DNA of 64,000 nucleotides from Flavobacteriaceae bacterium (GTDB lineage: Bacteria; Bacteroidota; Bacteroidia; Flavobacteriales; Weeksellaceae): assembly GCA_030538275.1 (NCBI GenBank), contig JAUNUH010000003.1:62001-126000 (forward strand), given 5' to 3'. A model generated the notes under the pieces. It did not search any database, was not told the DNA's origin, and saw only the letters and a list, made by a program, of their open reading frames with translations. The position numbers were made by a program, and so were the translations under genes. This document shows, one piece after another, positions 1-64,000 of this stretch (its first letter is position 1; each line of letters opens with the position of its first letter).

Positions 1-847
1 GTTCGTGGCGTTTGTGACTTGCAGCAGGATTTACTTCGGCACAAACGGTGATGCATTTGGCAATATTTCCGGCTTTGGGTTGCGCACCCGACATGCCTCC
101 TAATCCAGCGGTGAGGAAGATTTTTCCCTGAGAAGTTTCGTTGGATTTTAAGATTTTGCGAAAGGCATTCATCACGGTAATCGTTGTTCCGTGCACGATT
201 CCTTGCGGACCGATGTACATATAACTTCCTGCGGTCATTTGTCCGTATTGCGTAACGCCCAGCGCATTGAATTTTTCCCAGTCGTCGGGTCGGGAATAAT
301 TCGGAATCATCATGCCATTGGTCACGACCACACGTGGTGCCTCTTTGTGCGACGGAAACAGACCCATGGGATGACCCGAATACATGTGCAGCGTTTGTTC
401 GTCGGTCATTTCGCTCAAATACTGCATGCAGAGGAGATATTGTGCCCAGTTTTGGAAAACGGCGCCATTTCCGCCATAGGTGATCAATTCGTGCGGATGC
501 TGTGCTACGGCAGGATCCAGGTTGTTTTGAATCATGTGCATGATGGCCTTTGCTTGGGCTGAATTTCCCGGATATTCGTCGATGGGACGGGCATACATTT
601 CATAACTTGGGCGAAAACGGTACATATAAATTCGACCGTAAGTATCTAATTCCGCAGCGAATTCTTTTGCCAATTCGGGATGCCAATCTTTTGGAAAATA
701 GCGTAAAGCGTTTTTTATCGCCAAAATGCGTTCTTCTTTATTCAGAATTTTTTTGCGCACAGGTGCATGCGAAACAGATTCATCGCGTGTTTGCGGTTGG
801 GGAAGTTGGGTTGGAATTCCGGTTTTTATGTGTTGTTGGAAGGTCAT
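1..847 (-). CDS. hutU: Urocanate hydratase, N-terminal part (cut by window edge)
   Basis: Urocanase converts urocanate to 4-imidazolone-5-propionate, the second step of histidine breakdown, using tightly bound NAD+. I translated the minus strand from the ATG at 847-845; the frame stays open to base 1, giving about 282 codons of an enzyme usually about 550-680 residues long. Diagnostic stretches are YGGNGAVFQNWAQYLL (near residue 110), GQMTAGSYMYIGPQG, and the glycine-rich NAD-binding GLGGMSGAQPKA near residues 245-256. The C-terminal half, with the catalytic region, lies outside the window. It is the third hut gene on this strand after hutH and hutI, but is separated from hutI by an unrelated nuclease gene. 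The identification is secure; whether the gene is intact cannot be judged here. Confidence 0.95.
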   Translation of the reverse strand, partial: MTFQQHIKTGIPTQLPQPQTRDESVSHAPVRKKILNKEERILAIKNALRYFPKDWHPELAKEFAAELDTYGRIYMYRFRPSYEMYARPIDEYPGNSAQAKAIMHMIQNNLDPAVAQHPHELITYGGNGAVFQNWAQYLLCMQYLSEMTDEQTLHMYSGHPMGLFPSHKEAPRVVVTNGMMIPNYSRPDDWEKFNALGVTQYGQMTAGSYMYIGPQGIVHGTTITVMNAFRKILKSNETSQGKIFLTAGLGGMSGAQPKAGNIAKCITVCAEVNPAASHKRHE

Positions 848-868
848 AATGATTTTTGATTTTGTTGG

Positions 869-928
869 GTCGGACGGCCATCCGTCCGACATTACTTTAG
901 TTTTTATACTGCTCGGACAGCCGTTCGA
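869..928. repeat. Two REP-like palindromes between hutU and the DUF1016 gene
   Basis: The first palindrome has perfect 9-base arms, GTCGGACGG (869-877) and CCGTCCGAC (882-890), around a 4-base loop. The second, at 913-928, is TCGGAC-agcc-GTTCGA with one G-T pair. Both share the core CGGAC(G/A)GCC...GT(C/T)CGACATTA, so they are diverged copies of one element. Neither is followed by a clean T-tract on both sides, so a REP-type repeat fits better than a plain terminator, though the hairpins may also stop or stabilise the DUF1016 mRNA. Confidence 0.6.
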
Positions 929-942
929 CATTAGGTTGGATT

Positions 943-1959
943 TTATATTAACTTTCGTTGTTCGATGCGTTGTTTTGCGGTGATTAGTGCTTCATGTAAT
1001 TTCTTCTCTAATAAGGGTTTAGGAGGTAATTCGGTCCAATATTCGGCGATCATGATGCCGTCTTTCCAAGGGCTTAATAATTTGATTTGTTCTGAACTTT
1101 TTTCTGCACATAAAATCAATCCAATGGGTGGATTCTCATCTTCGGTTCGTTTATGCTCGTTCAGCCAATTAAGATATAATTCCATTTGACCTTTTTCTGC
1201 TGCTTTGAATTTTCCGATTTTTAACTCGTTGGCGACCAATCGTTTTAATTTTCGGTGAAAAAATAATAAATCTAAATAGAAATCTTCACCATGAATAATC
1301 AAGCGTTTTTGTCGTTCAATGAAAGCAAATCCTTTTCCCATTTCCAAAATAAAATTTTCTAATTCTATGAGAATGGCTGATTCTAAATCATATTCTAAAT
1401 ATCCTTCCTTCAATCCTAAAAAATCTAAAAAGTTAGGATCTTTGAAAGAAAGAATCTCTTTCTGAACCGCGGTGATTTCTTGCGTTTGTTCAGATGCAAT
1501 TAAACTTCGTTCATACGCTTTTCGCTCAATTTGACGACGTGTTTCTCTGACGCTCCATTTTTCTTCGGAAATTTTTTTAATATAGAAATTTCTCTTTTCT
1601 TCGTCCTTGATGAGTATAAGTTGCATGAAATGCGACCAGCTGAATTGTGTCAACAGTGTCGACACAATTCTAAAGTTCTGAAACACATTAGAAAATTGAA
1701 TCATTCTACGAATGTTTCTTAACTTAAAAGTTATTCCGAATTCCTGAACTAATCTTTCTGAAATCTTCTTCACCAAAGCTTCTCCATATTCCGCTCTTTC
1801 ATTGCCCAAAACATGATGATTGATTTTAAAACCGATTTGCCAATAGGTTAATGTCATAGCACTGTTGACCTGAACAAACAGTTTTTGCTTGTTTTCCTGA
1901 ATTAATTCGACCAATTCAGAGATTAAATCATGTGATAAATTGGGTTTTTCTATATTCAT
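943..1959 (-). CDS. DUF1016 / YhcG-type protein with PD-(D/E)XK nuclease domain
   Basis: The protein has 338 residues. Residues 1-150 match the DUF1016 N-terminal domain, with the WSHF motif inside STLLTQFSWSHFMQL. The C-terminal half carries a PD-(D/E)XK-like core: D in FYLDLLFFHRKL, then E and K in VANELKIGKF, followed by an NWLNEHKR stretch. The family is common in Bacteroidota, often on mobile or variable DNA, and has been linked to nuclease, recombination and anti-phage roles; its function here is not known. The gene sits inside the hut operon, between hutI and hutU, on the same strand. A 9-9-9 dyad lies 49 bases before its start codon and a matching dyad lies within the gene. It is probably a later insertion. 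Confidence 0.85.
   Translation of the reverse strand: MNIEKPNLSHDLISELVELIQENKQKLFVQVNSAMTLTYWQIGFKINHHVLGNERAEYGEALVKKISERLVQEFGITFKLRNIRRMIQFSNVFQNFRIVSTLLTQFSWSHFMQLILIKDEEKRNFYIKKISEEKWSVRETRRQIERKAYERSLIASEQTQEITAVQKEILSFKDPNFLDFLGLKEGYLEYDLESAILIELENFILEMGKGFAFIERQKRLIIHGEDFYLDLLFFHRKLKRLVANELKIGKFKAAEKGQMELYLNWLNEHKRTEDENPPIGLILCAEKSSEQIKLLSPWKDGIMIAEYWTELPPKPLLEKKLHEALITAKQRIEQRKLI
1643..1669. repeat. 27-bp dyad inside the DUF1016 gene
   Basis: Perfect 9-base inverted arms AATTGTGTC (1643-1651) and GACACAATT (1661-1669) flank a 9-base centre. The arms overlap codons for the STLLTQ part of the DUF1016 N-terminal domain. The geometry equals that of the dyad at 2008-2034 upstream of the same gene, and the arms differ at one base (AATTGTGTC versus AATTGTCTC). 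Confidence 0.7.
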
Positions 1960-2007
1960 ATCTTATTAAACTCTACGATTATGAAGAATTTATGAAAATT
2001 TAGATGG

Positions 2008-2034
2008 AATTGTCTCGACAATGTTGAGACAATT
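2008..2034. promoter_or_regulatory. 27-bp dyad upstream of the DUF1016 gene, possible operator
   Basis: Perfect inverted arms AATTGTCTC (2008-2016) and GAGACAATT (2026-2034) around 9 bases. It lies in the 79-base gap between hutI and the DUF1016 gene, upstream of the latter's start at 1959. It could be an operator for that gene or a weak terminator for hutI, but no T-tract of useful length follows on the minus strand. The near-identical dyad inside the gene favours protein recognition (inference). Confidence 0.45.
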
Positions 2035-2038
2035 TATT

Positions 2039-3265
2039 TCAAAACACTATCTCTCCTTTCACAAACACGGCACTTGGCATCAATCTTCCTTGTTGATAAG
2101 TGATTTCCTGATAGTTATCGGTTTCAAACATGGCAAAATTCGCCTCAAATCCCTCTGCCAGTTTTCCGATGTTTTGTTCGCGTAACGCATGTGCCGCGCG
2201 AAAGGTAATTCCTGCCAACACCTCAGCATTGCTCAGCTTTTGAAAAGTGGCTAAAATACTTGCCTGGCTCAACAAATTTCCTTGTGGTCCACTTCCGGGA
2301 TTCCAGTCACTGGCTATGGCCAAGCATGCACCAGCGTCCAAGAGCGCTCTGGCAGGCGTAAAGGCGCATCCCAACCCTAATGTTGCACCCGGCAAAGCGG
2401 TTGCCACTGTTGCAGAATTCGCCAACATTTCCACTTCTTTTTGGGTTGAAGCCTCTAAATGATCTGCACTTACGGCACCCACTTTCACGGCTACTTCACT
2501 GCCGCCGGTCGAGAATTGGTCGGCGTGAACGGTAATTTGAAATCCAAGTTCTTTGCCTTTTTCAAAATAGGGAAGTGTAACTTTTTCATCAAAGGCTTCT
2601 TCTTCAATAAATGCATCCATGCGTTGAGTTAAATTTTCTTCTACCAACACCGGAAACAGTTCATTTTCAATCAATTTTAAATATTGTGCATGATTTCCTT
2701 CAAAATCTTTGGGCAAGGTATGCGCAGCCAAACAGGTCGTGATTAATTTTTGTTTTGTTAAATTATTGGCTTCTTTGATGGCGCGCAACATTTTCAATTC
2801 TTCTGCCACCGATAGTCCATATCCGCTTTTCACTTCTACTGTAGTGATACCTAATGAAAGTAAATAATTGGCTCTTTCCACAATGCCTTGCACTAATTCT
2901 TCTTGAGTAGCTTTGCGCGTGTTCAACACGGTGCTCCAGATTCCGCCGCCTTCGCGCGCAATGTCCAAATAGGATTTTCCGGCGTTGCGCATCGCAAAAT
3001 CTTTGGCGCGTGTTCCGCCAAAACAAATGTGTGTGTGGCTATCGATAAGGCCGGGAATGGCCACGGCATTTCCTTGAATTTGTTCTACTTGCGCGTCAGG
3101 AAATTCATTTTTCAATTGATTAAATTCGCCAACTTTTAGAATTTTTCCATTTTCGGATACTATTCCACCATGGTCGATAATGACTAAATCTTCATCTTTC
3201 AAAGCGCCTTTTAATGGCATTTGGCTCAAGGGTAAAAGTTGGGTAAACGGTCCTATGATTTTCAT
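2039..3265 (-). CDS. hutI: Imidazolonepropionase
   Basis: This enzyme hydrolyses 4-imidazolone-5-propionate to N-formimino-L-glutamate, the third step of histidine degradation. The 408 residues are the normal length for this amidohydrolase family. The metal-binding HTH motif is in GLIDSHTHICFGG (His77, His79); further metal and substrate positions are in CLAAHTLP, TVHADQFSTGG, SADHLEAS and AIASDWNPGS. The start codon overlaps the end of hutH by four bases, which implies translational coupling. Downstream the operon is interrupted by the DUF1016 gene before hutU. The call is confident. Confidence 0.97.
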   Translation of the reverse strand: MKIIGPFTQLLPLSQMPLKGALKDEDLVIIDHGGIVSENGKILKVGEFNQLKNEFPDAQVEQIQGNAVAIPGLIDSHTHICFGGTRAKDFAMRNAGKSYLDIAREGGGIWSTVLNTRKATQEELVQGIVERANYLLSLGITTVEVKSGYGLSVAEELKMLRAIKEANNLTKQKLITTCLAAHTLPKDFEGNHAQYLKLIENELFPVLVEENLTQRMDAFIEEEAFDEKVTLPYFEKGKELGFQITVHADQFSTGGSEVAVKVGAVSADHLEASTQKEVEMLANSATVATALPGATLGLGCAFTPARALLDAGACLAIASDWNPGSGPQGNLLSQASILATFQKLSNAEVLAGITFRAAHALREQNIGKLAEGFEANFAMFETDNYQEITYQQGRLMPSAVFVKGEIVF

Positions 3266-4770
3266 GCAATAAATTTTAAAATTTCTCCCGATTGAATCAT
3301 TTTAATACCTTTTTCTATAAATTCTCCAAAATATTCATCATTCTCAAAATGAGGTACTTGCTCTCGTACTTTTGCATGAACTTTTTCTAAAATTTCTGAA
3401 GTTTTCAACGGTCGCACAAAATCCAATGCCTGACAAGCGGTTAACAATTCAATGGCTTGAATTTTTTCTAAATTGTTTAAAATATTGTGGAATTTTCTTC
3501 CAGAAATACTGCCCATACTCACATGGTCTTCTTGCCCCATGCTGGTAGGAACGGAATCGCCGCTGGGCGGGAATAAAAGCGATTTATTCTCGCTGACGAG
3601 CGCAGCCGAAGTGTATTGCCAAATCATAAAACCGGAATTTAAGCCGGTGTCTTTCATCAATAAAATCGGCAATCCCACTTTTGGTCCTTCCAGACTTAAA
3701 TAAATTCTGCGGTCTGAAATATTGCCTAGTTCGGCAGTGGCCAAGGACGCATAATCCAACACCATCGCCAAGGGTTGTCCATGAAAATTTCCACCCGAAA
3801 TGGCGTCGCCATCCAAGGTGATAATCGGGTTATCGGTTACAGAATTCAACTCGATTTCTGTTAAATTTTTTAGATGCTGCCATGCATTGCGGCTGGCACC
3901 ATGCACTTGCGGCATACAGCGAAGTGAGTACGGATCCTGCACGCGGTCGCAATCGATGTGCGAATCAGGAATTTCAGATCCATGAATATAATTACGTAAA
4001 TTTTCGGCTACTTGTTGCGTGCCATCAAAGGGTCTAATTTCATGCAATTCTTTTTTGAAAGGTGAAATCGAACCTTTCAAAGCGTCCAACATCAAGGCTC
4101 CAATTAAATCTGCATGATTCAATGCTTTTTCCATTCGATGAACGCCTAAAACGGCATGTACCAGAATGAATTGCGTTCCATTGATGAGGGCTAAGCCTTC
4201 TTTGGCGCCGAGTTCGAGCGGTTTTAAATTGAAATTTTTATAAACTTCTTCAGTGGTTTTAATTTCGCCGTTGAATTTTACCTTTCCCAATCCGATTAAG
4301 GGCAAAAATAAATGAGAAAGTGGCGCCAAATCACCCGAAGCACCTACCGATCCTTGTTCGGGAACAATAGGTAAAATGTCATTTTCAAAGAAAAATTTGA
4401 TTCGTTCAACTGTTTCCAGACGAATTCCTGAAAATCCTTTGGAAAGCGCATGTAATTTTGTGAGTAACATCAATCGTACCAAATTGTCTTCCAGTGGATT
4501 GCCGACTCCAACAGCGTGGCTTTTCAGGATGTTTTCCTGTAGTTTTCGGGTTTCTTCGCGTGAAATTTTTACCGTACACAAAGGGCCAAAACCGGTGTTC
4601 ACGCCATAAACCGTTCGGTCGGAATTCACAATATCTTTTACGCGTTGTTCAGAAGCATTGATTCGGGCGGCGGTGGCTTCCGAAATGCTAATTTTTAGTT
4701 GTTTGTTGATTATTTTTATACATTTTTCAACCGTAAGAAGGTCTTCGCTCAATACAAAAGTGTCCATCAT
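3262..4770 (-). CDS. hutH: Histidine ammonia-lyase
   Basis: HutH deaminates L-histidine to trans-urocanate and ammonia, opening the pathway. The 502 residues match the family. The Ala144-Ser145-Gly146 triad in GSVGASGDLAPLSH cyclises into the MIO electrophile. Other family blocks are YGVNTGFGPL near residue 56, LINGTQF, QDPYSLRCMPQVHGA and NSVTDNPI. It is the first gene of the minus-strand hut operon and diverges from the metal ATPase gene across about 110 bases. Two adjacent ATG codons (4770 and 4767) could start translation. Confidence 0.97.
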   Translation of the reverse strand: MMDTFVLSEDLLTVEKCIKIINKQLKISISEATAARINASEQRVKDIVNSDRTVYGVNTGFGPLCTVKISREETRKLQENILKSHAVGVGNPLEDNLVRLMLLTKLHALSKGFSGIRLETVERIKFFFENDILPIVPEQGSVGASGDLAPLSHLFLPLIGLGKVKFNGEIKTTEEVYKNFNLKPLELGAKEGLALINGTQFILVHAVLGVHRMEKALNHADLIGALMLDALKGSISPFKKELHEIRPFDGTQQVAENLRNYIHGSEIPDSHIDCDRVQDPYSLRCMPQVHGASRNAWQHLKNLTEIELNSVTDNPIITLDGDAISGGNFHGQPLAMVLDYASLATAELGNISDRRIYLSLEGPKVGLPILLMKDTGLNSGFMIWQYTSAALVSENKSLLFPPSGDSVPTSMGQEDHVSMGSISGRKFHNILNNLEKIQAIELLTACQALDFVRPLKTSEILEKVHAKVREQVPHFENDEYFGEFIEKGIKMIQSGEILKFIA

Positions 4771-4789
4771 TTTTTCTTAAATAGTGGCC

Positions 4790-4840
4790 TAAAGATACAT
4801 TTTTCAGTTTAGATGATAAATTATAACTTTATGAAATAAT
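4790..4840. promoter_or_regulatory. Divergent promoter region hutH / metal ATPase
   Basis: On the minus strand TATCTTTA (4790-4797) lies about 20 bases before hutH. On the plus strand TAACTTTA lies near 4824-4831, before the ATPase gene. Both differ from the Bacteroidota -7 consensus TAnnTTTG at the last base, so these are plausible but unproven. Confidence 0.35.
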
Positions 4841-4880
4841 TGATGAATCGAAGCTTTTAATTTAACATTTATTCTAATTT

Positions 4881-6872
4881 ATGAGTTCAACTTGCTGTAA
4901 CACCGATAAAAAGGAACATAATCATGTTTGGTACACTTCTTTTTTCGGCCATAAAACGGAATTGATTTTTGCCATTTTAGCTGGTGTTTTTTATTTCACA
5001 GGCTTGTTTTTGGACCATGTTGTATCAGTTGATATTTTTTGGGTGAATCTGGTATATGGAATTTCTCTTTTTTTCGGAGGCTATTTTTTATTGATTGAAC
5101 ATGGTGGTGATATTTTGCGCGGAAATCTCAATATTGATTTTTTGATGCTTGCAGCTGCGGCTGGCGCGGTATATATTGACCGTTGGGCTGAAGCTGCGCT
5201 GCTTTTATTCTTATTTAGTTTGGGGCATGCGCTCGAACATTTTGCACTGGATAAGGCAAGACGAAATATTGAAAAATTAGGCGAATTAAGTCCTAAAACG
5301 GCTTTGCTAAAAAAGAATAATGAATGGATTGAAATTCCGGTTGAAGAATTGAAAATCAATGATATAATTTTGGTTCGTCCCAATTCTAAAATAGCCGCCG
5401 ACGGGGTGATTATTGCCGGAAATTCGTCTATAGATCAGTCGAGCATTACAGGTGAAAGTATGCCGGTAGATAAAACTGCCATCAGCACGCCTGAATCTGA
5501 AATATCCTTTGATAATCTGGAAAACGTAAATAAAGTTTTTACAGGAAGTATCAATGGTGATAATGCGCTGCAAGTCAAAGTTTTAAAGCTAAATAAAGAC
5601 AGCACTATTGCGCGTATGGTCGAAATGGTGAGTCAGTTGGATGATAAAAAGTCTGAAACCCAGTTGTTTACGCAAAAATTTGAAAAATGGTATGTTCCAG
5701 CGGTAATTGCGTTTGTGGTGTTGCTTTGTTTTGCTTTTTTGGTTTTGAATGAAACATTTCGAGAAAGTTTATATCGTGCTATTACGGTTTTGGTGGCTGC
5801 AAGTCCCTGTGCTTTAGCGATTTCTACGCCGAGTGCTGTTTTGAGTGGCGTGGCACGTGCAGCACGAAGCGGAGTTTTAATTAAAGGTGGAAAAGCCCTT
5901 GAAAATTTGGGAGAAATTACCACAGTAGCTTTTGATAAAACTGGAACATTAACAGAAGGAAAACCAAAACTTACACATTTGATTCCGTTGGATGGTTTTG
6001 ATGAAACTGAATTTGCCAAAATGACGGCAGAAGTAGAGGAGTTGAGCAATCATCCGCTGGCCAAAGCAATTTCTGCGGGAATAACGGAAAAATACGGAGA
6101 TTTAACTGAAAACGAAGCCAGTGAAATTCAAGGAGTTCAGGGAATGGGAATTACAGCGAATTACAAAGGTAAAAAAGTATTTATCGGAAATGAAAAATTG
6201 ATGGAAACCCATGGAATTGCATTTACCGATGAACAAAAAAGTAGGTTTAATCAATTGTTAAATGAAGGAAATACCACCATGCTCGTGGCCACAGATTCCA
6301 AGCCTGCTGGAATCATTGCTGTAATGGATTTACCCCGAAAAACAGCGGCTGATACCTTGATTCGTCTCAAGGAAATCGGCATCAAAAATATGATTATGCT
6401 TACCGGGGATCATCAATTAATCGGTGAAAATATTGCTCGCCAAATCGGGCTCACAGAGGCTAAGGGTGATTTGTTGCCGGAGGATAAGGTGGATGCCATT
6501 TCGGACCTCAATCAAAAATACGGAAAAGTGGCTATGGTAGGCGATGGTGTGAATGACGCGCCGGCCATGGCCAATGCTTCGGTGGGAGTTGCCATGGGTG
6601 CGGCGGGCAGCGACGTGGCGTTGGAAACCGCTGATGTTGCGCTCATGTCTGACAAAATTGAACGATTGCCGTTTGTGATTGGATTAAGCCGTGCGTCCAA
6701 GCGAATAATTCGTCAGAATATTTGGATCAGTATGGGCATGGTGGCGCTTTTGGTTCCGCTTACGCTTTTTGGCGTTGCCAGTATAGGCCCTGCAGTGATT
6801 ATGCACGAAGGCAGTACGCTACTTGTGGTTTTGAACGCTTTGCGATTATTGGCGTATAAGGATAATTCGTAA
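4881..6872 (+). CDS. P1B-type heavy-metal ATPase, P1B-4 (SPC/HEGST) subclass
   Basis: An inner-membrane cation exporter of 663 residues. The transport helix carries SPC near residue 307 rather than the CPC of copper and zinc/cadmium pumps, and the last helix carries HEGSTLLVVLNALRLL near residue 640. That pair is the signature of the P1B-4 group, whose studied members export Co2+ or Fe2+. The phosphorylation site is DKTGTLTEGK near residue 352, the actuator motif is TGESMPVDK, and the hinge is GDGVNDAPAM. There is no ferredoxin-like HMA domain, only a short Cys/His-rich N-terminus (MSSTCCNTDKKEHNH). The substrate is inferred from class; Zn2+ or Cd2+ cannot be excluded. No MerR- or Fur-type regulator gene is adjacent. 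Confidence 0.9.
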   Translation: MSSTCCNTDKKEHNHVWYTSFFGHKTELIFAILAGVFYFTGLFLDHVVSVDIFWVNLVYGISLFFGGYFLLIEHGGDILRGNLNIDFLMLAAAAGAVYIDRWAEAALLLFLFSLGHALEHFALDKARRNIEKLGELSPKTALLKKNNEWIEIPVEELKINDIILVRPNSKIAADGVIIAGNSSIDQSSITGESMPVDKTAISTPESEISFDNLENVNKVFTGSINGDNALQVKVLKLNKDSTIARMVEMVSQLDDKKSETQLFTQKFEKWYVPAVIAFVVLLCFAFLVLNETFRESLYRAITVLVAASPCALAISTPSAVLSGVARAARSGVLIKGGKALENLGEITTVAFDKTGTLTEGKPKLTHLIPLDGFDETEFAKMTAEVEELSNHPLAKAISAGITEKYGDLTENEASEIQGVQGMGITANYKGKKVFIGNEKLMETHGIAFTDEQKSRFNQLLNEGNTTMLVATDSKPAGIIAVMDLPRKTAADTLIRLKEIGIKNMIMLTGDHQLIGENIARQIGLTEAKGDLLPEDKVDAISDLNQKYGKVAMVGDGVNDAPAMANASVGVAMGAAGSDVALETADVALMSDKIERLPFVIGLSRASKRIIRQNIWISMGMVALLVPLTLFGVASIGPAVIMHEGSTLLVVLNALRLLAYKDNS

Positions 6873-6882
6873 AATCAGTCTT

Positions 6883-7590
6883 TTAAAAATTCTGCTTCAC
6901 AGCATATTTTTCATAGAAAGCTTTAATGTGTCCAACGGCCTCTTCTGCTGTGTCCACTAAACGGAAAAGGTTCATGTCTTCGGCCTTAATTTTCCCTTCT
7001 GCTATTAGCGTTTTTTGAAACCAATCCATCAATCCGCCCCAATATTCAGTGCCAACCAAAACGATAGGGAAACGCCCGATTTTTTCGGTTTGAATCAGGG
7101 TTAAAGCTTCAAAAAGTTCGTCGAGGGTGCCGAATCCGCCTGGCAGAACAACAAAACCTTGCGAGTATTTTACCAACATCACTTTTCTTACGAAAAAATA
7201 ATCAAAAGTTTGGCTTAATCCATAGTCGATAAATTCGTTATTACCTGTCTCAAAAGGCAATTCGATTCCAATTCCAATAGATTTACCACCTGCGCGATGA
7301 GCACCTTTATTCCCTGCTTCCATTATTCCAGGGCCTCCGCCTGTTATGACGCCAAATCCGATTTTGGTAATTCCGTAGGCAATTTCTTCGGCAAGTTCAT
7401 AGTAGCGGTGATCTACTTGGGTGCGTGCAGAGCCAAACAAGGATACACATGGACCAAGTCTTGCCATGGTTTCATAGCCCGAAACAAATTCACTCATGAT
7501 TTTGAATACGGACCATGAATCATTGATTTTAACTTCATTCCAGTCTTTTTGGCGGAATTTTTCGGAAATTCTCTTATCTATTTCGTTCAT
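6883..7590 (-). CDS. LOG family protein (TIGR00730-type, cytokinin riboside monophosphate hydrolase-like)
   Basis: The protein has 235 residues with a Rossmann-like LOG fold. The family motifs are SLFGSAR, GVITGGGPGIMEAGNKGA and VVLPGGFGTLDELFEA, the last two containing the nucleotide-binding and catalytic residues. Studied LOG proteins split nucleoside 5'-monophosphates at the N-glycosidic bond; they were once misnamed lysine decarboxylases. Substrate here is inferred. The gene overlaps the start of the neighbouring exonuclease gene by four bases and is likely cotranscribed with it. A second, longer LOG protein lies at 26037. Confidence 0.9.
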   Translation of the reverse strand: MNEIDKRISEKFRQKDWNEVKINDSWSVFKIMSEFVSGYETMARLGPCVSLFGSARTQVDHRYYELAEEIAYGITKIGFGVITGGGPGIMEAGNKGAHRAGGKSIGIGIELPFETGNNEFIDYGLSQTFDYFFVRKVMLVKYSQGFVVLPGGFGTLDELFEALTLIQTEKIGRFPIVLVGTEYWGGLMDWFQKTLIAEGKIKAEDMNLFRLVDTAEEAVGHIKAFYEKYAVKQNF

Positions 7591-8891
7591 ATTATTGGAA
7601 TTTTAACTGGGTTTTCGTCATCAAAAGTTATGATATGTAAAAATTGATGCAAATGTAAAAATGTTTTAATTAAGGTTTTATTATGGGCAGAATTTGGCAG
7701 TGAAATGCGTAAGTTTTGTCGAATTTCATCGTTTTCTAACTGATTGAACAGTGTAAAAAAACCATAGGCTTTCAACTTTCCGTCATTAATTTCTATAAAT
7801 GATTTTTCTTGGGAATTTCGTCCTTTATCCACCAAAATCAGATTTTTTGCTGGAAAAGCAAGTTTTTTTCGAATCAACTTTGCTTTTTCTTGTACAGGCA
7901 AATTTGTGTCTATTTGCAGAGAATGATGCAATTCTTGAATGGCGCGATATGCCTTGCGTTTGTTATGAAAAAGTAATAGAGGTTGTTTTGGATAATTATC
8001 AACCTTTTCGACTATGAATTCATTATTTTCTAGGTTAATAAAAAGTCCGTACAAAAAATATTTTTTTCTAAGCTGGATTAAATTTTTAGTCGCTTTTTTT
8101 TGTTGATTTTCTTTGAGTATTGCAATTAAGAAGCTTCCTGTAAGTTCTGTGGTAATTTCTTGAACTTGGGATTGAAGTCTTTTTTCATTTTTGCCATTTG
8201 AAGTAAAAATTTCATTCACATCATTTCGAATATTTTTTGCGGAAGAGGTGAAGATTAATTTTTTATCAGAATTTAAGAAATAAAAATTTCCCGTTTCGTT
8301 TGGTAATTCTCCCTCGAGATGTAGCAGTTTTGAAATTTGTTTACGGCTTTTGTGGGAATCGATGGCATAGGATTGCATGATTTCGTTCTTAACGTCTTTT
8401 TGGAGCAAAATTTTGAAGAGTTCAAGCGTAATTCTCGTATCACCTTCTGCTGTATGTCTGAAGTTTACTGGGATTCCAAGGGATTTGCTCAACTTTCCTA
8501 AAGAGTAGGATTCGGCGTCGGGAAGTAGTTTTTTGCTCAAATCTAGCGTATCTAGGGTTTTTCTTTCATAATTATAACCTAATTCTCGGAATTCTTGTCG
8601 CAGCATTCGATAGTCAAAATCCACTCCATGCCCTACGATGATGCAGTTTTCTGTAATTTCTATAATGCGTTTGGCGAGTTCATAAAATTTGGGAGCGCCT
8701 TTGACCATTTTTTCGGTGATTCCTGTCAGTTTTTGAACATATTTATCTATAGAGCGTTGCGGATTTACTCTGGAGCCAAATTGGTCCAAAACCTCATTGC
8801 CATCAAAACGATAGATAAAAATATCAATAATTTTTTCTGTGCCGGCTTTTCCTCCAGTTGCCTCTATATCTATTATTGCGTAAGGTGTCAA
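7587..8891 (-). CDS. DnaQ-like 3'-5' exonuclease fused to a decayed GIY-YIG (UvrC-like) domain
   Basis: Residues 1-170 form a DEDDh exonuclease: Exo I has Asp8 and Glu10 in IIDIEATGG, Exo II is VGHGVDFDYRML, Exo III is RHTAEGDTRITLEL. From about residue 195 the sequence follows the UvrC/Cho GIY-YIG layout, including the later ELTGSFLIAILKE block. The nuclease signature itself is lost: the GIY position reads GNFYF, the YIG position reads FTS, and the usual Arg of the following helix is replaced (KNIRNDV). The fusion is typical of Bacteroidota and is annotated as polymerase III epsilon-like. The exonuclease half should be active, while the second half is probably structural or DNA-binding. Confidence 0.88.
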   Translation of the reverse strand: MTPYAIIDIEATGGKAGTEKIIDIFIYRFDGNEVLDQFGSRVNPQRSIDKYVQKLTGITEKMVKGAPKFYELAKRIIEITENCIIVGHGVDFDYRMLRQEFRELGYNYERKTLDTLDLSKKLLPDAESYSLGKLSKSLGIPVNFRHTAEGDTRITLELFKILLQKDVKNEIMQSYAIDSHKSRKQISKLLHLEGELPNETGNFYFLNSDKKLIFTSSAKNIRNDVNEIFTSNGKNEKRLQSQVQEITTELTGSFLIAILKENQQKKATKNLIQLRKKYFLYGLFINLENNEFIVEKVDNYPKQPLLLFHNKRKAYRAIQELHHSLQIDTNLPVQEKAKLIRKKLAFPAKNLILVDKGRNSQEKSFIEINDGKLKAYGFFTLFNQLENDEIRQNLRISLPNSAHNKTLIKTFLHLHQFLHIITFDDENPVKIPII

Positions 8892-8893
8892 AA

Positions 8894-10426
8894 TTAATAG
8901 CGTCTTTTAACTCCCAAAACCCCTAAAACTCCACGTGTAATTTCTCTCATCGCTGTTCTGCCCAATTGTCTCACCATCGTGTTTTTACTCATTTTTTCAA
9001 CAAATGTTTCCTCTTTCACATTTCGGCGAGGGCTTGTAGTTGTTTTATTAGGGGTTTCGTTGACGGCTTGTTCAATTTTTTTACTTAAAATCTCATAGGC
9101 AGATTCTCGGTTGATATCCATTGAATATTTGGTTACCATAACGGAATTTCTAATTTCTTCTTCTATTTCTTGCGTAGTAAGTACGTCCATTCTAGATTGT
9201 GGAGCAACCAAATGCGTGTAAACCAGTGGGGTAGGGATTCCTTTTTCGTTCAAAGCAGTGATAAAAGCTTCTCCTATTCCCAATTGTGTAATTACCTGAT
9301 CTGCTTCATAAAATTCTGTAATTGGATAATTTTCTACAGCTTTTTTGATTTCTTTACGGTCTTTTGCTGTAAATCCACGTAGGGCGTGTTGAATTTTCAA
9401 TCCTAATTGGCTCAAAACACTATCGGGAACATCGCCAGGAATCTGTGTAATAAAAAACACGCCAATACCTTTTGAGCGAATCAACTTCACCACAGTATCT
9501 ATTTGTTCTAGCAAAGATTTGGAGGCATTCTGAAAAACCAAATGCGCTTCATCAATAAATAAACAAAGTTTGGGTTTTTCTAAGTCGCCTGCCTCTGGAA
9601 ATTGCGAATATACTTCTGCTAGAAGGCTTAACATAAATGTAGAAAATAAAGCTGGTTTATCTTGAATATCAACCAGGCGAACAATGTTGATTACACCTTT
9701 TCCGTCTTTGGTTCTCAATAAATCATTCACGTCAAAGGATGGCTCACCAAAGAACTTTGCAGCGCCTTGTTGTTCTAGGGCAACAATTTTGCGTAATATA
9801 GCACCTACAGAGGCGGTAGAAACGCTTCCATAATCTTTTTTAAATTTTTCTTTACCCTCTTCATCATCTTTTACATAGGTCAGTACTTTTTTGATGTCGT
9901 CCAAATCGATTAAAGGTAAAGCGTGGTCGTCACAGAATTTAAACAATACAGAAATTATACTTTCCTGGGTTTCGTTTAAACCAAGAATTTTACTGAATAA
10001 TATAGGGCCAAATTCTGTCACTGTTGCTCGTAATTTCACACCCTTTTCATCACTTAGTGACAAAAGTTCAACAGGGAATCCTGTTGCTTCATAGGGCATT
10101 TCCAGTTTTTGCATTCGTTCTATAGTATGAGTTGAGTTGGCATCACCCGGGCGTGCAAGTCCGCTCAAATCTCCTTTTACATCCATTACCAAAGATGGAA
10201 TTCCATGGTTTGACAATTGTTCGCATACGATTTGCAAAGTTTTCGTTTTTCCAGTTCCTGTGGCGCCAGCTATGAGCCCGTGTCGATTGAGGGTTTTTAA
10301 TGGAATTTGCACAGCAGCATCGGGATATATTTCGTTGTTAAATTTCCCTTTACCCAATGTGATGACGGCTCCTTTGGCTGCATAACCCTCTTGGATTGAA
10401 TCTATAAATGTGTGTGCAGTTTTCAT
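8894..10426 (-). CDS. HerA-like ATPase (DUF853 family)
   Basis: The 510-residue P-loop ATPase has Walker A GATGTGKT at residues 54-61 and Walker B LFIDEAHLVF near residue 290, followed by sensor-like IGVFFITQIPGDVP. This matches the DUF853/YjgR branch of the HerA-FtsK superfamily, whose members are predicted DNA translocases; the physiological role is not established. The C-terminus is basic (RREITRG...GVKRRY). It lies just upstream of the exonuclease gene (2-base gap), so HerA-like ATPase, exonuclease and LOG protein form one minus-strand operon. A nuclease/translocase partnership is suggested but not shown. Confidence 0.88.
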   Translation of the reverse strand: MKTAHTFIDSIQEGYAAKGAVITLGKGKFNNEIYPDAAVQIPLKTLNRHGLIAGATGTGKTKTLQIVCEQLSNHGIPSLVMDVKGDLSGLARPGDANSTHTIERMQKLEMPYEATGFPVELLSLSDEKGVKLRATVTEFGPILFSKILGLNETQESIISVLFKFCDDHALPLIDLDDIKKVLTYVKDDEEGKEKFKKDYGSVSTASVGAILRKIVALEQQGAAKFFGEPSFDVNDLLRTKDGKGVINIVRLVDIQDKPALFSTFMLSLLAEVYSQFPEAGDLEKPKLCLFIDEAHLVFQNASKSLLEQIDTVVKLIRSKGIGVFFITQIPGDVPDSVLSQLGLKIQHALRGFTAKDRKEIKKAVENYPITEFYEADQVITQLGIGEAFITALNEKGIPTPLVYTHLVAPQSRMDVLTTQEIEEEIRNSVMVTKYSMDINRESAYEILSKKIEQAVNETPNKTTTSPRRNVKEETFVEKMSKNTMVRQLGRTAMREITRGVLGVLGVKRRY

Positions 10427-10443
10427 GTATTAAAAAGTTTTTT

Positions 10444-10451
10444 CAAAGATA
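10444..10451 (-). promoter_or_regulatory. -7 promoter element for the HerA-like operon
   Basis: The minus strand reads TATCTTTG, a full match to TAnnTTTG, 18 bases before the start codon at 10426. No convincing -33 TTG lies at 17-23 bases. Confidence 0.4.
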
Positions 10452-10570
10452 AAAAAGAATGTCCAAAGTAGATAATATAGTATTGTAGCTCTAGCAATTG
10501 TGTTCGAATTTAATAGGTGCTGTGTTGTTCAATGGTTTCTAAATCAAAACTTTAGTTAATAAAAATTAAA

Positions 10571-10596
10571 AAAACCGCTCAATCTGGAGCGGTTTT
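10571..10596 (-). terminator. Intrinsic terminator of prs-rplY
   Basis: AAAACCGCTC (10571-10580), loop AATCTG, GAGCGGTTTT (10587-10596). On the minus strand the GC stem is followed by a run of T, placing it downstream of rplY. It is symmetric enough to work in both directions. Confidence 0.85.
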
Positions 10597-10622
10597 GTGG
10601 AATTAATTAAAAATTCTGAAAA

Positions 10623-11282
10623 TTAAGCTTCTGTATTCTCTTCAGTACCTTCTGCAGTTGTTTCACCTTCTGCAGCACCTTCAGTTCCTTCAATACCTTC
10701 TTCTTCCTCTTCTTCATCTTCCAGATCTGCAATAGCAGTACGAGCAGTTTTGATCATACAAACTACTTGATTATCAGGGTGAATCAAAGTGTATTCGTCT
10801 GTGCGAATATCTTTAATATATTTTTTATGACCAATACGCATAGGTGTAATATCGATTACAATCTCATCGGGTAAATTGGCAGGAAGAGCCTTTACACGAA
10901 GTTTTCTCATATTAAATCGTAGTACACCACCAGCTTGTACACCACGTGCGCGACCTGTAAGTCTCACCGGAATATTAATGGTAACTGGCTTGTCATCTGT
11001 AAATGTGTAGAAATCTGCATGCAGAATTTGATCTGTTACAGGATGAAACTGTATATCCTGCAAAATACATTTGATGGCTTCGCCTCCGTCTAGCTCCAGT
11101 ACTACTGTGTGTGCCTCCGGAGTATAAACCAAATTTTTAAACGAACGAACGTCCGTAGAAAAATGAATTGGTTCATCACCACCGTAAACAACACAAGGTA
11201 CTTGTTCAGCATTACGTAAAGCATTGGTACTAGACTTGCCCACGCTTTCTCTTTTTTTCCCTTGAATCGTTAATGATTTCAT
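10623..11282 (-). CDS. rplY: 50S ribosomal protein L25 / general stress protein Ctc
   Basis: The protein has 219 residues. The N-terminal L25 domain (to about residue 95) binds 5S rRNA and has the family start IQGKKRESVGKSSTNALRNAEQVPCVVYGG. The C-terminal TL5/Ctc beta domain follows, with LPANLPDEIVIDITPM. It ends in a long acidic, Glu-rich tail from about residue 185, typical of the flavobacterial version. It follows prs at 59 bases on the same strand and is closed by a good terminator, so prs-rplY is a two-gene operon, an arrangement also seen elsewhere in bacteria. Confidence 0.95.
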   Translation of the reverse strand: MKSLTIQGKKRESVGKSSTNALRNAEQVPCVVYGGDEPIHFSTDVRSFKNLVYTPEAHTVVLELDGGEAIKCILQDIQFHPVTDQILHADFYTFTDDKPVTINIPVRLTGRARGVQAGGVLRFNMRKLRVKALPANLPDEIVIDITPMRIGHKKYIKDIRTDEYTLIHPDNQVVCMIKTARTAIADLEDEEEEEEGIEGTEGAAEGETTAEGTEENTEA

Positions 11283-11341
11283 TGTTTTAAACTATTTATA
11301 TAATTATATTAAATTCTAATTGAAATGTAAATTTGTGCTTA

Positions 11342-12277
11342 TTAAATAATAAACTTGCCGCTAATGGATTCTTTGGTATGAACCAAGTGCATAACATCAG
11401 CAAAAAGCGGCGCGCAAGATACAACTTTTATTTTAGAAATATCATTTCTCTTGAGCGGAATGGTATCTGTTACGATTAATTCTTCCAATGCAGAGGCTTC
11501 TATTTTCTCATAGGCTTCTCCCGACAAAACGGCATGGGTAGCCATGGCACGTACACTTTTGGCTCCTTTTTCCATCATGAGATTTGCAGCCTTGGTGATG
11601 GTACCTGCCGTATCTATCATATCATCTACCAATATGACATTTCTGTCTTTTACCTCTCCGATAAGCATCATTCTTTCTACCAGATTGGCTTCTTTTCGTT
11701 CTTTATAACAAATCACAATATCGGTTTGTAAATATTTGGCATAGGCATTGGCTCTTTTAGCGCCACCCATATCTGGTGATGCCATGGTAATATTGTCTAA
11801 ATGTAGCTGATTCAGGTAATCAACAAAAATGGTTGAAGCAAAAATATGATCTACCGGAATTTCAAAAAATCCTTGTATTTGGTCGGCGTGTAAATCCATG
11901 GTCATAATTCTTGTGGCACCTGCTGCAGATAATAGATTGGCAACCAGTTTAGCCCCTATAGGAACCCTGGGATTATCTTTTCGGTCTTGTCTTGCATAGC
12001 CATAATAGGGGATAACAACCGTGATGTTCTTGGCAGATGCCCTTTTGGCGGCATCACACATCAACAAAATTTCCATGAGATTGATATCTGGCGTGAAGGT
12101 AGATCCAATCAAAAAAACACGTGCCCCACGTATAGATTGTTCAAACGAGGGCTGATATTCACCATCACTGAATTCCCGAAATTTTATTTTGCCTAAAGGT
12201 TGGCCATAATGAGCAGCGATTTTTTCTGCTAATACTTTACTCTGACGCGTAGAAAATAATAATGCCGGTTGATCCAT
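11342..12277 (-). CDS. prs: Ribose-phosphate pyrophosphokinase
   Basis: PRPP synthetase transfers pyrophosphate from ATP to ribose 5-phosphate, feeding purine, pyrimidine, histidine and NAD synthesis. The 311 residues are the usual length for class I enzymes. Visible motifs are the catalytic loop YARQDRKDNPRVPIGAKLVA, the metal/ATP segment MDLHADQIQGFF and the PRPP-binding loop VILVDDMIDTAGTI. The start is close to a -7 box, giving a very short leader. It is divergent from rpe, which makes ribulose/xylulose 5-phosphate in the same pentose pathway. Confidence 0.97.
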   Translation of the reverse strand: MDQPALLFSTRQSKVLAEKIAAHYGQPLGKIKFREFSDGEYQPSFEQSIRGARVFLIGSTFTPDINLMEILLMCDAAKRASAKNITVVIPYYGYARQDRKDNPRVPIGAKLVANLLSAAGATRIMTMDLHADQIQGFFEIPVDHIFASTIFVDYLNQLHLDNITMASPDMGGAKRANAYAKYLQTDIVICYKERKEANLVERMMLIGEVKDRNVILVDDMIDTAGTITKAANLMMEKGAKSVRAMATHAVLSGEAYEKIEASALEELIVTDTIPLKRNDISKIKVVSCAPLFADVMHLVHTKESISGKFII

Positions 12278-12291
12278 TTAGAAATTTTGTG

Positions 12292-12299
12292 CAAAATTA
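12292..12299 (-). promoter_or_regulatory. -7 promoter element of prs
   Basis: The minus strand reads TAATTTTG, a full match to TAnnTTTG, ending 14 bases before the prs start codon. Confidence 0.5.
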
Positions 12300-12439
12300 A
12301 TAGAATATCATAAATTTCTAAAGTTTTGAATATTAAATTTTTTCAAAAGATTTTTTCAAGATTTCTGGCATAATGAGTTGAATTAATATATAATATAGGT
12401 GTAGATTGAAAAATACTTTTATCATTGTCTAAATATTTA

Positions 12440-12447
12440 TAATTTTG
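12440..12447 (+). promoter_or_regulatory. -7 promoter element of rpe
   Basis: TAATTTTG, 15 bases before the rpe ATG at 12463. It overlaps the upstream in-frame TTG (12445), which argues that the TTG is part of the promoter and not the start codon. Confidence 0.5.
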
Positions 12448-12462
12448 CTTGCAAATAAAATT

Positions 12463-13113
12463 ATGGCACTGGTCTCTCCTTCGGTATTGTCAGCCGATTT
12501 TTTACATTTAGAAAATGATCTTCAAATGATTAATGAAAGCGATGCTGATTTCTTTCATTTGGATATTATGGATGGCGTTTTTGTTCCCAATATTTCCTAT
12601 GGTATGCCATTGATGGATGCGATGAACAAGGTGGCTCAAAAACCGCTTGATGTGCATTTAATGATTGTTCAACCCGAAAGATATTTTGAGGAATTTCAAA
12701 GATTAGGTGCGCATTTTTTAAGTATTCATTACGAAGCTTCAGTTCATTTACATAGATCTGTACAAGCCATTAAAAAATTAGGAATGAAGGCGGGCGTTGC
12801 GCTGAATCCACACACACCGGTTCATGTATTGGAAGATATGATAGAAGACATTGATTTGCTGTTGATTATGAGTGTGAACCCTGGATTTGGTGGGCAAAGT
12901 TTTATTCCACAATCTTTGGCCAAAATTCAAAAAGCCAAAGAAATGATTTTGAATAAAAATTCATCTGCATTGATCGAGGTGGATGGAGGAGTAGATGTAT
13001 CTAATGCACAGGACATTATGAATGCCGGAGCAGATATTTTGGTAGCAGGAAGTGCGGTTTTTAAAAGTTCTGATGCCAAAAAAACGATTAGAATTTTAAA
13101 AAATACACAATAA
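12463..13113 (+). CDS. rpe: Ribulose-phosphate 3-epimerase
   Basis: Interconverts D-ribulose 5-phosphate and D-xylulose 5-phosphate in the pentose phosphate pathway. The 216-residue protein is a TIM barrel of normal length. Metal and catalytic residues sit in VSPSVLSADF, FHLDIMDGVFVPN, DVHLMI and ALIEVDGGV; the phosphate-binding end is MSVNPGFGGQSF and VAGSAVF. I chose ATG 12463 over an in-frame TTG at 12445, because the latter lies inside a -7 box and the family begins near MALVSPS. Confidence 0.96.
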   Translation: MALVSPSVLSADFLHLENDLQMINESDADFFHLDIMDGVFVPNISYGMPLMDAMNKVAQKPLDVHLMIVQPERYFEEFQRLGAHFLSIHYEASVHLHRSVQAIKKLGMKAGVALNPHTPVHVLEDMIEDIDLLLIMSVNPGFGGQSFIPQSLAKIQKAKEMILNKNSSALIEVDGGVDVSNAQDIMNAGADILVAGSAVFKSSDAKKTIRILKNTQ

Positions 13114-13167
13114 TTTAATTTGAATTATAAAATTTATCTTATCTTTAATTTTTAATAAATTGATTTT

Positions 13168-14469
13168 ATGAAAAAATTCAACCAGCTTTTACTTTTAATT
13201 TTATTGATAAGCGCTGGACTTCAGGCACAAGAGGAGCAAAGTCAACCTCAAATTCAAATACAACCCGTCAGTAATCATTATACCTGGCAATTGGGGGTAA
13301 GCATGTTTGCTACAGATCATACATCGGCAAGGGGTGTCTTTGACGGATTTTTTGATTTTGATGATTATAGTGTGGTGCCATATCCAGCAAAATTTACCCT
13401 TGTAAGAGGGCTCAACAAATCATTTGATTTGGATGCTTCTGTCAACTTTGGGCAGGTAGATAACAAAAGATTAAATGTTGAAAATGAATTTATGGTAAAC
13501 GGAACTTTGGGGTTGCGCTATCGCTTAGCGAATGGCTATATTTTGAATCCTACCTCTTGGTTTGATCCTTATTTACGACTGGGTGCCGGAATTCATCATT
13601 TTGATTATCAGGATTTGGAGTTTACAAATATTATCGACCTACAAAATCACCCTATTTCAAATGGAGCTGTAGCGGGTAATGATCATTTCACGGTTACAGG
13701 AGGTGTAGGAATCAACTTTTGGTTTGCAGAAAAATTTGGAGCCAATATCATGAGTGAATATTACCATATGAGGGGTATGACCGGTGATAATATTGATTTT
13801 TTCCAACATTCTGCTGGATTGGTATTTCGTTTTGGCAAACTCGATCGCGATGGTGACGGTATAGAAGACAAAGACGATGAATGCCCGGATACGCCTGGAT
13901 TGGCAGAGTTTAATGGTTGTCCAGATACGGATGGAGATGGATTGCCAGACCATTTGGATGAATGCCCATTAGAGCCAGGCCCAATCGAGAATATCGGTTG
14001 CCCCTATAGAGATCGTGATGGAGACGGAATCCTGGATGATGTTGACGAATGTCCAGATGTTCCTGGTATCATAGACTATAACGGTTGTCCGCCGCCAATT
14101 CGAGTAATTGAACAGCCAGAACCAGAACAACCAAAAACTATAGTTTTCCAAGATGTATTGTTTGAATTTGACAGCTATCGAATCAAGATGAGCGAATTTA
14201 GTTCTATAACAGAAGCTGCAGAAGAAATTAAATCAACTGGAGGTATCTATTATATAGACGGACATACAGACGTTCGAGGTGCAGATGCCTATAACGATAA
14301 ATTGTCACAACAAAGAGCACAAGCTGTAAAAGATGCTTTGGTACAAGAAGGAGCAGATCCCAATAAGCTTATCGTGCGAGGTATGGGTGAGAGATTCCCG
14401 GTATGTAATGAAGATACAGAAGAATGTCACCAGCTCAATCGTAGAGTAGAAATCCTGAGAAAAGAATAA
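13168..14469 (+). CDS. OmpA-family outer-membrane protein with thrombospondin type 3 repeats
   Basis: The 433 residues start with a signal peptide (KKFNQLLLLILLISAGLQAQ). A beta-barrel-like region of alternating aromatic strands runs to about residue 225. Three calcium-binding type 3 repeats follow (DRDGDGIEDKDDECPDTPG, DTDGDGLPDHLDECP, DRDGDGILDDVDECPDVPG). The C-terminal OmpA domain, from about residue 325, binds peptidoglycan through FEFDSYRI, YIDGHTDVRG and NRRVEI. It probably anchors the outer membrane to the cell wall. A strong hairpin terminator follows, so the gene is monocistronic. Confidence 0.93.
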   Translation: MKKFNQLLLLILLISAGLQAQEEQSQPQIQIQPVSNHYTWQLGVSMFATDHTSARGVFDGFFDFDDYSVVPYPAKFTLVRGLNKSFDLDASVNFGQVDNKRLNVENEFMVNGTLGLRYRLANGYILNPTSWFDPYLRLGAGIHHFDYQDLEFTNIIDLQNHPISNGAVAGNDHFTVTGGVGINFWFAEKFGANIMSEYYHMRGMTGDNIDFFQHSAGLVFRFGKLDRDGDGIEDKDDECPDTPGLAEFNGCPDTDGDGLPDHLDECPLEPGPIENIGCPYRDRDGDGILDDVDECPDVPGIIDYNGCPPPIRVIEQPEPEQPKTIVFQDVLFEFDSYRIKMSEFSSITEAAEEIKSTGGIYYIDGHTDVRGADAYNDKLSQQRAQAVKDALVQEGADPNKLIVRGMGERFPVCNEDTEECHQLNRRVEILRKE

Positions 14470-14489
14470 ATCAGGAGTAAAATAAATGG

Positions 14490-14524
14490 AAAAAAGCTTC
14501 GGTCCCTATGACCGAAGCTTTTTT
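14490..14524. terminator. Intrinsic terminator after the OmpA-like gene
   Basis: 15-base arms (14490-14504 and 14510-14524) around loop CCTAT, with the stem AAGCTTCGGTC paired to GACCGAAGCTT and an A-run/T-run on either side. It can act on both strands. Confidence 0.9.
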
Positions 14525-14530
14525 ATTTAG

Positions 14531-14538
14531 TACTTTTG
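14531..14538 (+). promoter_or_regulatory. -7 element abutting the start of the next gene
   Basis: TACTTTTG matches TAnnTTTG and ends only five bases before ATG 14544, so the transcript would begin at or almost at the start codon. Confidence 0.45.
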
Positions 14539-14543
14539 GCCAT

Positions 14544-14894
14544 ATGACCGAAAAAGATAAATGGAATCGAGTAGTTGAATTTTTTAAAATAAATTTCACC
14601 GATGGAGAAACGCCAGAATTGGATACAATTCTTTTTTTGATTGGAGTGCAAGAATTAGGTAAAGGCCTTCAACGGTTCAAAAAAGATGATAAAGTAAATT
14701 TGATGCATATAGCTGTTTGCAGACTACTAGAGCCGTATGGCTACTACCGTTTCGATGGTAGAGATGCAGATGGCTGGCCACAGTTTGAGCTTCTCGCTGA
14801 ATTACCAATTCTAAAGGCAAACGAGCAATCTATTCTGATGAAAAAAGCTGTAATTCTCTATTTTGAAGAGCAAGGATTGCTTGAAGTAAGTTGA
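14544..14894 (+). CDS. Conserved flavobacterial protein of unknown function (116 aa)
   Basis: A small soluble protein without signal peptide or membrane segment. The sequence resembles a conserved hypothetical family of Flavobacteriia with blocks LDTILFLIGVQELGKG, KVNLMHIAVCRLLEPYGYY, DGRDADGWPQFE and a C-terminal ILYFEEQ. I do not know its function. An in-frame ATG at 14508 falls inside the upstream terminator hairpin, so ATG 14544 is the better start. It sits just after a -7 box with almost no leader. It is convergent with the Nudix gene. Confidence 0.75.
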   Translation: MTEKDKWNRVVEFFKINFTDGETPELDTILFLIGVQELGKGLQRFKKDDKVNLMHIAVCRLLEPYGYYRFDGRDADGWPQFELLAELPILKANEQSILMKKAVILYFEEQGLLEVS

Positions 14895-14920
14895 ATAAAT
14901 GAAAAAAGTGGTAATTTGAT

Positions 14921-15346
14921 TTAAACCCAAATTTTCAATAGCATTTCAATCACTTTTTGATCTATTGGCAGGTTCACCATATCATTTGTTAATTGAGACA
15001 TCGGAATCCAAATTACTTCCTCAATATTGTGATCCATCACGATTAATTCTTCCGAATTTTTCACTTCTATTAAGTAATATATCGTAAGTAATTGTTCATT
15101 ACTTTTAAATTTTGAAACCAAAAATTCTTCTTGGGTATAAAAATGACGATAACTTTTCAATTCCAAATTCAATTCTTCTTTCAGTTCTCTAGCCAGCCCC
15201 TCGATTAAACTTTCACCAAATTCGATTCCACCGCCAGGAAATTTCAATAAAATTTCGCCAGCATAGGGTTCGCGAAGAATCATCAATGCATCCTCCAGAA
15301 TCAATAATCCATAAACACGTATATTAAATCTGTCTATCTTTTCCAT
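14921..15346 (-). CDS. Nudix hydrolase
   Basis: The 141-residue protein holds a full Nudix box: GGIEFGESLIEGLARELKEE followed by L, with the metal-binding REL-x-EE core, near residues 39-61. The family cleaves nucleoside diphosphates linked to another group; the substrate (for example damaged nucleotides) cannot be read from the sequence. Its start overlaps the end of mnmD by 13 bases, so the two are probably cotranslated. Confidence 0.9.
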   Translation of the reverse strand: MEKIDRFNIRVYGLLILEDALMILREPYAGEILLKFPGGGIEFGESLIEGLARELKEELNLELKSYRHFYTQEEFLVSKFKSNEQLLTIYYLIEVKNSEELIVMDHNIEEVIWIPMSQLTNDMVNLPIDQKVIEMLLKIWV

Positions 15347-16026
15347 GCGTTCAACATTTCTCTTTTTCCTGGCGGGCCAGGTATTTTATGCACTTCAAAA
15401 CCAATTGATTTCAATATGCGAACTGTTTTCCCATTACAGGCATAAGTCGTAAGTAATCCTTGTGGTTGAAGGAAATCAAATATTTTTTCAAAAATTTCTG
15501 CCTGCCATAATTCAGGTTGAACCCGCATTCCAAAAGCATCAAAATAAACCAAATTGAATTCTTCATTTGAAAAAGAAACATCTTTGAAATCCATTCGAAT
15601 TTTGTTTAATTCAAAAGTATGTACAATTTTTTCTTTCGTATTCCATGACGCATGATGTAAATCATAAAACCAAGACTGAATTTGATTTATACTCCATGTT
15701 TTATCCTTTTCATACAGAATGTTTTCAAAATTTATATTCGAAATATCGGCCCAATTCAAAGGGAATTTTTCCAAACTGGAATATTGTATTTTTGTATGTG
15801 TATTCATAGAAAAAATCAAGGTGAGAAGCGTGTTCAAACCCGTTCCAAATCCATATTCCAATATTTTTACTTCTTGATGATTTTTCCAATGCTCCACGCC
15901 ATTTTGAATAAATACATGCATAGCTTCTTGCACTGCACCATGACGTGAATGATAACTCTCATTCCATGCTGGGATAAATAGCGTTTTACTACCATCGCGA
16001 GTAATAAGTATTTCTTTTTTAAGCAT
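15334..16026 (-). CDS. mnmD: tRNA (5-methylaminomethyl-2-thiouridine) methyltransferase, MnmD type
   Basis: The 230-residue enzyme is the methyltransferase half of MnmC and methylates nm5s2U34 in the wobble position of Lys/Glu/Gln tRNAs. SAM binding is at EYGFGTGLNTLLTL near residue 57; the catalytic region is VYFDAFGMRVQPELW. The end is LTTYACNGKTVRILKSIGF and IPGPPGKREMLNAW, which are diagnostic. The FAD oxidase domain found in the fused MnmC is absent, as expected for the stand-alone form. Confidence 0.92.
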   Translation of the reverse strand: MLKKEILITRDGSKTLFIPAWNESYHSRHGAVQEAMHVFIQNGVEHWKNHQEVKILEYGFGTGLNTLLTLIFSMNTHTKIQYSSLEKFPLNWADISNINFENILYEKDKTWSINQIQSWFYDLHHASWNTKEKIVHTFELNKIRMDFKDVSFSNEEFNLVYFDAFGMRVQPELWQAEIFEKIFDFLQPQGLLTTYACNGKTVRILKSIGFEVHKIPGPPGKREMLNAWKR

Positions 16027-16086
16027 AAATTACGCAGAAATCAACTTTAATCAATAATTAAATTTTATAAATTCCGTAAAATTAAT

Positions 16087-16094
16087 TAATTTTG
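16087..16094 (+). promoter_or_regulatory. -7 element of ilvE
   Basis: TAATTTTG, about 36 bases before ATG 16131. An upstream in-frame TTG (16092) lies inside it and is therefore rejected as the start. Confidence 0.5.
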
Positions 16095-16130
16095 GGCAGC
16101 TATAAATATATAGTTTCAAAAATTCCTAGA

Positions 16131-17213
16131 ATGAATATAGAAAAAATTGAAAAGAGCCGGCTTACCCCGGAAAGCCTTGAGATTACAACCTTTGGGAATA
16201 TGTTTGCAGATCACATGTTGGTTTGTGAATATAAACAAAATGTTTGGGGCGAGGCCAGAATTTTACCTTATCAAAATTTAAGTTTTTCACCCGCAATGCA
16301 GGCAATTCATTATGGCCAGGCATGCTTTGAAGGAATGAAAGCGTATAAAGATCAAGAAGGAGAAGTGTATTTATTCAGGCCAGATAAAAATTTTGAACGA
16401 TTGAACAATTCGGCTATTCGTCTCAATATGCCACCCATTCCACAGGAAATTTTTATGGACGGTCTTAAAGCTTTATTGGACTTGGATCGCGATTGGGTTC
16501 CGGCTAAATATGGTATGTCATTGTATTTGCGCCCATTCTTATTCGCTACCGAACCTATGATTACAGCAAGGTCTTCTAATGAGTTCATGTTCTGCATTAT
16601 TACAGCTGTAGCTCCAGATTATTACGCCAAACCACTACGTGTGAAGGTGGCCGACAAATATTCACGTGCCGCCAATGGAGGGGTTGGTTACGCCAAAGCT
16701 GCTGGAAATTATGCTGCATCTTTTTACCCAACTCGATTGGCTAGAGAAGAAGGCTTTGACCAAGTAATTTGGACCGATGCCGCAACACATCAGTACTTTG
16801 AAGAAGCAGGAACCATGAATGTTTTTGTCCGTATTAATGATACGCTCATCACAGCGCCTATTTCTGAAAGAATTCTAAATGGTGTTACAAGAAGAAGCAT
16901 CATCGAGCTTGCACAGCTCAACGGTTGGGAAGTTCAGGAAAGACCTGTACCTATTAAAGAAGTAGAAGAAGCTCATCGTGCAGGCAGCTTAAAAGAGGTT
17001 TTTGGTTGTGGAACGGCAGTTGTACTCAATAATTTTGCGGCCATTGGTTATCCAGATGAAACGCTGGAAATTGCAGAATTGTCTGAAGAAGAATCTTGGG
17101 GCAAGCAATTGAAAAAACAATTGACTGACATACAGAATAATCTTGCAGAAGACCCATTGGGTTGGAGAGTAAAAGTTGAAAAAAATTTGGTTGAAACCAT
17201 TCTTAATAGTTAA
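16131..17213 (+). CDS. ilvE: Branched-chain-amino-acid aminotransferase
   Basis: A PLP enzyme of fold type IV that carries out the last step of Leu/Ile/Val synthesis and the first step of their breakdown. The 360 residues match the long (type II) form. Visible family segments: HYGQACFEGMKAYK, LRPFLFATEP, the PLP-lysine region NGGVGYAKAAGNYAAS, IWTDAATHQYFEEAGTMN and ILNGVTRRSI. The stop is three bases before the thiolase ATG, so the two are one operon. The pairing hints at catabolism of branched keto acids to acyl-CoA (inference). Confidence 0.94.
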   Translation: MNIEKIEKSRLTPESLEITTFGNMFADHMLVCEYKQNVWGEARILPYQNLSFSPAMQAIHYGQACFEGMKAYKDQEGEVYLFRPDKNFERLNNSAIRLNMPPIPQEIFMDGLKALLDLDRDWVPAKYGMSLYLRPFLFATEPMITARSSNEFMFCIITAVAPDYYAKPLRVKVADKYSRAANGGVGYAKAAGNYAASFYPTRLAREEGFDQVIWTDAATHQYFEEAGTMNVFVRINDTLITAPISERILNGVTRRSIIELAQLNGWEVQERPVPIKEVEEAHRAGSLKEVFGCGTAVVLNNFAAIGYPDETLEIAELSEEESWGKQLKKQLTDIQNNLAEDPLGWRVKVEKNLVETILNS

Positions 17214-17216
17214 ATT

Positions 17217-18395
17217 ATGAAAGAAGTATATATTGTCTCGGCTGTGAGAACGCCGATTGGGAGTTTTATGGGCTCACTTTCCAGAGTACCGGCAACTCGT
17301 TTGGGTTCTATCGCAATTAAAGGTGCGCTAGACAAGATCGGGCTTTCCCCAGATCAAGTAGAAGAAGTTTATATGGGAAATGTTTTGCAGGCCGGCGAGG
17401 GGCAGGCTCCTGCCAGACAAGCAGCTTTGGGGGCGGGAATTTCTGATACTGTACCTTGTACTACCATTAATAAGGTATGTGCATCTGGTTTGAAGGCGGT
17501 AATGATTGGTGCACAGGCTATTAAGGCAGGTGATGCAGATATAATTGTTGCTGGCGGTATGGAAAATATGTCTATGGTTCCATTTTACCATATGCAAGGT
17601 AGAACAGGTAACAAATTCGGTAATGTAGAGCTTATCGATGGATTGGTGCATGATGGGCTTACAGATGCTTATGATAAAAATGTAATGGGAGTTTGTGCTG
17701 AATTATGCGCAGATGAACATCACTTTTCTCGTGAAGACCAAGATACATTTGCGATTCAATCTTATGAAAAATCGACAAAAGCTTGGGCAGAAGGGAAATT
17801 TGACGATGAAATCATACCGGTTGAAATTCCTCAGCGACGTGGAGAGCCTATCATTTTTAAAGAAGACGAAGAGTATAAAAATGTAAATCTGGAGAAAATT
17901 CCACAATTGAATCCAGTTTTCAAAAAAGATGGAAGTGTGACGGCTGCAAATGCTTCTACGCTGAACGATGGCGCATCTGCGGTTGTATTAATGAGTAAGG
18001 AAAAAGCAGAAGAATTAGGCATTAAACCTCTAGCCAAAATTGTGGGATATGCCGATGCTGCACAAGAACCAAAATGGTTTACTACTGCGCCAGCAAAAGC
18101 ACTTCCCAAAGCAGTTGAAAAAGCGGGTTTACAAATGTCAGATTTGGATTATTTTGAACTTAATGAAGCTTTTTCCGTTGTAGGATTAGCCAATATTAAA
18201 ATTTTAGGATTGAATCCAGAAAACGTGAATGTAAACGGTGGTGCCGTATCATTAGGGCATCCTCTAGGGAATTCTGGTTCTAGAATTCTAGTTACTTTGA
18301 TTAATGTATTAAAGCAAAATGCCGGAAAATATGGCGGAATTGGAATCTGTAACGGCGGTGGAGGTGCATCTTCTATGGTAATAGAAAATCTATAA
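17217..18395 (+). CDS. Acetyl-CoA C-acetyltransferase (thiolase)
   Basis: The 392-residue thiolase condenses or cleaves acyl-CoA. The nucleophilic Cys is in NKVCASGLKAV near residue 88; His is in GGAVSLGHPLGNSG and the second Cys in GICNGGGGASS near the C-terminus. The length and sequence fit the degradative/biosynthetic type II thiolases (AtoB/PhaA). It follows ilvE directly and is closed by a hairpin terminator. Confidence 0.93.
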   Translation: MKEVYIVSAVRTPIGSFMGSLSRVPATRLGSIAIKGALDKIGLSPDQVEEVYMGNVLQAGEGQAPARQAALGAGISDTVPCTTINKVCASGLKAVMIGAQAIKAGDADIIVAGGMENMSMVPFYHMQGRTGNKFGNVELIDGLVHDGLTDAYDKNVMGVCAELCADEHHFSREDQDTFAIQSYEKSTKAWAEGKFDDEIIPVEIPQRRGEPIIFKEDEEYKNVNLEKIPQLNPVFKKDGSVTAANASTLNDGASAVVLMSKEKAEELGIKPLAKIVGYADAAQEPKWFTTAPAKALPKAVEKAGLQMSDLDYFELNEAFSVVGLANIKILGLNPENVNVNGGAVSLGHPLGNSGSRILVTLINVLKQNAGKYGGIGICNGGGGASSMVIENL

Positions 18396-18421
18396 AGACT
18401 TTTTTATAAAAAAAATATTTG

Positions 18422-18447
18422 TGCGCTTCGAGAGAGGCGCATTTTTT
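18422..18447 (+). terminator. Intrinsic terminator of ilvE-thiolase
   Basis: TGCGC (18422-18426) pairs with GCGCA (18437-18441) across a short loop and is followed by six T. Confidence 0.8.
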
Positions 18448-18493
18448 GTTTGTTAGAAAATATTTATCTTTATAACAATTAAGTATAGAAATC

Positions 18494-18778
18494 ATGACAA
18501 GAGAAGAGTTTGAATCAAAAGCACATCAAACCATTGATGAAATTTCTGCCAACATAGAAGAACTCAGCCAAAGGGCAGAAGGTTTGGGGCTGGAGTTAAA
18601 AGAAGAATTTGAAGACAGAATTCAGCATTTTAAACAGGAGCATGAAGCGTTAAAACACAAATTAGACAAATTTCATGAAGAATCAAAAATTACCTTGGAC
18701 GATGCCAAAGAAGATTTTTCGGATGCGCTCGAAAACTTGAAAACCGGCTTTAAAAAGTTGAGGGAATTATTTGATTAA
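18494..18778 (+). CDS. Small acidic coiled-coil protein (94 aa)
   Basis: No signal peptide or membrane helix. The sequence is highly charged and almost entirely helical by composition, with heptad-like spacing (IDEISANIEELSQRAEGLGLELKEE... then FKQEHEALKHKLDKF). It resembles the next gene product, especially the I-EEL-x-QR/I-DEL-RQR segment and the C-terminal phenylalanine-rich helix, so the two are likely paralogues. I do not recognise a family. It heads an operon that ends in an MscS-type channel; TATCTTTA just upstream is a near -7 box. Confidence 0.65.
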   Translation: MTREEFESKAHQTIDEISANIEELSQRAEGLGLELKEEFEDRIQHFKQEHEALKHKLDKFHEESKITLDDAKEDFSDALENLKTGFKKLRELFD

Positions 18779-18788
18779 CTTATTTTGT

Positions 18789-19073
18789 ATGAAAAAAGAT
18801 GAATATAAAATATTTGCCGAAGATCAAATAAACGATATTAGTAATCGGATTGATGAATTGCGCCAAAGAGGAGTATTAAATCCCAAACTCAAAACAGAAT
18901 TTTCTGATAAAGTGGCCAATTTGGTGATGATGCGAAATGAGCTTTTGGAAATTCTGCAAGAATTCGATGAAATTCCAGAAAGCAAATGGGAAGAAGCAAA
19001 ACAGGAATTCATGGGCAAAATTGACTTTTTGAAGCAAACTTTTCAAAAATTATTTTCATTTCTTTCTCGATGA
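18789..19073 (+). CDS. Small coiled-coil protein (about 94 aa), paralogue of the preceding gene
   Basis: ATG 18789 is preferred; the in-frame ATG at 18771 lies in the end of the preceding gene. The protein is helical and charged: NDISNRIDELRQRGVLNPKLKTEFSD, then EAKQEFMGKIDFLKQTFQKL. The second half aligns by eye with the end of the preceding protein (DDAKEDFSDALENLKTGFKKL). Function unknown. It overlaps the MscS gene by four bases, so translation is coupled to the channel. Confidence 0.65.
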   Translation: MKKDEYKIFAEDQINDISNRIDELRQRGVLNPKLKTEFSDKVANLVMMRNELLEILQEFDEIPESKWEEAKQEFMGKIDFLKQTFQKLFSFLSR

Positions 19074-20032
19074 ATAATCTATTAGCTTTTTTTCTGTTCC
19101 AACCAGAAGTCGATGTAGTAAAGGAAGATGTAGAAAAAGTATCCGAAGGCTTTAAATCTTCGTGGGACACCATGTGGGAAAGAATCGGCGGTTGGAAAGA
19201 AAAACTTATTGAAAATCTACCCGAAATTTTCCTGGCGATATTTGTTTTTACCGTTTGTTATTTTATTAGCGTTTATGTAAAAAAATGGTTGCAAAAACCA
19301 TTGGCCAAAGTAATTAAACGCACCTCTGTTCGCTCATTAATTACCAATGTAATTTCAATTTTTATCGTACTTATTGGCTTGATTATCGCCATTAGCGTGC
19401 TCAATCTCAGTAATTTACTTACAGGTGTGTTAGCCGCTGGTGGAATTGCGGGAATTGCCGTTGCGTTGGCTTTTCAAGGTGTATTGGCCAATACTTTTTC
19501 TGGAATATTTATTTCGATTACAGATATATTAAATGTGGGCGATTTCATTCAAACCAATGGATATTCTGGTAATGTAGAAGAAATTACACTTAGAAATACC
19601 CGCATTCGTGAGGTTGATAATAATATTGTAATTATTCCCAATAAAAATATCATCGAAAATCCGTTCAAAAATTTTAGTTTAACGCCACGTATTCGATCTA
19701 CCATTTTATGTAGTGTTGACTATAATGCAGATATGCGTTTTGTAAAGAAAATTTCTACAGAAGCGATTAATAAAAGATTTCCGCAATTAGAATATGAGCA
19801 TGTAGAATTTCACTGGACCGAATTTGCAGATAGTTCCATTAATTTCCAAATTAGATTCTGGATAGAAGCACGGGCCAATCTTACCCTACTCGAAGCCAAA
19901 TCAGAGGCAATGATGATTTTGAAAGAAACCTTTGATGCGCATGGCATCCAAATTCCTTTCCCTGTTACTACATTGGAATGGCCAAAGGATGCGGGAGATT
20001 CATTTGATTTTCCTCCAAAAGTGAAAAATTGA
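19070..20032 (+). CDS. MscS-family mechanosensitive channel
   Basis: The 320-residue inner-membrane protein has three hydrophobic segments: about residues 48-65, 84-106, and the Gly/Ala-rich pore helix GVLAAGGIAGIAVALAFQG. The MscS beta domain follows (VGDFIQTNGYSGNVEEITLRNTRIRE, then VIIPNKNIIENPFKNFS). Channels of this family open under membrane tension to release solutes during osmotic downshift. It is the last gene of a three-gene operon with two small coiled-coil proteins. An extra N-terminal amphipathic stretch (about residues 13-45) precedes the first helix. Confidence 0.92.
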   Translation: MNNLLAFFLFQPEVDVVKEDVEKVSEGFKSSWDTMWERIGGWKEKLIENLPEIFLAIFVFTVCYFISVYVKKWLQKPLAKVIKRTSVRSLITNVISIFIVLIGLIIAISVLNLSNLLTGVLAAGGIAGIAVALAFQGVLANTFSGIFISITDILNVGDFIQTNGYSGNVEEITLRNTRIREVDNNIVIIPNKNIIENPFKNFSLTPRIRSTILCSVDYNADMRFVKKISTEAINKRFPQLEYEHVEFHWTEFADSSINFQIRFWIEARANLTLLEAKSEAMMILKETFDAHGIQIPFPVTTLEWPKDAGDSFDFPPKVKN

Positions 20033-20033
20033 T

Positions 20034-20594
20034 TTATTCTTCGTCGTTTGAAAGATTTTCAAAAAAAGAAAAATGAACATTTCCATATTTTTTATGATCC
20101 AAAAAATTGGAATGCGCATGGAAATCATGCTTTACTGAATGTTCTAAAATCAACATTCCACCTGCGTCTAGGTAGTTTTGTTCAAATACCATTTGTATGA
20201 TTTTTTCATAGGATTCGGTATCAAATTCAAAAGGCGGATCTGCAAAAATAATATCATACATATTATGATTTCCTCGGCTTAAAAACTGAAAAACATCCTG
20301 TTTGTACACCTCTAAATTTTTCATTTCAAGTTTTTCCTTGGTTTCTTCAATAAAGTTGGCGCATTTTGCAAAAGATTCTACCGCATCTACCTTTTCTGCA
20401 CCACGAGAAATAAATTCATAACTAATGCTTCCAATGCCTGCAAACAAATCAAGTACATTAATTTCATTTAAATAAAATTGATGATTCAGAATGTTAAAAA
20501 GGGCCTCTTTGGCAAAATCTGTGGTAGGACGTGTAGGCAGATTCTTTGGTGCGTTTACTTTTCTTCCTTTATATTTTCCCGAGATAATTCTCAT
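20034..20594 (-). CDS. rsmD: 16S rRNA (guanine966-N2)-methyltransferase RsmD
   Basis: The 186-residue Rossmann methyltransferase has RIISGKYKGRKV at the N-terminus, PTTDFAKEALFNIL, SAM motif I DLFAGIGSISYEFISRGA and the catalytic FADPPFEF motif (DPP-F instead of DPP-Y, normal for the family). It methylates G966 of the small-subunit rRNA. It overlaps the DUF3822 gene by four bases, a pairing common in Bacteroidota. Confidence 0.95.
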   Translation of the reverse strand: MRIISGKYKGRKVNAPKNLPTRPTTDFAKEALFNILNHQFYLNEINVLDLFAGIGSISYEFISRGAEKVDAVESFAKCANFIEETKEKLEMKNLEVYKQDVFQFLSRGNHNMYDIIFADPPFEFDTESYEKIIQMVFEQNYLDAGGMLILEHSVKHDFHAHSNFLDHKKYGNVHFSFFENLSNDEE

Positions 20595-21334
20595 ATTATT
20601 TGCGTAATTTCTGTATAATGCTTCATCAAATTTAAGTCCGAACTACCTGGAATTACATGTCGTACAAATTTCATCAACATTTTCAGATAATCATTATCTT
20701 CTGTCCAGCCAAAATAATACAACTCTATGGTATTGGTATCTTGTTGTAATTGATGGTAAACATTGAGAATATAATACACCACATCTTCACGAGATTGTGT
20801 TTCAAATATATTGTAAAACAGAATTTTGTCTTTTTGTAGTAAAAGAATTTCCAGACAGTCTTGGTGAACATTGACAAAGAATTGCGGTATATCACTTTCA
20901 GATAGAATACTTTTAATAAAGATTAAAGATGCGTTTTGCAAGTCATTTAAGCCAAATTCAGACTTTACCCAATTTTTGATTTCGTTTGGAAAAGCATAAA
21001 TCAATTCTGCATCGTGGTCTGGAATGGGAGCAGAGGTAATATAATCATTTTCATAAATTTCTGCATTAAATTCTAGCCATTTTTGCGGATCTTTATCGCT
21101 TTTGAATATATTTTGGGGGATAAGTAAAAATTGAGGGCTTAGAATCGAGGCGATGACGCGTTGATATTTTTGTCCTAGATATGGGTGTTTTTCTGTGATT
21201 TCTTTCCATACCAAGGGGTTCTGTGCATCCATTTGAACAGAAACATGGCCAGAATACACTAATTCGGCATTTTTTAAAATACAAAAAGAAAATCCATCCT
21301 TCCGAAAAAGAATGGATAATGTTTTTTCGCTCAT
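20591..21334 (-). CDS. DUF3822 family protein
   Basis: A 247-residue soluble protein without signal peptide. It starts with LSILFRKDGFSFCILKNAELVYSG and later has QDCLEILLLQKDKILFYNIFE and EDVVYYILNVYHQL, which fit DUF3822, a Bacteroidota family with an ASKHA/PilM-like fold by reputation. The function is unknown. Coupled to rsmD by a four-base overlap. Confidence 0.85.
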   Translation of the reverse strand: MSEKTLSILFRKDGFSFCILKNAELVYSGHVSVQMDAQNPLVWKEITEKHPYLGQKYQRVIASILSPQFLLIPQNIFKSDKDPQKWLEFNAEIYENDYITSAPIPDHDAELIYAFPNEIKNWVKSEFGLNDLQNASLIFIKSILSESDIPQFFVNVHQDCLEILLLQKDKILFYNIFETQSREDVVYYILNVYHQLQQDTNTIELYYFGWTEDNDYLKMLMKFVRHVIPGSSDLNLMKHYTEITQII

Positions 21335-21341
21335 ATAATTA

Positions 21342-22046
21342 TTAATTTCTAGCAGAGGCGCGCATTAGCTGTCGATCTCGTTTCACCTTCAATGCAGCAT
21401 CCAACTCAGACGACCAATTGCCCTCGAGCGTAGGACGAGTATCACTACCCACTTGAATCACTTCTGCCTTTACAGGGGAAGTTTCGTCTGCCATCTCTCT
21501 CAAAATATAATCATTACCCAATCCAGACAATACATCTTTTTTATTCACCCAAGCTTTGAAAAAGTGATCACGTTGAATATTCGTGCTGTCTTGTCCTACA
21601 ATTCTGTCTGCATACGAGGCGTACATTTGAATTGGTAGAGATTTACCATCAACGTTTACAAAACCAAAATCTTCCATACTTCTACGTCCAAATATAGAAT
21701 CTTTCACATTTGTTGTAGAAATTAGGGTGTCGGTAATCGTAAAATTCTTCATCACATCGATACCGCGTTCACGCACATAGCCAGAAGAGTCGCGACGATT
21801 GATCATGAGAATTTTCCCATTGTTGATATAATCTTTTAATGAATCTAGATTGTCTGTATATTTTCCATGGAATCCTCTGTACAGACGCTGCGCATTGGCC
21901 ACGTCTGATAATTGCGCAACAGCATCGGTGTATCTTACAACCTTTTGTTGACCAAAACGAACCAATCCGTTTACAGAATTGAAAATCAAATAAGCAAGAA
22001 TAATTGCAGTGATAAGCAAGCCTATTTTTAAGATGTTCTTCATCAT
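21342..22046 (-). CDS. Conserved flavobacterial membrane-anchored protein of unknown function
   Basis: The 234-residue protein has one N-terminal membrane helix (residues 5-24, ILKIGLLITAIILAYLIFNS). A periplasmic domain follows that contains a YTDNLDSLKDYI segment and a Gly/Arg-rich C-terminus. It resembles a conserved hypothetical found upstream of DUF3822-rsmD in flavobacteria. No catalytic motif is visible. It probably heads the three-gene minus-strand operon. Confidence 0.75.
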   Translation of the reverse strand: MMKNILKIGLLITAIILAYLIFNSVNGLVRFGQQKVVRYTDAVAQLSDVANAQRLYRGFHGKYTDNLDSLKDYINNGKILMINRRDSSGYVRERGIDVMKNFTITDTLISTTNVKDSIFGRRSMEDFGFVNVDGKSLPIQMYASYADRIVGQDSTNIQRDHFFKAWVNKKDVLSGLGNDYILREMADETSPVKAEVIQVGSDTRPTLEGNWSSELDAALKVKRDRQLMRASARN

Positions 22047-22059
22047 ATCTAATTTTGCT

Positions 22060-22067
22060 CAAATATA
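22060..22067 (-). promoter_or_regulatory. -7 element upstream of the membrane-anchored protein gene
   Basis: The minus strand reads TATATTTG (TAnnTTTG), 13 bases before the start at 22046. Confidence 0.45.
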
Positions 22068-22142
22068 AATTAAATTTGAAAGAATTGTAAAATATTATGC
22101 TAAAAAAACTTTAATTTGCCTTGCGTAACAATTATTTAAAAT

Positions 22143-22883
22143 ATGAAATTCATCGCTGTGATACCTGCAAGATATGCCGCCAGTAGGTTTCCAGGGAAAT
22201 TACTCCAAGCCCTGGGTGACAAATCTGTACTGGCACACACCTATTTAGCCGTGAAGAATGCTGCAGTTTTTGATGAGGTAATCATTGCAACAGATCATCA
22301 AATCATAGTTGATGCCATGAGAGATTATAATGCGCAAGTTGTACTCACTTCACCCGACCACACAAGTGGCAGCGACAGAATTGCAGAGGCGGTGAGCCAT
22401 TTGAATATAGATGTCGTTGTAAATGTTCAAGGTGATGAGCCCTTTATTCATCACGAAACGCTTCATTTACTCAAAAATGCGTTTGAAAATGATGTAAATG
22501 AAATGATTGATGTTGTCACATTAAAAGAAAAAATTTCTCATACAGCAGAAATTCAAAATCCAAATCTCGTGAAGGTAATTACAGATAAAGATGATTTTGC
22601 TATCTATTTTTCGCGCGCTACAATACCCTATCAGCGCGATACAGGATTTGTTGCACCTTATTTCAAACATATTGGAGTCTATGCTTTTCGCAAAAATGCA
22701 TTGATGAAATTCTCACAATTACCACCAGGAATTTTGGAGCAAAGTGAAAAATTGGAACAATTGCGTTATCTTGAAAATGGTTTTAAAATAAAAGTTATCG
22801 AAACTGATAAGAAAACTATTGGGATAGATACGCCAGAAGATTTGGAAGCAGCCATAAGATTTTTACGTGAAATGGAACAATAG
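22143..22883 (+). CDS. kdsB: 3-deoxy-manno-octulosonate cytidylyltransferase
   Basis: KdsB activates Kdo as CMP-Kdo for lipopolysaccharide inner-core synthesis. The 246 residues match the family. Motifs: nucleotide-binding IPARYAASRFPGKLL at the N-terminus, TDHTSGSDRIAEAV-like segment (SPDHTSGSDRIAEAVSHL), VVNVQGDEPFI, YFSRATIPYQR and HIGVYAFRKNAL. It is divergent from the preceding minus-strand operon. Confidence 0.96.
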   Translation: MKFIAVIPARYAASRFPGKLLQALGDKSVLAHTYLAVKNAAVFDEVIIATDHQIIVDAMRDYNAQVVLTSPDHTSGSDRIAEAVSHLNIDVVVNVQGDEPFIHHETLHLLKNAFENDVNEMIDVVTLKEKISHTAEIQNPNLVKVITDKDDFAIYFSRATIPYQRDTGFVAPYFKHIGVYAFRKNALMKFSQLPPGILEQSEKLEQLRYLENGFKIKVIETDKKTIGIDTPEDLEAAIRFLREMEQ

Positions 22884-22930
22884 TTGAATCTTAATTACCT
22901 CAATGTAAATCTTTTTATTATCTTGTAAAA

Positions 22931-23590
22931 ATGAATAAAATTCTGATTATTTTGTTTTTGTTGACGGGTGTCGCTCAGGCCCAAACGGCTCAGCAAATTA
23001 TAGAACAACATTTACAAAATTCTGGCGGAATCCACGCTTGGAACCAACTCAACAGTATTCTTGTCGAGGCAGAGGTGAGTGTGGATGTGAGTGAAGTCGT
23101 AAGTGTATTGATAGAGCACAAACGCCCCTATTTCAAACGTGTAAGTTATATAATAAATAATAAAGAACAGCTGAGCGAGGGCTATGACGGCAGACAGGCA
23201 TTTACTTTTAATGAATTAAACGGTAAATACCGATTATTGTCAAATTATACACCTGATTCATTCGAAACCGATATCTTAAATTATGAAAAAAAGGGCTTTC
23301 GTGCAGAGTTGATCGGTAAAGAGAAATTAAACGGAAAAGAAGTTTTTAAAATTAAACTTATCAAGAATACCATTGTCGATTATTATTATTTTGATACCGA
23401 AAATTATCAATTGCTACGAGAAGAAAACCAACTGGAAGCCGTAAATTACAGTGATTTTAAATCTGTAAAAGGATTGAGCTTTGCTCACCGCATTGAGGCT
23501 ACGCCAATAGGCGGAAAAGAATATGTTGTGGTTATGAAAAAAATTGTACCCAATGCCGCTATCGACGATTCTAGATTTAAATTTAATTAA
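22931..23590 (+). CDS. Secreted LolA-like/outer-membrane lipoprotein-sorting type protein
   Basis: A 219-residue protein with a signal peptide (MNKILIILFLLTGVAQAQ) and no lipobox Cys. The mature part is beta-rich with HLQNSGGIHAWNQLNSILVEAEV, SEGYDGRQAFTFN, KEVFKIKLIKNTIVDYYYFD and SDFKSVKGLSFAHRIE. That pattern is typical of Bacteroidota proteins annotated as LolA-like or outer-membrane lipoprotein-sorting. Ligand unknown. Cotranscription with the following DUF3820 gene is likely (4-base gap). Confidence 0.7.
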   Translation: MNKILIILFLLTGVAQAQTAQQIIEQHLQNSGGIHAWNQLNSILVEAEVSVDVSEVVSVLIEHKRPYFKRVSYIINNKEQLSEGYDGRQAFTFNELNGKYRLLSNYTPDSFETDILNYEKKGFRAELIGKEKLNGKEVFKIKLIKNTIVDYYYFDTENYQLLREENQLEAVNYSDFKSVKGLSFAHRIEATPIGGKEYVVVMKKIVPNAAIDDSRFKFN

Positions 23591-23594
23591 TGCA

Positions 23595-23822
23595 ATGAAT
23601 CCCCAAATCTTGTTGGAAACGCTGGTAACACGCATGCCCTTTGGAAAATACAAAGGAACCCTAATTTCTGAATTACCCGTATTCTATCTTGAATGGTTTG
23701 CCAGCAAAGGATTTCCCAAAGGTAAGCTAGGGACACTCTTGGCTACTGTTTACGAAATCAAAATCAATGGATTGGATGAAATTTTAATTACATTAAAAAA
23801 GCAATATCCCTCTACAGATTGA
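23595..23822 (+). CDS. DUF3820 family protein (75 aa)
   Basis: A short cytosolic protein. The core MPFGKYKGTLISELPVFYLEWFASKGFPKGKLG is the DUF3820 signature; the family is sometimes labelled a putative quorum-sensing-regulated factor on weak grounds, and its role is unknown. An in-frame ATG at 23544 would overlap the preceding gene; ATG 23595 fits the family start. Confidence 0.88.
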   Translation: MNPQILLETLVTRMPFGKYKGTLISELPVFYLEWFASKGFPKGKLGTLLATVYEIKINGLDEILITLKKQYPSTD

Positions 23823-23864
23823 ATCTTTTTATTTTCTGTATTTTTACCTAAAATTTTTATAAAC

Positions 23865-24224
23865 ATGGAAAGCACAAGACTACAAAAGGTAAATCAATTA
23901 TTACAGGAAGATCTGGCCGAAATATTCAGACAAGAGGCTGGTAAAATTCAAAAAGGAATGTTGATTTCGGTTACGGAAGTACGTACTACACCCGATTTAT
24001 CCATTGCCAAAGTGTTTTTGAGTGTTTTTCCCACCCAATATCGAGATGATGTAATGAAGAATGTTTCAGATTCTACTGGATATTATCGCAGACTCCTAGG
24101 GCAGCAAATAGGCAGCAGAATGCGTATCGTTCCCGAACTTCATTTTTATGCCGATATTTCGCTGGACCGTGTGGATGAAATAGAAAAGGCTCTGAAAGGA
24201 AAAGGAGAAAACCCCGTTTTGTAA
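23865..24224 (+). CDS. rbfA: Ribosome-binding factor A
   Basis: The 119-residue KH-like protein binds the 30S subunit and helps mature the 5' end of 16S rRNA, notably in the cold. Family stretches are RLQKVNQLLQEDLAEIF, ISVTEVRTTPDLSIAKVFLSVFP, and RLLGQQIGSRMRIVPELHFYAD. It is followed at 8 bases by an FtsX-type permease, an arrangement frequent in Bacteroidota. Confidence 0.95.
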   Translation: MESTRLQKVNQLLQEDLAEIFRQEAGKIQKGMLISVTEVRTTPDLSIAKVFLSVFPTQYRDDVMKNVSDSTGYYRRLLGQQIGSRMRIVPELHFYADISLDRVDEIEKALKGKGENPVL

Positions 24225-24232
24225 CAAATTGC

Positions 24233-25456
24233 ATGAATACCTTTCCGCTCAAACTAGCAAGTAAATATGTTTTCTCTGGAAAAAACGCGATAGAAGTAAA
24301 TGTGATTTCGTGGATTGCGTTTTTGGCTTTGGGATTCGTCACCGCTTGCCTATTCATAATCATGAGTGTTTTTAGCGGATTAGAATCTGTGAATTTGCAA
24401 TTCTACAGCAATATCAATCCAGATTTGAAGGTTTCACCTGTACAAGGAAAAGTAATATTGTCTGATTCTGATTTTAACGCCAAATTACATCAAATTGAAG
24501 AACTGCCTGGCATAGAAGCGGTAAGCAAAATTATTGAAGAACGCGCCTTTATTCAATACAATGATAAACAACATATTATTTCTGTAAAAGGTGTTGATGA
24601 AAATTTCAATCAAATTTTTGGATTAGATTCTTTGGTTAAAATAGGAAATCCTCTTACTACAGAATTTCCCGACGAAATTATCATCGGGCCAGGTATCTCT
24701 TCAAGGCTTTCATTGTTTCCCAACCCAAATGACCCGGTTTTGATTTATGTTCCAAAGCCTGGAAAAGGCTTGATAACTGGTGAAGAAGACGCATTTAATT
24801 ATATAAGCGCATTTGCAACAGGAATTTTTTTTATCAATGACCGTTTCGAAGGATATGCATTTTCCAATTTGGCTCTGGCTCAGCAATTACTCAATTATCC
24901 TGAAAATCAATTTTCCTATATCGAAATCAAAACGACAAAAGCTGGTTCTCAACTCAAAAATCAAATTCAACAAATACTTGGTAACGCCTACAAAGTGCAG
25001 ACCAGGCAAGAAATTGACGCCGCTTTTTTGAAAATGATGAATATGGAAAACCTGATTATCTATATGATATTTGTTTTAGTCCTTATTATTGCATCATTCA
25101 ATCTGGCAGGTTCCATTGCTATTTTGATTTTAGACAAAAAGCCAGAAGCCATCACTTTGCATAGTATGGGGCTAGATAACAGGCAGTTGCGTAGAACTTA
25201 TTTTATAACAGGGATGTTGATTACAGGCTATGCGCTACTCTTTGGGTTGGTCATTGGGTCTGCCATCGCGTGGTTACAAACGCAATATCAATTGGTTATG
25301 GTGAGTCCTACGGTAGCTTTTCCAGTGAAGTTTACGCTACAAAACTACCTAATTACGATACTTAGCGTACTTGGAATCGGAGCAGTAGTAAGCTGGTTTG
25401 TGAGTCGGAATGCCAAAATAAAAGCTTCTGCCAATTCAACGGGTTATTCGGTGTAA
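24233..25456 (+). CDS. LolC/LolE-like FtsX-family ABC transporter permease
   Basis: The 407-residue inner-membrane protein has four membrane helices: about residues 25-47, 275-303, 322-350 and 370-392. Between the first two lies a large periplasmic domain, the MacB/FtsX layout. The N-terminus (FPLKLASKYVFSGKNAIEVNVISWIA) and KPEAITLHSMG segment match the lipoprotein-releasing LolC/E group, which feeds lipoproteins to LolA. The ATPase (LolD) is not in the window. Confidence 0.88.
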   Translation: MNTFPLKLASKYVFSGKNAIEVNVISWIAFLALGFVTACLFIIMSVFSGLESVNLQFYSNINPDLKVSPVQGKVILSDSDFNAKLHQIEELPGIEAVSKIIEERAFIQYNDKQHIISVKGVDENFNQIFGLDSLVKIGNPLTTEFPDEIIIGPGISSRLSLFPNPNDPVLIYVPKPGKGLITGEEDAFNYISAFATGIFFINDRFEGYAFSNLALAQQLLNYPENQFSYIEIKTTKAGSQLKNQIQQILGNAYKVQTRQEIDAAFLKMMNMENLIIYMIFVLVLIIASFNLAGSIAILILDKKPEAITLHSMGLDNRQLRRTYFITGMLITGYALLFGLVIGSAIAWLQTQYQLVMVSPTVAFPVKFTLQNYLITILSVLGIGAVVSWFVSRNAKIKASANSTGYSV

Positions 25457-25469
25457 TTTTGTACTTTTG
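25454..25469 (+). promoter_or_regulatory. Two overlapping -7 elements at the lolC-like stop codon
   Basis: TAATTTTG (25454-25461) and TACTTTTG (25462-25469) both match TAnnTTTG. The second ends three bases before ATG 25473. Either would give a leaderless or near-leaderless transcript. Confidence 0.4.
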
Positions 25470-25472
25470 AAT

Positions 25473-26003
25473 ATGTCATTATCTCATAAACTACTATCAG
25501 AAAAAACGGGAAAACCTTTCACCCATTGTTCAATTTGTGATTCAGATTTACATGGCAAGCTTCATTTTATAGAAAAGGCCTATCATAGAAATCTGGGTGA
25601 TCATAATCATTCTGTAATTTTTGAATATGCAATTTGTGAAAATTGTAAACGCGGAATGCTACAACAGGTATCAGCAGAATCTCTGGCTCGTATGCAGGCA
25701 TTTATGCTAGAACATCAAGACGAAATTGATGAAATGATGCATACCACAACAGATCTGGAATATTGTTCTTTTACAGGTAATTCTTTGGATGAAATGGATG
25801 AATATCATATCGTTGCAGTAGTGCAAGGGGATAGTACACCCATGCCACCAATGATTTTTGGCGCAGCTATCATGGAAGTTTATCAAAATTTACTCTCAGA
25901 AAAAACCAAAGAATTTTTTGATGATTTTTACGATGATTTTATCGATATTCCGCCAGAACTTGCACGAATTCTAGACAAAGATTTCAAACCCGTATTTTTA
26001 TAG
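25473..26003 (+). CDS. Cys-pair protein of unknown function (176 aa)
   Basis: A soluble protein with two CxxC pairs, HCSICDSDL (near residue 22) and CENCKRGML (near residue 57), that suggest one zinc-binding ribbon. The remainder is acidic, ending FDDFYDDFIDIPPELARILDKDF. It resembles conserved hypothetical proteins of flavobacteria; function unknown. The ATG at 25473 is preferred to a TTG at 25467 that lies in the -7 box. Confidence 0.72.
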   Translation: MSLSHKLLSEKTGKPFTHCSICDSDLHGKLHFIEKAYHRNLGDHNHSVIFEYAICENCKRGMLQQVSAESLARMQAFMLEHQDEIDEMMHTTTDLEYCSFTGNSLDEMDEYHIVAVVQGDSTPMPPMIFGAAIMEVYQNLLSEKTKEFFDDFYDDFIDIPPELARILDKDFKPVFL

Positions 26004-26036
26004 TAAATTTAAATTTAATTTTTAAATCCAATACAA

Positions 26037-27185
26037 TTGCAAAAAGGTAAGCTAATAAACAGTTTTGAAGCTTGGAAAATATTTACAGAGCATAGCAAAG
26101 ATTTATCCCATGTGGTGGTTCAGGATGTAGATTTTGTGAGAAAAAAAATCAATTGGGATGAATTTCATTTCGAAAACACGACTTTTTTAAATTGTAAATT
26201 TAGACGTGATCAAGCCGTAGAACTCATAGCATTAGGCGCATTTGTTTATCCCAAATTCGATAATTTGCCCTATAATCCCAATCGCAACAAACTATATACA
26301 CATCAAGAGCTTCTAGAAGGCTATAGCGAAGAAGACGATCAATCAATCGATATCCAAATTTATCAAAGCTTTATCAAAAACAGGTATTCGCCACCCTTGC
26401 ATGACGCTATGGCACAGCGATTACACGATTTTAATATAGACGAAGCCTTGCGTCGCTTACTACATTTTGATTCCACCGGAATGCCCAATCGTCGTATTGT
26501 CGGATTTATGGGTGGGCATTCTACCGCACGTGGCTCTGAATATTATGTGAAAGCCGCCATAGCCGCAAAACTATTGGCCGAGCACGGCTATTATGTAATT
26601 TCTGGAGGTGGCCCAGGTATTATGGAGGCCGCAAATCTAGGCGCTTATATGGCCGGACGCACGCTAGAAAATCTATATACAGCAGTTGATATTCTGAGCG
26701 ATCTCGAATTCGATCTCGAAATAGAAAACGCACGCGACTATCTAGCAAAAAATTATATTACCAATGCGCAAAAAGTGCTGCAACTATTTCCCGACGGAAA
26801 CGAAAATCTAGCCATTCCTACATGGTTCTATGGCCATGAACCTACCAATGTTTTTGCATCGCATATTGCCAAATATTTTTCCAACTCACTACGCGAAGAC
26901 ATTTTGCTGGCCATAAGTCTGCATGGAGTGGTCTTTGCCCCAGGCAGCGCAGGTACTACGCAAGAAATCTTTCAAGAAGCCGCCCAGAACCATTATGGAA
27001 CATTTGGATATTACAGTCCAATGATATTTTTGAGCAAAAAAAGATATGTCGAAGATACTTCTTTGTACTCTGTGCTACACCAACTTGCGGTAGGGCAAAC
27101 CTACAAAGACCTGCTGTATATTACAGACGATCCACAACTCGTTTTGGAATTTATTCAAAAGCATCCACCCATCAAAGTGGTTTAA
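26037..27185 (+). CDS. Large LOG-family protein (PpnN-like nucleotide-binding)
   Basis: The 382-residue protein has a LOG core in its second half: GFMGGHSTARGSEYYVKAA, YVISGGGPGIMEAANLGAYMAG, and a VVFAPGSAGTTQEIFQEA motif in place of PGGxGTxxE. The first half contains an extra domain. The overall layout is like PpnN, a purine/pyrimidine nucleotide N-glycosidase, but assignment to that activity is inference. The only start in reach is TTG 26037, because an in-frame stop lies at 26022. Together with 6883 it makes two LOG-fold proteins in this window. Confidence 0.82.
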   Translation: MQKGKLINSFEAWKIFTEHSKDLSHVVVQDVDFVRKKINWDEFHFENTTFLNCKFRRDQAVELIALGAFVYPKFDNLPYNPNRNKLYTHQELLEGYSEEDDQSIDIQIYQSFIKNRYSPPLHDAMAQRLHDFNIDEALRRLLHFDSTGMPNRRIVGFMGGHSTARGSEYYVKAAIAAKLLAEHGYYVISGGGPGIMEAANLGAYMAGRTLENLYTAVDILSDLEFDLEIENARDYLAKNYITNAQKVLQLFPDGNENLAIPTWFYGHEPTNVFASHIAKYFSNSLREDILLAISLHGVVFAPGSAGTTQEIFQEAAQNHYGTFGYYSPMIFLSKKRYVEDTSLYSVLHQLAVGQTYKDLLYITDDPQLVLEFIQKHPPIKVV

Positions 27186-27202
27186 ATGATATTATTAATT
27201 AT

Positions 27203-27346
27203 TTAGCAATATTGACTTGAAATTCGATGTGTAATTTCAATTTTTTCTGAATTTGCTTCAACTGCAAATAGCATCACTATCGGTTTAACATAGGTTTTAT
27301 GACCTTCAATTTCAACGTCATATTCTTTTAAATGTAAATCATTTTT
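27203..27346 (-). pseudogene. Possible 3' remnant of an unidentified gene
   Basis: Translation gives a 47-residue coding-like segment containing KEYDVEIEGHKTYVKPIV and EKIEITHRISSQYC before TAA (27205-27203). A stop codon closes the frame upstream at 27347-27349, and no start codon precedes a useful length. The composition looks protein-like, but I do not recognise the family. Confidence 0.3.
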
Positions 27347-27380
27347 TTATCATAAGAAACAAAATAATTTTTAAAGTTTT

Positions 27381-27415
27381 TTTGCGAATTTTAGCAAGTT
27401 TAGTTATTACATTTG
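27381..27415 (+). promoter_or_regulatory. Promoter of candidate short transcript 1
   Basis: -33 TTTG (27381-27384), 23-base spacer, -7 TACATTTG (27408-27415). This fits the Bacteroidota consensus. No dyad like those of the next two units lies upstream. Confidence 0.5.
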
Positions 27416-27420
27416 TATCT

Positions 27421-27498
27421 GAATTTTAAAAATTCGATTCTAAATATCCCTCTCTCAAAACTCAAATGAACCGTTTCAATTTTATTGGGACGGTTTTT
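27421..27498 (+). ncRNA. Candidate short transcript 1 (about 78 nt)
   Basis: Predicted from the promoter at 27381-27415 to an intrinsic terminator: ACCGTTTC (27470-27477) pairs with GGGACGGT (27487-27494) through three G-T or G-C positions and is followed by TTTT. No reading frame of note. The terminator could instead serve the LOG gene that ends 285 bases upstream. Confidence 0.35.
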
Positions 27499-27525
27499 AT
27501 TATTTATAAATGCAAAAAATCAAAA

Positions 27526-27574
27526 AATACGTATTTCTACGTATTGACTCATCATGTTTTCAATAGTAATTTTG
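27526..27574 (+). promoter_or_regulatory. Unit A: dyad operator plus promoter
   Basis: Dyad AATACGTATTTCTACGTATT (27526-27545; perfect 8-base arms, 4-base centre). Its last bases overlap the -33 TTG (27544-27546), then 20 bases, then -7 TAATTTTG (27567-27574). The position of the dyad on the -33 box is that expected for an activator or competitive repressor. Unit B repeats the same geometry exactly. Confidence 0.7.
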
Positions 27575-27579
27575 TCCTA

Positions 27580-27671
27580 TCAAAGTAAGCTTATTCATAT
27601 TTCATAAAAAATTATTAGCCTACCATGAAAGCTCTACTCAGAAAACGTAAACTTCGGTTTGCGTTTTTTTT
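27580..27671 (+). ncRNA. Unit A: candidate small RNA (about 90 nt)
   Basis: Runs from the unit A promoter to a textbook terminator: AAACGTAAAC (27643-27652), TTCG tetraloop, GTTTGCGTTT (27657-27666, one G-T pair), T-tract to 27671. An ATG at 27625 could start a tiny peptide (MKALLRKRKLRFAF...) whose codons lie inside the hairpin. The peptide reading cannot be excluded, but the frame ignores the terminator. Transcript ends are predicted, not known. Confidence 0.55.
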
Positions 27672-27680
27672 ATTTATAAA

Positions 27681-27729
27681 AATACGAAATTCATCGTATT
27701 GTATAGTTGAAGTTCCAGCCTTAATTTTG
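27681..27729 (+). promoter_or_regulatory. Unit B: dyad operator plus promoter
   Basis: Dyad AATACGAAATTCATCGTATT (27681-27700; 7-base arms, 6-base centre), -33 TTG (27699-27701), 20 bases, -7 TAATTTTG (27722-27729). Arms AATACG/CGTATT, dyad length, overlap with TTG and spacer are identical to unit A, while the dyad centre differs. Confidence 0.7.
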
Positions 27730-27734
27730 ACAAA

Positions 27735-27846
27735 TAAACCTGCAGAAGTTCTCATAAAAAATAAAATTTTTCATAGTTTAGGTAATGTAATAGTTAATAA
27801 TACGACAATCAATAGGTGCCTACAGGTTGGCGCTTATTTTTATTTT
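27735..27846 (+). ncRNA. Unit B: candidate small RNA (about 110 nt)
   Basis: Ends at a hairpin AATAGGTGCC (27811-27820), loop TACAGGTT, GGCGCTTATT (27829-27838), followed by TTTATTTT. The stem pairs all ten positions with two G-T. Its body shares TCATAAAAAAT with unit A but otherwise differs. No credible reading frame. Confidence 0.5.
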
Positions 27847-27948
27847 CTCCTATTGATTTATCTTAATTCATAAAATTTATTTACTTTCTAACTCAAATTA
27901 CTTAATGAAATCCACCGAAAAATCCTAAATTCACAAAAATATATTGTA

Positions 27949-29865
27949 ATGTCTCGCTGTTGTTATTTTACTTTAATTTTTTTTCTAATTGGAAGTTTGC
28001 TGTTTGCGCAAGGACTCCAGGAAAATAATGAGTCGGGAATACAACAAAAAAACGAAAATGCTGTCACCCTAATTCAATTGGCAAAGGAATATGCGTCTAA
28101 TCAAAAATATAATGAAGCACTAGAGGTGATAGAAAAAGGATTGTCTTTGTATAATAATGAAGACATCAAGGCGGAGTTTTTTTTTCAAAAAGCATTGATA
28201 TACAGTGCAAAAGATGACATTGCCCTACAAATAAAATATTTGAAAGAAGCCGGGAATTTGTATAATAATTTTAATGATTCTATGGCTGCCGAGTCCAAAT
28301 ATTTATTGCAAAGAGTGTATCAAAAAGCAGGATTTTATGCAGAAGCCTTATCCACGGGTTTTGACGAGCTCAAATTCAGAAAAGATTTTTTGGGTGAGGA
28401 CGCATTGTATGTGAGAGCCCTGCAAGAGATTGGCTACACCTATGATCGTATGAGCGAATATGAAAAATCAATTGAATGGAATCGAAAATCCATTCCATTT
28501 GCCAAAAAAATAAACCATTCTAGCTTTATAGGTCGAGGATACGGACTCATTGGAATTGCCTATGACGAAAGGGCGCAATATGACAGTGCCTTGTTTTATA
28601 ATCAAAAAGCCATTGAATATTTTAAAGAAGCGAATAACAAGCAATTTTTAGAAATTTGGTATTCCAATATTGGAAATACCTATACGAAAATGAATCGGCT
28701 GGATGAGGCTGAAAAATATACAAGAATGTCATTGGATTTGACAGATCCAGATCGTCCTAGCCCTGTAACTATCACAAATTTAGGCAAAATTTTTCTCGAA
28801 AAAGGTGATTTTTTACAAGCAGAAAAAGTCCTTGATAGCGCTTTGAATCTCTCTTTGATTAGAGGAGATAAAAGATTTTTATCCGAAGCATACCTTCGAT
28901 TTTACGAATTAAGACTCAAGCAAAATAGATATAAAGAAGCTCTGGAATTCTATGTGAAATTTAAAGAAAATGAAGATGAATTATTTTCTCAATCCAAAGC
29001 ACAGCACACCAACCAGATGTCGATTCAATTTGAAACAGAAGAAAAAGAAAAAGAAATCTTGAAGCAACGTGCCGAAATTGCTGAAAACGAACTTCAACTG
29101 CAACGTCGCGGACTCACTGTTTTGGCTCTTTTGGCACTTATTTTTACAAGTTTAATTTTGGGTTATTTCTTCTGGAAACAACAAAAAGTAAAAAATCTTC
29201 AACTTTTGAAAGAAAATGAACTCAAAAATGCACTTTCATTAATAGAAACGCAAAACAAACTTTATCTACAACGCCAACGAATTTCTAGAGATTTACACGA
29301 TAATATAGGCGCACAACTCACATTTATTATATCATCTATTGATAATCTAAAGTATATCTTTATGCTTGATAATCAATTATATAAAAAATTAAATCAAATT
29401 TCAGAGTTCACCTCAGAAACTATTTCTGAACTAAGGGATACCATTTGGGCTATGAACAGTCCTAAAATCACTTTTGAAGACTTGAAGTTGAGAATTACCA
29501 ACTTTATAGATAAAGCTAATCTTGCCGCCACTGGCACATCATTTAATTTTGAAGTAAATGAAACCATTAATATCCAAAGAGAATTCGACGCAATTCAAGG
29601 AATTAATGTGTACAGAATTATTCAAGAAGCGGTGAATAATGCCATTAAACATGCACAATCAACCGCAATAAAAGTGAACTTTAAAGTATATAATGATAAA
29701 ATCCAAATTGTAATTACCGATAATGGAAAAGGATTTAATCCCAATAATGAAATCGAAGGAAATGGTATTTTAAGCATGAAAAAACGTGCAGCAGAACTTC
29801 AAACCGAACTTTTTATCGAATCTTTTCCAGAAAAAGGAACGCGTATTTATTTTGACCTTCAATAA
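27949..29865 (+). CDS. TPR-containing sensor histidine kinase (HisKA_3/HATPase_c)
   Basis: The 638-residue protein has a signal peptide (residues 1-20) and a periplasmic region of tetratricopeptide repeats (about residues 35-340; for example YNEALEVIEKGLSLY, KFLEIWYSNIGNTYTKMNRLDEAEKY). One membrane helix follows (about 389-409), then a coiled linker. The HisKA_3 dimerisation helix has the phospho-acceptor His near residue 450 in SRDLHDNIGAQ, and the ATPase domain has EAVNNAIKHA, DNGKGF and GNGILSMKKRA. It is a NarX-like kinase with the TPR input common in Bacteroidota; the signal is unknown. It is 24 bases from its response regulator and 100 bases after the unit B terminator. Confidence 0.93.
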   Translation: MSRCCYFTLIFFLIGSLLFAQGLQENNESGIQQKNENAVTLIQLAKEYASNQKYNEALEVIEKGLSLYNNEDIKAEFFFQKALIYSAKDDIALQIKYLKEAGNLYNNFNDSMAAESKYLLQRVYQKAGFYAEALSTGFDELKFRKDFLGEDALYVRALQEIGYTYDRMSEYEKSIEWNRKSIPFAKKINHSSFIGRGYGLIGIAYDERAQYDSALFYNQKAIEYFKEANNKQFLEIWYSNIGNTYTKMNRLDEAEKYTRMSLDLTDPDRPSPVTITNLGKIFLEKGDFLQAEKVLDSALNLSLIRGDKRFLSEAYLRFYELRLKQNRYKEALEFYVKFKENEDELFSQSKAQHTNQMSIQFETEEKEKEILKQRAEIAENELQLQRRGLTVLALLALIFTSLILGYFFWKQQKVKNLQLLKENELKNALSLIETQNKLYLQRQRISRDLHDNIGAQLTFIISSIDNLKYIFMLDNQLYKKLNQISEFTSETISELRDTIWAMNSPKITFEDLKLRITNFIDKANLAATGTSFNFEVNETINIQREFDAIQGINVYRIIQEAVNNAIKHAQSTAIKVNFKVYNDKIQIVITDNGKGFNPNNEIEGNGILSMKKRAAELQTELFIESFPEKGTRIYFDLQ

Positions 29866-29889
29866 TTAATTATAACTCAACTCAATATT

Positions 29890-30543
29890 ATGAAAATTAA
29901 AATTGCAATCACCGATGACAACCCTTTGCTTATCTCTGCCGTAAAAGCAAAATTGTCTTTTTTTGACGAATTAGATGTCAAATTTATCGCCTACAATGGT
30001 AGAGATCTTCTCGATAAATTAGTAGAAGATTCTTCTATCGACTTGATTTTGATGGATCTAGAAATGCCAATTATGGACGGCGTAGAAGCTACAAGATCGG
30101 TAAAACAGCTCTATCCAGATATGAAAATTGTAATTCTTACAGTTTTTGATAATGATGAAAATATTTTTAATGCCATCAAAGCAGGTGCAGATGGATATTT
30201 GTTAAAAGAAATTAATGCAAATGATTTATTTAATGGGATTAAAGAAACATTGAGTGGTGGTGCCGCTATGAATCCTTCTATCGCCATGAAAACGCTTAAA
30301 CTTCTTCGGAATCCACAAGGTTTGGAAAACAAAAAAGATGTTGAAGAAATTCAACTTTCAATCCGGGAAACAGATGTGCTCGAACAATTGTCCAAAGGAA
30401 TTAAATATAATCAAATTGCAGATAATCTATTTATTTCGCCAGGAACAGTGAGAAAGCATATAGAAAATATTTATAAAAAATTACAAGTTCATAATAAATT
30501 AGAAGCCGTAACCAAGGCAAGAAGAAATAAGTTGATTAATTAG
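29890..30543 (+). CDS. LuxR/NarL-family response regulator
   Basis: The 217-residue regulator has a receiver domain with phospho-acceptor Asp56 in LILMDLEMPIMDG, Lys in YLLKEI, and a C-terminal GerE helix-turn-helix (LSIRETDVLEQLSKGIKYNQIADNLF then ISPGTVRKHIENIYKKL). NarL-type regulators bind as dimers to short inverted repeats. The dyads at 27526 and 27681, just upstream of this operon, are the obvious candidate sites (inference). Confidence 0.95.
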   Translation: MKIKIAITDDNPLLISAVKAKLSFFDELDVKFIAYNGRDLLDKLVEDSSIDLILMDLEMPIMDGVEATRSVKQLYPDMKIVILTVFDNDENIFNAIKAGADGYLLKEINANDLFNGIKETLSGGAAMNPSIAMKTLKLLRNPQGLENKKDVEEIQLSIRETDVLEQLSKGIKYNQIADNLFISPGTVRKHIENIYKKLQVHNKLEAVTKARRNKLIN

Positions 30544-30678
30544 AAATTAATTAATTACAAAATCGCTTTCTTGGATTTGAAAAATTATGCGAGAAGTGAA
30601 GTAAAATTAAAATGATAGAAATTTCTTTGTCATGTTAATAAAAATTACTTAACTTTATTCCATTGTGAATAATAGAAT

Positions 30679-32331
30679 ATGTCTAAGAACCTAAGTCACC
30701 TTTCGTTCCGCAAAGGAATGCGCGAAAACCTGTTCGATAAAATGGGAGAATTGGCCGTTTCTGACGGAGGAACTCCTACAAAAGAACATCTGCACCAACT
30801 CGCCAAAGAGTTTCTGATGGGCGATACCAATACTTATGGCGCGATAACCGCATACGATTTTATGAAACCTGAAAATCAGGGAAAGGAAATCTACGTTTGC
30901 AACGGTTCGGCGTGTCTTTGTGCCGGAACTCAGGATAAAGTTTCGGAAGAAATTTCCAAACATTTCGATGCCGACCAAATCGGGCATATGACCTGTCTTG
31001 GCCGTTGCCACGAGAATTCTTCGTTCAATTACGGTGGAAAAAATTATTCCGGCGACAGCATTAATCATCTGGAAAAAATTATCTCGAAAAAAGAAACTTC
31101 ACAAAACGGAAAATACAACGTAACCGCAGCCAAAGAAGTCCTTACCGAACCGTTCAACGATTTGGAAACTTTCCGAAATCTGCTTGAAAATGTGTTGAGC
31201 AGAAGTCCGGAAGATATTTTACAGGAAATAAAAGATTCCGAAATCCGCGGTCGTGGCGGTGCTGGTTTCCCGATGGGAATTAAATGGGAAGGCTGCAAAA
31301 ACATGGTTGATGAAGACAAATTCATCATCTGCAACGCCGATGAAGGAGATCCGGGCGCATTTTCAGACCGCTATCTTTTGGAAGAAAGACCCCTTGCCGT
31401 CATTTTCGGGATGATGGTTGCCGGCTACTGCACGCACGCGAATTGGGGTGTTCCGTTCATCCGCGCTGAATATCCTGAAGCAATCGAAATCACCGAAAAC
31501 GCTATTAAAGACCTATACGCCAACGGATTATTGGGAGAAAACATCCTGAATTCCGGATTTACATTTAATTTCAAAGTGATTAAAGCAAAAGGCGCCTATA
31601 TCTGTGGTGAAGAAACCGCTCTGATTAATGCCATAGAAGGACAAAGACCGGAAGTAAGAACCCGACCTCCTTTCCCAACGCAACGCGGATTATTCCTGAA
31701 ACCAACCATCGTAAACAACGTGGAAACATTAGCGTCCGTTCCGTGGATTGTAAAAAATGGCGGAAAAAATTACGCAGCGATGGGAACTGAAAAATCCAGC
31801 GGAACAAAACTGATTTCCCTGGATGGATTATTCAACAAACCGGGAATTGTAGAAGTGGAAATGGGAACGCCACTTGAAAAAGTCATCAATGAATTTGGAG
31901 GAGGATTCAGAAAAGAAGTAAAAGCATTGCATATCGGCGGACCATTAGGCGGAATTGTTCCTGTAGAAAAAATAAAAGACTTAAGCATTGATTTTGAGAC
32001 CTTTGCAAAGGAAGGTTTCCTGCTCGGACACGCCTCAATTGTATGCATTCCGAAAGATTTCCCAATGATTAAATATTTGGAACATCTGTTTGATTTCGCT
32101 GCATTTGAAAGTTGTGGAAAATGTTTCCCTTGCCGTCTCGGAACCAAACGCGCCCACGAAATGCTCGAAGGTGCTGCCAATGAAATGAAACCTATCAACA
32201 AAACACTTTTTGAAGATTTATTAAATACGCTGCAACAGGGCTCACTCTGCGCACACGGCGGTGGAATACCGTTGCCGGCAAGAAATGCGATGCAGTATTT
32301 TAAATCCGAGTTAGACTTACATTTTGCTTGA
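30679..32331 (+). CDS. NAD-dependent formate dehydrogenase, diaphorase subunit (NuoE-NuoF-like fusion)
   Basis: The 550-residue protein joins a thioredoxin-like [2Fe-2S] domain (Cys in VCNGSACLCAG and CLGRC, residues 70-120) to a NuoF-like domain. That domain has the FMN/NADH-binding RGRGGAGFPMGIKW, NADEGDPGAFSDR and GAYICGEETALINAIEGQ, and a C-terminal [4Fe-4S] site ESCGKCFPCRLGT. It passes electrons from the formate-oxidising subunit (33730) to NAD+. In most bacteria the NuoE and NuoF parts are separate genes. The DNA is visibly richer in G+C than its neighbours. The two subunit genes are separated by repeats and a GxxExxY gene. Confidence 0.9.
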   Translation: MSKNLSHLSFRKGMRENLFDKMGELAVSDGGTPTKEHLHQLAKEFLMGDTNTYGAITAYDFMKPENQGKEIYVCNGSACLCAGTQDKVSEEISKHFDADQIGHMTCLGRCHENSSFNYGGKNYSGDSINHLEKIISKKETSQNGKYNVTAAKEVLTEPFNDLETFRNLLENVLSRSPEDILQEIKDSEIRGRGGAGFPMGIKWEGCKNMVDEDKFIICNADEGDPGAFSDRYLLEERPLAVIFGMMVAGYCTHANWGVPFIRAEYPEAIEITENAIKDLYANGLLGENILNSGFTFNFKVIKAKGAYICGEETALINAIEGQRPEVRTRPPFPTQRGLFLKPTIVNNVETLASVPWIVKNGGKNYAAMGTEKSSGTKLISLDGLFNKPGIVEVEMGTPLEKVINEFGGGFRKEVKALHIGGPLGGIVPVEKIKDLSIDFETFAKEGFLLGHASIVCIPKDFPMIKYLEHLFDFAAFESCGKCFPCRLGTKRAHEMLEGAANEMKPINKTLFEDLLNTLQQGSLCAHGGGIPLPARNAMQYFKSELDLHFA

Positions 32332-32352
32332 TAAACCACAGAGTTTTTTTTG

Positions 32353-32650
32353 ACACATAAGTCACATGAGAAAAGAGAACAAAAATTTTGCTTAAAAAGT
32401 TCATATAAGTTTTTCATCAAAGATGAAATTTATAAATAAATAATAAAATGAATAAAAAACGAGATTTCATGAATAACGGAGGTTTTTTAACACATAAATC
32501 ACATGAGAAAAGAGAACAAAAATTTTGCTTAAAAAGTTCATATAAGTTTTTCATCAAAGATGAAATTTATAAATAAATAATAAAATGAATAAAAAACGAG
32601 ATTTCATGAATAACGGAGGTTTTTTAACACATAAGTCACATGAGAAAAGG
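32353..32650. repeat. 137-bp tandem repeat, two copies plus a partial third
   Basis: Copies start at 32353, 32490 and 32627 with ACACATAAGTCACATGAG or a one-base variant. Each contains the hairpin core TTTTTCATC-AAA-GATGAAA, an ATG-rich AT stretch and ends GAATAACGGAGGTTTTTTAA. Copies 1 and 2 are nearly identical, so the duplication is recent. The 441-base gap 32332-32772 contains nothing else that I can support. Confidence 0.9.
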
Positions 32651-32772
32651 AAAAAAACTTTATAAAAAGATCTACATATAAGATGAAAATTTCTAATAAA
32701 GTTTTTGATATGGAATATAATTAAAAACTAATGTGCCTAATGTGTTAATAACAAACGAGATGTTTAATATAT

Positions 32773-33201
32773 ATGTTGCAAATGAGGGAGTTAACGAAAA
32801 AATATATTAATGAACTCACCTATAAAATTGTAGGAGCATGTATTGAGGTGCATAAAATTCTCGGTCCGGGTTTGTATGAAGATGCATATCATCAATGCTT
32901 AAAAAGAGAATTTGATTTATTGGGAATGAATTATCTCTCTGAGTTTCACATAGATATTAATTATAAAGGAATGATGGTGGATTGCAAAGCAAAATGCGAT
33001 TTTTTGATTGAAAATTTGATTGTTTTAGAACTAAAGTCAGTCAATGAAATTCATCCAATTCATGAAGCGCAAACACTGAATTATATGAATCTGATGAAAA
33101 AACCAAAATCAATCTTGGTAAACTTTAATGTAACAAATATTTATCACGAAGGAACAAAAACCTTTGTAAGTAAAATATTTGAAGAATTACCAGATAGATA
33201 G
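32773..33201 (+). CDS. GxxExxY family protein
   Basis: The 142-residue protein begins a typical GxxExxY domain: ELTYKIVGACIEVHKILGPGLYEDAYHQCL contains G-x2-E-x2-Y, followed by DFLIENLIVLELKSV, whose D...ExK residues resemble a PD-(D/E)XK core. The family is small, widespread in Bacteroidota and often near repeats or insertion elements; the function is unproven. Start codons at 32773 and 32782 are both possible. It lies between the two formate dehydrogenase subunits, flanked on both sides by tandem repeats. Confidence 0.88.
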   Translation: MLQMRELTKKYINELTYKIVGACIEVHKILGPGLYEDAYHQCLKREFDLLGMNYLSEFHIDINYKGMMVDCKAKCDFLIENLIVLELKSVNEIHPIHEAQTLNYMNLMKKPKSILVNFNVTNIYHEGTKTFVSKIFEELPDR

Positions 33202-33729
33202 TTAATAAACACATTAGTCACATAAGTTTTTGATCATTAAAATCTAATGTGCCTTATTGGTTATAAATGAAAGTAAAAATGAAAAGAGAAAACCTTTGAT
33301 TTTCAAACTAATATGAACTCAATACACACAAGTACATTAAACTAAAATCTAATGAGACTTATGTGTATAAAAATAAAAACGATAAAGGAAAACCAGAAAA
33401 TCTTTGATTTTCAAACTGATATGAACTCAATACACACAAGTACATTAATCAAAAATCTAATGAGACTTATGTGTATAAAAATAAAAACGATAAAGGAAAA
33501 ACAGAAAATCTTTGATTTTCAAACTGATATGAACTCTATACACACAAGTACATTAAACTAAAATCTAATGAGACTTATGTGTATAAAAATAAAAACGATA
33601 AAGGAAAACCAGAAAATCTTTGATTTTCAAACTAATATGAACTCAATACACGCAAGCACATTAAACTAAAATCTAATGTGACTTATGTGTTTAAAAATAA
33701 AAACCTCCGTGTTTATGAAAAATAATAGT
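33202..33729. repeat. About 108-bp tandem repeat array before the FDH alpha gene
   Basis: AATCTAATG(A/T)GACTTATGTG and variants start units at 33241, 33346, 33454, 33562 and 33670, giving periods 105, 108, 108 and 108. Units contain GATAAAGGAAAACCAGAAAA, CTTTGATTTTCAAACTGATA and ACACACAAGTACATTAA. The 69-codon frame at 33352-33561 is a by-product of the repetition. The last unit reaches into the leader of the FDH alpha gene. Confidence 0.9.
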
Positions 33730-36489
33730 ATGAGTAATACTGCTTACATCAACAACCAACCATTCGAATTCGTTCCGGGAGAAACGATGCTTTCATTCAT
33801 TCGCCGTCACAAAGGGGAGCAGTCGGTTCCTACGCTTTGTGATGCTCCGAATCTGGAGCCATTTGGTTCCTGCCGCGTCTGCTGCGTAGATGTGGCGCTG
33901 GAGGAAAACGGCCGCACCAGAGCGATGGCGTCCTGTCATTCGCCGGTTTCGCAGGATATGTATCTCTATCCCGACAGTGAAAATATTACATCGCTTCGGA
34001 AAAATATTCTTGAACTCGTTCTTTCGGATCTTCCGGAGGAAAAACGGTTTATTAAAGAAGAAAAACCAACTGAACTTCAGGAGGTTGTAGAGAGAATTGG
34101 GATAAAAGAAGTCCGCTACGAAAGCAAAGGAAAACGGCATTTCGAACTCGATGATTCGCATCCGTATATGCGTTCCGATCTCAATATGTGTATCAACTGC
34201 TACCGCTGTATCCGCGCTTGCGACGAGGTTCAGGGCGAAATGGTGCTGAGTATGGCAGGCCGTGGTTTCGATGCCTATGTCATCAAAGGAATGGACGTAA
34301 GTTATATGGAAAGCGACTGCGTAAGTTGTGGTGCGTGTTCACAGGCTTGTCCGACCGATGCCATTACCGATATTTTCCAAATGTCGGAAACCGTTCCAAC
34401 AAAAGTTACAAGAACGATTTGCACGTATTGTGGTGTTGGCTGTAATCTGGATGTCGCTTCAAAAGGTGAGGAAATTATCTCAATAACAGCACCTTACGAC
34501 GCCGAAGCCAATGGTGGACACACTTGTCTGAAAGGACGTTACGCTTTCAAATTTTACAATCATCCCGACCGTTTGCGCAGTCCGATGATCAAACGAAATG
34601 GCGAATTTGTAAATGTTAGTTGGGATGAAGCCTATGATTTTATCGTTGATAAATTCAATCAAATAAAAACAGAATTCGGTCCGAATGCCATTGCCGGAAT
34701 TTCCTCAGCAAGAACTCCGAACGAGGAAAATTATCTGATGCAGAAATTCATGCGCGCCGTGATCGGAACCAATAATATCGACTGTTGCGCGAGGGTTTGC
34801 CACTCTCCAACTGCACTTGGAATGCAGCGTGCGTTTGGAACGGGGGCCGCCACCAATTCCATTGAAGATTTGGCTTATACCGACTGTATTTTGGTGATTG
34901 GAGCGAATCCGACCGCCGCACATCCGGTTACAGGAGCAAAAATCAAGCAAAGAATGATGCAGGGCGTTACCGGAATTGTGATTGATCCAAGAAAAATTGA
35001 ATTGGCAAAATACGCACAGTATCACCTTCAACTTCGTCCGGGAACGAATGTGGCAATGCTGAATATGCTGCTGTACTACATTATTTCCGAAGGTGTGGAA
35101 GACGAAGAATTCATCCGAAACCGAACCGAAGGCTACGAAGAAATGAAAGCCGAAATCCTGAAACTGAATATGGATGAACTTTCAGAAATCACCGGAGTTG
35201 ATAAAAATCTTGCCCGTGAAGCCGCTATCGCTTACGCCAAAGCCAATGCAGCAATGGAATTTCACGGATTGGGTGTTACCGAACAGATGCAGGGAACTTT
35301 CACCGTTCAACTGATTGCCGACCTCGCCATGATTACCGGAAATATCGGTAAAAAAGGCGCCGGAGTAAATCCGCTTCGTGGACAAAATAATGTTCAGGGC
35401 GCTGCAGATATGGGTTGCCAACCACATCAGGGAGCGGGTTATCTGGATTTGACGAAACCTGATATCAACCAAAAATACAATCTGTTTTACGACCGCGAAG
35501 TTCCTTCGGAAGTGGGAATGAAAATTCCGGAAATGTTCGATGCCGCCATCAACGGTCAACTGAAAGCACTTTGGCTGATTGGTGAAGATGTCGTTCAAAC
35601 CGATCCAAATACCATGAAAGTAAAAAGAGCGATGGACAGCCTCGATTTACTGATTGTGCAGGAGCTCTTTATGACCGAAACCGCCAAACACGCCGATGTC
35701 ATTCTTCCGGGCGCTTCCTTCCTCGAAAAAGACGGAACCTTTACCAATGGCGAGCGCCGTGTGCAGCGTGTTCAGAAAGTGGTAGAACCTTTGGAAGGCA
35801 CGAAACCGGACGGACAGATTATCGTGGATTTGATGAACAGAATGGGCTATCCACAACCGGATTATACACCGGAAGGAATGCTCGAAGAAATTTCGCAAAT
35901 CGTTCCGTTCTTTGCCGGAATTACCTGGGAAAATCTTGGAAACAACGGTCTGCAATGGCCTGTAAAACCGGGCGGAATTGATACGCCGATGCTTCACATT
36001 ACCGATTTTGTGAGAGGAAAAGGCAAGTTCACTTTTATTGATTTCAAAGAAAGTAATGAGATTGAAAAACACGGAAAAGATTATCCATACATTATCACAA
36101 CCAACAGGGAATTAGAACATTACAATTCCGGAGTAATGACCAGACGCACCGGAAACGTAGAAATTCTTACCGAAGACGTTCTCCTCATCAACGCTGCCGA
36201 TGCCGAAAAAGAAGGCATTAAAGACGGCGATTTCGTTTGTGTAGAATCTCCTCGTGGAAAAGTAGACATCAAAGCCAAAATCTCCGACGAAATGAAACCG
36301 GGAATCCTGAGTTCCACCTTCCATTTCCCGGAAATCATGCTGAACATCATCACTTCTGACGAACACTGCACCGAAGCCATGTGCCCGGAATACAAAGTTG
36401 TAAGTTGCCGAATCCGCAAGAGCAAAGGGAAATTTAAGCAGATGATGGAAGCGGCGGAACGTAGTGAGCTGGAGAGTGGGAGTGTTTGA
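33730..36489 (+). CDS. Formate dehydrogenase, molybdopterin catalytic subunit (Cys form)
   Basis: The 919-residue enzyme oxidises formate to CO2 and reduces its partner diaphorase. Order of domains: N-terminal [2Fe-2S] (CDAPNLEPFGSCRVCCVD), His-rich and two [4Fe-4S] clusters (CINCYRCIRACDE; CVSCGACSQACPTDAI), the catalytic [4Fe-4S] site (TICTYCGVGCNLD), then the bis-MGD domain with RARTP-like segments. The active-site residue is Cys near position 357 in CCARVCHSPTALGM, where selenoenzymes have Sec. The C-terminal domain has HYNSGVMTRR. ATG 33730 fits the family start MSNTAYIN; earlier ATGs lie in the repeat. The length matches FdsA/FdhA. Neither FdhD nor molybdenum-cofactor genes are in the window. 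Confidence 0.93.
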   Translation: MSNTAYINNQPFEFVPGETMLSFIRRHKGEQSVPTLCDAPNLEPFGSCRVCCVDVALEENGRTRAMASCHSPVSQDMYLYPDSENITSLRKNILELVLSDLPEEKRFIKEEKPTELQEVVERIGIKEVRYESKGKRHFELDDSHPYMRSDLNMCINCYRCIRACDEVQGEMVLSMAGRGFDAYVIKGMDVSYMESDCVSCGACSQACPTDAITDIFQMSETVPTKVTRTICTYCGVGCNLDVASKGEEIISITAPYDAEANGGHTCLKGRYAFKFYNHPDRLRSPMIKRNGEFVNVSWDEAYDFIVDKFNQIKTEFGPNAIAGISSARTPNEENYLMQKFMRAVIGTNNIDCCARVCHSPTALGMQRAFGTGAATNSIEDLAYTDCILVIGANPTAAHPVTGAKIKQRMMQGVTGIVIDPRKIELAKYAQYHLQLRPGTNVAMLNMLLYYIISEGVEDEEFIRNRTEGYEEMKAEILKLNMDELSEITGVDKNLAREAAIAYAKANAAMEFHGLGVTEQMQGTFTVQLIADLAMITGNIGKKGAGVNPLRGQNNVQGAADMGCQPHQGAGYLDLTKPDINQKYNLFYDREVPSEVGMKIPEMFDAAINGQLKALWLIGEDVVQTDPNTMKVKRAMDSLDLLIVQELFMTETAKHADVILPGASFLEKDGTFTNGERRVQRVQKVVEPLEGTKPDGQIIVDLMNRMGYPQPDYTPEGMLEEISQIVPFFAGITWENLGNNGLQWPVKPGGIDTPMLHITDFVRGKGKFTFIDFKESNEIEKHGKDYPYIITTNRELEHYNSGVMTRRTGNVEILTEDVLLINAADAEKEGIKDGDFVCVESPRGKVDIKAKISDEMKPGILSSTFHFPEIMLNIITSDEHCTEAMCPEYKVVSCRIRKSKGKFKQMMEAAERSELESGSV

Positions 36490-36562
36490 GAGTTTTAGGG
36501 AATTAATTATTGAGGATGAAGTTTTTGAGTAATTTATGACCGAAATCTTTTTTAATGCACTT

Positions 36563-36603
36563 CGTCATTGCGAGGAGTGAGGAACGAACGACGTGGCAAT
36601 CTC
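36563..36603. repeat. Dispersed repeat CGTCATTGCGAGG...GCAATCTC
   Basis: CGTCATTGCGAGGAGTGAGG followed by AACGAACGACGTGGCAATCTC. The outer ends are inverted (ATTGC/GCAAT). This sequence type is a common interspersed element in many bacterial genomes. Only one copy is present here. Confidence 0.6.
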
Positions 36604-36663
36604 AATATTTTTACGTTTACTATCTCAATTCATTAAACAAAATATAATGCATCAAAAACAACA

Positions 36664-37212
36664 ATGAAATTATCACAAACTCAAAAAGAAACTTTACTCA
36701 AAACCCTTCAAACCCGTTTTGAAAAAAACACTGCTTTGCATCCGAAAACGAAATGGGCAGATGTGCAAAAGGCATTAGAGAAAAATCCTGAGAAATTATG
36801 GACTGTCTTTCAAATGGAAGAATCTGAAGGCGAGCCCGATGTGGTAGAATTTGAGAATGAAAAAGGAATTGTTTTTGTGGATTGTTCTGCGGAAAGTCCG
36901 AAAGGAAGACGCAGTTTTTGCTACGACCACGATGCATTGGAAAAACGAAAAGAACATAAACCAAAAGACTCGGCCATCAATTTTGCTGAAAAAATGAACA
37001 CCGAATTATTGACCGAAAACGAATACCGACAACTTCAGAAATTGGGAATATTTGATTTAAAAACCTCAAGTTGGATTCAGACGCCCGAAAATATCCGGAA
37101 ACTGGGTGGTGCATTGTTCTGCGACAGAAGATATGACACGGTTTTTACCTATCACAACGGTGCCGAATCATATTATGCAGCAAGAGGATTTCGCGTGAAA
37201 GTGAAGGTTTAA
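36664..37212 (+). CDS. DUF4256 domain protein
   Basis: The 182-residue soluble protein has the DUF4256 pattern: KLSQTQKETLLKTLQTRFEKN, KTKWADVQKALE, and later FVDCSAESPKGRRSFCYDHDAL, LGIFDLKTSSWIQTPE and GGALFCDRRYDTVFTYHNGAESYYAARGFRV. Function unknown. The end of the gene is a key feature: its last 13 codons reappear, with synonymous changes, in each of the 191-bp repeats that follow directly. Confidence 0.9.
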   Translation: MKLSQTQKETLLKTLQTRFEKNTALHPKTKWADVQKALEKNPEKLWTVFQMEESEGEPDVVEFENEKGIVFVDCSAESPKGRRSFCYDHDALEKRKEHKPKDSAINFAEKMNTELLTENEYRQLQKLGIFDLKTSSWIQTPENIRKLGGALFCDRRYDTVFTYHNGAESYYAARGFRVKVKV

Positions 37213-38008
37213 GGATTTTGACACATAAGGCACATAAGTTTTTTAGTTGAAATTCGAATTGTATGAATTAGCCAACATAAGTTTTTCATCTTTGATGAAA
37301 ACTAATGTAACTGACTATTTTCACGCAGAGCAACTTGCCTAATGTGACTAATGTGTTAAGAAATTATGCAGCGAGAGGTTTTAGAGTAAAAGTGAAGGTT
37401 TGAGGATTTTGACACATAAGGCACATTAGTTTTTTAGGTGAAATTCGAATTGTATGAATTAGCCAACATAAGTTTTTCATCTTTGATGAAAACTAATGTA
37501 ACTGACTATTTTCACGCAGAGCAACTTGCCTAATGTGACTAATGTGTTAAGAAATTATGCAGCGAGAGGTTTTAGAGTAAAAGTGAAGGTTTGAGGATTT
37601 TGACACATAAGGCACATTAGTTTTTTAGTTGAAATTCAAATTGTATGAATTAGCCAACATAAGTTTTTCATCTTTGAAGAAAACTAATGTAACTGACTAT
37701 TTTCACGCAGAGCAACTTGCCTTATGTGACTGATGTGTTAAGAAATTATGCGGCGAGAGGTTTTAGAGTAAAAGTGAAGGTTTGAGGATTTTGACACATA
37801 AGGCACATGAGTTTTATAGTTGAAATTCGAATTGAATGAATTAGCCAACATAAGTTTTTCATCTTTGATGAAAACTAATGTGAACTGACTATTTTCACGC
37901 AGAGCAACTTGCCTTATGTGACTAATGTGTAAAAAAATTAGTAGTGAGAGGTTTTAGAGTGAAAGTGAAAATTTGATGGTTTTGACACATAAGGCACATG
38001 AGTTTTTA
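37213..38008. repeat. 191-bp tandem repeat, four copies plus a partial fifth
   Basis: GGATTTTGACACATAAGGCA (or a close variant) begins copies at 37213, 37404, 37595, 37786 and 37978 (periods 191, 191, 191, 192). Each holds AAGTTTTTCATC-TTT-GATGAAAACT, TTCACGCAGAGCAACTTGCC and a tail that translates NYAARGFRVKVKV-stop, matching the end of the DUF4256 protein. The outer CACATAAGGCACAT and ...CTAATGTGACTAATGTG parts are inverted and could form a long hairpin. The rest of the gap to 38151 is plain AT-rich DNA. Confidence 0.92.
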
Positions 38009-38151
38009 TTTCGATAAAATTTTTACTTATATGCCTTATCGTCAATGGTTTAACTTATATGTATTTCTAGCATCCAAATTAAATTCCATTTCAAATATAA
38101 TAAAACGCCTTTTATTATATCTTTTAGGCATGAATTTCAATACTTTGTTTT

Positions 38152-39204
38152 TTATACTTTGTATTGTTGTTCGTAATAATTTCTATAATCACCGCTGGTT
38201 ACATGATCCAACCATTCTTTATTTTCCAGATACCAATCGATGGTTTGCGATAGTCCTTCTGGAAAAGTAACTGAAGGATACCAGCCCAATTCTTTATTCA
38301 ATTTGGTGGCATCGATAGCATAACGTAAATCATGTCCAGGGCGATCTTTTACAAAAGTGATTAGCTGTTCGGATGTTCCAGGTTCATTTCCCAGTTTTTC
38401 ATCCATTTGTTTGCACAATTCTTTTACCAAATCAATATTCTGCCATTCATTAAATCCGCCAATATTGTAGGTTTCATGGTTTTTTCCTTCATGATAAATG
38501 AGAACAATAGCTATTGCATGGTCAATCACAAAAAGCCAGTCGCGGGTATATTTGCCATCTCCGTAGATGGGTAGCGGTTTTTTCGTAAGTATATTGTTGA
38601 TACAAAGCGGAATCAGTTTTTCCGGAAAGTGATTTGGGCCGTAATTATTCGAACAGTTTGATATCACGTAAGGTAGGCCATAGGTCTCGCCATAGGCACG
38701 CACAAAGTGGTCTGAAGCTGCTTTGGATGCCGAATAGGGGGAATTTGGGTCATAAGATGTTTCTTCCGTAAAAAGACCAGTTTCTCCTAATGTTCCATAG
38801 ACTTCATCGGTAGAGATATGGTAAAAGCGTTTACCGTCAAAATTATCCTTCCACAATTCTTTCGCAGCATTCAGAAGAATCATAGTACCCAAAATGTTGG
38901 TTTTGGCAAATGCCAAGGGATCGGTAATCGAGCGATCCACGTGAGATTCTGCAGCCAGATGGATTACTCCGTCAAATCGGTATTTTTCAAAAAGATTTTT
39001 TATAAAGCTGTCATCAGTAATATCGCCGTGTTCGAAAATATAATTGTCTTTTTGTTCAATATCCTTCAGATTTTCGAGGTTGCCGGCATAGGTAAGGGCA
39101 TCCAGGTTCACAATCTGATAATCGGGAAAGCGATTAACAAAACGACGTACCACGTGCGAGCCGATAAATCCGGCACCGCCGGTGATGAGGATGGTTTTAG
39201 ACAT
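38152..39204 (-). CDS. rfbB: dTDP-glucose 4,6-dehydratase
   Basis: The 350-residue SDR enzyme makes dTDP-4-keto-6-deoxyglucose for deoxysugars of surface glycans. Visible: NAD site TGGAGFIGSHVVRRF, catalytic STDEVYG (Asp-Glu) and Tyr-Lys in YSASKAASDH, and HFPEKLIPL. The usual partners rfbA, rfbC and rfbD are not in the window. It is separated by about 127 bases from tviB and ends about 140 bases from the repeat array, so it sits at the edge of the glycan locus. Confidence 0.95.
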   Translation of the reverse strand: MSKTILITGGAGFIGSHVVRRFVNRFPDYQIVNLDALTYAGNLENLKDIEQKDNYIFEHGDITDDSFIKNLFEKYRFDGVIHLAAESHVDRSITDPLAFAKTNILGTMILLNAAKELWKDNFDGKRFYHISTDEVYGTLGETGLFTEETSYDPNSPYSASKAASDHFVRAYGETYGLPYVISNCSNNYGPNHFPEKLIPLCINNILTKKPLPIYGDGKYTRDWLFVIDHAIAIVLIYHEGKNHETYNIGGFNEWQNIDLVKELCKQMDEKLGNEPGTSEQLITFVKDRPGHDLRYAIDATKLNKELGWYPSVTFPEGLSQTIDWYLENKEWLDHVTSGDYRNYYEQQYKV

Positions 39205-39331
39205 TTTCGATAAAATTTATCTGTCAAATATTGTAATTTTCCTTGAAGTTTACCAATTGGTAATCATTGATTTGTAAAAACCCTTTATCTAACTTTTGTA
39301 ATTTGATTGCTAAATTCTTCTAAATATCGCG

Positions 39332-40618
39332 TTACAATCTTCCGTGTACGGTTTCTTTTGGTAAAAAGTTTTTGACATCATATACGATGCCGTTTTCTAC
39401 CAACAAATTTTGTACGTCTAGTTCCTTAAATTTGTTATGCGCTACAGCTAAAACAACAGCTTCAAATTTGTTTTCAGGTAATTCTTTTACTGTTTTTACA
39501 CCGTATTCGTGTTGCACTTCGTTTGGATTGGCCCATGGATCATAAGTTACCACTTCTATACCGTACTCTTCAAATCCTTTGATTACATCAATTACCTTTG
39601 TGTTACGCACATCTGGGCAGTTTTCTTTGAAAGTAAATCCTAATACCAAAACTTTAGCATTTTTTACTTTTACGTCTGCTTTCAGCATTTTTTTAACAAC
39701 TTCACCTGCCACATATTCGCCCATAGAGTCATTTAATCTTCTTCCTGCTAGAATAATTTCTGGATGATAGCCGAATTCCTGAGCTTTTTGTGCTAGATAG
39801 TAGGGATCAACTCCAATACAATGTCCACCTACAAGTCCGGGGGTGAATTTCAAAAAGTTCCATTTGGTGCCTGCAGCAGCTAGGACATCATGTGTATCAA
39901 TGTCCATCAAATTAAAAATTTTAGCCAACTCGTTTACAAAAGCTATATTGATATCGCGCTGGGAATTTTCGATTACTTTGGCAGCTTCTGCAACTTTGAT
40001 TGTAGGGGCTAAATGCGTACCTGCGGTTATGACAGAATTGTAAATGTCATCCACCACTTTCCCAATTTCGGGCGTAGAGCCAGAGGTTACTTTTAATATT
40101 TTTTCAACGGTATGTTCTTTATCACCTGGATTGATACGTTCTGGCGAATAACCTGCAAAGAAATCTTCATTAAATTTCAGACCGGAAACTTTTTCCAGCA
40201 CCGGAATACAATCTTCTTCGGTGGCGCCGGGATAAACGGTGGATTCATATACCACAATATCACCCTTTTTCAATACTTTCCCTACGGTTTCACTGGCTTT
40301 GATGAGTGGTGTAAGGATGGGTCGGTTATTTTTATCAACAGGGGTTGGAACGGTGATGACAAAAAAGTCAGCATCGGCAATTTCTTCTACCTGGGCTGTG
40401 CAAAATAGGCCTATTTCGTCTTTTGCTGGGTTATCTTTTCGTAAAACGGATTGTAATAATTCGTCAGAAACTTCCAGGGTGTCATCATGTCCAGCATTCA
40501 GCTTTTCAACACGTTGTTGGTTGATATCAAAGCCAACTACAGGATATTTTTCGGCAAACAATCTGGCTAGTGGCAATCCCACATATCCCAATCCTATGAC
40601 AGCAATTTTTTTATTCAT
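39332..40618 (-). CDS. tviB: UDP-N-acetylglucosamine 6-dehydrogenase-type (TviB/WbpO) nucleotide sugar dehydrogenase
   Basis: The 428-residue enzyme oxidises a UDP-HexNAc at C6 to the uronic acid. The NAD site is KIAVIGLGYVGLPLA; the catalytic Cys is in GLVGGHCIGVDPYYL near residue 258; DIKGF-type UDP-binding follows. Pairing with a TviC-like epimerase downstream of its promoter side is the arrangement of Vi-type GalNAcA synthesis. I start at ATG 40618; the longer frame reaching 40651 overlaps the epimerase gene. Confidence 0.9.
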   Translation of the reverse strand: MNKKIAVIGLGYVGLPLARLFAEKYPVVGFDINQQRVEKLNAGHDDTLEVSDELLQSVLRKDNPAKDEIGLFCTAQVEEIADADFFVITVPTPVDKNNRPILTPLIKASETVGKVLKKGDIVVYESTVYPGATEEDCIPVLEKVSGLKFNEDFFAGYSPERINPGDKEHTVEKILKVTSGSTPEIGKVVDDIYNSVITAGTHLAPTIKVAEAAKVIENSQRDINIAFVNELAKIFNLMDIDTHDVLAAAGTKWNFLKFTPGLVGGHCIGVDPYYLAQKAQEFGYHPEIILAGRRLNDSMGEYVAGEVVKKMLKADVKVKNAKVLVLGFTFKENCPDVRNTKVIDVIKGFEEYGIEVVTYDPWANPNEVQHEYGVKTVKELPENKFEAVVLAVAHNKFKELDVQNLLVENGIVYDVKNFLPKETVHGRL

Positions 40619-40623
40619 TAGGT

Positions 40624-41595
40624 TTAATTTTTTAGGTTTTTCCAATACCAATCAACAGCCTCTTTTAATCCTTCGTGAAATACATGACTGGGTTGATAAT
40701 TTAGATTTTCTTTAGCTTTTTCTATTGATGCAAGCGAGTGCGGAACGTCTCCTTTTCTGTTCGGTCCATGCAGAATTTCAACTTCTGCAATCTTGGGGTC
40801 ATAGACGGTAAGTAATTCTTTCACTTTTTCGGCCATATCTTTAATGGTTGTGCGGTCTCCAACGGCCGTATTGTAAACCTCATTTAATGCGTCTTCATTC
40901 TCGGTTTGAATACAGCGCAAATTCATTTGAACTACATTATCTATATAGGTAAAATCTCTAGAATAGGTTCCATCGCCATTGATTACAGGCGATTCATATT
41001 TCATAAACTGCATTACAAATTTTGGTATCACAGCCGCATACGCTCCATTAGGATCTTGTCGGCGTCCGAATACATTAAAATATCGCAAGCCAATGGTATC
41101 TAAACCATAGACTTTATGAAATACGTCGGCATAGACTTCATTCACAAGCTTGGTTACCGCATAGGGTGACAGGGGTTTTCCAATATTTTCTTCTACCTTG
41201 GGCAAGGCTTTGGAGTCGCCATAAGTTGAAGAACTGGCAGCATAGATAAATCGTTTTACGTTCGATTCTTTTGCAGCAATCAGCATATTCAAAAATCCAC
41301 CTACATTGACTTCATTACTAGTTGCTGGATCATTAATTGATCTGGGAACAGAGCCTAATGCAGCTTGGTGCAGCACAAAATCTATATCTTTACATGCTTT
41401 CTTACAGGTTTCCAAATCACGAATATCGCCTTCCGTAAACTGAAAATTAGGATGAGAAAGAAACGGTTCTATGTTTTTACGGTGACCGGTTGCAAAATTG
41501 TCCAGTCCTGTCACCTGGTAATTTTCTTCCAATAGCTTTTCGACCAGATTACTTCCTATAAATCCTGCGGCGCCGGTTACCAGTACTTTTTTCAT
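40624..41595 (-). CDS. tviC: UDP-GlcNAcA 4-epimerase-type (TviC/WbpP) SDR protein
   Basis: The 323-residue SDR has TGAAGFIGSNLVEKLL at the N-terminus, the catalytic Tyr-Lys in SPYAVTKLVNEVYAD and GLRYFNVFGRRQDPNGAYAAVIPKF, typical of UDP-hexose 4-epimerases acting on UDP-GlcNAc/GlcNAcA. The start ATG 41595 overlaps the stop of wzc by one base (TAATG); the upstream ATG at 41637 lies inside wzc. Its gene partner tviB follows five bases later. Confidence 0.9.
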   Translation of the reverse strand: MKKVLVTGAAGFIGSNLVEKLLEENYQVTGLDNFATGHRKNIEPFLSHPNFQFTEGDIRDLETCKKACKDIDFVLHQAALGSVPRSINDPATSNEVNVGGFLNMLIAAKESNVKRFIYAASSSTYGDSKALPKVEENIGKPLSPYAVTKLVNEVYADVFHKVYGLDTIGLRYFNVFGRRQDPNGAYAAVIPKFVMQFMKYESPVINGDGTYSRDFTYIDNVVQMNLRCIQTENEDALNEVYNTAVGDRTTIKDMAEKVKELLTVYDPKIAEVEILHGPNRKGDVPHSLASIEKAKENLNYQPSHVFHEGLKEAVDWYWKNLKN

Positions 41596-44000
41596 TATTT
41601 TGTGTTTATTCCAAAGCTTGATAAAAATCTCTTCCATGGCGTTCTTCTTCGGTTCATGGTTCCATAACCATATCCATAACCATAATTATATTTATATCCG
41701 TAGGCGTAGCCAGAATGAGCAGTAGAAATGTCGTTTAATGCAAAAATTACATTGGTAAGTCGTCCCTCTTCTAATGCATCCATGGGAACTTTAATTACAT
41801 CTTTGGGGGTGAATTCTGAACGAGTTACATATACGGTTAAATCTGCATTGTTGCTAATATGGTAAGTATCTGAAACCAAAACTAAAGGTGCACTATCGAT
41901 AATTACATAATCATATGTTTCACGTAAATTGGCGATGAGATTGTCGAATTTATCGCTCATCAATAATTCTGTTGGATTTGGGGGAATTCGTCCTGAGAAT
42001 ATAATATGTGTTTTATTATCCGAATTGGACACTTGAATAATATCTTGAATAGAATATTGATCATCATACAAATACTCTGTAAGACCAAGCGCTTTCTTAT
42101 TGCTTCGATCATATCGGTGTAATTGTGGATTACGAATATCAGCACCTATAATGACGGCTTTTTTACCTTTTAATTGTCCCAAGACATGCGCATAATTCAT
42201 GGAAACAAAGGTTTTCCCTTCACCTTTTATACTCGAAGTTACGAGAATTACCTTACCACCTTTTACATGATTTAATCTTTGTGAAATGACAAACTCTATA
42301 TTGGTTCGCATGATACGAAATGCTTCTGACATAATACTCAGGTCACTTCCTACCAATTGAAATTCTTCTTCCATGGTAACTTTGGGTAGTTCGGCTACGA
42401 TGGGATTGCCTTTTACCAATTCTTCTAAATCTCCACGGGTTTCGATTTTGTTTTTCAATAATTCTCGGGTATAAATAAAAGCAAGAGGTAATAAAAGACC
42501 TAATGCCAATGCGCCAAAATAATATCGAGATTTGATAGGGCCAACAGGGCCAACGGAGTAGGGTGGATCTATGATTTTTGCCTTTTCAGAAGTTATGGCT
42601 TTGGATATTGCTGCTTCTTCTCTTTTTTGTAATAATAGTAAGTATAAATTTTCCTTTACTTGTTGTTGTCGGTCGATATCTCTAGAAATCCTTTCCAATC
42701 TAGGTACGCTACTTTTGAATGAAGTAGTTTGACCTAATTGTGCGGCATAATTATTTCTGGTTCTGTTAAGGGCGGTTATATTTTTATCTATATTAGAAAT
42801 TATAGCATCCTTGGTTGTATTGATATTGGTAGTGAGATTTCGAACTAAAGGATGTTTTTCGGTAGCCCCTGTGGCGATAAGGTTGTTTCTTTCTGTTACC
42901 AAGGTATTATACGAATTAATCACTTGATTTGTAGCTCCAGAAGACTCGCTGATGTCTGCAGGTAAAATTTCGTGAATTCCTTGACCTTGCACATAAGATT
43001 TGTATGAATTTACCAAACTTAACTGGGTTTCTGCAGCCAATAATTGATTTTCTAATCCCGATTTATTTCCAATACTCTGGGCGGCTTCGGCTTCTAGAAT
43101 TGCTAAATCATTCCTAGTTTTAAAACTTTCTTTTTCACCTTCTACACCACTTAATTCATCATTAATAATATTGATACGATCTTCGATAAATTCAGCTGTT
43201 TTATCAAATTCTAAATTTTTATCTCGAATCGCATCTTGGTTGTATTCAGTAATGAGTTGATTCAGTACCGCCTCGGCCTTAACCGGTAAAGGATTATTGT
43301 AAAAAATTCGTAACACAGTTGTGTAATTCCCAACAAGTTCTGCATTTAATGAATTTTGAAGTCTTTTTACTGTAGCTCTTGTAGGTGCGGTATGAACTTT
43401 AAATCGATCATTTTCTATATTTCTGAGAGGATTTGATGTAAAATGATAAATATTGTTTTGATATTTGAATTTTTTATTAACTTCTGTCTTGATTTCTTCT
43501 CCACTAGATGTATAGATAGTTATATGTGGATGATTATATTCCACCTCAAACGAAATACTAGGAAATTCTATTTGGTTTTCTGGAGTGTAATTTAAATGAA
43601 TTGGAATATGATTTCTGAAGCTTTCAATTTCAATTACCCGTCCCTCTCTTGTATATACATATTGTAAATGAAGTTTTTCTACGACTTGTTGAATTAATCT
43701 TTCAGATTTCATTAATTCAATATCATTATCAATACTACCTGTTATACTTCCTGTAATAGCTACATCAGATAAGAGCATATTTGTTCCAGGATTCTGCCTT
43801 GTATCTTTAATTAAAACCTTAATTTCAGTTTGGTAAATAGGGGTAAGATAACGGGTATATAACCAGGCTAAAAATAGAAATAGTAGAATGCTTAGTAAAA
43901 ACACCGGCCAGCGTCTAATATATGCCGCAATATTACGCCTAAGTTTCTGGGTTCGAAGATGGGCAGATTCTTCTAAAAAAGGATTTTGTAGCTGATTCAT
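41595..44000 (-). CDS. wzc: Wzc-type polysaccharide co-polymerase and tyrosine kinase
   Basis: The 801-residue inner-membrane protein controls capsule chain length and export. It has a Wzz domain with membrane helices near residues 35-55 and 500-520, coiled coils between them, and a cytoplasmic BY-kinase. The kinase has Walker A SSIKGEGKT near residue 590, Walker A' VIIGADIRNPQL and Walker B YDYVIIDSAPL. The C-terminal tail is unusually Tyr/Gly-rich (YAYGYKYNYGYGYGYG), the usual autophosphorylation cluster. It is coupled to wza on one side and tviC on the other. Confidence 0.95.
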   Translation of the reverse strand: MNQLQNPFLEESAHLRTQKLRRNIAAYIRRWPVFLLSILLFLFLAWLYTRYLTPIYQTEIKVLIKDTRQNPGTNMLLSDVAITGSITGSIDNDIELMKSERLIQQVVEKLHLQYVYTREGRVIEIESFRNHIPIHLNYTPENQIEFPSISFEVEYNHPHITIYTSSGEEIKTEVNKKFKYQNNIYHFTSNPLRNIENDRFKVHTAPTRATVKRLQNSLNAELVGNYTTVLRIFYNNPLPVKAEAVLNQLITEYNQDAIRDKNLEFDKTAEFIEDRINIINDELSGVEGEKESFKTRNDLAILEAEAAQSIGNKSGLENQLLAAETQLSLVNSYKSYVQGQGIHEILPADISESSGATNQVINSYNTLVTERNNLIATGATEKHPLVRNLTTNINTTKDAIISNIDKNITALNRTRNNYAAQLGQTTSFKSSVPRLERISRDIDRQQQVKENLYLLLLQKREEAAISKAITSEKAKIIDPPYSVGPVGPIKSRYYFGALALGLLLPLAFIYTRELLKNKIETRGDLEELVKGNPIVAELPKVTMEEEFQLVGSDLSIMSEAFRIMRTNIEFVISQRLNHVKGGKVILVTSSIKGEGKTFVSMNYAHVLGQLKGKKAVIIGADIRNPQLHRYDRSNKKALGLTEYLYDDQYSIQDIIQVSNSDNKTHIIFSGRIPPNPTELLMSDKFDNLIANLRETYDYVIIDSAPLVLVSDTYHISNNADLTVYVTRSEFTPKDVIKVPMDALEEGRLTNVIFALNDISTAHSGYAYGYKYNYGYGYGYGTMNRRRTPWKRFLSSFGINTK

Positions 44001-44002
44001 AT

Positions 44003-44761
44003 TTATCTGAATAATGCAATTATAGCTGTTGCAAATCCCAAAACGGTGAGTGCAACAGTGAGGGGTCTAGTATTGATGTCCAATGCCTTTGATTTGGTGG
44101 GCATGGCATATACGATGTCATTTTGTTTTAAATAAAAATATTCTGAATTAATGATATTTGCGTCCTGTAGATTCAAAAAGGCATGCGTTCGAACGCCATC
44201 TACTGTTCGAATTATCATTACTGAATCGCGAATGGCATATAAATTCATGTCGCCACTACCCGCAATAGCCTCCATGATGTTGAGCTTTTCTGTACTGGAT
44301 TCTATAACGCCAGGTTTATTAAATTCACCCAGCATGGTTACCCGGTAGTTTACATAACGTACATTGACAATCGGATCTTCAATATATTCTGAAATTCTTT
44401 CAACTAAATCTGCGGCTAATTCTTGTCTGGTTTTGCCTAAAACATTGATAGAACCCAATACTGGCATTTCTATTTCCCCATTGCTGGATACAACATATAC
44501 TAATGGGCTTCTTGGGTCCATTGCAGTTCCTCCACTACCCATTCCTTGAGCAGCTTGCATATTAAAAGGCTCAGAAAGTTTTGTATTGAATGTAGAAACT
44601 ACGATTGATAAACCATCCCCTGTTTGAATGCCAGGATCGGTATAAACTTCGGCTGTTTCTTGAATGATTTCATTTATATTTCTAAAATACAATACGTCCT
44701 GTTGGGTACGACAGGATTGGATTATAAAAATAATACAAATTAAAAAAACTATTTTTTTCAT
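44003..44761 (-). CDS. wza: Wza-type polysaccharide export lipoprotein
   Basis: The 252-residue outer-membrane lipoprotein has a signal peptide with lipobox near IIQSCRTQQ (Cys17), a polysaccharide biosynthesis/export domain (DPGIQTGDGLSIVVST) and SLBB-like parts (VTMLGEFNKPGVIE). A C-terminal hydrophobic segment (PLTVALTVLGFATAIIALF) is typical of flavobacterial Wza. Together with Wzc it forms the export channel. It lies 25 bases downstream of the pglF-like gene. Confidence 0.93.
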   Translation of the reverse strand: MKKIVFLICIIFIIQSCRTQQDVLYFRNINEIIQETAEVYTDPGIQTGDGLSIVVSTFNTKLSEPFNMQAAQGMGSGGTAMDPRSPLVYVVSSNGEIEMPVLGSINVLGKTRQELAADLVERISEYIEDPIVNVRYVNYRVTMLGEFNKPGVIESSTEKLNIMEAIAGSGDMNLYAIRDSVMIIRTVDGVRTHAFLNLQDANIINSEYFYLKQNDIVYAMPTKSKALDINTRPLTVALTVLGFATAIIALFR

Positions 44762-44786
44762 ACAATGAGGCTAATTCCGCGCAAAA

Positions 44787-46754
44787 CTAAGAAATTTTTT
44801 CAGTTTCTGCATCAAGACATTCAAATTCAGAATTCTGACTTTTATATTCAGGTACCATTTGTTTGATCATTTGCACGAGTTCGGTTTTATTTTTTCGTAC
44901 GGTAGCACGGGCAATTTCTTTTGTACATTTTTCCATGATTTCATAAGAAACTGTTTCATCCTTGGCGCGCATGATTTTTTCGTGAAATGTGGGCAAGGTT
45001 TTGCTCTCATCACTCAATAATTCCTCATACAATTTTTCTCCTGGACGTAAGCCTGTAATTTTAATGGCAATATCGGTTTCTGGCTTGAATCCCGACATTT
45101 TGATCATTTTTTTGGCCAAATCTAAAATCTTAACGGGCTCACCCATATCAAAGACATAAATTTCACCACCTTGCCCCATGGTCCCTGCTTGCAATACCAA
45201 TTCGCAGGCTTCTGGTATTGTCATGAAAAATCGGGTAATATCGGGATGGGTCACGGTTACAGGGCCACCTGCCTCAATTTGTTTTCTAAACAAAGGAATT
45301 ACCGAACCATTCGATCCTAGAACATTTCCAAATCTTGTAGTGATGAATTTAGTGGTATTTCCAGGCTTTTCTTGTAAAGATTGAACATAAAGTTCAGCTA
45401 CTCTTTTAGAAGCTCCCATCACATTGGTTGGATTCACTGCTTTGTCGGTAGAAATCATTACAAAACGATTAATTTTGTATTTACTAGATAAATCCGCCAA
45501 AATTCTAGTACCCATAATATTTACAAAAATGGCTTCATGTGGGTTTTGTTCTACAATAGGTACATGCTTATAAGCTGCAGCATGGTACACCATAGAAAAA
45601 TTATATTTCTGAAAAAGAGGTTCTATACGGTATTTATTACTCACATTGGCCAAATGAAATACAAATTTCAAATCTGGAAAAGTTTTTTCCATTTCCAGTT
45701 TTATATCATTCAAAGGTGTTTCGGCTTGATCCACGACTACTATTAGGCCAGGTTTGAATTGAGCTACTTTTCGTACAATTTCGCTGCCAATACTTCCTGC
45801 GCCTCCTGTTACCAAAACAGTTTTGCCTAAATGTCGCTTACTAATCTCATCATTTTCGATATAAATTTGTTCTCGATACAGTAAATCTTCAATTTCCAAA
45901 GATTTTACATTGCGTTTATCCTCGGGGTCGGTATCGGTAAATGTTTGTAACGGAGAATGAAATAAGCGAATATTTTTGTGAATGAGTTCGTTGATTAATT
46001 CCTGGTTTTCATCTGCCCGCATAGCTTTATCTGGAAAAACGATACCATCTAGTTGATTTTCATCAAATCCACCTTCTAATACACGAGAAATCGAGTATAT
46101 TTTTTTACCTAAAATTCGGTTGTGCAATCGTGTTCCGCTTGGTGAAATAAAGCCAATCACCGAGTACCCATTGGTAGAAGATTCATTCAAAACAGAGGCA
46201 ATAGCTACAGAGTCGTCATCGGTGCCAAATACTAAAATATCTTTAATTTCTTTATCATCCTTGAATTTTAAAAACATTATAAAGGCCATTTTTACATAAA
46301 ATCTAAACAGCGATAACATCAAAAAAGTCAATAAGATAAAGAAAAATAAGGGCGGATCATAAAACAATCTTTTTTCTGGTACCATATACTGGCCTTTAGA
46401 AAAATAAAATCCATAATTCAAGCCCAATAATGTGAGCATGGCTACAAATGTTGCCAGTGAAATTCTGATAATATCACGAATGGAAGAATGTCGTACAACG
46501 CCCGACGAGACTTTGAAAATAAGTAAGTAAAACACCATCACCCCAACCATAAACAAGAAAGTGAGATAGGTGTTAAATGAACCAAAATCCTTAATGCCCC
46601 AAATGTTCATTAAGAAATAGGTGATAAGTAAGGAGAATATTACAATGCCCAAATCAATAGAAAACACTGCCCATCTGGGAAGATGGTTTACACTGTGCAA
46701 TTGATCTGCAAGCTTGGCTAATACGCCACTGTCTTTAGTTTTGAATTTCAACAT
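44787..46754 (-). CDS. PglF/WbpM/CapD-type UDP-GlcNAc 4,6-dehydratase, membrane-bound
   Basis: The 655-residue protein has four membrane helices in the first 140 residues, a CoA-binding-like Rossmann domain, then the catalytic SDR domain. NAD site VLVTGGAGSIGSEIVRKV; YHAAAYKHVPIVEQNP; MISTDKAVNPTNVMGASKR (Met replaces the usual Tyr, as in this subgroup). It makes UDP-4-keto-6-deoxy-GlcNAc, the precursor of bacillosamine or QuiNAc4NAc. Upstream neighbours provide the aminotransferase, acetyltransferase and initiating transferase of the same pathway. Confidence 0.93.
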   Translation of the reverse strand: MLKFKTKDSGVLAKLADQLHSVNHLPRWAVFSIDLGIVIFSLLITYFLMNIWGIKDFGSFNTYLTFLFMVGVMVFYLLIFKVSSGVVRHSSIRDIIRISLATFVAMLTLLGLNYGFYFSKGQYMVPEKRLFYDPPLFFFILLTFLMLSLFRFYVKMAFIMFLKFKDDKEIKDILVFGTDDDSVAIASVLNESSTNGYSVIGFISPSGTRLHNRILGKKIYSISRVLEGGFDENQLDGIVFPDKAMRADENQELINELIHKNIRLFHSPLQTFTDTDPEDKRNVKSLEIEDLLYREQIYIENDEISKRHLGKTVLVTGGAGSIGSEIVRKVAQFKPGLIVVVDQAETPLNDIKLEMEKTFPDLKFVFHLANVSNKYRIEPLFQKYNFSMVYHAAAYKHVPIVEQNPHEAIFVNIMGTRILADLSSKYKINRFVMISTDKAVNPTNVMGASKRVAELYVQSLQEKPGNTTKFITTRFGNVLGSNGSVIPLFRKQIEAGGPVTVTHPDITRFFMTIPEACELVLQAGTMGQGGEIYVFDMGEPVKILDLAKKMIKMSGFKPETDIAIKITGLRPGEKLYEELLSDESKTLPTFHEKIMRAKDETVSYEIMEKCTKEIARATVRKNKTELVQMIKQMVPEYKSQNSEFECLDAETEKIS

Positions 46755-47891
46755 TTAAAGTACTGCTTTTACAGCATTTTGAATTCTTTCAAGTTCTTCT
46801 TCCGATAAATTCGACCCTGACGGAAGACATAATCCTTTCATAAACAATTCTTGTGCAACTTCACCGCCATAATATGCTGCTTTTTCAAATACAGGCTGCA
46901 TGTGCATTGGTTTCCAAAGCGGTCTGGTTTCTATATTGAAATCATTATTCAATACAGTACGCAAATGTTCTCTTTTCTCGTAACCATCAAAGGTATCAAA
47001 TACAATGGTACTTAACCAAAAATTTGAGTGATATTTTTCATTCGGCTCTTCCATTAATTTTATTTCTGGAAAGTCTGCAAATAATTCACGATAGAATTCG
47101 TGAATCATTCGACGTTGCTTTACTCTCTCTGCCAATACTTCCATCTGGCCGCATCCTATGCCTGCGGAGATATTACTCAACCGATAATTGTAACCGATAT
47201 GGCTGTGTTGATAATGTGGCGCATTATCACGTGCCTGGGTTGCCAAAAACACGGCTTTATCTTTTATTTCCTTATCCTTGGTCACAAGTGCACCACCGCC
47301 AGAGGTAGTTATAATTTTGTTACCATTAAAAGAAAGAATAGAAAAATCCCCCAATGTACCACACATTTTACCGTTGTACGAACTTCCCAAGGCCTCTGCA
47401 CTGTCTTCAATTACAGGGATTTCGTATCGCTCAGAAATTTCCTTTATTTCTGAATGTTGATAGGGCATACCATACAAATGCACCGCAACGATAGCTTTGG
47501 GTTTTTTGCCTTTTGCAATACGGTCCTTGATGGCTTCTTCAAGAATATTTGGATCTAAATTCCAGGTGGTATTTTCACTATCGATAAAAACAGGTTTTGC
47601 ACCTTGATAAGCAATTGGGTTGGCAGATGCGCTAAAGGTCATGCTTTGACAAATTACCTCGTCGTCGCGTTCTACACCCGCAAGGATTAAAGCCAAATGC
47701 AGCGCAGCAGTACCTGAACTCAATGCAGCGACATGTACATCTTCTTTTAAATATTCTTGGATTTTTTCTTCAAATAAATTCACATTCGGACCTAATGGGG
47801 CTACCCAATTAGCATCAAATGCTTGTTGTACGTATTTTTGCTCGTTTCCGCCCATATGCGGTGAGGAGAGCCATATTTTAGTATTTTTCAT
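46755..47891 (-). CDS. DegT/DnrJ/EryC1/StrS aminotransferase (PglE-like)
   Basis: The 378-residue PLP enzyme aminates the 4-keto sugar. The PLP Lys is in LSFNGNKIITTSGGG near residue 184, with VIEDSAEALGSSYNGK before it, and HYQHSHIGYNYRLSN after. ATG 47891 overlaps the end of the acetyltransferase gene by four bases; an earlier ATG at 47936 lies in that gene. The stop is adjacent to the start of the dehydratase. Confidence 0.92.
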   Translation of the reverse strand: MKNTKIWLSSPHMGGNEQKYVQQAFDANWVAPLGPNVNLFEEKIQEYLKEDVHVAALSSGTAALHLALILAGVERDDEVICQSMTFSASANPIAYQGAKPVFIDSENTTWNLDPNILEEAIKDRIAKGKKPKAIVAVHLYGMPYQHSEIKEISERYEIPVIEDSAEALGSSYNGKMCGTLGDFSILSFNGNKIITTSGGGALVTKDKEIKDKAVFLATQARDNAPHYQHSHIGYNYRLSNISAGIGCGQMEVLAERVKQRRMIHEFYRELFADFPEIKLMEEPNEKYHSNFWLSTIVFDTFDGYEKREHLRTVLNNDFNIETRPLWKPMHMQPVFEKAAYYGGEVAQELFMKGLCLPSGSNLSEEELERIQNAVKAVL

Positions 47892-48532
47892 TCGTGAAAT
47901 TTTATAGGTTTTGCTGGAATACCTACAGCCGTGCAATTAGCTGGGATACTCTTCGCTACAACAGCACCTGCACCAATAATTGTGTTTCTTCCGATTTCCA
48001 ATTGATTTATTATTTTAGCACCAGTGCCTACATAAACCCCTTCTTGTATTTTAACTTCTCCAGATATGTTAACTGTCGGCATAAATGAACAATAATCTTC
48101 GATTTCGGTATCATGTCCAATCGTACAGGAAAGATTCAAAGTAATGAAATTATGTAGTTTTATATCAATTGTTATAATAACTCCGGCACAAATAATATTC
48201 CCATAACCAAAATCAACATTGTCTTTGCCAATTATTGAAGTCGGATGAATTAAATTTGGGTAGGAAACAAACGGGTTTTTAATTTTAGAAATGATTTGTC
48301 TTTTTATCTCAGGAGTTCCTATTCCAAGCACAACTCCGCATTTGAAATCAATTTTATTAATATTTTCAATGGCCCCACGAAAAGGTATGCCATGAATCAT
48401 CTCAGGGTAGTTGAGATTATCATCATAAAAACCAATAACTTCAAATTGATTTTTCACAGAATTTATTTGATCAATCAGCATTTTAACTTCTCTTCCAAAT
48501 CCTCCACAACCTATAATCGCAATTTTTTCCAT
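47888..48532 (-). CDS. PglD/NeuD-like sugar O/N-acetyltransferase
   Basis: The 214-residue protein has an N-terminal nucleotide-sugar-binding Rossmann part (KIAIIGCGGFGREVKMLI) and a left-handed beta-helix of hexapeptide repeats. The likely catalytic His is in LSCTIGHDTEIEDYC, and the end is NTIIGAGAVVAKSIPANCTAVG. Position between pglC-like and pglE-like genes supports N-acetylation of the amino sugar. Confidence 0.92.
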   Translation of the reverse strand: MEKIAIIGCGGFGREVKMLIDQINSVKNQFEVIGFYDDNLNYPEMIHGIPFRGAIENINKIDFKCGVVLGIGTPEIKRQIISKIKNPFVSYPNLIHPTSIIGKDNVDFGYGNIICAGVIITIDIKLHNFITLNLSCTIGHDTEIEDYCSFMPTVNISGEVKIQEGVYVGTGAKIINQLEIGRNTIIGAGAVVAKSIPANCTAVGIPAKPIKFHE

Positions 48533-48537
48533 AATCT

Positions 48538-49152
48538 TTAGTTTCCTGTAAATTTTTCCATAGTGACCGAAGTATCCGAACTAATCCCCTCAGATACAAA
48601 CACCTTTTTCACCGTTAATAACAATATTTTTACATCCAGTAGAAAATTCAAATGATCCACATACCATACATCATAATCAAATTTTTGATCCCAAGAAATA
48701 GCATTTCGACCATTGATTTGAGCCCATCCCGTGATTCCAGGGCGCACTTCGTGACGTCTTTTTTGATGTGAATTATATAATTCTAGATATTCTGCTAAAA
48801 GAGGTCGAGGTCCGATTAGGCTCATATCGCCTTTAATCACATTAATCAATTGCGGAATTTCGTCAAGTGATGTTTTTCGTATGAATTTTCCTACAGCAGT
48901 GAGACGGTCGGCATCTGGCAATAAGGCTCCAGAAGCGTCCTTACGGTCATTCATGGTTTTGAATTTTACAATTTTGAATAATTTTTCATTTTTTCCCGGC
49001 CTTATTTGAAAGAAAAAGGGTTTTCCGTCATTGCTGAAATATAAAAATAAAACTATTCCAAAAAATAATGGCAAAAGAACCAGAAACCCCAAACTAGCGG
49101 CTAATAAATCAATCATTCTTTTTATACAATTCTTGTAAAGGTTCAATTGCAA
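48538..49152 (-). CDS. PglC-like initiating sugar-phosphate transferase
   Basis: The 204-residue protein is a small monotopic phosphoglycosyl transferase: one hydrophobic re-entrant helix near residues 13-36, then FFFQIRPGKNEKLFKIVKFKTM, RKTSLDEIPQLINVIKGDMSLIGPRPL and RHEVRPGITGWAQINGRN. Such enzymes attach the first sugar phosphate to undecaprenyl phosphate. First gene of the glycan operon; the promoter lies upstream of 49152 (TAGCTTTG on the minus strand at 49215-49222 is a candidate -7). Confidence 0.93.
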   Translation of the reverse strand: MQLNLYKNCIKRMIDLLAASLGFLVLLPLFFGIVLFLYFSNDGKPFFFQIRPGKNEKLFKIVKFKTMNDRKDASGALLPDADRLTAVGKFIRKTSLDEIPQLINVIKGDMSLIGPRPLLAEYLELYNSHQKRRHEVRPGITGWAQINGRNAISWDQKFDYDVWYVDHLNFLLDVKILLLTVKKVFVSEGISSDTSVTMEKFTGN

Positions 49153-49354
49153 AGTTTTTGCAAATTTGAGAAATTTCTGTCATTATTCAGCAATAATTTT
49201 TTAACCCCTATAATCAAAGCTATTTCATTTTTATAAATTATTAAAAATCCATTGATATCGTGGTTTTTAATAAGAAATAAAACTTTGATTGTAATCAAAA
49301 TTCAATAAAACCATTTCTTTTGAATTCAATCAAAAAAATAATTGTTCGAATGTA

Positions 49355-50344
49355 TTATTCAAGCTCCAATTCTGCCACAACTGGGTAATGATCAGAATGC
49401 TGAACTTTGAAAATTTGATGACTTTTTACTTTAAACCGCTCAGATACAAATATATAATCCAATCTCAACGGATATTTGAACCCGGGAAAGGTAGTGGCAA
49501 TCCCCTCACCGCCCGTATGAAATACATCTTTTAATCCTCTTTTTAGGGTAAAATACTCGAATGAATTCGGAACTGCATTCATATCTCCGGCTACAATAAC
49601 GGGATACGGGGAATTTTTAATAATTTTTCTTACTTCTTTCACCTGTTTTTCGTGCACAGTAGAGGCTGTTATGATTTTTTTTAATAAATATTTGCTTTTT
49701 CCGGGAATTTGTGACTCTATTTCTGTGTTTTTAATTGCATTTTGGTCTAAATGCAGGGATTCTAAATAAAAATTAATTACCCGTATAGTATCATTCGGCA
49801 GGGCAATGTCGGCATAGGCATAGGTGAGGGGATAGGGTTTTATTCTAAACATTTGGGCCTCGATTACTGGAAATTTGCTTGCTATGCCTAAGGAACTGAA
49901 TTCTTCGAAATAATATTTTTTTGTTTTAGATGCATTATTAATTACCCATTCTGGCTGTGGCCCCATTTCCTGAAAAAGAATAATGTCGGCTTCTTGGTCT
50001 TGCAAAAAAGAAATGATTCCATCTGCATCATCAAAAAAATATCGAACATTATAGCTTAGCACCTTGAGGTTACTTTTCTGTGTTTCGGGCTTGCCATATA
50101 TATGTATATGATTTTTTAAAGGTAGAATTAGGCCCAAAGAGAGAAAAGTGAAAAGCAAGGCGAATTGACGGTCGTAGATCCACCAAAATATCAATAAAAA
50201 TATATTTAAGATAAAGACGATTAAAAAAAATAATGGTAAAATATTAAAAACTGGGAATGAACTAGGCTTCACCCATTGATTAAAAAATACACCATAACCC
50301 GCAGCCAGTAATATGAGCTGAATGAGTATGAAAAAGATTTTCAT
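49355..50344 (-). CDS. Membrane-anchored endonuclease/exonuclease/phosphatase family protein
   Basis: The 329-residue protein has two or three hydrophobic helices at the N-terminus (residues 1-90) and an EEP domain: LKVLSYNVRYFFD, IILFQEMGPQPEW, VIVAGDMNAVPNSFEY, LRLDYIFVSERF and SDHYPVVAEL. All catalytic-type Asn/Glu/Asp/His positions are present. Natural substrate unknown. A TAATTTTG -7 box lies at 50371-50378 (minus), 26 bases before the start. Confidence 0.9.
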   Translation of the reverse strand: MKIFFILIQLILLAAGYGVFFNQWVKPSSFPVFNILPLFFLIVFILNIFLLIFWWIYDRQFALLFTFLSLGLILPLKNHIHIYGKPETQKSNLKVLSYNVRYFFDDADGIISFLQDQEADIILFQEMGPQPEWVINNASKTKKYYFEEFSSLGIASKFPVIEAQMFRIKPYPLTYAYADIALPNDTIRVINFYLESLHLDQNAIKNTEIESQIPGKSKYLLKKIITASTVHEKQVKEVRKIIKNSPYPVIVAGDMNAVPNSFEYFTLKRGLKDVFHTGGEGIATTFPGFKYPLRLDYIFVSERFKVKSHQIFKVQHSDHYPVVAELELE

Positions 50345-50394
50345 AAAAAAATATGTACCGCAAAATTAACAAAATTCTTATGCAAAGTGTCAGT

Positions 50395-50423
50395 TTTGGT
50401 TTAGGTATAATATATTATCTTTG
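50395..50423 (+). promoter_or_regulatory. Promoter for the small Cys protein and sigma factor
   Basis: -33 TTTG (50395-50398), 17-base spacer, -7 TATCTTTG (50416-50423). ATG 50451 is 27 bases farther. On the opposite strand TAATTTTG (50371-50378) serves the EEP gene, so the region is a divergent promoter. Confidence 0.55.
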
Positions 50424-50450
50424 TTGCACGATTTTTGTATCGATTACATT

Positions 50451-50657
50451 ATGACACTTTTTTTTATAACTATCGGATTCTTATTACTTGCTGTTGCAGG
50501 AATTGCCATAAAATTATGGGCCAAAAAAGATGGACAATTTGCAGGTACTTGTGCTAGCCAGAATCCACATCTCAATAAAACCGGTGAGGCTTGTGGATAT
50601 TGTGGGAAATTGCCAGAAAATTGTGAAAATAACCCAAAAATAATTGAAAGCGTCTAA
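50451..50657 (+). CDS. Small membrane protein with Cys pair (68 aa)
   Basis: MTLFFITIGFLLLAVAGIAIKLW forms one N-terminal helix. A short polar tail follows with Cys residues in TCASQ and GEACGYCGKLPENC. It resembles a conserved small membrane protein of flavobacteria; function unknown. I place the start at ATG 50451, not 50421, because the latter lies in the -7 box. The end overlaps the sigma-factor gene by 14 bases. Confidence 0.7.
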   Translation: MTLFFITIGFLLLAVAGIAIKLWAKKDGQFAGTCASQNPHLNKTGEACGYCGKLPENCENNPKIIESV

Positions 50658-51189
50658 TCTTCAGTCGCTTATTCAAGAGGCCAAAAAGGGAAAACAAGCA
50701 GCTCAAACAGCCTTGATGAATCTGTTTTGGGATAAAATTTATTTTTTTATTCTCTCTAGAATCAAAAATGAAACCGACGCAGAGGATATCACAATCCGTA
50801 CATTTACAAAGATCTTTAGAAAATTAAAACTATATAATGAAGACTTTGATTTTCATACTTGGGCACGGGCAATTGCCTATAATACAATGATAGATCATAT
50901 CAGATCAAAACCAGAGCTCAACGTTTCTTTGGACAATGAATTATCAACTTTTGAAATTGAAGCTGCGGTCCCATCTCCCGAACAACATTTTATCATTAAA
51001 CAAGATAATAAAAAGTTGATGACCGCTATTCAAAATTTACCCGAAATTTACAAAAAAGTCATCGAATTGCGTTTCCTTGAAGAAAAAACCTACAAAGATA
51101 TAGCTAAAGAATTGAATTTGACCATGTCTAATGTAAAGGTAAGGATTTTGCGTGCACGCAATCTGCTCGAAGATTATATGAATGATTAA
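50644..51189 (+). CDS. ECF-type RNA polymerase sigma factor
   Basis: The 181-residue protein has sigma70 region 2 (residues 8-75: QTALMNLFWDKIYFFILSRI, AEDITIRTFTKIF) and region 4 (KVIELRFLEEKTYKDIAKEL, then NLTMSNVKVRILRAR). I find no ATG that keeps region 2 whole; TTG 50644 fits the family start and overlaps the preceding gene. There is no anti-sigma gene next to it, only the small Cys-containing membrane protein upstream. Regulon unknown. Confidence 0.88.
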   Translation: MKASNLQSLIQEAKKGKQAAQTALMNLFWDKIYFFILSRIKNETDAEDITIRTFTKIFRKLKLYNEDFDFHTWARAIAYNTMIDHIRSKPELNVSLDNELSTFEIEAAVPSPEQHFIIKQDNKKLMTAIQNLPEIYKKVIELRFLEEKTYKDIAKELNLTMSNVKVRILRARNLLEDYMND

Positions 51190-51296
51190 ATCTGCCAATG
51201 GGAATTTTGGTGATTTGGTCGTTATTTTTCCCATAATTTTGTTCTAATGTTTTAAGATGTTTTTCAGGTTTGAAACTAAAACTTATCTTTACACAT

Positions 51297-51304
51297 TAAA
51301 TTTG
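51297..51304 (+). promoter_or_regulatory. -7 element just before the prenyl synthase start
   Basis: TAAATTTG ends four bases before ATG 51309; another TATCTTTA lies at 51284-51291. The first would give a leaderless message. Confidence 0.35.
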
Positions 51305-51308
51305 GAAC

Positions 51309-52277
51309 ATGGAAAACCTTAATCATTATTTGGATATTTTTATGAATGCTTTAGAGCAAAATGAATTCCATAATGAACCTCAGGAATTGTATGAACCCAT
51401 CAATTATATATTAAATATCGGCGGAAAAAGACTGCGCCCCATCATTGCTTTAATGACTTGTGATCTTTTTGGAGGAGATATAGAACAAGCCATTAATCCA
51501 AGCCTTGCAATAGAGTATTTCCATAATTTCACCCTTATGCACGACGATATTATGGACAAAGCTCCGCTGAGAAGAGGAAAAGCCTCTGTACACGAAAAAT
51601 ATAGTACAGATACTGCAATTCTATCTGGAGATGCACTATTGGTGAAGGCTTATCAATATTTTGAGGGATTGCCCGCAGAAAAATTCAAAGAGGTTGTTTC
51701 CTTATTTTCCTATGCAGCTCTCACCGTTTGTGAAGGCCAACAATATGATATGAATTTTGAAAATCAAGCCGAAGTTACCGAGGATGAATACATGAAAATG
51801 ATTTTCTACAAAACAGGTTCGCTCACAGCTGCAGCGTTCAAAATTGGAGCTATTATAGCCAATGCCAGCGAAGAGGACGCCAACTATATTTATAGCTTTG
51901 GAAAACATCTGGGAATTGCATTTCAGCTAAAAGATGATTTGCTCGATGTGTATGGTGATACCGAAAAAGTAGGGAAAATGCATGCAGGTGATATTTTTGA
52001 AAACAAAAAAACTATTCTATATATCAAAGCTCTGGAAAATGCCAATGAAGAACAAGCCAAAGAATTACGATTCTGGTATAATATGAATACGCAAAATATC
52101 GACAAGGTATATAGTGTAGAAAACATCTTCAGGCATCTGAGAGTGGATCATTTGGTGGAGGATGAAATTATAAAACATACCAAACTTGCCAAAGATTTTC
52201 TAGGCAAAATCCAAGGTATCAAAAATAAAAAGGTATTGACGGATTTTTGTGATGATTTAATAGGCAGATCGTATTGA
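51309..52277 (+). CDS. Polyprenyl (isoprenyl) diphosphate synthase
   Basis: The 322-residue protein is all-helical with GGKRLRPIIALM, the first Asp-rich motif LMHDDIMDKAPLRRG and the second QLKDDLLDVYGD. It condenses isopentenyl diphosphate to short- or medium-chain prenyl diphosphates; chain length cannot be fixed by eye. The product could feed menaquinone or undecaprenyl synthesis. GSCFA and TatD genes follow in the same direction. Confidence 0.93.
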   Translation: MENLNHYLDIFMNALEQNEFHNEPQELYEPINYILNIGGKRLRPIIALMTCDLFGGDIEQAINPSLAIEYFHNFTLMHDDIMDKAPLRRGKASVHEKYSTDTAILSGDALLVKAYQYFEGLPAEKFKEVVSLFSYAALTVCEGQQYDMNFENQAEVTEDEYMKMIFYKTGSLTAAAFKIGAIIANASEEDANYIYSFGKHLGIAFQLKDDLLDVYGDTEKVGKMHAGDIFENKKTILYIKALENANEEQAKELRFWYNMNTQNIDKVYSVENIFRHLRVDHLVEDEIIKHTKLAKDFLGKIQGIKNKKVLTDFCDDLIGRSY

Positions 52278-52283
52278 TAAAAT

Positions 52284-53273
52284 ATGCAGTTATTTTCTGA
52301 AATTCCTGTAGATAAGCCCGATTTTTCTATAGAATATAAGAATAAAATTTTTTGCCTGGGCTCATGTTTTGTTCATGAGATTGGGCAGAAACTGCAACAA
52401 GCAAAATTTGAAACATTAATCAATCCATTTGGCACACAGTTTCATCCAATTGCCATGGAAAATGTTTTTTCTCGAATTTTTTCTCGAACCTCTTTTACCG
52501 AAAATGAAATTTATGCGTTCAATGGCTTGTTTTTCAGTTGGGAACACAGTAGTCATTTTTCAGCGAATAACTTGGAAAAAGCATTGGAAAATATTAATGC
52601 TACGGTGGAAGTAGGAAACGAATTTTTGAGTTCGACCGATTTGTTTATTTTCACACTTGGATCTGCTTGGGCTTATCAATTACGTGATGGTAATTTTTTT
52701 GTGAGCAATTGCCACAAAGTGCCTCAATCTCGTTTCAGTAAAGAGTTGTTGAGTTATAATGAGTTATACAATTCTTGTAAAAACATGATTTTAATGGCTA
52801 AAGATGTTCGACCCCAAGCACGAATTATTTTTACGCTGAGCCCCGTGAGACATGCACGAGATGGCTTTTTTGAGAATAATGTGAGCAAGGGATTGTTGCA
52901 CCAAGTTTTATATCAAATTTTAATTGAATTTGAGGATGTTATGTATTTTCCATCCTATGAAATTGTGATGGACGAATTGCGTGATTATCGCTACTATGCC
53001 GATGATTTGGTGCATTTGAACCAACTTGGAGTCAATTATATTTGGGAGAAATTCCGATTGAATTACTTTACGGAACAAACACAAAAGATAATGGTCGAAG
53101 TGAGTAAAATTAAAGCTGCCTTGAATCATCGCAGCCTGAATCCAGGTAGAACCGAGCACAAATCGTTTTTATACAACACTTTGAAAACAGCTGAAAAATT
53201 GTCGCTTCAACTCCCAAAAAACGCTTTAAAAACAGAAATAGAAGAAATTAAATTCCAATTACATGCTTATTGA
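52284..53273 (+). CDS. GSCFA-domain protein
   Basis: The 329-residue protein carries the family motif GSCFVHEIGQKLQQAKF near residue 27, then INPFGTQFHPIAMENV. Later FTLSPVRHARDGFFENN and YADDLVHLNQLGVNYIWEKF resemble SGNH-type esterase segments, with a D-x2-H pair. The substrate is unknown. It overlaps tatD by 11 bases. Confidence 0.9.
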   Translation: MQLFSEIPVDKPDFSIEYKNKIFCLGSCFVHEIGQKLQQAKFETLINPFGTQFHPIAMENVFSRIFSRTSFTENEIYAFNGLFFSWEHSSHFSANNLEKALENINATVEVGNEFLSSTDLFIFTLGSAWAYQLRDGNFFVSNCHKVPQSRFSKELLSYNELYNSCKNMILMAKDVRPQARIIFTLSPVRHARDGFFENNVSKGLLHQVLYQILIEFEDVMYFPSYEIVMDELRDYRYYADDLVHLNQLGVNYIWEKFRLNYFTEQTQKIMVEVSKIKAALNHRSLNPGRTEHKSFLYNTLKTAEKLSLQLPKNALKTEIEEIKFQLHAY

Positions 53274-54036
53274 TTCTCATAATCATATTTATTCAGAAAA
53301 ATTTGATGAAGACCGTGATGAGGTTATTCAGCGAGCGCTAGAAGCGGGTGTAAAGGAGTTTTATCTACCGGCCATCGATTCTGCTTATACGCAGCGCATG
53401 CTGGATGTGGAGGCAAAGTGGCCAGATGTCATGCGTTTGATGATGGGTTTGCACCCGACTTCGGTGGGTGAAAATTATCGCGAAGAGTTGGCTAAGGTAA
53501 AGGAATGGATTGAACGACGGGATTTTGTGGCAATTGGTGAAATTGGAACGGACTTGTATTGGGACAAAACTTTTTTGAAGCAGCAACAAGAGGCTTTTTC
53601 TATTCAAATTGAATGGGCAATAGAAAAAAATTGGCCGATTGTGATTCATACACGCGATAGTTTTGCGGAAACCTTTGAGGTAGTTGAAAACCATCAAGGG
53701 CAGAACTTAGGTGGTATATTTCATTGTTTTTCTGGGAGTTTGGCGGATGCGCAAAGAGCTATCGAATTAGGTTTTAAACTCGGCATTGGCGGTGTTGTAA
53801 CCTTTAAAAATGGCGGAATTGATAAATTTCTTCATGAAATCGACCTGAAACATATCGTGTTGGAAACGGATGCGCCTTATTTGGCACCTGTTCCATATCG
53901 TGGAAAACGCAATGAACCCGCTTATATTCCGCTGATTGTGGAGAAATTATGTGCGATTTATGGCAAAAGTGCAAAAGAAATTGCCGAAATGACGACAAAA
54001 AATGTAAGAGATGTTTTTGGTGAGAATTTTAAATAA
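53263..54036 (+). CDS. TatD-family metal-dependent hydrolase
   Basis: The 257-residue TIM-barrel protein has the metal ligands in IDSHNHIYSEKF (His pair), IGEIGTDLYW (Glu), VIHTRDSF, GIFHCFSGS and VLETDAPYLAPVPYRGKRN. Members are DNases/DNA-repair or D-aminoacyl-tRNA-like hydrolases. Translational coupling with the GSCFA gene is likely. A 150-base AT-rich gap separates it from the convergent murF gene. Confidence 0.94.
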   Translation: MLIDSHNHIYSEKFDEDRDEVIQRALEAGVKEFYLPAIDSAYTQRMLDVEAKWPDVMRLMMGLHPTSVGENYREELAKVKEWIERRDFVAIGEIGTDLYWDKTFLKQQQEAFSIQIEWAIEKNWPIVIHTRDSFAETFEVVENHQGQNLGGIFHCFSGSLADAQRAIELGFKLGIGGVVTFKNGGIDKFLHEIDLKHIVLETDAPYLAPVPYRGKRNEPAYIPLIVEKLCAIYGKSAKEIAEMTTKNVRDVFGENFK

Positions 54037-54188
54037 TTTAGGTCTAAAGTATGGAGTTGTTTTTTGACCTTATAAATTTTCTACAGTAGTTTTTTTTTAT
54101 ATTATTTTATATAAATAAAGTATAAAATTCTGATTCAAAAATTTCTTTTTTTTATAAATGCAATTGGTGAAACTTTTGATACTTTTTT

Positions 54189-55469
54189 CTAAATCATCTC
54201 TACTAGGCCCTCCAACGCCATTCCGCGAGAGCCTTTGATCAAAATTCTATCCGTTGATATTGGCTCGTCGTCAACAAATTCCATAAATACTTCTTTGGTA
54301 GGGAATTGAAACAAACATGGATGTACTAATTTAATTTGCATAAATTCTTTTCCAATCAAATAAATTCTTTCAAAATTCAAAGTAGAAGCTAATTTGGCAA
54401 TGTCATGATGTTCCTGAGCAGAAAGCTCTCCCAGCTCGAACATATCTCCTAAAATAACGGTCTTGCTGCCGTCGAGTTCATTAAAATTATGCAATGCAGC
54501 TTCCATAGACGACGGATTGGCATTGTAGGCATCCAGCAAGATTTTTTGACCGGAACGTATGATTTCCTGCGAACGGTTGATTTTTGGGAAATAATGAAGA
54601 ATAGCATCTTGTATGTCATGAATTCCCACATCAAAATATAGCGCGATACTTACCGCTGCAGCCAAATTGTTTTCATTGTATAGGCCAGATAAATTCGATG
54701 CAATTTGATGATTATCATAAATTATAGCCGCCATGCCTTCTTGTGAGTTTCGTTTAAAATTATAATCAGCAAGATGATTAAAGCCAAAACTTACATTTTT
54801 AATCGATTTGGTTTTTTCCGTTTGAATGGCGTCATCGGCATTTACAAATGCAATTTTATTATTTTCTAATAAATAGGAATATAATTCAGTTTTAGCCTGA
54901 ATCACTCCTTCTATCCCTCCAAATCCTTCTAAATGTGCCTTGCCAAAATTGGTAATATATCCAAAATCAGGTCGTGCAATTTCACACAACGCAGCGATTT
55001 CATTGGTATGATTTGCGCCCATTTCTATTACCGCAATTTCATGATTTTGATGGATGGATAATAGTGTTAAAGGAACGCCAATGTGATTATTGAGATTTCC
55101 TTGCGTAAAAGACACATCATATTTTTTTTCCAAACATTTTGCTAATAATTCCTTAGTGGTAGTTTTGCCGTTACTACCTGTGAGTGCAATTATAGGTATG
55201 TTCAGGTTCTTTCTGTGATAGGTTGCTAATTCTTGCAACGAGTGTAAAGTATCTTGAACATAAAAAATGTTTTTTTCTTTGTTCTCATAGTTTTTTTCAT
55301 CCACTATTGCTGCAATCGCACCTTTTTCTATTGCATGTTCTGCATATTGATTTCCATTGAAGTTAGCTCCTTTCAAGGCAAAGAACAAGTTGGATTTTTC
55401 TATTTTTCGGGTATCTGTGCATACGCCAGAAGATTGTAAAAACCAAGGATAAATTTCATCTGCATTCAT
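54189..55469 (-). CDS. murF: UDP-N-acetylmuramoyl-tripeptide--D-alanyl-D-alanine ligase
   Basis: The 426-residue Mur ligase completes the cytoplasmic peptidoglycan precursor. N-terminal domain DTRKIEKSNLFFALKG, ATP loop ALTGSNGKTTTKELLA near residue 95, NHIGVPLTLL, VIEMGANHTNEI, and C-terminal DAYNANPSSMEAAL and LILGDM-type (TVILGDMFELGE). It is a little shorter than the E. coli enzyme, as in other Bacteroidota. It follows gldJ on the same strand after a terminator. Confidence 0.96.
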   Translation of the reverse strand: MNADEIYPWFLQSSGVCTDTRKIEKSNLFFALKGANFNGNQYAEHAIEKGAIAAIVDEKNYENKEKNIFYVQDTLHSLQELATYHRKNLNIPIIALTGSNGKTTTKELLAKCLEKKYDVSFTQGNLNNHIGVPLTLLSIHQNHEIAVIEMGANHTNEIAALCEIARPDFGYITNFGKAHLEGFGGIEGVIQAKTELYSYLLENNKIAFVNADDAIQTEKTKSIKNVSFGFNHLADYNFKRNSQEGMAAIIYDNHQIASNLSGLYNENNLAAAVSIALYFDVGIHDIQDAILHYFPKINRSQEIIRSGQKILLDAYNANPSSMEAALHNFNELDGSKTVILGDMFELGELSAQEHHDIAKLASTLNFERIYLIGKEFMQIKLVHPCLFQFPTKEVFMEFVDDEPISTDRILIKGSRGMALEGLVEMI

Positions 55470-55496
55470 TGTATAAAGATAGATTAATTCTATAAA

Positions 55497-55524
55497 AAAA
55501 AGAGGCTCCGAAGAGTCTCTTTTA
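55497..55524 (-). terminator. Intrinsic terminator of gldJ
   Basis: On the minus strand AAGAG-a-CTC-TTCG-GAG-c-CTCTT, one internal mismatch, tetraloop TTCG, then T7. It separates gldJ from murF. Confidence 0.8.
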
Positions 55525-55548
55525 AAAAATATAACAAATTAAAAACTT

Positions 55549-57186
55549 TTATTTTGCACCACGCTTGGATCGCTTGGTTCCCATTTGTTCGTTACCGGTA
55601 TAATCTTGTGCCACACGGAATCCAATCCATGCCGCACCCGATGCTTCGTTCAAATAGCGTCTTTGTCCTGGATCTAGCCAGTAAATATCATCTTGCCATG
55701 AACCACCTTTTACCACTCTCAACGATTTGCTGATTTCTGAAGTTCTTTTTCCAGCATCTTTTTCCATAATTACTCGTCCATCATCAGATACAGTGAAGTT
55801 TCTTACGGGTGAGTTGTACATTTCATCATTGGTTTCGTTTGGATCGAATTCATCTGAACCAATTTGTAAGGATGAACGGTAATCACCATCGCGATAATCT
55901 CGTGCATCTTCAATTACTTCATATTTATACTGCCCTGGCAAACCTCTGGCAAGCAATTGGCCATTGTCTAGCGTGTCGTACACCAATTCACCTTCTTGAT
56001 AAGTTTCGAAACCTCCATCTGCGTTTTCAATTCTTCGTGTATATATATTTCCACGATAGTAGTTGAAATCGTTTGCCTCATCATCAATAATAGGACGATA
56101 AACATCTGCTGTCCATTCAGCAACATTACCCAGCATACCATACAAGCCAAAAGGGTTGGAAGGGTAATATTTCACGTCATTGGTAATTGCATTTGCATCA
56201 TTACCCCATCCACCAATACCAGAATAGTCACCACGTCCTTGTTTGAAGTTTTCCATGAAATCACCTCTTTTTCTTCCTCTTTCTTGTCTCAGATTATAAC
56301 CAGCAACATTTTTGCTTTGGTAATTGTTAAATTCTCTGTCTGCAGGAAGAGCAAGCGCAGCATATTCCCATTCTGCTTCTGTAGGCAGACGGAATTGTGA
56401 TACCAAATTAGAGTTCATTGTAGCGCGATAGTTAATTCTCGAATTCGGTTGCTTCACCTTAATTTCTTTCAAAATTCTTGCAGTATCGATTATATTATCG
56501 CCCTCAAATACTTCATCTGGTTTTTGTTGGAATCTTTCTGTATTAAAATGATTTGCGCCTAAATTTACCTCTTCATTCAGATATAAATCTTTGTCGATAT
56601 ATCCTTTTTCCATCATGGCTTTTTCATTAGCACGGTCGGTAAGCCAATCGCAGTAGCGATCTGCTTGTAGCCAGTTTACGCCTACCACAGGATAGTAGTC
56701 AAAAGAGGGATTCCTTAGGTATTCATTAATAAATAATTCATTCCGTGATAATTTGTTCCCCCAAACCAATGTATCGGGTAAAATTCCCTGATTGATAAGT
56801 TTATTATTGGGATCGCTAGACGGGAAAACATAGGCTATCCACGCCATATATTCACGGTATTCATAGTTGGTAACCTCTGCATCCCCCATATAGAACGAGC
56901 GTACCTGCATACGACGTGGGGTATTGTTCCAGTCACGCATTACATCGGTTTTTACCTGTCCCATGGTAAAGGAACCACCTTCTACATACACCATTCCGGT
57001 CCATGCTTTTTCTTTGGTCTTTTTACCTGTAAACATCCAACCTTTTTGGTCATTGGGTTTCCAGCCCGAGCGACTTGTAAAGTTTTTGGTTCCACCACCA
57101 CCTTTTCTGCTTCCACCGCCGCAGCTGCTGAAGAAAATCAGTGACGTCATTAAGGTTAGAACTAAAATGAATCTGCTTTTATTCAT
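55549..57186 (-). CDS. gldJ: Gliding motility lipoprotein GldJ
   Basis: The 545-residue lipoprotein has a signal peptide and lipobox SLIFFSSCGGG (Cys22), then a formylglycine-generating-enzyme/SUMF1 fold: MVYVEGGSFTMGQVK, GDAEVTNYEYREYM, GVNWLQADRYCDWLT, RLPTEAEWEYAA, NPFGLYGMLGNVAEWTADVY and VVKGGSWQDD. The catalytic Cys pair of true FGEs is not obvious, as expected for structural GldJ/GldK. It is needed for gliding and T9SS in Flavobacterium. It is divergent from porU. Confidence 0.94.
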   Translation of the reverse strand: MNKSRFILVLTLMTSLIFFSSCGGGSRKGGGGTKNFTSRSGWKPNDQKGWMFTGKKTKEKAWTGMVYVEGGSFTMGQVKTDVMRDWNNTPRRMQVRSFYMGDAEVTNYEYREYMAWIAYVFPSSDPNNKLINQGILPDTLVWGNKLSRNELFINEYLRNPSFDYYPVVGVNWLQADRYCDWLTDRANEKAMMEKGYIDKDLYLNEEVNLGANHFNTERFQQKPDEVFEGDNIIDTARILKEIKVKQPNSRINYRATMNSNLVSQFRLPTEAEWEYAALALPADREFNNYQSKNVAGYNLRQERGRKRGDFMENFKQGRGDYSGIGGWGNDANAITNDVKYYPSNPFGLYGMLGNVAEWTADVYRPIIDDEANDFNYYRGNIYTRRIENADGGFETYQEGELVYDTLDNGQLLARGLPGQYKYEVIEDARDYRDGDYRSSLQIGSDEFDPNETNDEMYNSPVRNFTVSDDGRVIMEKDAGKRTSEISKSLRVVKGGSWQDDIYWLDPGQRRYLNEASGAAWIGFRVAQDYTGNEQMGTKRSKRGAK

Positions 57187-57334
57187 TATGTTTATATGTT
57201 TTCAATTTGAAATATCTTGCAAAGAAAAAAATTTACAACGAATATTGCAATTTTACTTTGTGCCAAATATAACGTTTTCTTGTTTTTTTTATTGTAATCG
57301 AAATAAATTTTTCTTTAATTCGTTAGAAAACAAA

Positions 57335-60300
57335 ATGAAATACTTTCTTATCTGTCTTCTGTTGTTCGCATCTATTATGGTATGCGCCCAGTCTTATGAA
57401 ATTTCTTGGAAATCAAAATCCCGAGTACAATCCGTCGGCGAATCTACGGCTTTTGTTCCAAGTATCCAATCGGAAATGTCTTATTTAGACCCAAAAAATA
57501 TTCCGCACATTAATATTCAAGAGAAATCAATCGCAACGGATTACTTTTCTATCCAAAATATACGCTCAAAAGAAATTCAAAAATCTGATTTGGGTGATAT
57601 TCAATTTCAAGATTTACCTCAGGGACCAGAATATATGGTGAGAAATATGAAAGGAGGAAATATTTACCAAAAAGTAGCTGATGTTACCGGTTTATACAGA
57701 AATCAAAACAAAATTTTTCAAATAACAGGCTTCGATATCGTAAATACTGCAAGACCACCTTCTGATTTTTTGTATTCTAGAACACCTCCGGCGGCTGTTT
57801 TACATCCTGTAAATGGAAAATTTTACAAAATAAGTGTCGATACAACCGGAATTTATAAAATAGATAGAAGTTTCTTGACCCAAAATGGTATCCCTACTGA
57901 TTTTAATCCACAAAAGTTCAAAATATTCGGCAATGGAGGAATGATGTTACCAGAAAATCCAGGAGACTTCCGATACAATGGATTACAAGAAAACGCAATT
58001 TATGCCCATGGAACCGATGATGGATCATTTGATGAGGGTGATTATTTCTTATTCTATGCACAAGGTCCAAATGGAATCGAAAGAAAAACACAAAATATTT
58101 TAGAAACCGAGCATTCAAAACATCTTTATGAAGATAAAGCCTATTATTTCATCAACTTTGAGGCTAATTCTAATGGGAAAAGAATCACTAGCGTTTCGAT
58201 TGAACAAGAACCCGTTCAGACTTTTAATGACTTTGACCAATTGTATTTTTTTGAACATGATTTGATCAACGTATATAATGTTGGAAGACAATGGTTCGGG
58301 CATAATTTTGCGCAAGAAAGGAATTTTAATATCAATTTCCGAGGCAGTGGAAATATTATTGGTGATGCTTTGTTGAGTTATCGCTTTATGGGCGTAAATG
58401 CCATGAACACTTCTGTATCTCTTACCGTAAATAGCAGTACAGCCAATGCCAACTTTACCGGGGGAGGCAGTGCAGAATTTGAAGTGCGCAGAGCCACCGC
58501 CAATGTAGCAGCCACTTTTCCTCTTAGTGTGCAGATCTCTGCAAATATGAGCGCAAATCCTGCGGCAAATATTTACTTGGATTATGTACGATTAGAATTC
58601 AAGCAGGCACTACAATTTCAAGGACAACAATTAAGTTTCAGGAGATTCGATGATTTGATAGAAGGTAACGTATATGGTTTTAATTTAATGGGTTCACCAG
58701 AATTTGTGTGGGATGTTTCAGATCGTACCAATGCTGTTCAACTGGTAAATCAATCAGGTGTTTATAAATTTAATGCGCCATCAGCGAATTTTCCAAATGA
58801 ATTTATAGCCTTCAATCAAAATGAATCTTTACGCCCAGCATTTGTGAAATTAATTGAAAATCAATCTCTAGCATCACTTTCAAATATTGATTATGTGATA
58901 GTTACCTATCCAGACTATATCAATCAAGCCAAACAATTAGCCGCAGCACATCAAGAGGTGAGTGGAGTCAATACGGCTGTTGTTACCACAGAGCAGGTAT
59001 ATAATGAATTTGGTTCGGGTGCGCAAGATATAAGTGCAATTCGAGACTTTTTCAAGTTTTTATATGAATTCGGAACTTTGAAATACGCTCTTCTCCTAGG
59101 CGATTCATCTTATGATTTCAAAGATAGAATTCCCAATAATACCAATAGAATACCTGCTTTTCAGAGTGTATTGAGTATGGGATTGGGTTCTACCTTTGTA
59201 ACGGATGATTTTTTTGGAATTCTAGACGATACCGACCGTGTAATGCCGATTCCGCATCCACAAGAATTGGATATTGCCGTTGGACGATTACCTGCCAACA
59301 GCCAACGAGAGGCGGCTGTTTTAGTGGGGAAAACGCTGAGTTATATCGATAAAAACCCTCAAAAAGGCACGCCTTTTGGCGATTGGCGTTCCAAAATTAT
59401 GTTTGTTGTGGACGACGACGATCCAGGAGTTGGAAATGCCTTTCATACCAAGGTAGAAAATTTGAGTGCACGATTCATTGAGCAAAATGAACCCGCATAT
59501 ACCTTACGCAAATTGTATGTGGATGCCTTCATACAAGAGGGTAGTGCTGGTGGAGTGCGGTATCCCGCTGTAACAGATGCCATCGTAAATGGTATAGAAA
59601 CCGGTACTTTGCTTGTAAATTACTTTGGTCATGGAGGGCTCAATGGTTGGGCGCAGGAAAGAATTTATACACAAAATGAGATACGAAGTGCCACCAATTG
59701 GAACACGCAATTCAGTAGATTACCCATATTTGTAACGGTAACCTGTGATTTTACGGTTTGGGATATACCACAATTGGTTTCAGGAGGGGAATTGTTGGTG
59801 AAAAATGAAAACGGAGGAGCAGTAGCTATGTTAACGACCAGTCGAGAAATTGCCGTAGTATATGGATTGAATATAAATGATAAAATCATGGCAAGACTTT
59901 TTCAGGTTGAAGGAAATTCTTATTTGCCTATTGGTGAAGCTTTACGTCTTGCCAAATTAGATTACAATCTTGGAGATGAAGGACTTTCGGTAAATCTTAT
60001 AGGTGATCCATTGATTTCTATGGCACGTCCACCACGTTCTATATCGATTGACAGAATTAATGGTGAAGAAGCAAATACGTTTGGTGGAACATTGCGAGCA
60101 TTGGATTTTGTTTCTATCGAAGGTAAAGTGCTCAACGCCAATGCTACAGGTGTAGATTCAAATTTTAACGGAACACTAACAGGTACTTTATTTGATAAGG
60201 CAGTAGAGAAAACTACGCTCAACAACGACGGAGTAATTGATGTTCTCACCTATCACGAACAAATTGATGCTATCTATCGGGGCTCTTCTGCGGTAGAAAA

Positions 60301-61177
60301 TGGAAATTTTAAACTAGAATTTTTTGTTCCAAAAGATATTAATTTTGATGTAGGACACGGAAAATTATTGTTGTATGCACAAAATGGCGTAACCGATGCC
60401 ATGAATTTTAAAAACGATATCCAGATAGGCGATATCAATCCAGAGGGGGTGAATGATGATGAGGGACCTGTAGTGGGATTATATATGAACAATCTCAATT
60501 TTGCCAATGGGGGAATCACAGATCGCAGCCCATATTTACTGGCTTGCGTTACAGATAGTACAGGAATCAATGCTACTGGCGCAGGTATAGGACATGATAT
60601 AACTCATCTGCTCAATGGAAATGTAAATACCACTACCGTATTGAATGAATATTTTGAAGGCGGAGATGCCTCACCCTGTATAAATCCACAATTTCGTGAT
60701 TTTCAAAAAGGTAGAGTATTGTATAGGCTCAATAATCTAGAATTGGGAGAACATACTGTAACTTTCCGTATTTGGGATATTAACAATAATTCTACAACAG
60801 AAACGTTAGATTTCGTAGTTATGGATAATGGTGATCAACAATTGTATATTAACCGATTATTAAATTGGCCCAATCCTTTTACAACCCAAACGTATTTTCA
60901 CTTTGAACACAATTGTCCAGAAATACTAGAGGTTCAGGTTCAGGTATTTACGGTTTCGGGTAAATTGGTTAAAACCATTCGACAACAGGTTTCTTCTGCG
61001 CCATTCAGAGAGGGTTATCGTACCGACAAATTCGGAATTCCATGGGATGGATTAGATGATTTTGGGAATAAAATAGGCAAGGGAGTTTATCTATATAAAA
61101 CAACTGTAAAGGGATCCAACGGTGAAACTTGCCGTGGGACAGCTTCTGGAACAGAAAAATTAGTTATTTTAAAATAA
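57335..61177 (+). CDS. porU: Type IX secretion sortase PorU
   Basis: The 1280-residue C25-family peptidase removes the C-terminal signal of T9SS cargo and attaches it to A-LPS. A signal peptide (FLICLLLFASIMVCAQS) opens the protein; the frame upstream to 56924 overlaps gldJ, so ATG 57335 is the start. Catalytic His is near residue 766 (NYFGHGGLNGW) and Cys near residue 804 (VTVTCDFTVWD). Length is normal. The C-terminal 100 residues (NWPNPFTTQTYFHF, VQVQVFTVSGKLV) resemble a T9SS-type CTD. porV follows at 50 bases. Confidence 0.95.
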   Translation: MKYFLICLLLFASIMVCAQSYEISWKSKSRVQSVGESTAFVPSIQSEMSYLDPKNIPHINIQEKSIATDYFSIQNIRSKEIQKSDLGDIQFQDLPQGPEYMVRNMKGGNIYQKVADVTGLYRNQNKIFQITGFDIVNTARPPSDFLYSRTPPAAVLHPVNGKFYKISVDTTGIYKIDRSFLTQNGIPTDFNPQKFKIFGNGGMMLPENPGDFRYNGLQENAIYAHGTDDGSFDEGDYFLFYAQGPNGIERKTQNILETEHSKHLYEDKAYYFINFEANSNGKRITSVSIEQEPVQTFNDFDQLYFFEHDLINVYNVGRQWFGHNFAQERNFNINFRGSGNIIGDALLSYRFMGVNAMNTSVSLTVNSSTANANFTGGGSAEFEVRRATANVAATFPLSVQISANMSANPAANIYLDYVRLEFKQALQFQGQQLSFRRFDDLIEGNVYGFNLMGSPEFVWDVSDRTNAVQLVNQSGVYKFNAPSANFPNEFIAFNQNESLRPAFVKLIENQSLASLSNIDYVIVTYPDYINQAKQLAAAHQEVSGVNTAVVTTEQVYNEFGSGAQDISAIRDFFKFLYEFGTLKYALLLGDSSYDFKDRIPNNTNRIPAFQSVLSMGLGSTFVTDDFFGILDDTDRVMPIPHPQELDIAVGRLPANSQREAAVLVGKTLSYIDKNPQKGTPFGDWRSKIMFVVDDDDPGVGNAFHTKVENLSARFIEQNEPAYTLRKLYVDAFIQEGSAGGVRYPAVTDAIVNGIETGTLLVNYFGHGGLNGWAQERIYTQNEIRSATNWNTQFSRLPIFVTVTCDFTVWDIPQLVSGGELLVKNENGGAVAMLTTSREIAVVYGLNINDKIMARLFQVEGNSYLPIGEALRLAKLDYNLGDEGLSVNLIGDPLISMARPPRSISIDRINGEEANTFGGTLRALDFVSIEGKVLNANATGVDSNFNGTLTGTLFDKAVEKTTLNNDGVIDVLTYHEQIDAIYRGSSAVENGNFKLEFFVPKDINFDVGHGKLLLYAQNGVTDAMNFKNDIQIGDINPEGVNDDEGPVVGLYMNNLNFANGGITDRSPYLLACVTDSTGINATGAGIGHDITHLLNGNVNTTTVLNEYFEGGDASPCINPQFRDFQKGRVLYRLNNLELGEHTVTFRIWDINNNSTTETLDFVVMDNGDQQLYINRLLNWPNPFTTQTYFHFEHNCPEILEVQVQVFTVSGKLVKTIRQQVSSAPFREGYRTDKFGIPWDGLDDFGNKIGKGVYLYKTTVKGSNGETCRGTASGTEKLVILK

Positions 61178-61227
61178 AACGTATTTTTGGCTTTTTAAAA
61201 ATTGAAAATTAACAGATTTCATATCCA

Positions 61228-62397
61228 ATGAAAAAAATATTAACCATCTTTTGTAGTGTATTGATTGCAAGCGTCGTGTACGCACAAAATCGCCCGGTCT
61301 ATACAGGGGCGCCTTTTTTACGAATTTCGCCAGATGCCCGGGCCGGTGGTCTAGGTGATATGGGTGTAGCAACCTCTCCGGATGCTTTTTCACAATATTG
61401 GAACCCGGCAAAATATGTTTTTGCCAAAAATTATTCTGGCGTGGGAATTTCTTATACACCCTATTTGAACGCAATAACCGATGATGTTTTTCTATTAAAC
61501 GGAACTTTCTATACCTATTTGGGAGAAGAAGAAAGAAGTACCGTAGCAGCGAGTGTATATTATTTTAATCTAGGGCAAGTAGATCTTACAGAACTTGTTG
61601 GAGGCGAAATTGCCAGTTTGGGACAAGCAAGACCCAATGAATTTGCTATAGATTTATCTTATGGATTAAAGCTTAGCGACAATTATGGTATGGCAGTAGC
61701 AGCAAGATATATTCGCTCAGATTTATTCAATAATGACCAAGATGCGCTCACCAAAGCAGGAAATTCATTTGCAGTGGATGTTGGTGGATTTTATCAAACC
61801 GAAAGAATAAGCATGAATAGCTTTGACGGACGCATTAGAGCAGGTTTCAATATCAGTAATATCGGTCCCAAAATCAGTTATTCTGATTCCGAAGACTCTG
61901 AATCATTTTTGCCTACGAACTTAAGATTGGGTAGTGCTTTTGATTTTATTTTGGATGATTACAACAGAGTTACAGCTGGGGTAGAAGTAAATAAACTTTT
62001 GGTTCCGACTCCCAGCATTCCAGTGGATATCAACAATGATGGAAATGTAGATTATTATGCCATTCCAGATGAAGGTGTAGTTTCTGGAATTTTCAACTCT
62101 TTCAGTGATGCACCAGGAGGATTCTCAGAAGAATTAAAAGAATTCACTTGGGCGCTTTCTGCAGAATATGTTTATAATGATGCGTTTTCTTTCAGAACAG
62201 GTTATTTTCACGAAAGTCTTGAAAAAGGTGCGCGTCAATATGCAACGCTAGGTGCAGGACTCAAATTCAATGCGTTTGGTCTTGATTTTTCTTATTTAAT
62301 CCCAACAAACAATATTAATAATGCACTCGAAAATACTTTGAGATTTGCGCTTACTTGGGATTTTGGTGGAGAAACCTATAATAGCTACGATTATTAA
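61228..62397 (+). CDS. porV: Type IX secretion outer-membrane protein PorV
   Basis: The 389-residue outer-membrane beta-barrel (FadL-like) has a signal peptide to about residue 20 (SVLIASVVYAQN) and family blocks APFLRISPDARAGGLGDMGV, QYWNPAKYVF and LSYGLKLSDNYGMAVAARYI, and ends in Y-D-Y. PorV shuttles substrate from the translocon SprA to PorU. The gene pair porU-porV next to gldJ is conserved in gliding flavobacteria. Confidence 0.95.
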   Translation: MKKILTIFCSVLIASVVYAQNRPVYTGAPFLRISPDARAGGLGDMGVATSPDAFSQYWNPAKYVFAKNYSGVGISYTPYLNAITDDVFLLNGTFYTYLGEEERSTVAASVYYFNLGQVDLTELVGGEIASLGQARPNEFAIDLSYGLKLSDNYGMAVAARYIRSDLFNNDQDALTKAGNSFAVDVGGFYQTERISMNSFDGRIRAGFNISNIGPKISYSDSEDSESFLPTNLRLGSAFDFILDDYNRVTAGVEVNKLLVPTPSIPVDINNDGNVDYYAIPDEGVVSGIFNSFSDAPGGFSEELKEFTWALSAEYVYNDAFSFRTGYFHESLEKGARQYATLGAGLKFNAFGLDFSYLIPTNNINNALENTLRFALTWDFGGETYNSYDY

Positions 62398-62414
62398 ATT
62401 TCATTTTAAAATTG

Positions 62415-62457
62415 AAAATGCGCCTAGGATAATTGAAATCTTAGGCGCATTTTTTTT
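62415..62457 (+). terminator. Intrinsic terminator of porU-porV
   Basis: TGCGCCTA (62419-62426) pairs with TAGGCGCA (62442-62449), flanked by A-run and eight T. It can also serve miaE from the other strand. Confidence 0.88.
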
Positions 62458-62473
62458 GAAATTAGATTAATTT

Positions 62474-63070
62474 TCATCCATGAATCCTCTCTTCTTTACC
62501 ATAAGAGGCAATTACTTTTGCTTCATATTTCAGCCACTCTTCCCAGCGGGCATTTACTTTTTCTACATCCATCAATTGGCGGGCATAGCCTATAAACGCC
62601 GTGTAGTGACTGGCTTCTGAAATCATAAGCTCCCGATAAAAAGTGGCTAATTCTTGATCTTCTATATTTTCTGTTAAAACCTTGAATCTTTCACAACTGC
62701 GGGCCTCTATCATAGCTGCAAAGAGCATTCTTTCTACAATATATTCTGTTCTGCTCAATCCAGAGGGGATAAATTTCATTAAATCATTTACATAATCATC
62801 TTTTCTGGGTTGTCCTAGGCTATAACCGCGTTTTTTGATGATTTCGTGAACTTGTTGAAAATGTTCCATTTCTTCTTGTGCAATTTCAAGCAGTTCCGTT
62901 ACGATTTCCTCTTCTTCTGGAATCATCGTAATGAGCGTTATGGCATTGGATGCTGCTTTTTGTTCGCACCAAGCATGATCGGTAAGAATTTCTTCTAAAT
63001 TCCCTTCGGCAATATTGGCCCATCGCGGGTCGGTAGGCAATTGCAATCTAAACATGGTTTTTTCTGACAT
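62474..63070 (-). CDS. miaE: tRNA-(ms2io6A) hydroxylase, MiaE-like
   Basis: The 198-residue protein is a ferritin-like di-iron protein. Metal ligands lie in HAWCEQKAASNAITLI, EEMEHFQQVHEII, EARSCERFKVL and EASHYTAFI. MiaE hydroxylates the prenyl group on A37 of tRNA; whether miaB-type thiolation precedes it here is not visible. Upstream is the Ig-like protein on the same strand. Confidence 0.92.
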   Translation of the reverse strand: MSEKTMFRLQLPTDPRWANIAEGNLEEILTDHAWCEQKAASNAITLITMIPEEEEIVTELLEIAQEEMEHFQQVHEIIKKRGYSLGQPRKDDYVNDLMKFIPSGLSRTEYIVERMLFAAMIEARSCERFKVLTENIEDQELATFYRELMISEASHYTAFIGYARQLMDVEKVNARWEEWLKYEAKVIASYGKEERIHG

Positions 63071-63116
63071 ATGGATTTAAATTGAATGATATTATTATGG
63101 TAATTTCTTTAAAATT

Positions 63117-64000
63117 TTATTCTGTTTCGGTTGGACGAATCAATTGAAGTTCTTCAGTCGTCTTACGTCTAGGAGCGGTAGTTCCATCTTCGTTTTCTAC
63201 AGGTTCCATAGCATTTCCTCCCAACACCCACAGTTCTTCTATATCCCAAAAAGCTCTCACATTTACATTTCCAGGGAAGGTATAAATCATTTCTGGCTGT
63301 CGATTTTCTAGAAAATCTCCACTATCGTATCTGCCATTGGCGTTTTCATCAACAATTAATTGAAAATAATATTCTCCTGGACGCAAGTTTTTGAAATTAA
63401 ATTGAGTAGCTCGGCCATATTCTGCACGAATTTCTTTGTTTTGAGCGTCCAATAATTTTACCCAATATGGACTTTCTGGTGTGTTTTGTAATCTTAAAAT
63501 TAAATTTCCATAATCTCTTTGGTTTTTTACTCCAAATTTGAATTGTAAAGAGTCGTTGCTTCTCTGCATCAAATCCATTACCGCGCCTGGCAGTAAGCGA
63601 ATCTGGTAATTTTTCTCAAATTGAATTGGAAATTCTAGGGCAAAACGATTCTGGTTAATTCTTTTTATATCAAAATCGATTTGAAGACTGTCTTTCTGTA
63701 CAGAAATATAGTTTTTGTGCAAGCTGTCCAGAGGATAATTAGATTCTATTTGATATGCCATACCTGGTACATAGTCCAGGCTTCGGCCATTTACCCGTAA
63801 TGCAGAATATTTTTGATTGTCATATAAAACCGGCGCAATGCTATCTGTTTTTCCTTGATGTTGAATGGCAAATCGTAATCTTGGCCTTCTTTCTGTAATG
63901 CTGTCTTTTCCAGGGTTGAAATAATAGGTAAGTGTATCGCTAAACGGCTTATGGTAAATTCGTTGGCTTGTAAAAGTATGATTTAATGGTATTATATCAA
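63117..64000 (-). CDS. Ig-like (Big_5-type) domain protein, C-terminal part (cut by window edge)
   Basis: The minus-strand frame is open from the right edge to the stop at 63117 and gives about 294 residues, so the start is missing; an internal ATG at 63761 is not the true start. The end resembles Bacteroidota Ig-like surface proteins, often lipoproteins of about 550 residues. It has a beta-sandwich region, then NFKNLRPGEYYFQLIVDENANGRYDSGDFL and PEMIYTFPGNVNVRAFWDIEEL. Function unknown. N-terminal signal and lipobox, if present, lie outside. Confidence 0.8.
   Translation of the reverse strand, partial: DIIPLNHTFTSQRIYHKPFSDTLTYYFNPGKDSITERRPRLRFAIQHQGKTDSIAPVLYDNQKYSALRVNGRSLDYVPGMAYQIESNYPLDSLHKNYISVQKDSLQIDFDIKRINQNRFALEFPIQFEKNYQIRLLPGAVMDLMQRSNDSLQFKFGVKNQRDYGNLILRLQNTPESPYWVKLLDAQNKEIRAEYGRATQFNFKNLRPGEYYFQLIVDENANGRYDSGDFLENRQPEMIYTFPGNVNVRAFWDIEELWVLGGNAMEPVENEDGTTAPRRKTTEELQLIRPTETE

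Follow-up and report, generated by a model that had tools for sequence, protein, structure and literature searches.

A dyad promoter of fixed geometry at two putative short transcription units beside a two-component system of a Flavobacteriaceae bacterium

The window, that is, the whole 64,000-nucleotide stretch of Flavobacteriaceae DNA analyzed here, encodes on its plus strand a 638-residue sensor kinase with TPR, HisKA_3 and HATPase_c domains (27949–29865) and a 217-residue response regulator of the LuxR/NarL type with Response_reg and GerE domains (29890–30543), both identified by Pfam matches. Upstream of this operon and on the same strand are two short units, A and B, each composed of an inverted repeat AATACG-N8-CGTATT, a TTG at the dyad end, exactly 20 bases, the sequence TAATTTTG, a short body, and a hairpin followed by a T-tract. 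In unit A, the dyad AATACG-TATTTCTA-CGTATT occupies 27526–27545, the overlapping −33 element TTG 27544–27546, the −7 element TAATTTTG (Bacteroidota sigma-A type) 27567–27574, and the intrinsic terminator (13-bp stem, UUCG loop, T8) 27640–27671; in unit B, the dyad AATACG-AAATTCAT-CGTATT is located at 27681–27700, the overlapping TTG at 27699–27701, the −7 element TAATTTTG at 27722–27729, and the intrinsic terminator (10-bp stem) at 27811–27842. The outer six bases of both dyads match perfectly. With starts placed from the −7 positions, unit A would specify an RNA of about 93 nt (27579–27671) and unit B one of about 108 nt (27734–27842), and both dyads would be centered at about −43.5. The geometry described in a first-pass annotation of this DNA (dyads, TTG, 20 bases, TAATTTTG, terminators) is therefore present, as are its non-coding bodies, here of about 95–110 nt, which contain no credible gene.

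A perfect 6-8-6 dyad overlapping TTG-N20-TAnnTTTG occurs only at units A and B in the 64-kb window; the count expected by chance for the full sequence, from base composition, is about 1.7e-6 to 2e-6. The sigma-A −7 box of flavobacteria has the sequence TAnnTTTG (PMC9723704), which both promoters combine with a TTG within the spacing of 19–21 bases of Bacteroidota sigma-A promoters; a sigma-70 promoter scan (8 found, 8.9 expected) is uninformative here. The terminator hairpins fold with −13.1 kcal/mol (A, z −3.9) and −13.3 kcal/mol (B, z −5.3), and no shuffled sequence folded equally well. The region contains five terminator-like sites (1.5 expected), three of them at the units: those of A and B and an upstream hairpin at 27468–27496 (27468–27500 with its T-rich tail, plus strand) that would end any transcription arriving before unit A. 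Folding of unit B beyond its terminator gave no strong structure (z −0.4), and an Rfam search with the window and related units returned nothing relevant, with no match above the gathering score. The only listed open reading frame, 27625–27873, crosses the terminator of A and the whole of unit B. Its passage through that terminator led us to reject the idea that unit A encodes a small peptide. Farther upstream, a perfect TACATTTG is located at 27408–27415, before the terminator at 27468–27500 and without a dyad or a correctly spaced TTG; the two could form an unregulated short unit. A reading by eye of the minus strand at 27190–27345 suggests a short coding remnant (EYDVEIEGHKTYVKPIVMLFAVEANSEKIEITHRIS).

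The genome contains six clean dyad promoters, including those of A and B, with exact or near-exact dyads, all with N20 and TAnnTT and on the correct strand; the remaining near matches either fall inside long open reading frames or have no promoter that matches cleanly. Behind the six are three short units, a LuxR-type regulator gene, and the genes for a GEVED/Por_Secre_tail protein and a DUF11 protein. Three of the dyads surround a second kinase–regulator pair on another contig, C1, that has the same Pfam domains as the pair in the window (Response_reg and GerE in the regulator, HisKA_3 and HATPase_c in the kinase). One precedes the second LuxR-type regulator gene, another a short, separately terminated unit (C) of about 67 nt, and the third the gene for a 1040-residue protein that combines GEVED repeats with a type IX sorting tail; the sixth dyad of the genome, on contig C16, is in the promoter of the gene for the 852-residue DUF11 protein. 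Both are putative large surface or secreted proteins.

A scan of public genomes, with the dyad-to-box spacing left open from 17 to 23 bases, returned at least 119 stretches with dyad promoters that, among the matches listed, are nearly all from Bacteroidota. In the 121 matches listed, the spacing is N20 in 91, N21 in 18, N19 in 8, and some other value in 4; at the level of sequence this ties the dyad firmly to the promoter, although the count also partly reflects normal promoter spacing. The first-pass annotation had suggested a search of other genomes for the pattern beside HisKA_3/LuxR pairs, and the pattern does recur beside regulator genes: those for LuxR-type regulators of two classes, window-type and C1-type, are close to many of the sites among the matches listed. 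The dyad is directly upstream of the regulator gene in L137, L084, and L031 as well as on C1; window-type regulator genes are among those that have it directly 5'. No description of the motif or the locus, and no binding motif for a TPR/HisKA_3 kinase with a LuxR-type regulator, was found in the literature searched. Several Flavobacterium genomes carry many copies of near-identical dyad promoters, with TATAAATA or TATTTATA as the center, upstream of unrelated genes (L037, L050, L053, L064, L067, L085, L088, L112–L115, L132, L144, and others). In Algoriphagus (L038, L040, L069, L083, L093, L101, L106, L111), the dyad comes after a C1-type regulator gene and, in the majority of records, ahead of a small ORF of about 91 residues with a conserved MKISS...IQTIKNRDELLVL.

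Orthologues of the window kinase are present in 15 of 120 genomes of the family. In five genomes of one related genus, the orthologous kinase–regulator operon has the dyad, at N20, as its promoter, and a second dyad after the operon drives an outer-membrane-type gene; in seven genomes of that genus, the true pattern occurs 3–6 times per genome and a reversed control pattern not at all. In another genus (L158, L159, L161), a different dyad, AATAGGGCA-N2-TGCCTTATT, is located at N20 near an orthologue of the window-type kinase, an apparent drift of the site with its regulator, as would be expected if both evolve together. Separately, L180, L184, and L188 (from about 1540) share a syntenic dyad-driven unit with ACACAAATGATG, a tiny ORF, and a strong terminator; ACACAAATGATG is also the start-codon context of regulon mRNAs in that genus.

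Because the same switch recurs at such regulator genes across the Bacteroidota, the dyads are very probably binding sites for LuxR-type response regulators; an inverted repeat is present at the promoters of the putative regulon, including that of a regulator gene itself. Because the dyad is the kinase operon's own promoter in the five relatives, a link to the two-component system is supported as well. The first-pass annotation, which had proposed a regulator of the LuxR/NarL type at the dyads, was very probably right in this; its assignment of both units to one regulator is not supported in that form, given that the centers of the dyads covary with regulator class. Among the matches listed, a T[AG]N4[TC]A center accompanies C1-type regulators in 11 of 11 cases and window-type regulators in 1 of 10, although the 11 are not independent because many of the linked C1-type records are from Algoriphagus (about five genera stand behind them); the one-sided Fisher p, calculated by hand, is about 3e-5, or about 7e-4 when the records are collapsed to genera. 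A tree separates the two classes with support of 100 and 97, and the covariation of site with class speaks indirectly for binding by these regulators. Because unit A has a C1-type center and unit B does not (its center is of the window type), the two units probably answer to different paralogues of the regulator family, and the same-genus genome that has a single unit and no C1 kinase points the same way. Even so, the two dyads are much alike, and a single regulator might bind both, with overlapping specificities.

On the whole, we lean toward a model in which dimeric LuxR/NarL-type response regulators bind both dyads and activate the sigma-A promoters from about −43.5, where class-II activators usually sit (e.g., at the lux box). 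The geometry, the terminators, the genes that bear the dyad, its conservation, and the match between center and regulator class can be read from the sequences; binding, activation rather than repression, transcription, and base-pairing function are steps that we infer. Each promoter would direct a short RNA of about 95–110 nt that ends at the intrinsic terminator and is probably regulatory. Unit B would answer to the adjacent two-component system, with the protein encoded at 29890–30543 as its proposed regulator, and part of the transcription of unit B probably reads through into the kinase operon; unit A would most likely answer to the second, paralogous system on C1, the regulon of which would also include its own regulator gene, the two large surface-type protein genes, and short unit C.

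Because no separate consensus promoter is seen for the kinase gene, a serious alternative for unit B is that the units are tandem, attenuated, autoregulated promoters of the kinase–regulator operon, with leader terminators that limit read-through and RNAs that are by-products without targets; we regard this as possible rather than probable. In the window, no TTG-spaced promoter, even with one mismatch in the −7 element, is present between terminator B and the kinase gene; a dyad promoter drives the kinase gene directly in the five relatives; and in one genome of the same genus, in which a single unit rather than two has its dyad about 330 nt before the kinase orthologue, a strong hairpin is located about 33 nt before the kinase start. 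The same relative, however, has a possible separate kinase promoter, TTG-N19-TAAATTTA; similar short terminated units occur elsewhere with no regulator operon behind them; and two terminators stand between the promoter of unit A and the kinase gene, which makes the short RNA the likelier product of that unit. We consider it probable that the units are small RNAs or attenuated leaders; both could hold for B, whose transcript may double as the 5' leader of the kinase operon.

Unit A might instead derive from a C1-regulon promoter, as a stray copy that recently came to rest before the kinase operon and specifies a functionless RNA. Its dyad region is 89% identical over 38 nt to the promoter of the C1 adhesin gene (the 1040-residue protein) and resembles the C16 promoter, with which it shares an identical center, TATTTCTA; a search of the other 119 family genomes did not find the C1 kinase; and the same-genus relative, which has no C1 kinase, also has no second unit. 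When 40 relatives were searched at the DNA level for the twin region, the only matches were this genome's C1 copy of the promoter and short ones attributable to chance. The terminator of unit A is nevertheless complete and well formed and its promoter intact, and we consider a stray copy unlikely. Also unlikely is a role of the dyads as operators, with the regulators repressing these promoters by occlusion of the −33 element: the overlap with TTG would allow it, but the predicted center at about −43.5 is that of a class-II activator, and the element has the same geometry at regulator and surface-protein promoters.

In favor of short RNAs as the product, stand-alone units of dyad, short RNA, and terminator recur: unit C, L108 (next to a C1-type regulator), L044, L066, and L082, in several Bacteroidota including Psychroserpens, where the unit comes directly after a C1-type regulator. 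An RNA of roughly 115 nt is conserved in dyad, body, and terminator, with a variable spacer, in five Aequorivita records and Pukyongia; this recurrence of short terminated units behind the same dyad supports the view that such promoters repeatedly have small RNAs as their output. The Aequorivita/Pukyongia records (L046, L099, L129, L135, L136, L118) share the invariant stretches TATTTTTTGTGGGGATAGAAAATA and ACTAAGTTAGGTTTGTTA; the two submitted to Rfam (L046, L118) had no match, and a search with its exact pattern did not find the Aequorivita RNA in 296 genomes of the order.

For units A and B, small RNA output is plausible, but comparison of their bodies and target prediction make the case weaker than for the recurrent units elsewhere. 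The bodies of A and B have no detectable homology (p = 0.34), so the old duplication posited in the first-pass annotation is supported for the promoters only; the shared sequence and common seed of a twin small RNA pair of the OmrA/B type were not found, and by this comparison the units are identical in geometry, not sequence twins. Between bodies B and C a short stretch does match (p = 0.002 to 0.007, with many pairs compared), and A, B, C, and L108 all contain TYTCATA (p = 0.011, for a set picked after looking); a common seed among A, B, and C alone is not significant. When duplexes were predicted with 51 start regions, the regulon mRNAs were absent from the best partners, and no target emerged. 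That the two paralogous systems are cross-wired through adjacent small RNAs, with the C1 system making A, the window system making B, and the RNAs letting one system adjust the output of the other, is a doubtful further reading.

OmrA/OmrB and GlmY/GlmZ are paired, adjacent or related small RNAs under two-component control. Their members share sequence, whereas the bodies of A and B do not, which makes the comparison that had been drawn with them a weak one. In Pseudomonas, GacS/GacA includes a regulator of the LuxR/NarL type, a palindromic upstream site, and several short non-coding RNAs, RsmX/Y/Z (PMC2375449). The system described here is similar in its type of regulator and in its palindromic site before several short non-coding RNAs; it differs in that predicted RNAs A, B, and C contain no GGA motifs by eye, where Rsm RNAs have repeated ones, and that a CsrA-type partner is not evident. 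The GacA site also differs from the dyad in sequence and position. FimS/FimR of Porphyromonas gingivalis, a TPR-bearing sensor kinase and response regulator that control surface fimbriae (PMC11053733, PMC1974823), resembles the window pair in its description as a Bacteroidota system of this design; the portions of these sources consulted describe no small RNA for it, unlike the units here. Rfp small RNAs of Flavobacterium psychrophilum (e.g., Rfp18) are short independent transcripts, one of which affects protease mRNAs (PMC9723704); by description they are like units A and B in being short independent units in a flavobacterium whose main promoters have TAnnTTTG, and unlike them in that the portions of that source consulted report no LuxR-type dyad.

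Units A and B are real, well-supported regulatory elements, and the assignment of their regulator is refined from one system to two. TPR/HisKA_3 kinases with LuxR-type regulators recur in the Bacteroidota genomes examined, and a dyad that has fixed geometry, is tied to the promoters of these regulators, and covaries with their class provides a directly testable motif and regulon. The interest of the finding thus lies in a phylum-wide motif and its regulon, not in a new principle; the dyad would also offer a way to find small RNAs controlled by two-component systems in the Bacteroidota, a phylum in which few small RNAs have an identified regulator.
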